This document shows positions 1 to 20,567 of a stretch of 20,567 bases of DNA, piece by piece. The translations under genes were made by a program, and so were the position numbers. Origin of the DNA: a virus. Position 1 is the first letter of the stretch, and each line of letters opens with the position of its first letter. The notes under the pieces were generated by a model. It was not told the origin of the DNA, did no database searches, and worked only from the letters and a program-made list of their open reading frames with translations. Location: positions 1 through 20,567 of the IMG/VR virus record IMGVR_UViG_3300027822_000043; one strand, 5' to 3'.

Positions 1-1397
1 TGCGAGGGAATGATATAGCACCAGATAATGCCGGAATAGCCGCAATACCAATTAACCCATTATTAACGACAGACACAAGGCTTAATAATTTAGATGCGGC
101 TATAACCTCACGTGCCATAACGGGTGAATATGATGCTCGAATGCTTGCAATGCAGGCTGATCTTGATAATCCGAATCAATATAAGGCGGATATAACAGGA
201 TTAAATGATATTGGTATTGCGGATGTTCAGACAGCATTAACAAATCAAGGCTATACGGTTGGCCGTGCATCAAATCTTGATAATATGGATGTTGTTGTTT
301 CTTCGCGAGGCGTGGCAGGTGAATATGACGCAAGGTTTGTAACGGTACAAGCTGATTTAGATGATACAGGCCAATATAAAACCGATCTTACGCCGGTTAT
401 AAATTTAATAAATGGGCTTAATAATTTATCGCCAGGAGATGTAACCGCAGCAGTTCCAACAACAGCAGAAATAGAGGCGGCTTTAATTAATGAAGGTGAT
501 GGGCAACAGTTAATTGATGCCATTGTGACGTTAATAAATACAAACTTAGATTTGCCAGCTTTGGAGTTAATAGCGATTGCCGATGCTGTTAGAACTAATC
601 TTGCGGTTGAGCTGGCGCGTATAGATGTTGCTGTTTCATCGGTATCTGGTGTTGATGAGGCCGGATTACATGCTGGACTTACTTCATATACAGGTAAAGA
701 TGGCTATAAGGCTGATGTATCATTGTTAGGATTAGAAGCGACAAATCAATCTATACTTACGAAAGCGAATACATTAAATAATTATGATGATACCGCAATT
801 ACTGGTTTAATTAATAGCATAAAAGCTAAAACAGATCAATTTGTATTTACTGGTGCTAATGTTAATGCTGTCGCGCAGGTTGTTTCTGACAAGACAGGCT
901 ATGGCTTAACGGCAGGAGAAAGAACGGCTATTGCAGCCGCGGTAGAACAAGCTATTATTAATGATGCAGATGGACAAGCGGTTTTAAATGCAATTGTTGG
1001 TGCGATTGGCAATCAAAATGTTGATGAGGTTGCGTTAGTAGCCGCAATTCGGGTTGATTTAGAGCGCGCAGGTGGGAAAATAGATTTAATTCCTATAACT
1101 GACAGCGTGGCTGATTTAACGCCTGTATTAACGGCAATAGCCAGCTTAAATGATTTGGCAATTTCTGAAATACAAACCGCATTAACTAATCAAGGTTTAA
1201 CGGCAGCAAGAGCATTATTACTGGATCATCTTGATAAAGATATTTCGGCGGTTGAAGGTCTTTCAGAGGCAAATTTACATTTAGCGTTGGATAGTTATAC
1301 TAACAAGTCAGATTATAAGGATGGGCCAATATCAACAGTAGATAAAGATGATATTGCTAATAAGTCGGTTCAAGCACTAAAAGTAGAAATTTTCTAA
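1..1397 (+). CDS. Repeat-rich phage fibre-like structural protein (5' end outside window)
   Basis: The reading frame is open from base 3 with no start or stop before the first in-frame ATG at 141, and the repeat pattern already runs through bases 81-193, so this is the C-terminal part of a longer protein. At least 464 residues are visible. It is built of diverged repeats: LDNxDxxxSSR / GEYDAR / QADLD..QYKxD units, IQTALTNQG units, and DGQ..(L/I)xAIV units followed by R(T/V)(N/D)L. I recall such repeats from many prophage fibre or appendage proteins. There is little Cys or Trp, and the composition is rich in Ala, Asp, Leu and Thr. The gene lies upstream of the connector genes rather than after the tape measure, which suggests a neck or head appendage more than a tail-tip fibre; that is inference. 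It ends in a TAATG overlap with the next gene. Confidence 0.7.
   Translation, partial: RGNDIAPDNAGIAAIPINPLLTTDTRLNNLDAAITSRAITGEYDARMLAMQADLDNPNQYKADITGLNDIGIADVQTALTNQGYTVGRASNLDNMDVVVSSRGVAGEYDARFVTVQADLDDTGQYKTDLTPVINLINGLNNLSPGDVTAAVPTTAEIEAALINEGDGQQLIDAIVTLINTNLDLPALELIAIADAVRTNLAVELARIDVAVSSVSGVDEAGLHAGLTSYTGKDGYKADVSLLGLEATNQSILTKANTLNNYDDTAITGLINSIKAKTDQFVFTGANVNAVAQVVSDKTGYGLTAGERTAIAAAVEQAIINDADGQAVLNAIVGAIGNQNVDEVALVAAIRVDLERAGGKIDLIPITDSVADLTPVLTAIASLNDLAISEIQTALTNQGLTAARALLLDHLDKDISAVEGLSEANLHLALDSYTNKSDYKDGPISTVDKDDIANKSVQALKVEIF
81..1320 (+). repeat. Diverged internal protein repeats of the fibre-like gene
   Basis: Protein-level repeats are visible. Unit A (LDN/LNN ... GEYDAR ... 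QADLD ... QYK.D) occurs at about 81-193 and 276-389, with a weaker relative near 1233-1320 (LDKDISAV ... ANLHLALDSYT ... DYK). Unit B (QTALTNQG) occurs near 216 and 1161. Unit C (GDGQQLIDAIV and DADGQAVLNAIV, followed by an R..L segment) occurs near 496-620 and 964-1075. The motif LHAGLTSYTGKDGYKAD near 670-716 pairs with LHLALDSYTNKSDYK near 1276-1320. Nucleotide identity between copies is only partial, so these are old duplications and not a recent expansion. Confidence 0.6.
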
Positions 1398-1579
1398 TGC
1401 CAACATTTGAAAGCTTAGTTTTAAATGCAAGTCAATTGCCAACAGGCAATACATTTCAGGATCATATGAATAATTTATGTAATCAACGGCCTGTACAATT
1501 ATTTGATAATATGGTTGCTGAATTAGAAGAGGATTATGTTGCGGAGTTTTGTTGTGATTATACGGGTGGTGTCTGTTAA
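1397..1579 (+). CDS. Small protein of unknown function (60 aa)
   Basis: I do not recognise this protein. It is 60 aa, acidic in the middle (VAELEEDYVAEF), with cysteines near the middle (NLCNQ) and a C-terminal FCCDYTGGVC. No membrane segment or signal peptide is evident. It is believable as a gene because its ATG overlaps the previous stop by one base (TAATG) and its own stop overlaps the next ATG in the same way, so it fits exactly into a chain of coupled genes. No clear Shine-Dalgarno sequence precedes it, which points to translation by reinitiation after the fibre-like gene. It may be a partner or chaperone of its fibre-like neighbours, but only position suggests that. Confidence 0.55.
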   Translation: MPTFESLVLNASQLPTGNTFQDHMNNLCNQRPVQLFDNMVAELEEDYVAEFCCDYTGGVC

Positions 1580-1920
1580 TGGCGACTTTAAATAACATTA
1601 CGCGTAAACGTGGTGATAATCGTCGGCATGTTTTTACTATAAAAGACAAGCGAGGAATAATCGTTCCAATTAATGATTGGACAGCTTTTAGCTTAACAGT
1701 GGACCCAAATCAACATCCTATTGATAATACAGCAAATGTTGATGTTATTTCAGGGGCGTTTGTAAGTGATGGCACTGATGGTAAGGTGTATTTTACCCCA
1801 TCGAAAACAGTGCCAGTAGGTGATTATTATTATGATGCACAAGGGATTGATGGTAATAGTGAAACCTTTACTTTTTCAGACGGGACTTATATTGTCAGTC
1901 AAGACGTGGATAAAACATAA
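1579..1920 (+). CDS. BppU N-terminal-like baseplate/appendage protein (113 aa)
   Basis: The opening (ITRKRGDNRRHVFTIKDKRG) followed by alternating beta-strand-like segments and an ending in the form TFSDGTYIVSQDVDKT matches what I know of small phage proteins related to the N-terminal domain of baseplate upper protein BppU. In those, a charged RG(D/N) start leads into an Ig-like beta domain that attaches receptor-binding parts to the virion. The family call comes from remembered pattern, not a search. Here the domain stands alone, with no C-terminal extension. It is coupled by TAATG to genes on both sides and sits just after the repeat-rich fibre-like protein, so it may anchor that protein. 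A weak GGGTGG precedes the start. Confidence 0.55.
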   Translation: MATLNNITRKRGDNRRHVFTIKDKRGIIVPINDWTAFSLTVDPNQHPIDNTANVDVISGAFVSDGTDGKVYFTPSKTVPVGDYYYDAQGIDGNSETFTFSDGTYIVSQDVDKT

Positions 1921-2423
1921 TGGCTTTACAATTAGGCGTTAATTCTTATGTCATTGTTGCTGATGCGGATATTTATTTTTCTGATTCACTTAATGTTGAT
2001 GTGTGGCTGTTAACTGACCCAGCAGAGAAAAGTAAATCGCTGGTTACAGCTTCAAGGCAAATAAGTCTTTATGTAAAAGAGGACTGTAAATTACCTTTCA
2101 CACCACCTTTAACAAATGCTAATTTAGCTGCCGCCACGCAAGAGTTAGCTTTGGCCTTTTTAACTGATGCCAAACTTATTGTCGCAGGTAATGTCGGAAA
2201 GAATGTTAAAAGAGCAAAGGCAGGGAGCGCTGAGGTTGAATTTTTTAGTCCTAATGATGGTAATTCAAGTGCAACGCGATTCCCACCGAATGTAATGAAG
2301 TTATTGATAGAAGCTGGTTGTATCGATGGGTCAAATTTAACGGGTGTTATAGCAACAGGAACCGATGCAGAAAGTGGTTTTTGTGATCCTAATCCTTTTG
2401 GCCGTACTGTGGGTTATTATTAA
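1920..2423 (+). CDS. Head-tail connector, 'DnaT-like ssDNA-binding' phage family
   Basis: The N-terminus (GVNSYVIVADADIYFSDSLN then W and a run of helices with TASRQIS) matches a phage family often labelled DnaT-like ssDNA-binding protein, whose true role is thought to be a head-tail connector or adaptor resembling HK97 gp6. The middle is helical (TQELALAFLTDAKLIV); the C-terminal part (FPPNVMKLLIEAGCI) is also typical, placing a final helix after a basic loop. At 167 aa it is within the usual size. It would sit as a ring under the portal. TAATG overlaps on both sides couple it to its neighbours; there is no good ribosome binding site. An actual DNA-binding role is not supported by anything visible. 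Confidence 0.65.
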   Translation: MALQLGVNSYVIVADADIYFSDSLNVDVWLLTDPAEKSKSLVTASRQISLYVKEDCKLPFTPPLTNANLAAATQELALAFLTDAKLIVAGNVGKNVKRAKAGSAEVEFFSPNDGNSSATRFPPNVMKLLIEAGCIDGSNLTGVIATGTDAESGFCDPNPFGRTVGYY

Positions 2424-2788
2424 TGCCTGAATTATTTGGATTAGACATTGCTGGTATTATTGGGGATGAAATAGGACCTGGCGTTTTACCTGCGACATTG
2501 ATTAAAGTTACTCCTGGAGTACGTGATGTTAATGACTTGACATCAGGTATAAATCCAACAGAACAATCATTTGATGGTCGTGGTTTTATAGATAGTTATA
2601 GTGACTCACAGATTGATGGTACTTTGATAAAAATAGGTGATAGAAAAATAACGTTAATTGGAAGTACATTTGAAGCGATACCTGAACCAACTGATAAAAT
2701 TACTATTGAGGGGTTAACGCATCGAATTGTTAACCCAATAAAACGTGATCCGGCAGCGGCAACGTATGAATGCCAATGCAGACTATAG
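2423..2788 (+). CDS. Head-closure-like / neck protein (121 aa)
   Basis: The pattern LPATLIKVTPG near the N-terminus, then the phrase GRGFIDSYSDSQIDGTLIKI, GDRKITLIG, an EPTDKITIEG turn and the end IKRDPAAATYECQCR, is a conserved layout I associate with a small phage protein found beside the DnaT-like connector, with the beta-barrel look of head-closure or stopper proteins. The function is inferred from that neighbourhood and predicted beta structure. The start overlaps the previous stop as TAATG. The 3' end overlaps the MuF gene by 19 nt. There is no clear Shine-Dalgarno sequence, so low-level coupled translation is likely, as expected for a protein present in about six to twelve copies. Confidence 0.6.
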   Translation: MPELFGLDIAGIIGDEIGPGVLPATLIKVTPGVRDVNDLTSGINPTEQSFDGRGFIDSYSDSQIDGTLIKIGDRKITLIGSTFEAIPEPTDKITIEGLTHRIVNPIKRDPAAATYECQCRL

Positions 2789-3735
2789 AAAAGGTTGTAC
2801 TTGATCCAAGAGAGCGCCTTGAACAGCTTTTAGAAAAAGAAGAACGTAAGCTTAAGCGTGAATTTGTTGATGCTGTCCAGCATGTAAAAGACGATATACA
2901 GATAGAGCGTCTTTCAATATTAATAAACCAGGGACGATTTGAAGAAGCGATTGCATTGGCGGGTAGTATTCCTGTTGTTTTAGCAAGCGCTATAAATGAT
3001 ACGGTTGTAACCGCAGGACAAAACACAGCAAAGCAAATAGCAAAGGTAACAAAATTAGAAATCAGATTTGATCAAACAAATGATCGGGCTGTTAATCTAA
3101 TGCGGAATAATCGATTCAGATTGATTCGTGAATTTACAGATGGACAGAGAAATGCCACTAGAGCCGCATTAATTGATGGATTGCAACGCGGTTTAAATCC
3201 AAGAGATCAAGCGAGGGCTTTTCGTGGATCAATCGGATTAACTGAACGGCAAATGGGTTATGTTCATAATTATAGGAAATTGTTAGAAAATAATTCCTCA
3301 GATTCATTACAAAGGCGATTAAGAGACAGGCGATTTGATACAACGGTACGAAGATCAATTGATACTGATACGCCATTAACAAAAACTCAAATTAATAAAA
3401 TGGTTGGGCGCTATCAAGAGCGGTTTATTAAGCATCGGTCAGAAGTAATAGCCAGAACAGAGTCATTATCAGCAATTAATGAAGCGAATGATGAAGCGTT
3501 TCAGCAATCATTTGATGAGGGTATTTTAAATTCCGATGAATTGATTAATGAATGGTTAACTGCACGGGATTCAAGGGTTAGAGAGAGCCATAATGGAATG
3601 AATGGTCAGCAGCGTAAAGAAGGTGAGCCGTTTATAAGTGATGCAGGGAATTTGTTACGTTATCCAGGGGATAGAAATGCGCCAGGAGCGGAAACCATTC
3701 ATTGCCGCTGCACAAAAATTAGACGATTTTCATAA
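2770..3735 (+). CDS. Phage head morphogenesis protein, MuF / SPP1 gp7 family
   Basis: The C-terminal portion has the MuF signature: RTESLSAINEANDEA, then WLTARDSRVRESHNGMNGQ at about residues 260-280, and a closing GAETIHCRC motif with two cysteines near residues 312 and 314. The N-terminal half is helical and charged. In SPP1 gp7 and Mu gpF, proteins of this family bind the portal and are carried in small numbers inside the capsid, aiding assembly and DNA ejection. At 321 aa it is of ordinary length, with no toxin domain fused. The ATG at 2770 lies inside the preceding gene; a second ATG two codons on (2776) is possible. It is the last gene before a 192-nt gap. Confidence 0.85.
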   Translation: MPMQTIEKVVLDPRERLEQLLEKEERKLKREFVDAVQHVKDDIQIERLSILINQGRFEEAIALAGSIPVVLASAINDTVVTAGQNTAKQIAKVTKLEIRFDQTNDRAVNLMRNNRFRLIREFTDGQRNATRAALIDGLQRGLNPRDQARAFRGSIGLTERQMGYVHNYRKLLENNSSDSLQRRLRDRRFDTTVRRSIDTDTPLTKTQINKMVGRYQERFIKHRSEVIARTESLSAINEANDEAFQQSFDEGILNSDELINEWLTARDSRVRESHNGMNGQQRKEGEPFISDAGNLLRYPGDRNAPGAETIHCRCTKIRRFS

Positions 3736-3788
3736 AAGTTTGCAATTATTAAATAAGTGTGTTAACTTTTGATTAATAAGTGAATAAA

Positions 3789-3803
3789 CGCTAGTTCTTA
3801 GCG
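3789..3803 (+). repeat. Perfect inverted repeat in intergenic gap
   Basis: CGCTA and TAGCG form a 5-bp stem around a GTTCT loop. No T-tract follows, so it is not a terminator by itself. It could be an operator, an RNA hairpin or chance. Confidence 0.35.
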
Positions 3804-3833
3804 GAAATCACTTTCATCAGGCAAAAAAAGAAT

Positions 3834-3858
3834 AACCTCATTTGGGGTTTGTATTTTA
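3834..3858 (+). terminator. Possible weak Rho-independent terminator
   Basis: AACCTC (3834-3839) pairs with GGGGTT (3844-3849) to give a 6-bp stem including one T-G pair, with an ATTT loop, and is followed by the T-rich TGTATTTTA. An A-run precedes the stem, so it might act in the opposite direction too. The stem is short and the T-tract interrupted, so this is tentative. Its position about 100 nt after MuF and about 70 nt before the protease gene suits partial termination or attenuation. Confidence 0.35.
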
Positions 3859-3927
3859 ATGCTCCTATTGTGGGCTGTTAGATATTAATTTAAATGTGAA
3901 TTTAGGTTTTATCTATTTAAAAGGTTG

Positions 3928-4329
3928 ATGAAAAAAAACTTTAAAATTGATACAGAAATAGCTAAAGTTGATACTAACTTGGGCCTTGTCATGGGTTGGG
4001 CTATTATCTGTAAACAAGATGGTCAAGATTATTTTGATCTTCAAGAAGATCATATTCCAGAAGAGTCAATGTTAAAAGCAGCTACGGACTTTATGTTAAG
4101 TAGTCGAGCTATTAAAGATATGCATAGAGGCGAACCGTTAGAAGGTGCTGTTGTTTTTTCATTCCCATTAACAACTGAAATTGCAAAAGCATTTGATATC
4201 GAATCAAATAAAACAGGGCTTATGATTGCTATGAAACCTGGCAATGATGGAATATTAGAAAAATTTCGTAGCGGTGAATATACAGGTTTTTCGATTGGCG
4301 GTAGCCGTATAACAGAGGAGGTTGTTTAA
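3928..4329 (+). CDS. Prohead protease core, XkdF-like (peptidase S78_2 type)
   Basis: This 133-aa protein resembles the phage serine protease XkdF domain. It has EDHIPEESMLKAATDFM near residue 40, a KDMHRGE segment that supplies the candidate catalytic His, a beta strand with VVFSFPLT, and the closing GEYTGFSIGGSRI, whose FSIGG is typical of the strand holding the candidate catalytic Ser. Prohead proteases of this group cleave scaffold and trim capsid proteins during maturation. Unusually, the ORF stops just after FSIGG, and the EISxVDRPA strand that normally follows in the same domain starts the next ORF. I chose the ATG at 3928 over an in-frame TTG at 3925 because AAAAGG lies just upstream; the spacing to the ATG is only 3 nt, so initiation may be weak. 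The 3' end overlaps the next gene by one base. Confidence 0.75.
   Translation: MKKNFKIDTEIAKVDTNLGLVMGWAIICKQDGQDYFDLQEDHIPEESMLKAATDFMLSSRAIKDMHRGEPLEGAVVFSFPLTTEIAKAFDIESNKTGLMIAMKPGNDGILEKFRSGEYTGFSIGGSRITEEVV
4316..4321 (+). promoter_or_regulatory. Perfect Shine-Dalgarno sequence for protease-scaffold ORF
   Basis: AGGAGG lies 7 nt before the ATG at 4329, inside the last codons of the protease core gene. It is the strongest ribosome binding site in the window and shows that the downstream ORF starts independently despite the TAATG overlap. Confidence 0.8.
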
Positions 4330-5759
4330 TGGCAAAGAGGATATTACGTGAGTTTAAAATTGATGAAATAAGCTCTGTTGATAGACCGGCACAACAACCG
4401 GCAGTTAAAGTTATTATGAAGCGTCAAGACATTGAAAAAATGTATGAAAATGCAGTAATAACTGACCCTGATGATACAGGTCATTCCCATTTATTGTTTA
4501 TAGAAGGCAGAGCGGGTGAAACGTCTTATGCTCGCGGAGAAGGCGAAGATATGGGGCATGATCATCCGTTTATGGTTAATACAGATGGAACTATCACTAT
4601 TGGTGAGCAATTAGGCCATACACATAAAGTAAGTAGTCCTGATATTATTAATATATTAACTACGCTTGCATCATCAAAAATACTTGCCAGGGATATTGAT
4701 GGTGAGGCAATGGTTGCTTTAAAACAATACTCTACGGAAGAACGAGAAAACGCGATAAACAAGAAAGAATCATTACCAGATGGTTCTTATGTTATTAAAA
4801 ATGAATTAGATTTAAGTTCTGCAATTAAAGTGGTAAAAAAGGACGAAATCAATGTTGCTCAACATATTGCATCAAGAGCAGATGCGCTGGGGTTAACAAA
4901 AAAATTGCCTGATACGGAATTATTTAAGTTAGCTATTCAAAAAAACACCGCTGTAGATGGCGGTTTGAAATCGGAGAATAATATGTCTCAAACCAAGAAA
5001 GCCGCTGAATCTAGTGCGGGTGATGAAACAAATGTAATGGATGTAGAAGGGCTTAAGAAAGCCCAGGATGATCTTGAGGCAGCTAATAATCTGCTTGAAG
5101 AAACCAATAAATCACTTGATGAAGCAAAAGCCACAATTGCAAAAACTGAGTCATTAGCAACCATGAATGATGTGCAAAAAGCGCATTATGACACGTTGGA
5201 AGGTGAGGTTGCCGATGTATTTCTAGAAAAATCATTTGATGAAAGACAAGAAGCGCTTACTGAATTATCAAAAGCGAATAAGGTGATTTATAAGTCACTG
5301 GATGGCACTGAGTATAGAGCAAATGATGATGATCGTTTAGTAAAATTAGCTAAACGTGCTGATGAAGATCATAAGGCGTTACAAAAATCTTTGCTTGAAA
5401 AGAAAGAACTAGAGTTAACTAAACGTGCAGAAGATGAATTAAGTAATTTGCCTGGGAAAGTTGAAACGCATGTTTCTTTATTGAAAGCGATTGATAGCAT
5501 TAAGGATGATACTGAACGTGAAGAGTCATTAAAAGTGTTAAAAGCTCATAATGCGGCGATGTCAGGTGCATTTGAGACCGTTGGCAGTAGTGTTATTTCA
5601 AAAGGGAAAGAAGGTGGTGATCCTGTTGCTGAAATGGATGAGTTAGCAAAATCTTATGCTAAAGAGCATGATATGGAATATTATGATGCTTATGATGCCG
5701 TTGGTAAGAAAGAGCCAGAATTATTGCAAAAAGCAATAACTCATAAACAAGTTATTTAA
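4329..5759 (+). CDS. Protease C-terminal strand + His-rich segment + scaffold polyprotein
   Basis: This 476-aa protein is a mosaic. Residues 1-30 (REFKIDEISSVDRPAQQPA) are the strand that ordinarily completes a prohead protease domain. Residues 50-100 carry three GHxH motifs (GHSH 51-54, GHDH 76-79, GHTH 96-99). Residues about 138-195 (LPDGSYVIKNELDLSSAI ... HIASRADALGLT) resemble a small domain I know from phage capsid and protease proteins, probably DUF6582. From about 219 the chain is charged and helical, with a likely coiled coil at about 239-275, typical of scaffold. Scaffold guides capsid assembly and is then cleaved out. The perfect AGGAGG site suggests high expression. An internal start at 4983 probably makes the scaffold alone. 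How the full product is cleaved cannot be seen. Confidence 0.7.
   Translation: MAKRILREFKIDEISSVDRPAQQPAVKVIMKRQDIEKMYENAVITDPDDTGHSHLLFIEGRAGETSYARGEGEDMGHDHPFMVNTDGTITIGEQLGHTHKVSSPDIINILTTLASSKILARDIDGEAMVALKQYSTEERENAINKKESLPDGSYVIKNELDLSSAIKVVKKDEINVAQHIASRADALGLTKKLPDTELFKLAIQKNTAVDGGLKSENNMSQTKKAAESSAGDETNVMDVEGLKKAQDDLEAANNLLEETNKSLDEAKATIAKTESLATMNDVQKAHYDTLEGEVADVFLEKSFDERQEALTELSKANKVIYKSLDGTEYRANDDDRLVKLAKRADEDHKALQKSLLEKKELELTKRAEDELSNLPGKVETHVSLLKAIDSIKDDTEREESLKVLKAHNAAMSGAFETVGSSVISKGKEGGDPVAEMDELAKSYAKEHDMEYYDAYDAVGKKEPELLQKAITHKQVI
4940..4964 (+). promoter_or_regulatory. Possible -1 slip site and hairpin before the nested scaffold start
   Basis: An in-frame A_AAA_AAC heptamer (4940-4946, codons CAA AAA AAC) is followed at once by ACCGC (4947-4951) pairing with GCGGT (4960-4964). 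A -1 slip would add 11 codons and end at TAA 4979-4981, one base before the nested ATG at 4983. The same heptamer also occurs in frame at the starts of two other genes, where it is probably chance, and the hairpin has no spacer, so this is speculative. Confidence 0.25.
4973..4976 (+). promoter_or_regulatory. Ribosome binding site for nested scaffold
   Basis: GGAG lies 6 nt upstream of the in-frame ATG at 4983, within the coding sequence of the larger protein. Both core and spacing are good, better than for most annotated starts in the window. Confidence 0.6.
4983..5759 (+). CDS. Nested scaffold protein, in-frame internal start (258 aa)
   Basis: The ATG at 4983 is codon 219 of the larger ORF and has GGAG at 6-nt spacing. 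Translation from here gives MSQTKKAAESSAGDE, a polar flexible start, then a predicted coiled coil (KKAQDDLEAANNLLEETNKS), then charged helices to the shared C-terminus, which has several tyrosines (YAKEHDMEYYDAYDA). This has the form of a free-standing scaffold and parallels lambda, where scaffold Nu3 starts inside protease gene C and shares its C-terminus. In-frame overlap lets the phage make a few protease-linked scaffolds and many free ones. The existence of the start is inferred from the ribosome binding site, its position at the domain boundary and the lambda precedent. Confidence 0.6.
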   Translation: MSQTKKAAESSAGDETNVMDVEGLKKAQDDLEAANNLLEETNKSLDEAKATIAKTESLATMNDVQKAHYDTLEGEVADVFLEKSFDERQEALTELSKANKVIYKSLDGTEYRANDDDRLVKLAKRADEDHKALQKSLLEKKELELTKRAEDELSNLPGKVETHVSLLKAIDSIKDDTEREESLKVLKAHNAAMSGAFETVGSSVISKGKEGGDPVAEMDELAKSYAKEHDMEYYDAYDAVGKKEPELLQKAITHKQVI

Positions 5760-5776
5760 ATTAAGAGGATAAAATT

Positions 5777-6172
5777 ATGAGTAGTGAAAGTACACGGTCT
5801 ATTTCTTTACAGCCGACGGTTGCTAAGGTAATTAATGCTAATCGATTTGCTGTTTTAGCATCAGGTCTTGTTGATGAAGCTGGGGCAGGCGATGATGCAC
5901 TTGGTGTAACATTAAGTGAATCACCAGACTCAACAACAGCCGGTGCCGAGGCTGGTAGTGCGGCTATTTCAGTTGCTCTTCTTGATGGTGCCAAAGTTGA
6001 AGTTGAAGCTGGGGCTACAGTTGCATCAGATGCAAAGGTTGCCTCTGATGCAACAGGACGAGCAGTAACCGCAGCAACAGGTGATGCAATATTGGGAACA
6101 GCGCTTATTGGTGGTGCTGTAAATGAAGTAATAACGATCATTGCCGCAAAAGGCGCGGCTTTGTCAGCGTAA
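5777..6172 (+). CDS. Capsid decoration / cement protein, DUF2190-like (131 aa)
   Basis: The layout fits phage decoration proteins of the DUF2190 type: a short N-terminal arm, then small beta segments with much Ala, Gly and Val (FAVLASGLVDEAGAGDDALG, then VSLLDG-like and VEAGATVASDAKVASDATG turns), and an Ala-Gly-rich ending (LIGGAVNEVITIIAAKGAA). Such proteins bind the outside of the shell as trimers and stabilise it. It has almost no aromatic residues and no Cys. A good AGAGGA site at 5764-5769 stands 7 nt before the ATG, in line with a high-copy protein. It lies directly between scaffold and major capsid genes, which is the usual place. Long minus-strand reading frames opposite are shadows of its alanine codons. 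Confidence 0.75.
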   Translation: MSSESTRSISLQPTVAKVINANRFAVLASGLVDEAGAGDDALGVTLSESPDSTTAGAEAGSAAISVALLDGAKVEVEAGATVASDAKVASDATGRAVTAATGDAILGTALIGGAVNEVITIIAAKGAALSA

Positions 6173-6197
6173 CGTTTAATAAAACAGGAGTAATAAG

Positions 6198-7205
6198 ATG
6201 CCTATTGTATCTAACCCAACCGAAGGGGATGTTCATGTTAACGTTCCATTGACAACTTTTGCCCAGAAGATTTTGCTTAATGCGAGTATGTTTGTTGGCA
6301 TGAACGCAGTACCTAATGCGCCTAGTGCGAAAGAGGCTGATTTATATTTTGAATTTAATAGCGGTGATTTCTTGCGTGATGAAGCGGAAGAGAGAGCCGA
6401 TGGTACGGAGTCTGCTGGTAGCGGCTTTAGGTTGTCAACAAACCCGTATTATTGCCGAACATATGCTTTTCATAAAGACGTAACTGATCGGCAGCGAGCG
6501 AATCAAGATAATGTTATTCAGCTAGATCAATCTGCGGCGCAATTTGTGACTCAAAAATTACTGATTCGTCGAGAGCGTGTGTTTGCAAATGCTTATATGG
6601 GTACTGGAAAATGGACGACAGATATGACTGGTGTTACTGGCACGCCAGCAGCAGGACAATTTCAGTTTTGGGATGAGTCAGGTAGCGACCCCGTTCAGGA
6701 TATTCGATTAGCAAAAACAACAGTGCAAGGATTAACAGGTTATAGGCCAAATAAAATGGCGATAGGCCGTCAAGCATTAGATGCATTAATGGATAATGAT
6801 GCATTGTTATCACGTATAACTGGTGGTGCCACTACAGCTATACCAGCATTAGTTATGCGCGAATTAATAGCTCAGCTTTTTGAATTAGATGCCATTTATG
6901 TTATGGATTCTGTTTATAATGCGAAACTAGCTGATGCAACTGATCCAAGTGCTGATGATGTTCAGTTCATAGGAAGTGATGATGCATTGCTATATTATGC
7001 GCCAGATAGTGTCGGTATTGATGAACCAACAGCTGGAATACAATTTAGTTGGACAGGTTATTTAGGTGCAACACCTTCAGGTATGAGAATGAAGCGAATT
7101 AGAGCTGACTTGAAAAATGCGGATAGAATTGAGGGCGAAATGTCTTTTGATTATAAATTGACAGGCCCAGATTTAGGTTATTTTTTCAGTAATACTGTGG
7201 CATAA
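6198..7205 (+). CDS. Major capsid protein (335 aa)
   Basis: Position after scaffold and decoration genes, size, and the strong AGGAG site (6186-6190, 7 nt from ATG) identify the main shell protein. The sequence fits an HK97-fold coat protein of the group lacking a long N-terminal delta domain. The N-terminal arm (NVPLTTFAQKILLNASMFVG) leads into an extended-loop-like region (RADGTESAGSGFRLSTNPYYC), the long spine helix around ANQDNVIQLDQSAAQFVTQK followed by LLIRRERVFANAYM, a P-domain stretch with NKMAIGRQALDALMDN, and a C-terminal beta region ending with GYFFSNTVA. No obvious cleaved delta domain is present, in keeping with a separate scaffold. Family assignment is by pattern and context; the role is fairly sure. 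Confidence 0.85.
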   Translation: MPIVSNPTEGDVHVNVPLTTFAQKILLNASMFVGMNAVPNAPSAKEADLYFEFNSGDFLRDEAEERADGTESAGSGFRLSTNPYYCRTYAFHKDVTDRQRANQDNVIQLDQSAAQFVTQKLLIRRERVFANAYMGTGKWTTDMTGVTGTPAAGQFQFWDESGSDPVQDIRLAKTTVQGLTGYRPNKMAIGRQALDALMDNDALLSRITGGATTAIPALVMRELIAQLFELDAIYVMDSVYNAKLADATDPSADDVQFIGSDDALLYYAPDSVGIDEPTAGIQFSWTGYLGATPSGMRMKRIRADLKNADRIEGEMSFDYKLTGPDLGYFFSNTVA

Positions 7206-7219
7206 TTTAAGGGTTTATT

Positions 7220-7573
7220 ATGGCATTTCAAGGAAATTTTATAGCATCTAACACTCATGTTGTTGTTAAGCCGTTTAAGGTCAGCGCTAGTGAAGAGCTA
7301 AAAGTTAATCAGGTTATTAAGCCTGGCCAGTTTAGGGTTTTTCATATGCGTTCACTTTTTAGGCGTGGAATTATCGGTGTTTTAGATTCATCATGGGCTA
7401 ATGAGTTAATTAGTCGAGACAAACCATCCAAGGATGAACCAACGGAAAAGCCAAAAGCTAAGCGAGGCAGAAAACCTAAGCCAGTAACAGAAGAGGATAA
7501 TGATGTGGCAGCTACTAATGCAGAAACGCCTGTCGATAAACCTGTGGAAAAGGTTGTTGATAAAAGCGAATAG
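7220..7573 (+). CDS. Small head-region protein with basic, disordered C-terminal half (117 aa)
   Basis: I do not recognise a family with certainty. The first 65 residues look folded (VVVKPFKVSASEELKVNQVI, then FRVFHMRSLFRRGIIGVL). After that comes a low-complexity charged tail with KPKAKRGRKPKP, followed by acidic and Val-Pro-Lys segments. The RGRKPKP stretch resembles an AT-hook, a minor-groove DNA-binding motif, though such Lys-Pro tails are also common linkers in phage proteins. AAGGG (7209-7213) gives a moderate ribosome binding site 6 nt from the ATG. Lying directly between the capsid and tail-completion genes, it may act in head completion or be a minor capsid part. It ends 5 nt before the next start. 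Confidence 0.55.
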   Translation: MAFQGNFIASNTHVVVKPFKVSASEELKVNQVIKPGQFRVFHMRSLFRRGIIGVLDSSWANELISRDKPSKDEPTEKPKAKRGRKPKPVTEEDNDVAATNAETPVDKPVEKVVDKSE

Positions 7574-7578
7574 TTATC

Positions 7579-7950
7579 ATGAGTTCTGTCGATGAAGTAA
7601 TAGTTGATCTTGAAGCATTTGCGGAAAAAGCGGTTAAAAAAATCGTTGTCAATTCGACAGCAAATTTAAAGCAATCAACACCAGTAGATACAGGGTTTGC
7701 TCGTAGCAATTGGGTTCCGCAAATAGGTTCAAAATTTAATGGTTTGTCAGGAGCAAGAGATTCTATTAGCTCAGGTAATCAAGATGCTGGGTTGTTAAGT
7801 GTATTAACAGGTTATAAGCTTAATAAAGGAAAGGTTTATATTACGAACAATACTGACTATATTGCTGCATTAGATGCTGGACATTCAAAACAAGAACCCG
7901 CAGGTTTTGTCTTGCGTTCTATTAATAAAGCGATTGCTAGTGCTCTGTGA
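7579..7950 (+). CDS. HK97 gp10-like tail completion / neck protein (123 aa)
   Basis: The hallmark motifs of the HK97 gp10 family are present: LKQSTPVDTGFARSNW at about residues 35-50 and, near the C-terminus, VYITNNTDYIAALDAGHSKQ followed by PAGFV and a last helix. Members sit at the head-tail joint or at the tail end nearest the head. At 123 aa it is of normal length. No clear Shine-Dalgarno sequence precedes its ATG, which lies 5 nt after the preceding stop, so expression may depend on the upstream gene. Its own stop overlaps the GTG start of the tail terminator gene by 4 nt (GTGA). Confidence 0.85.
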   Translation: MSSVDEVIVDLEAFAEKAVKKIVVNSTANLKQSTPVDTGFARSNWVPQIGSKFNGLSGARDSISSGNQDAGLLSVLTGYKLNKGKVYITNNTDYIAALDAGHSKQEPAGFVLRSINKAIASAL

Positions 7951-8351
7951 CAACGATTAATGAATCACGGAAAGTCATTTATGATAAATTTGTTACTTTA
8001 TGGGGAACAACTAGTCCATTTACTTTTGCTAATGAGCAATTTAATGAGCCAGAAAATTTACCGTGGGTTCGGTTAACTGTTTTAAACGAGTTAGGACAGC
8101 AAGAAACACAAGGTGTTATTGGTAATCGAAAATATAATCGAAGCGCCTCTATTAAGGCGCAAGTATTTACATTAGCAAATACAGGCGTAAGTAAATCAGA
8201 TGAGTTAACAACAAAAATTCAGGACATATTTGAAGGTAACACGTTTACGGGGGTTTATATTTATAATTCAAATATCAATGAAATAGGAACAGACGGGAAA
8301 TGGTACATGGCTCTTGTCGAAATATCATTTTTTTATGACGAAATAAAGTAG
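7947..8351 (+). CDS. Tail terminator protein, DUF4128-like (134 aa)
   Basis: The protein begins TTINESRKVIYDKFVTLW, has the conserved PWVRLTV strand after a variable loop, a GNRKYNRSASIKAQVF beta segment and a helix with DELTTKIQDIFEG, then a final strand (WYMALVEISFFYDE). That order is the one seen in small phage tail terminator and DUF4128-type proteins, which form a ring that stops tail tube growth and joins the head. Translation starts at GTG 7947, overlapping the previous TGA by 4 nt, a typical coupling; no other start is close. It sits just before the tail tube gene, the standard position. Confidence 0.75.
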   Translation: MTTINESRKVIYDKFVTLWGTTSPFTFANEQFNEPENLPWVRLTVLNELGQQETQGVIGNRKYNRSASIKAQVFTLANTGVSKSDELTTKIQDIFEGNTFTGVYIYNSNINEIGTDGKWYMALVEISFFYDEIK

Positions 8352-8360
8352 GAGTATGTA

Positions 8361-9914
8361 ATGGGCCGCGTATTAACAAATAATGTTTCTTTACAATATG
8401 CCGTTGAATCAACAGAACTGGCCGGTGGTGCCGTTGGTCTTTTAGTTGGAGAAACGGGAGCACCAGCAGGAACACCGGAGTGGTATGCTTTAGAACCTAA
8501 TGAATATGGTGATATTGGCGCAACGATAACAAAAATACCACGAAATCCAATATCAAATACACGTCAACGCAGAAAAGGCGCTATTTCTGACCTTGATAGT
8601 CAAGCAAACTATGGCGCTGATCTTATTTTCTCACATCTTCGTTATTTTGCTGAAGCCTATTTCTTCTCTACATTTGACGGCGCTATTCAGTTTCAACCAA
8701 CAGCGACAGATGCCGATAGTTATACTGTAAATGACTTGTCTGTTGTTCTTGATGAAAATACGTTAATTTATTCAAGAGGTTTTGTTGGTGCAACTAATAA
8801 TGGATTAAAAGTCGTTGATGTTGGCTCAACCTCCACGGATATAGTGGTTAAAGGCGGAGGTATGACGGTCGAAACACCCGTTGGCAATGCCAGCGTAGAG
8901 GTCGCTGGTTTTCGAAGTGCTGCTGGCGATTTAGCTGTATCTGCGGTGACAGCGACATCAGAAGGAACGCAAGTAACTATCACAAGTGCGGCTAATATAT
9001 TTAATTCAACAGCGTTGAATTTAGTGCCTGGTCAATTTATTTGTTTTGCCGAGGGCAGCGCTGCACTTAATAAATTTACAACAGCGACAAATATTGGTTA
9101 TGCAAAAATAGTGAGTGTAGATAGTGGCGGCGCTAATATTGTTATTGATGAAACAAAGGATTTGTGGGTAGTAGAGGTAGCGGCGGCACAAGAGGTTGAA
9201 TTTTTTGTCGGCACCTATTCAAGAAATGTTAAAACCGATGATCCTTTATTTTTAGAAAGAAGTGTCCAATTTGAAATTGGTTTACCGAATCTTGATAATA
9301 ATCCGTCAGGTGATATGTATGAATATTCTAAGGGTAATTATGCTGGTACATTAGATATTGCAATGGTTTTATCAGATAAAGTGACATTATCTTTTGGATT
9401 TATTGGTACAGACACAGATAATCCCACTTCAACTAGGAAAGCAGGTGCAAGTGCGCCTTTATTGCCTTTAATGACTGAAGCGTTTAGTACGACCAGCGAT
9501 TGTATACGAATGCGAATTACAAAGGTTGATGAAACAGGGATTACAACTGACTTTAAATCTCTGACATTAAAAATTAACAATAATGTTTCGCCTGAAAAAG
9601 TGCTTTGTAATTTAGGTGCGCGGTTTATGAACTATGGTAATTTTGAAATCGATGGTGAAGGGGAATTGTTATTTACTGACGCAGCCGTTCCGGCGGCTAT
9701 AAGAGGAAATGAAACAGTTGCTATGACATTCGGTGCGAGAAATGAGGATGGCGCATATATGTTTCATATCCCTTCAATGACAATGGGTGGCGGTAACCGT
9801 AGTTATCCAATTAATCAAAGTGTCACAGTTAATATTACAGGTGAAGCTTATGCTGATTCTGTTTTAGATATATCACTTGGTTTAACGATGTTTCCTTATA
9901 TACCGGTAGTATAA
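8361..9914 (+). CDS. Major tail tube protein (517 aa)
   Basis: This is the main building block of the tail tube. It starts with RVLTNNVSLQYAVESTEL and an EWYALEPNEYGDIGATITKI segment, followed by ISNTRQRRKGAISDLDSQA, a pattern I know from long tail tube proteins of proteobacterial phages. A middle region of about 150 residues (GFVGATNNGLKVVDVGSTST onward, including LVPGQFICF) looks like an extra beta domain, probably exposed on the tube surface. The C-terminal part resumes the core and ends with NRSYPINQSVTVNITGEAY. At 517 aa it is two to three times longer than lambda gpV, but that length is normal for this group. A strong AGGAG site (8350-8354, 6 nt from ATG) overlaps the previous stop, as expected for a high-copy protein. 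Confidence 0.8.
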   Translation: MGRVLTNNVSLQYAVESTELAGGAVGLLVGETGAPAGTPEWYALEPNEYGDIGATITKIPRNPISNTRQRRKGAISDLDSQANYGADLIFSHLRYFAEAYFFSTFDGAIQFQPTATDADSYTVNDLSVVLDENTLIYSRGFVGATNNGLKVVDVGSTSTDIVVKGGGMTVETPVGNASVEVAGFRSAAGDLAVSAVTATSEGTQVTITSAANIFNSTALNLVPGQFICFAEGSAALNKFTTATNIGYAKIVSVDSGGANIVIDETKDLWVVEVAAAQEVEFFVGTYSRNVKTDDPLFLERSVQFEIGLPNLDNNPSGDMYEYSKGNYAGTLDIAMVLSDKVTLSFGFIGTDTDNPTSTRKAGASAPLLPLMTEAFSTTSDCIRMRITKVDETGITTDFKSLTLKINNNVSPEKVLCNLGARFMNYGNFEIDGEGELLFTDAAVPAAIRGNETVAMTFGARNEDGAYMFHIPSMTMGGGNRSYPINQSVTVNITGEAYADSVLDISLGLTMFPYIPVV

Positions 9915-10343
9915 ATGGCGGATTTTTCTCAATTAAAAAAGTTAGATGTTAGCAATGAAACCATAGATTATCATATTGATCAAATTGAAGGTGATGCTGT
10001 ATTAAAGTTGCTTCCAGCAGCAGAGAAGAATAAACCTTATTTTAACGCATTGTTAAAAAAATCCAGGAGTCGAGTTAAAGCTATCCAATCATCAAAATTA
10101 AGTGCGGCGATGATAAAGGAAAATAGAGACGAAGATAGATTACTTTATTCTAAACATATCATTAAAGGATGGGAAGGTATTGTTGATGTTAATGGAAAAG
10201 CCGTTCCTTTTACTGAAGAAAATGTTTTTGATTTTTTAACAGCATTGCCTCCTTGGATATTTGAGGAGATAAGAAATTATGCGTCAGATATTCAAAATTT
10301 TATTGCCGATCAAATAGACACAGAGGGTATCGCAAAAAACTAA
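9915..10343 (+). CDS. Tail assembly chaperone G (short, unshifted product, 142 aa)
   Basis: This is the equivalent of lambda gpG by position (between tail tube and tape measure), size and helical, charged composition (VLKLLPAAEKNKPYFNALLK, a KGWEGIVDVNGKAVPFTEEN segment and a Phe-Leu-rich helix). The FTEENVFDFL motif, in which an incoming modified residue region is followed by a helix, is common in tail chaperones. Gp G proteins coat the tape measure before tube assembly. The ATG directly follows the previous stop (TAAATG) without a clear Shine-Dalgarno sequence. The last codons read GCA AAA AAC TAA and form the slippery site for the longer product. Confidence 0.85.
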   Translation: MADFSQLKKLDVSNETIDYHIDQIEGDAVLKLLPAAEKNKPYFNALLKKSRSRVKAIQSSKLSAAMIKENRDEDRLLYSKHIIKGWEGIVDVNGKAVPFTEENVFDFLTALPPWIFEEIRNYASDIQNFIADQIDTEGIAKN

Positions 10344-10687
10344 AAGAGCGGCTTGTTTGGGAGCTTGAAAATAATGAAAAAGCATATTCCCTAGAAGCCG
10401 CAATCGAAAAAGGTAGGCCAATACCAGAATGGGCATTAAATGAACCTATTATTTATCCAGGTGATGAATTTTTTATAAATGCTTTTTATAATTTATCTAC
10501 ATGCCGTGAGGTAGGCATGGCTTTAGGGCCAATTCCTTGGGATAAGATATTACTTTATGCACAATACAATGGATTAGACTGTGATTTGATTGATCCATTT
10601 ATTCAAATAATTAGAGAAATGGATTCAGGCTATCTTAACTATCAAATAAAACAACAAAAAGCACGCAAAAACGATGGCGAATTATAA
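9915..10687 (+). CDS. Tail assembly chaperone G-T, made by -1 frameshift (257 aa)
   Basis: A -1 shift at A_AAA_AAC (10334-10340) moves ribosomes from codon 142 of G into a frame open from 10340 to the TAA at 10685-10687. This adds 115 residues beginning LKERLVWELENNEKAYSLEA and containing PIPEWALNEP, a GMALGPIPWDKILLYAQYNG stretch and a Lys-rich end. The extension has no start of its own, yet its codon use is normal and it exactly fills the 330 nt between G and tape measure. In lambda, gpGT arises in the same way; the T part binds the tail tube protein and brings it to the G-coated tape measure. To describe the product, join 9915-10340 with 10340-10687. It overlaps the tape measure start by 14 nt. 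Confidence 0.85.
10334..10340 (+). promoter_or_regulatory. Programmed -1 frameshift site A_AAA_AAC
   Basis: The heptamer is aligned with the zero frame (GCA AAA AAC) and lies directly before the G stop codon, so both tRNAs can re-pair after slipping back one base. An SD-like AGAGGG at 10322-10327 is upstream and might stimulate slippage as in dnaX, though it is closer than the usual spacing of about 10 nt. I saw no convincing hairpin just downstream. Confidence 0.85.
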
Positions 10688-13600
10688 TATCAATGTTATT
10701 GTTAATCCTTCAGGTGCGGAGCGAGGCACACGGAAAGTACGAAGTGAGCTTAAAAAAACGGAGGATAGTGCAAATAGTTTACGTAAAAGTATCGGCAGAG
10801 CATTCGCTTTTGCTGGTGGCGCGGCTATATTAACCGGCTCTATAAGGTTGTTGGCTGACTTTTCACAATCAATGTCTACTGTTAAGGCTATTAGTGGAGC
10901 TACTGAACAGCAATTCAAATCATTAAGAGAGGAAGCTTTAAAGTTAGGCGCATCAACTCGTTTTAGTGCAACACAGGCTGGTGATGCGATGTTATTTCTT
11001 GCTCGCGCTGGGTTTGATGCGAGTCAAGTATTAGAGGGTGTTGGAAGTACTTTATTATTAGCACAAGCTGGCGCTTTAGAGTTAGGCCGTGCTGCGGACA
11101 TTTCATCAAATGTTCTTCAAGGGTTTAGGTTAGAAGTAAGTGATCTTGATAAGGTTGTTGATGTTTTAGCTTTAACAGCGAATAGTTCAAATACAAATAT
11201 TCAACAGATGGGAATAGCCATGCAATTTGTGGCTCCTGTTGCGGCAGGTCTAGGTGTTTCTGTTGAGGAGGCTAGTGCGGCAATTGGATCATTATCAAAT
11301 GCTGGTTTACAAGCATCATTAGCCGGTACAGGTTTAAGGCGTGTTTTATCAGAATTAGAATCTCCAAGCAAAGGGTCAGTAAAAATATTAAATTCATTAG
11401 GCGTAAGTACTGAAGAAGTTGCAATAAGCCAAGTTGGGCTTACTTCAGCCTTAAGACGATTAAAATCAGCAGGTATCGATACAGGTCAGGCTTTGGAGCT
11501 GTTTGGTGATCGTGGTGGCCCTGCATTTGAAGTTTTACAGCAAGCAATTCCTGATATTGTTGAATTAAATTCAGAATTATTAAATGCAGAAGGAACAGCA
11601 AAGAAAATAGCCGAAACAATGGATCAAAATCTTAATGGTGCATTGTTAGCGTTAAAATCATCTCTTCAAAACGTTGTTTTGCAGTTTGGTGAATTAGGCG
11701 CTCAATCCGGATTAACTGTTTTTGTGCGTGGAATGACTAGTGCGTTAAGAAATCTAGCAACTAACTTGGATGAAGTTATACGTTTAGCAACTGTAGCAGG
11801 AATAGTTATCTCTGTTAATTTAGTAAAGAAAGGTATATTGCTGGCTGTTGCAGCTGTAAAATCACTTAATTTAGCTATTCGTAATAATCCTTTTGGAGCG
11901 TTAGCATTTGCAATAACACTAGTTGTAAGTGAGTTAATTGTATTTTCAGATATGATTAATTTAGGGGGGGGTAGTTTAGCAACTTTAGAGGATTTAGCTA
12001 TATCCGCTTTTACGTTTATTAAAAGATCGTTGGTTGAATTAGAAGATATAACTAGTGGTGTATTTGAAACAATAAAAGCTTTATCAGGCGAGGTGTTCTC
12101 CACAGTAGGCAGTGACGGGAAGAAAGGTTTCGAAATTGTTAGTTCTTCAGCGGTTGAATCATTTAGTGATATAGATTTAAGTTTATTAGGCTTAATTAAA
12201 GCACTTGCGTTAATGACAGATAGATTTGTAGGTGTTTTTTTAGGATGGTTTAATGCTGTTGTTTTGATATTTGATCAACTTCCCATAGTTATTAGGGAAA
12301 AATTTATTGATATGTTCAATGGCATACAAAACTTAATAGAAAAAAGGCTTAACTTATTGGTTACATTAATAAATAAAATAACTTCTTTTAATAATGAATT
12401 TTCTTTGTTTCAAATACCACAGATAGATCCAGTATCCTTTTCAGATATTGAGAATATATATGAAGGAGCTGGCGCAAAGTTAAGCGAAGCTATGACTGAT
12501 GGCTATCTTGATGCATTTGATTTTAATGTTTTTCGTGGTGCGTTAGAATCTGTCGTGCTTGGCGCTGAAGATATAGCAAGAAATAGAATAGCCAATGATG
12601 AAAAAAATAAATCGACGGGTGGCGGATCAATCGAAACATTACCGACTCCAGAATTAGCCACGAATCAAGAAACCAACTTAAATTCTTCGTTTGCAAAACT
12701 ATTGAAAGAGCTTGAAAATGATTATCAAATAGAAGCAGAGTTATTAGGAAAAACGAATGCTCAACGTGAAATAGCAAATGGTTTGATTAATATTGAGTCA
12801 GAATTAAAAAGAGAATTATCAAATGTTAATGTGGGTGGTATTGCTTCAGAAAGAGAACAAGTCACAGTTTTATTAGAGAACATCCAGGCATTAGAAAATC
12901 AAGCTGATATTTATGGATTTTTAAAAGCGCCTCAAGAAGAATATATGGAAACGCTATCAGCCATTAATCAACTTCTTAAAGATAACAAAATAAGTCAAAT
13001 AGAGGCTAATGTTGCATTACAGGATACTCAGTTATCAAGAGCATTAACCGATGTTCAAGGCAGTATAAATCCCGAAGAAGAAGAGACAAGACGGTTAGCT
13101 GATCAACTTCAAGAAAGACAATTAATTGTTCAGCAATCTATTGAGGCTGGACTTCTTATGAAGGAGGAAGGTTTTGCATTATCACTTGAATTAGAGCGAA
13201 ATCACGCGGAATCTATTGCAGAAATTCAACGAAGCCAAGCATCTTTTGCTTTAAATTCGGCACAAGGTACATTTGAATCATTAGCAGGGATAACTGAAGG
13301 CTTTGTAGGTAAACAATCAGGTGCTTATAAGGTATTATTCGGAATATCAAAAGCGTTTGCTATTGCTGATGCGACAGTGAAAATACAGGCAGCTATTGCA
13401 AATGCATTTAATGCAACAACTATAGCGCAAGGTTTAACTCAGGCAGCGATTGTGGTTGGTCAAACATCAAAGATAATATCAACCATACAAGGCACTCAGT
13501 TTGAAGGGGGGTTCCAATCAGGCGGTGCATTTAAAGTAGGTGGTTCAGGCGGGCCAGACACGCAGCATGTTTCATTTATGGCAACACCAGGAGAGCGGGT

Positions 13601-13790
13601 GAGTATTGAAACGCCACAGCAACAAAAAGCAAGCAGTTCATCGTCACAAGCAGAAAGTAACGGTGTTAATATTTTAAATGTTGTCGATCCAAATATGGTT
13701 GAGGATTATTTATCCAGTCCAGGTGGTGAAAAAACGTATATTAATTTTATACAACGTAATGCTAATTCAGTTAAAGCGGCAATAGGTTAA
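10674..13790 (+). CDS. Tail tape measure protein (1038 aa)
   Basis: Residues about 75-270 match the TP901-type tape measure core domain: LREEALKLGASTRFSATQAG, LARAGFDASQVLEG, the LQGFRLEVSDLDKVVDVLAL run, GLGVSVEEASAAIGSLSNAG and TGLRRVLSELESP. Hydrophobic segments follow at about 364-425 and 502-540 and are probably the parts that enter the host membrane during DNA delivery. The 660-900 region is helical and coiled-coil-like, and the end has the Gly-rich FEGGFQSGGAFKVGGSGGPD that often closes such proteins. Its length sets tail length. The ATG lies inside the end of the G-T reading frame, with no Shine-Dalgarno sequence, so it depends on upstream translation. A G8 tract occurs at 11964-11971. 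The last base of its stop is the first base of the next ATG. Confidence 0.95.
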   Translation: MANYNINVIVNPSGAERGTRKVRSELKKTEDSANSLRKSIGRAFAFAGGAAILTGSIRLLADFSQSMSTVKAISGATEQQFKSLREEALKLGASTRFSATQAGDAMLFLARAGFDASQVLEGVGSTLLLAQAGALELGRAADISSNVLQGFRLEVSDLDKVVDVLALTANSSNTNIQQMGIAMQFVAPVAAGLGVSVEEASAAIGSLSNAGLQASLAGTGLRRVLSELESPSKGSVKILNSLGVSTEEVAISQVGLTSALRRLKSAGIDTGQALELFGDRGGPAFEVLQQAIPDIVELNSELLNAEGTAKKIAETMDQNLNGALLALKSSLQNVVLQFGELGAQSGLTVFVRGMTSALRNLATNLDEVIRLATVAGIVISVNLVKKGILLAVAAVKSLNLAIRNNPFGALAFAITLVVSELIVFSDMINLGGGSLATLEDLAISAFTFIKRSLVELEDITSGVFETIKALSGEVFSTVGSDGKKGFEIVSSSAVESFSDIDLSLLGLIKALALMTDRFVGVFLGWFNAVVLIFDQLPIVIREKFIDMFNGIQNLIEKRLNLLVTLINKITSFNNEFSLFQIPQIDPVSFSDIENIYEGAGAKLSEAMTDGYLDAFDFNVFRGALESVVLGAEDIARNRIANDEKNKSTGGGSIETLPTPELATNQETNLNSSFAKLLKELENDYQIEAELLGKTNAQREIANGLINIESELKRELSNVNVGGIASEREQVTVLLENIQALENQADIYGFLKAPQEEYMETLSAINQLLKDNKISQIEANVALQDTQLSRALTDVQGSINPEEEETRRLADQLQERQLIVQQSIEAGLLMKEEGFALSLELERNHAESIAEIQRSQASFALNSAQGTFESLAGITEGFVGKQSGAYKVLFGISKAFAIADATVKIQAAIANAFNATTIAQGLTQAAIVVGQTSKIISTIQGTQFEGGFQSGGAFKVGGSGGPDTQHVSFMATPGERVSIETPQQQKASSSSSQAESNGVNILNVVDPNMVEDYLSSPGGEKTYINFIQRNANSVKAAIG
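11964..11971 (+). repeat. G8 homopolymer tract in tape measure gene
   Basis: Eight consecutive G bases encode Gly-Gly in LGGGS at about residues 431-433. Runs this long stand out in such AT-rich DNA. Gain or loss of one base would shift the frame. Confidence 0.9.
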
Positions 13791-14698
13791 TGGCATTTAC
13801 ATCAGGAACAGCAACAGGTCATGATGCATTAGCCGATGCGCTTAAAGCCTATCTTATTACACAATCATGGACTGTGGAAAAAGATGAGGTTATAGGTGAT
13901 GATCGGTTTATTTATTTTAAAGGGCCAGATATAGTCACAGGAACAACGACAATTAATGCGCATATTAATATTAAAGTTTTTGAAGATGTGCCAACAGATT
14001 ATTATAATTGGGAAATAAGTGGTGCGATTGATTTTGATACTAATGAATCATTTGATACGCAACCACAAACAAGCCCTAAAATAACAGCGACAGCCAGGCC
14101 CACAATGCCGCTATTTCAAAGTAATATTGATTATTGGTTTATTGCAAATAATAGACGGTTTATAGTTATAGCCAAAGTTTCAACTGTTTTTGTGTCTATG
14201 TATGGAGGTTTTGGATTGCCTTATGCAACACCGAGTGAATTCCCATATCCTATTTATATTGGCGCAACAACACCACTTACAACTCAACGATTTTCAGAAT
14301 CTAGTTATGCAATGGGCGGGTTTTGGGACCCGCCAGGGCCAAATGCTGCTTATATACGACATGTTGATGGTTCATGGATTGATGTTGGGAATTATACCGC
14401 TTCAGGGTCTACAAAAAATAGAGGAATTATTATTGATGGTCATATTTGGCCTTATCGTGAAACTGAAAATGATCAGATTATAAATAATATAGACGGGTCT
14501 TATACGCTTTTTGAGGTGATTATTTCAAATAAAGCTAATGCAGGTAATGTTTATGGTGAATTAGAAGGCGTTTTTTCATGTAGTGGTTTTGCTAATGCAT
14601 CAGAAAACACGGTGACGATAGGTGGTGTTGTTTATTTGGTTATTGAGTCACCAAGTCGTCCTGGTGTTTCAGATTTTGCTTGTATAAGGCTTCAATAA
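13790..14698 (+). CDS. Tail-tip virion structural protein, first of a related pair (302 aa)
   Basis: I assign this to a phage virion-protein type by its layout, not by name. The opening (TATGHDALADALKAYLITQS) is followed by a stretch on a displayed substrate (FIYFKGPDIVTGTTTINAHI), then YWFIANNRRFIVIAKVSTVF and YATPSEFPYPIYIGA, then FWDPPGPNAAYIRHVDGSW. I recall this series of motifs from structural proteins of several Gram-negative phages, encoded just after the tape measure. It could be part of the tip or a receptor-binding element. The next gene shares part of this pattern. It is coupled by TAATG on both sides, preceded by a weak AATAGG. A second + frame inside it near 14190-14483 is a shadow. 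Confidence 0.6.
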   Translation: MAFTSGTATGHDALADALKAYLITQSWTVEKDEVIGDDRFIYFKGPDIVTGTTTINAHINIKVFEDVPTDYYNWEISGAIDFDTNESFDTQPQTSPKITATARPTMPLFQSNIDYWFIANNRRFIVIAKVSTVFVSMYGGFGLPYATPSEFPYPIYIGATTPLTTQRFSESSYAMGGFWDPPGPNAAYIRHVDGSWIDVGNYTASGSTKNRGIIIDGHIWPYRETENDQIINNIDGSYTLFEVIISNKANAGNVYGELEGVFSCSGFANASENTVTIGGVVYLVIESPSRPGVSDFACIRLQ

Positions 14699-15699
14699 TG
14701 GCAACAGCAACAGGTACATCCACAAGTTTAAAAAACTTTTCAGATTCTTTTTTAGCTTTCGCTGTAGCTAATACAGGATTTACGGATGCAGGCACAGTGG
14801 CAATGACGGCTGGCGGTGGTGATGTTGATGCGCATAGCGTGACAAAAAGTGGAGTTACATTTGTTTTTGTAACAGCACAAGCTTCTGAGTTTATTACAAA
14901 TTCAGTCCAACGCATGGAAATGCGCATGTGTTATGCTGCGCCAGTTGCGGCGACAGCATGGACAGTCTCTAACCCTGTGGGTCAACAGGGATTAACCCAA
15001 ATGGGGGTGTTTGGTGCTGGATTAACCTTTTCATCGCCACATTGGTTTTTTACTGATGGTGTTGCTTGTCACGCTGTTTTAGAAATATTCCCTAACGTGT
15101 TTAGTCATTTGTCTTTTGGTCAATTAGAGAAATATGGTGCTTATACGGGGGGGGAATATATTACTTCAACCTACTTTTTTGCTAAATCAGGTACAACTCC
15201 TTTTCCATATCTTCAAAGCTTATCTAATCATATGCCTTTTGCAGAATCAAATAATGGTACAAATACGGGTTATGTAAGATATGCGCAAGGTGGCAATGAT
15301 GAAGATGATTTTGCACCTATGGGTACAGCTACGAACACATTAGCGAGTGGGTTTTTTCAAAATAGTAAAGGCATTGTTCATTATAATGATGCTAATTTAG
15401 GACCAGGGGCAGGTTCAGGTATAGTAGGTTCATTATTTGTAAATTCTCCTAGTGCTTTTAATTTAAGGGCGATGTTAATTCCTATTCGTTTTTTGTTGCG
15501 TGATACGACAACAACAACATTACAATATCATCCGGCAGGTTGTGTTGGTGGTGTTAGATTGGTTAATATAAAGGAATTAGACCCTGAAGCTGTTATTGAT
15601 AATAATTGGCAGGTTTTTCCGTTAGCGCAAAAAATTGGTGATGCTACCGTTGCTACGGTTACAGCAAATCTAGGGTTGGCATATGATACAACAGTGTGA
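14698..15699 (+). CDS. Tail-tip virion structural protein, second of a related pair (333 aa)
   Basis: The protein opens MATATGTSTSLKNFSDSFLA and contains HWFFTDGVACHAVLEIFPNV followed by SHLSFGQLEKYGAY and GGEYITSTYFF. This aligns in outline with the WFIANNRRF ... VFVSMYGG ... EFPYPIY segment of the preceding protein, so the two are probably diverged duplicates. The second half is Gly-, Asn- and Thr-rich and likely beta structured. The true start is the ATG at 14698 in a TAATG overlap, with AAGG about 8 nt upstream; an in-frame TTG at 14680 would add six residues and is less likely. A G8 tract lies at 15147-15154. The function is unknown, but position favours the tail tip or receptor binding. 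Confidence 0.6.
   Translation: MATATGTSTSLKNFSDSFLAFAVANTGFTDAGTVAMTAGGGDVDAHSVTKSGVTFVFVTAQASEFITNSVQRMEMRMCYAAPVAATAWTVSNPVGQQGLTQMGVFGAGLTFSSPHWFFTDGVACHAVLEIFPNVFSHLSFGQLEKYGAYTGGEYITSTYFFAKSGTTPFPYLQSLSNHMPFAESNNGTNTGYVRYAQGGNDEDDFAPMGTATNTLASGFFQNSKGIVHYNDANLGPGAGSGIVGSLFVNSPSAFNLRAMLIPIRFLLRDTTTTTLQYHPAGCVGGVRLVNIKELDPEAVIDNNWQVFPLAQKIGDATVATVTANLGLAYDTTV
15147..15154 (+). repeat. G8 homopolymer tract in tail-tip gene
   Basis: Eight G bases encode part of TGGEY near residue 150 of the 333-aa protein. A one-base slip would truncate or alter the C-terminal half. Confidence 0.9.
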
Positions 15700-17369
15700 T
15701 GGTTGATTTTGCTGGGTATTTACCGCCTTCTTCAGAATATGGAATAGATACAACAAGACCCGCATGGCTTGGTGAAAGTGTAGGTGTTGCATTAAATGAA
15801 GGTGTTCCAATTGCTAATGGTTGGGATATTAATAAACAAACATTGGTTGATGTTGCGGCAAACAATACACCCATAGCATTACAGCCACAGTTAAATCATA
15901 TTGGCTATCATTCTTGTGCTTACACAGACATATTTTATAATCGAATTCTAATTACGCCTTCGGTTATTGATGTTGGTATTTTAGTTTCTGGTCAAACTTA
16001 TGTTGTCAATGTTTGGAATGCGTATTTTACATCGGTTACGCTTGATACGATATTAGAATCGAATACCAATGGCCTTATTATCACAGGCCCTAATTTACCA
16101 ACAACTTACACGCCTTTATTAGAGCAACCTTATACATTAAGTATTAGTGAGGAAGGGACAGGCGAAATAAATGCACAATTTATTTTTGATTTTGCCTTAC
16201 CAACAGAAGATAGATCAATTACTGTTACAGGCAGCCGTTTGGTTGTATTGCCTTATTGGTTTAGTTCAAGTTCAACAGAAACGCTATCATGGTTAACAGA
16301 TATACTAGAGTCAAGAGATGGCACTGAACAAAGAATACGTTTGCGTAAAGCTCCAAGGCAAAAATTTTCAATCAATGCATTTGCCAGTGTAAATGAAATT
16401 AATCGTATAGAGAATCATTTGTATGGATGGCGTGCTAATAAATGGGGTATTCCTGTTTGGTCTGAAGCAAGACAAGTTGATAGTCCTGTTGTTTCTGGTG
16501 CAACTAACATTCAAGTCAATACGGAGAATGCAGATTTTAGAGTCGGTGAGAATGCAATAATATGGAAAAATGAACGAGAGTTTGATGTTTTTAAGATTGA
16601 TACATTCACATCAACTCAGATAAATCTTACCCGAGGCATTAATGATAATTATCCATTAGGAATTGTTATGCCAGTTAGGTTTGCAAGAATGACAACTGAC
16701 CCAAAACGTACAGGTGATGGTCATTCAGGAAGTATTGAAGCCTCGTTTGAAGTTATTAGCAATATAGAATTGACTACATTAACACCGATTCAGTTTTTAG
16801 GTGAAGATGTTGATGTTGATAACACTCCACTTCTACCTTATTCAGACAGTTATCAACAACGCATGATTGTTCATGATTACCAAACAGGAACACCAACTTT
16901 TTTTACACCTTGGGTAAAACCTCGCATTAACAGAGAATTTAAATTAATTTTAGAAGGCGCTGCGGAAATCTGGACATTTAGACGTTGGCTTCATCGCCGT
17001 GCTGGACGCGCCATACCTTTTTACATGCCGACACATGAAAATAATGTCCGTCTTGTTCAAACGTCAGGTTCTATTACAACGCCGCTTGTCGCAAGAAATG
17101 ATGAGCAACATCAATTAGGTATAAAGCGAACTCATTTGGCGATTAATACCAAGTCAGGCTGGTTATTTAGAACGATTATAGGACAAGGACTTAATGCGCA
17201 AGGTGATAATGAAATAGCTTTAGATACTTCATTAAATGTAGATCGAGAAGATATTATATTAATTTCTTATATGGGCCTAAAACGTCTTGCAGCTGATCGT
17301 ATAGAAATACGTCACTTACAAAATTGTATTGCAGAAGTAACGCTTCCTATAACGGAGTTTGATTCATGA
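15699..17369 (+). CDS. Distal-tail-like / tail-tip protein (556 aa)
   Basis: Around residues 180-235 the protein has LPYWFSSSSTETLSWLTDIL, ESRDGTEQRIRLRKAPRQKF and a LYGWRANKWGIPVW motif. Around 425-440 it has TFRRWLHRRAGRAIPFYMPT. These repeat a theme (charged strand, helix, then IPxWxx) that I know from tail proteins encoded before DUF2163 genes in phages and from distal tail proteins of gene transfer agents. Such proteins form the ring at the end of the tail tube on which the hub and fibres assemble. The ATG at 15699 makes a TGATG overlap with the previous stop and is preferred to an in-frame GTG one codon earlier. No clear Shine-Dalgarno sequence is seen. The last 4 bases overlap the next start (ATGA). 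Confidence 0.65.
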   Translation: MVDFAGYLPPSSEYGIDTTRPAWLGESVGVALNEGVPIANGWDINKQTLVDVAANNTPIALQPQLNHIGYHSCAYTDIFYNRILITPSVIDVGILVSGQTYVVNVWNAYFTSVTLDTILESNTNGLIITGPNLPTTYTPLLEQPYTLSISEEGTGEINAQFIFDFALPTEDRSITVTGSRLVVLPYWFSSSSTETLSWLTDILESRDGTEQRIRLRKAPRQKFSINAFASVNEINRIENHLYGWRANKWGIPVWSEARQVDSPVVSGATNIQVNTENADFRVGENAIIWKNEREFDVFKIDTFTSTQINLTRGINDNYPLGIVMPVRFARMTTDPKRTGDGHSGSIEASFEVISNIELTTLTPIQFLGEDVDVDNTPLLPYSDSYQQRMIVHDYQTGTPTFFTPWVKPRINREFKLILEGAAEIWTFRRWLHRRAGRAIPFYMPTHENNVRLVQTSGSITTPLVARNDEQHQLGIKRTHLAINTKSGWLFRTIIGQGLNAQGDNEIALDTSLNVDREDIILISYMGLKRLAADRIEIRHLQNCIAEVTLPITEFDS

Positions 17370-18181
17370 GTTATGATGTTATTGAAAAATCAAGTTATGA
17401 GGCTCAGCCTGTAGAGCTTTATGTTTTTATTAGAGGAACAGAAATTTTTCGTTATACCACAGCGCAAGATGATCAACTTATTACAGGTCAGATTTATGAA
17501 GATTATAATATAAAGCGGGCAAAAATTGAACAAAATCAAGATATAGGTAAAAATCCAGTTCAATTTGATTCTGAAATTAGTTTACCCTTTGTTCAACAAT
17601 ATATAGGCACTCCACCCACTGATGTTATCGATATCAATATCCTTCGATATCATGAGACAGATGATATTAAAGAAACTATAATATTTTGGATTGGCCGCGT
17701 TATTAATGTAAAATTTACAGGTGATAACGTTGAGATACAATGTGAACCGATATTTACATCCTTAAAACGACCCACATTACGGCGGCTATATCAAGTAGCT
17801 TGTCCACATTTACTTTATGGGCCATTATGCACCGTTGATGAAACATCATTTAAAGTAACAGCAAATCTTTCATCTGTTAATGGTACAACAATAAAATCAG
17901 CAACGTTTGCAACGCAACCCAATAATTATTTTACGGGAGGATATGTGACGTGGGAAATAAATAATGTTAAAAATAAACGTTTTATTTTAACTCATACAGG
18001 AGATACTTTAGTGCTCAATTTGCCATTTCCTGGTATTACAGCATTAAATAATATTGATGTATATCCAGGATGCGATCATTCCTTAACAACATGTGCAAGT
18101 AAATTTTCTAACAATATTAATTATGGTGGGTTTCCAAGTTTACCTGAGAAAAATCCATTTAGTGGGTCGCCAGTCTTTTGA
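17366..18181 (+). CDS. DUF2163 / BR0599-family tail hub protein with candidate Fe-S cysteines (271 aa)
   Basis: The N-terminal part (VELYVFIRG, then FDSEISLPFV) and the C-terminal part with a Cys pair and NINYGGFPSLPEKNPF identify the DUF2163 / phage BR0599 family, equivalent to gene transfer agent hub protein g13 and similar in role to lambda gpL. Four cysteines stand out: C146 and C155 (C-x8-C, in CPHLLYGPLC) and C236 and C243 (C-x6-C, in CDHSLTTC). This spacing agrees with what I recall for the [4Fe-4S] site of lambda gpL. A further C126 is present. Such proteins form the trimeric or hexameric hub at the tube end. GGAG (17354-17357) stands 8 nt before the ATG. The final base is shared with a possible 18-codon ORF. 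Confidence 0.8.
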   Translation: MSYDVIEKSSYEAQPVELYVFIRGTEIFRYTTAQDDQLITGQIYEDYNIKRAKIEQNQDIGKNPVQFDSEISLPFVQQYIGTPPTDVIDINILRYHETDDIKETIIFWIGRVINVKFTGDNVEIQCEPIFTSLKRPTLRRLYQVACPHLLYGPLCTVDETSFKVTANLSSVNGTTIKSATFATQPNNYFTGGYVTWEINNVKNKRFILTHTGDTLVLNLPFPGITALNNIDVYPGCDHSLTTCASKFSNNINYGGFPSLPEKNPFSGSPVF

Positions 18182-18237
18182 TGTGGCTAGTAATGATAGT
18201 CGTTATTATGTTATTGCTTTTAATAATGAGGAGATAA
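18181..18237 (+). CDS. Possible 18-residue hydrophobic peptide
   Basis: The 56-nt gap before the next gene reads, from an ATG sharing a base with the previous TGA (TGATG), as MWLVMIVVIMLLLLIMRR and then TAA, with the ribosome binding site of the next gene inside its last codons. It would be a minimal membrane-spanning peptide with a basic end. Against this, there is no Shine-Dalgarno sequence, it uses rare-looking codons (CTA, AGG, AGA), and the frame with window-typical NNT codons across the gap reads SFDVASNDSRYYVIAFNNEE, so the hydrophobic frame may be an accident beside a decayed coding stretch. Confidence 0.25.
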   Translation: MWLVMIVVIMLLLLIMRR

Positions 18238-18238
18238 T

Positions 18239-18472
18239 ATGTCTTGGGTTTCTTTAGTTATTGCCGTTGTTGCTGTTATATTGGCGTTAGTATTAAGACC
18301 AAAGCCTGCGCAGCAAACACCGCCTGAGTTTGAAGAACTTGATATTCCTACAGCAAAACAGGGTATTCCTATACCTGATGTTCATGGGACTTATACCGTG
18401 AAAAGTTCAAATGTTGTTTGGTATGGTGATATTGCCTATGAGCCTGTTTATACTGAAGGTGAGGGTAAATGA
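18239..18472 (+). CDS. Membrane-anchored tail protein, detached N-terminal part of hub (77 aa)
   Basis: Residues 2-20 form a strongly hydrophobic helix (SWVSLVIAVVAVILALVL), followed by the basic RPKP and a soluble part containing IPIPDVHGTYTVKSSNVVWYGD. The segment IPxxxGTxxxKSxNVVWYGD is, from memory, the usual N-terminal motif of phage tail hub proteins; here it stands in its own small gene, while the rest of the hub begins at 18644. The helix might contact the host membrane or be needed for assembly. GAGGAG (18228-18233) lies 5 nt before the ATG, one of the better ribosome binding sites in the tail-tip region. Its end overlaps the next gene by 4 nt (ATGA). Confidence 0.7.
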   Translation: MSWVSLVIAVVAVILALVLRPKPAQQTPPEFEELDIPTAKQGIPIPDVHGTYTVKSSNVVWYGDIAYEPVYTEGEGK

Positions 18473-18651
18473 AAATTTATCTTCATCACGCTAAGAAAAT
18501 TCAATACTGTTCGTGGGGAATGCGTTACTTTGCACGAAAATATAAGCTTGATTTAGGTGATTTTATAACTAATGGCATTGATGAAGAAAAGCTATTAGAA
18601 ACAGGTGATGAAACAGCAAAAAAAATAGTGGAAATGGCTCGAAATGGGTAA
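18469..18651 (+). CDS. Small conserved phage tail-tip protein (60 aa)
   Basis: The form KIYLHHAKKIQYCSWGMRYF, then ARKYKLDLGDFITNGIDEEK and LLETGDETAKKIVEMA fits a family I know from many proteobacterial prophages: a short helix with Cys and Gly, an aromatic-Arg stretch (RxxFxRxGLDxxxFxxxGI), and ATGD near the end. It is nearly always encoded just before the hub. Function is not known to me; assembly of the hub is a reasonable guess. It is linked to both neighbours by overlaps: ATGA at its start and 8 nt with the hub at its end. GAGGG just upstream gives it a usable but closely spaced ribosome binding site. Confidence 0.65.
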   Translation: MKIYLHHAKKIQYCSWGMRYFARKYKLDLGDFITNGIDEEKLLETGDETAKKIVEMARNG

Positions 18652-20567
18652 GGAAACAGAGCCGGTCATTATCGGTTATAAGTATTATATGGGAATGCAT
18701 CTTGCAATATGTCTTGAAAGCGAAGGACTTGAGCTGTTAGAGATAATTGTTGGTGAGCGGTCGGCATGGTCAGGAGTTGTATCGAGCAATACAACAATTA
18801 ATATAAACCAACCTGAATTATTTGGTGGTGAAAAAAAAGAGGGCGGTATTCAAGGGGATTTGGATGTTGAATTTGGAGCGCCGACACAAGGGCAAAATGG
18901 TTATTTAGCGGCACATCAAGGCCCTAATACGCCTGCTTATCGTGGCGTTATGTGTCTAGTGTTAAAGCAAATGTATTTAATAGCGATGAATCGCTACCCT
19001 AAACCATGGGCGATTAAAGTTCGAAATGCAACAGGAAAAGATTGGTATGCGGCAACAAGTTTAATAAATGGCGGCGCAAATGGCGCTCATATTATTCGCC
19101 ATGCTTTAACAAGCCATGATGCTGGTTTGGGATTGTCTGTTGGTTTAATTAATAATGGCTCTTTTACAGCCGCCGCAGATATTTTATTCTCAGAAGGTTT
19201 AGGTTTGTCATTAAAACAAGATAAACAAATGCCTATTGAGAAGTTTATTCAAAGTATATTAACGCATATTGGTGGTGTACTTTATGTCAATAAAACATTT
19301 GGCACATTTGTATTAAAATTAATTCGTCAACCGACCGCAGGTGAGCTATCTACAGCTATTCATTTTAATGAGTCAAATACCATTGAATTAGCAAGTTATG
19401 AGCGGCCTAGCTTTGCTGAGATGATAAATGAAGTCACTTTAAAATATAGGCCACAAGGATCATTAAAGGATTCATCTATAACCGTTCATGATTTAGCATC
19501 TATTCAAGCGCAAGGTGGTATCGTTTCTCAAACTGTTAGCTTTATTGGTATTGATAATGGTGATAATGCTTCAAAAATTGCGCTAAGAGAATTAAAACAA
19601 TATTCAACGCCTTTAGCTAAGTTGCAACTTAGGGTTAATCGTGATGCATGGAATATAAACCCAGGTGATATATCAACGTTCAGTTGGGATAAATATGGTA
19701 TTTCAAATATGGTTTTGCGTGTTTTAAGTATTGATTACGGAACATTAACAAGAGGAACAATCACGCTTGAATGTACAGAGGATATTTTTTCATTACCAAC
19801 AAGTTCTTATTTGTCTGTTCAACAAACAGCATGGACTGATCCTGTTAAGGCTCCGCAGACGTTAGTAACAGCCGGATTGTATGAGTTGCCTTACTTTGAT
19901 ATTGTTGAGCGATTTACGGCGGAACAGAGGGCGCGAGTTGACCATCTATCAGCTTATTTAATAGCTTTGCCGGTTAATAATCAAAGTGCGTCATCTGGTC
20001 ATGAAATGTGGACATCTGAAACGCCAATAGAGGTAAATTATAAAAAAGATACAACAGGAGCCTATACTCCAACGGCTATTTTAGATGCGGCTTTAGGTAA
20101 ACCAACAACTAGTGATCTAACAGAAACGGTTATTATTGCATCACTTGTCGGGTTTGTGCAAAATGTAAAATCAGGAACTTATGCCTTTATTAATGATGAA
20201 GTGATAGAAGTTGTTTCAATTGATATATCAACGCTTCAAATGGTTATTAAACGCGGGATACTTGATACAGTTCCGCAAGCTCATGCGTTAGGGGATCGTA
20301 TTTATTTCGCAGAGAATAATCGGGTTATTAGCCGAACTGAGTATTTATCGAATCCTGTTGCTGGAACGGGCGCTGATGTCTATGTTAGATTTTTAACGCG
20401 GACTGATATTGGAAAACTTGAAATAGCCAATGCGGCTGAATTTAATACAAGCTTTGTTGGGAGGCAAATACGGCCTTATCCACCCCACAACGTAACGATT
20501 AATAATGAATATCATCCTGTAGGCTTGTCTCAAACGGGAAGCCTTGTTATCGCAGGAAAAGTATTTG
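18644..20567 (+). CDS. Tail hub / tip protein, 3' end outside window (at least 641 aa)
   Basis: The ATG at 18644 opens a frame that has no stop to the window end. Its start, IIGYKYYMGMHLAICLESEG, then GERSAWSG, the strand ININQPELFGGEKKEGGIQG and DVEFGAPTQGQN plus PAYRGVMCLVLKQMYL and PWAIKVR, is the classic beginning of phage tail hub proteins related to the gene transfer agent megatron and Phage-tail_3 family. The 300-400 region (SYERPSFAEMINEVTLKYRP) is likewise typical of the hub domain. The protein closes the tail tube, carries fibres or receptor-binding parts and opens on contact with the cell. The usual N-terminal VVWYGD module is in a separate upstream gene. The visible end (RPYPPHNVTINNEYHP) suggests FN3-like domains to come. 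Confidence 0.85.
   Translation, partial: MGKETEPVIIGYKYYMGMHLAICLESEGLELLEIIVGERSAWSGVVSSNTTININQPELFGGEKKEGGIQGDLDVEFGAPTQGQNGYLAAHQGPNTPAYRGVMCLVLKQMYLIAMNRYPKPWAIKVRNATGKDWYAATSLINGGANGAHIIRHALTSHDAGLGLSVGLINNGSFTAAADILFSEGLGLSLKQDKQMPIEKFIQSILTHIGGVLYVNKTFGTFVLKLIRQPTAGELSTAIHFNESNTIELASYERPSFAEMINEVTLKYRPQGSLKDSSITVHDLASIQAQGGIVSQTVSFIGIDNGDNASKIALRELKQYSTPLAKLQLRVNRDAWNINPGDISTFSWDKYGISNMVLRVLSIDYGTLTRGTITLECTEDIFSLPTSSYLSVQQTAWTDPVKAPQTLVTAGLYELPYFDIVERFTAEQRARVDHLSAYLIALPVNNQSASSGHEMWTSETPIEVNYKKDTTGAYTPTAILDAALGKPTTSDLTETVIIASLVGFVQNVKSGTYAFINDEVIEVVSIDISTLQMVIKRGILDTVPQAHALGDRIYFAENNRVISRTEYLSNPVAGTGADVYVRFLTRTDIGKLEIANAAEFNTSFVGRQIRPYPPHNVTINNEYHPVGLSQTGSLVIAGKVF

Follow-up and report, generated by a model that had tools for sequence, protein, structure and literature searches.

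The locus described here raises the question of whether one long open reading frame among the head genes of a siphophage conceals a second gene. The DNA analyzed (hereafter the window; 20,567 bases with siphophage head and tail genes) encodes a 476-AA protein in ORF2 (4329–5759, + strand), and an earlier note on this sequence had proposed that the capsid scaffold is translated separately from an ATG within it. Our analyses indicate that the window likely carries a conserved, unannotated nested scaffold gene together with a protease encoded by two genes, and that a long and a short form of the ORF2 product would both be translated.

The internal ATG lies at position 4983, i.e., codon 219 of ORF2, and is preceded on the same strand by a GGAG Shine-Dalgarno sequence (4973–4976) at a 6-nt spacing (AATAAT); the letters are thus as the earlier note had read them. 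Translation of the nested gene (4983–5759, +) would yield a scaffold protein of 258 AA that begins with MSQTKK and has a pI of 4.8, and its calculated in-frame size of 28.6 kDa agrees with the product of about 28 kDa that had been anticipated. To list the starts available in ORF2, 12 ATGs and 12 GTG/TTG codons were considered at spacings of 4–10, and ATGs with a Shine-Dalgarno sequence of at least 4 nt were found only at codons 1 (AGGAGGT), 75 (AAGG) and 219 (GGAG). Exact Shine-Dalgarno matching replaced an RNA-duplex energy score, which was dropped because it chose codon 128 in the window and odd spacings elsewhere. Synonymous resampling of the window (400 resamplings) produced the codon 219 Shine-Dalgarno sequence in 0.75% of cases, and the chance argument for the internal start is modest on the window alone, where it is weak evidence. 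The 4-nt GGAG of the window is also short in comparison with the AAGGAG(G) of many relatives. RNA folding predicted a small hairpin at 4973–4990, in which GGAG pairs with UCUC directly 3′ of the internal AUG, and this pairing could weaken the internal site. The hairpin could also couple internal initiation to ribosomes arriving from upstream. A promoter scan of the region 3700–6300 gave 9 promoter-like sites vs. 8.4 in shuffles; with no excess over the shuffles, a nested transcript is therefore unsupported.

Relatives were gathered from phage records (17 matching, all with <60% identity) and from IMG/VR loci (the best 80 of 215 relatives via the protease, and 18 via ORF2), and no relatives were found in single-protein scans of viral_contigs and genome_contigs. 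The N-motif and the scaffold were encoded in one ORF in 93 of 109 records and in separate ORFs in 4; 3 records had no N-motif match, and 9 had no scaffold match and were left out of the start counts (L018, L019, L038, L039, L041, L045, L071, L089, and L090). Removal of a copy of the window (L001) left 92 ORFs, which formed 68 clusters at 80% identity. The phages Tedan (L002) and S0112 (L007) stand outside these clusters; the N-motif profile missed both, yet both have the internal site. For scoring we used the region from 90 codons before the scaffold domain begins to 8 codons into it, and tied ATGs were resolved to the later one (e.g., in L006 and L033).

An in-frame ATG with a Shine-Dalgarno sequence of at least 4 nt was present just before the scaffold domain in 66 of the 68 clusters, the two without it being L050 and L060, although such cluster counts are not independent events because the clusters share ancestry. 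In the same linker region a Shine-Dalgarno sequence of at least 5 nt was found in 46/68 clusters, and one of at least 6 nt in 26/68. Control regions gave 23/68 (at least 4 nt) and 4/68 (at least 5 nt) inside the scaffold domain, 27/68 and 6/68 in the N-terminal part of ORF2, and 14/68 and 2/68 in the linker read in the +1 frame. Among the remaining ORFs of these loci that were 250 AA or longer, an internal ATG with at least 5 nt was found in 12/191 cases vs. 44/65 for ORF2, a comparison covering 65 of the 68 clusters, and a 4-nt Shine-Dalgarno sequence preceded other internal M[TPSA] sites of related ORFs in 19/151 cases. Ten loci from bacterial genomes, independent of the setting of the rules, had the site in 9/9 cases with a scaffold domain, the tenth being cut off. 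The letters, registers and residues that form the Shine-Dalgarno sequence vary between lineages.

The expectation that the ATG and its Shine-Dalgarno sequence are kept in relatives where synonymous sites are free to vary held when the alignment check was run. Protein-preserving synonymous shuffles gave a mean of 51.1 clusters (sd 2.5) at the threshold of at least 4 nt, and none of 300 reached the observed 66; because of this conservation the internal start stands well above chance. At the threshold of at least 5 nt the shuffles gave a mean of 33.6 (sd 3.0) and 0/300 reached 46, and at that of at least 6 nt the observed count was reached by 2/300. The shuffles also bear on the alternative that the 476-AA protein is the sole product and that the ATG and GGAG arise as by-products of a flexible linker rich in Lys and Glu. 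Much of the start-site signal does reside in the protein sequence as well, since a K-E-x-x-M content favors AAGGAG and the shuffles still give 51/68. Such a by-product would not, however, account for the clusters beyond that level, and in the N-terminal part and the scaffold domain Shine-Dalgarno-led ATGs were no commoner than in synonymous shuffles. When the Met was chosen blind to the Shine-Dalgarno sequence, from protein features only, the sequence was present in 54/64 cases and absent in 10/64, vs. 36.1 (sd 2.6) expected from synonymous codon resampling, with 54 reached in 0/400. The residue following the internal Met was small (T, P, S or A) in 55/66 cases, compared with 166/446 for background Mets, which also speaks against a mere linker effect.

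A further argument against the linker alternative comes from natural variants, in which separate scaffold genes begin at the same boundary. Three lineages (L016/L017, L061 and L088) encode the strand part and the scaffold separately; each scaffold gene there has an ATG of its own ahead of the scaffold domain (with GGAG in L016 and AGGAG in L061). We therefore consider it unlikely that the internal start is a linker by-product, and favor the nested gene. In L117 and L118, a single ORF holds a strand, a catalytic domain, a linker and the scaffold, and has an internal ATG preceded by AGGAG. Judged from these sequences, the scaffold either has a gene to itself or occupies the 3′ end of a longer one, which encodes a strand-scaffold fusion in some loci and a complete protease-scaffold protein in others; in each of the three states it has a putative start of its own. 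As to the order of the protease parts, the strand precedes the catalytic domain in L115 (cut off), L117 and L118 (e.g., L117:3752–5413), and the protease appears to be circularly permuted. An EIS.VD.PAQ-like strand comes first in these three loci vs. following in the next gene in the window's group.

The arrangement could be followed in ten phage regions, and in all of them (10/10) the boundary carries an internal ATG in frame with ORF2. The window's gene order and a Shine-Dalgarno-led internal start in ORF2 are shared by the Xiamenvirus phages RDJL Phi 1 and 2 (AAGGAGG) and by RDJL6 (AAGGAG); in RDJL Phi 1 the internal start is codon 146 of gp72, and the putative short form begins with MPNDK. 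The same gene order, with an internal start in ORF2, is found in Pseudomonas phage KPP23 (AAGG), Shewanella phage S0112 (GGAGG) and Ruegeria phage Tedan (GAGGAG), as well as in Rhizobium phages RHph_Y52 and Y5A (AAAGGA in the two RHph phages, with a longer spacing) and Erythrobacter phages R6L and ZS04 (AGGAG). No CDS is annotated at the internal start in any of the ten regions (0/10), which bears out the suspicion of the earlier note that a nested gene of this kind would be missed. We found no report in the open literature of a nested gene or a split protease in the window's phage group; the available part of PMC3070671 does not mention gp72 of RDJL Phi 1, and the words “scaffold” and “protease” are absent from the available part of the R6L paper (PMC5463345). 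The scaffold would thus lie unannotated, inside a “hypothetical protein”, across marine roseophages, a Pseudomonas phage, rhizobial phages and many uncultivated phages. From this arrangement two gene products would be expected in place of the single one listed, and selection on synonymous sites can reveal nested genes that ORF callers miss.

The internal ATG lies just before the scaffold part, as the earlier note had put it. The profile match of the conserved C-terminal scaffold domain (5154–5759, +) begins at codon 276, and in the AF2 model of the short form (mean pLDDT 90.7) residues 1–20 are loose and are followed, from residue 21, by a long helix and a helical core, so that a helical scaffold fold is predicted. 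A search of PDB structures with this model gave 23 matches, none at E ≤ 0.001. Against viral proteins the model had significant matches, the best in RDJL Phi 2; none is annotated as a scaffold, and all are unannotated or unnamed except one labeled SICAR synthase. Between the terminal strand and the nested gene, ORF2 contains a His-rich linker module (GHSH ... GHDH ... GHTH; 4479–4625, +), recognized in the alignment and retained in many contigs as well as in RDJL phages, which is a possible metal site.

In the window and in the phage regions the scaffold gene is located between the protease and the cement and major capsid genes. In the window these are a gene for a probable cement/decoration protein (5777–6172, +; Phage_cement_2 E 0.011, below cutoff) and the major capsid gene (6198–7205, +; phrog_1005 E 5.9e-75). 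The 131-AA protein of 5777–6172 could itself be the true scaffold, with another role for ORF2, and it does match phrog_673, labeled head scaffolding protein, with E 3.1e-12. Its positional equivalent KPP23_086 was, however, detected in virions by mass spectrometry, as expected of a cement protein, and the match to Phage_cement_2, though weak, points the same way. The published KPP23 virion list includes gp080, 086, 087, 091 and others, and the homologues 084 and 085 are absent from it; the absence of KPP23_085, the ORF2 homologue, rests on this one list and is weak evidence. Taken together, these data make a scaffold role of the 131-AA protein quite improbable. The place of the nested gene, the acidic and helical character of its product, and the lack of KPP23 084/085 in the list fit a scaffold and a protease that leave the particle. 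With KPP23_086 present in virions, the phrog_673 label on 5777–6172 may mislead annotation of the group.

A short form could also arise if the long form were cut by a protease within the linker, without internal initiation. Scaffolds of protease-encoding phages are in general cleaved in maturation, as is also stated in the available text of PMC8508860, but cleavage needs neither an ATG nor a Shine-Dalgarno sequence nor selection at synonymous sites, and we regard this origin as very unlikely. That the scaffold can exist alone is evident from L016/L017, L061 and L088, where an independent gene with a separate start encodes it.

The earlier note had described ORF2 as a protease-scaffold ORF, and here only the scaffold part stood, as the catalytic domain is encoded by the upstream gene and ORF2 contributes only a strand. 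ORF1 (3928–4329, +; 133 AA from ATG 3928, with an alternative TTG start at 3925 also open) matches PF14550 (XkdF, Peptidase_S78_2) with E 2.3e-10 and 41 bits vs. a cutoff of 24, and would encode the catalytic part of an XkdF-type prohead protease. Its His (DMHRG) and Ser (GFSIGG) are invariant in 11 sequences and in a 55-row alignment. A search of PDB sequences with the ORF1 profile gave one weak match only (E 0.25). The best PHROG of ORF1, phrog_1530 “DNA methyltransferase”, was rejected, its label being probably carried over from fused proteins. Some phage records in L008, L009 and L011 carry the DNA methyltransferase name for the protease gene. The ATG of ORF2 (4329) overlaps the stop of ORF1 (TAATG) and follows an AGGAGGT Shine-Dalgarno sequence (4316–4322, +) at 6 nt. 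The long form encoded from it (4329–5759, +; 476 AA, 52.6 kDa) has no Pfam match and matches phrog_24785 (function unknown) with E 9.6e-49.

The first ~32 residues of ORF2 are predicted to be the missing C-terminal strand of the ORF1 protease (MAKRILREFKIDEISSVDRPAQQPAVKVIMKR; 4329–4424, +), on the basis of profile continuity and of an AF2 model of a relative. When ORF1 and the ORF2 N-terminus were joined, profiles of single-chain head maturation proteases matched across the junction of the concatenate: phrog_34096 improved from E 1.3e-4 (profile positions 124–232) to 1.7e-8 (124–290), and phrog_9427 from 2e-4 (14–126) to 1.4e-8 (14–178). Peptidase_S78 also crosses the junction, weakly (E 0.033, below cutoff). 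The fold model was made for the ORF1+ORF2 fusion of the relative L034, with an AF2 alignment that contained two fused rows for the strand, and reached a mean pLDDT of 77 and a pTM of 0.72. In it, residues 147–160, which come from ORF2, form a strand with high local confidence, predicted to complete the protease barrel. The model range 1–163 superposes on T4 gp21 (5jbl) with Z 14.9 and 2.1 Å over 137 residues; herpesvirus proteases come next with Z 5.4–6.5.

The two parts of the protease lie in different ORFs in 105/105 loci in which both were found (108 examined). The strand starts at most 60 nt from the ORF1 stop in 87/105 loci and farther away, up to 1.6 kb, in 18, and in several of the distant cases another ORF lies between ORF1 and the strand. 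Programmed frameshifting that joins ORF1 and ORF2 into a single protease-scaffold chain would explain why the protease domain is divided at a gene boundary, but is most improbable given the strands lying >60 nt past the ORF1 stop in 18/105 loci, several behind another ORF, and given the relative frames of the two ORFs (32/29/7 over 68 clusters), which are mixed, so that frameshifting is not the link. In L020, L021, L053 and L056 an extra ORF of ~110 AA, alike by eye, lies between the protease halves. In L034 (5468–5473) the ORF1 stop TAA is directly followed by the in-frame ORF2 ATG, so that read-through would join the protease halves.

For the two-gene protease with a nested scaffold, the following sequence of events can be proposed. 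Translation from 4329 would give the long form, in which the last protease strand is joined to the scaffold, and translation from 4983 would give the 28.6-kDa nested form as the bulk scaffold. The catalytic protease would be made from 3928–4329 and completed by the N-terminal strand of the long form. The long form would then co-assemble with the short scaffold and bring the protease into the procapsid, where cleavage of the scaffold may take place. We infer that both forms are made, that the short one outnumbers the long one, and that the protease is tethered by the strand. A tentative extension, possible though rather doubtful, is that the scaffold activates the protease: ORF1 would be inactive until a long form in the scaffold core donates the last strand. 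With the protease split over two genes, its activation would then be tied to assembly of the procapsid; the internal start, if this extension is true, would determine how much strand-bearing (activating) scaffold is made relative to the plain form. The two-gene arrangement suggests how a capsid protease might be held in check before assembly.

Among known systems, T4 gp21 resembles the fold modeled for ORF1 with the ORF2 strand. T4 gp21 is one chain, and the T4 scaffold is encoded by a separate gene; in the window's group, in contrast, the protease is spread over two genes. The herpesvirus UL26/UL26.5 pair is alike in its related protease fold (L034 model; Z 6.1–6.5 for HCMV and pseudorabies virus) and comprises a protease-scaffold long form and a scaffold-only short form in one frame. 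Herpesviruses make the short form from a separate nested transcript, whereas the signal in the window is a Shine-Dalgarno sequence.

In lambda C/Nu3, one gene specifies a long product that joins the protease to the scaffold, and an in-frame start within its 3′ part serves for translation of the scaffold. The window likewise has an in-frame internal start with a ribosome-binding site before the scaffold, and to this extent the lambda-like layout proposed earlier stood. It did not extend to a whole protease within the host ORF, as the catalytic protease of the window is a separate upstream gene with only the last strand fused to the scaffold, nor to a gpC-type protease: lambda gpC is ClpP-like, whereas the window protease has the predicted fold of XkdF, T4 gp21 and herpesvirus proteases. 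The protease-scaffold link thus takes a two-gene form here. In the available text of PMC8508860, the protease and scaffold of lambda and P2 are given as single-gene, and a ClpP template was used for a lambda-like protease. For Mu I/Z, the available text of PMC4378225 describes a protease gene that contains an in-frame scaffold start and a plausible Shine-Dalgarno sequence for it, together with a putative internal start at Val177 in gene 27 of the Mu-like phage PaMx73. Both Mu I/Z and PaMx73 gene 27 differ from the window in having a single protease-scaffold gene, where the window protease spans two genes. By analogy, the nested scaffold of the window would work like that of lambda C/Nu3 or Mu I/Z.
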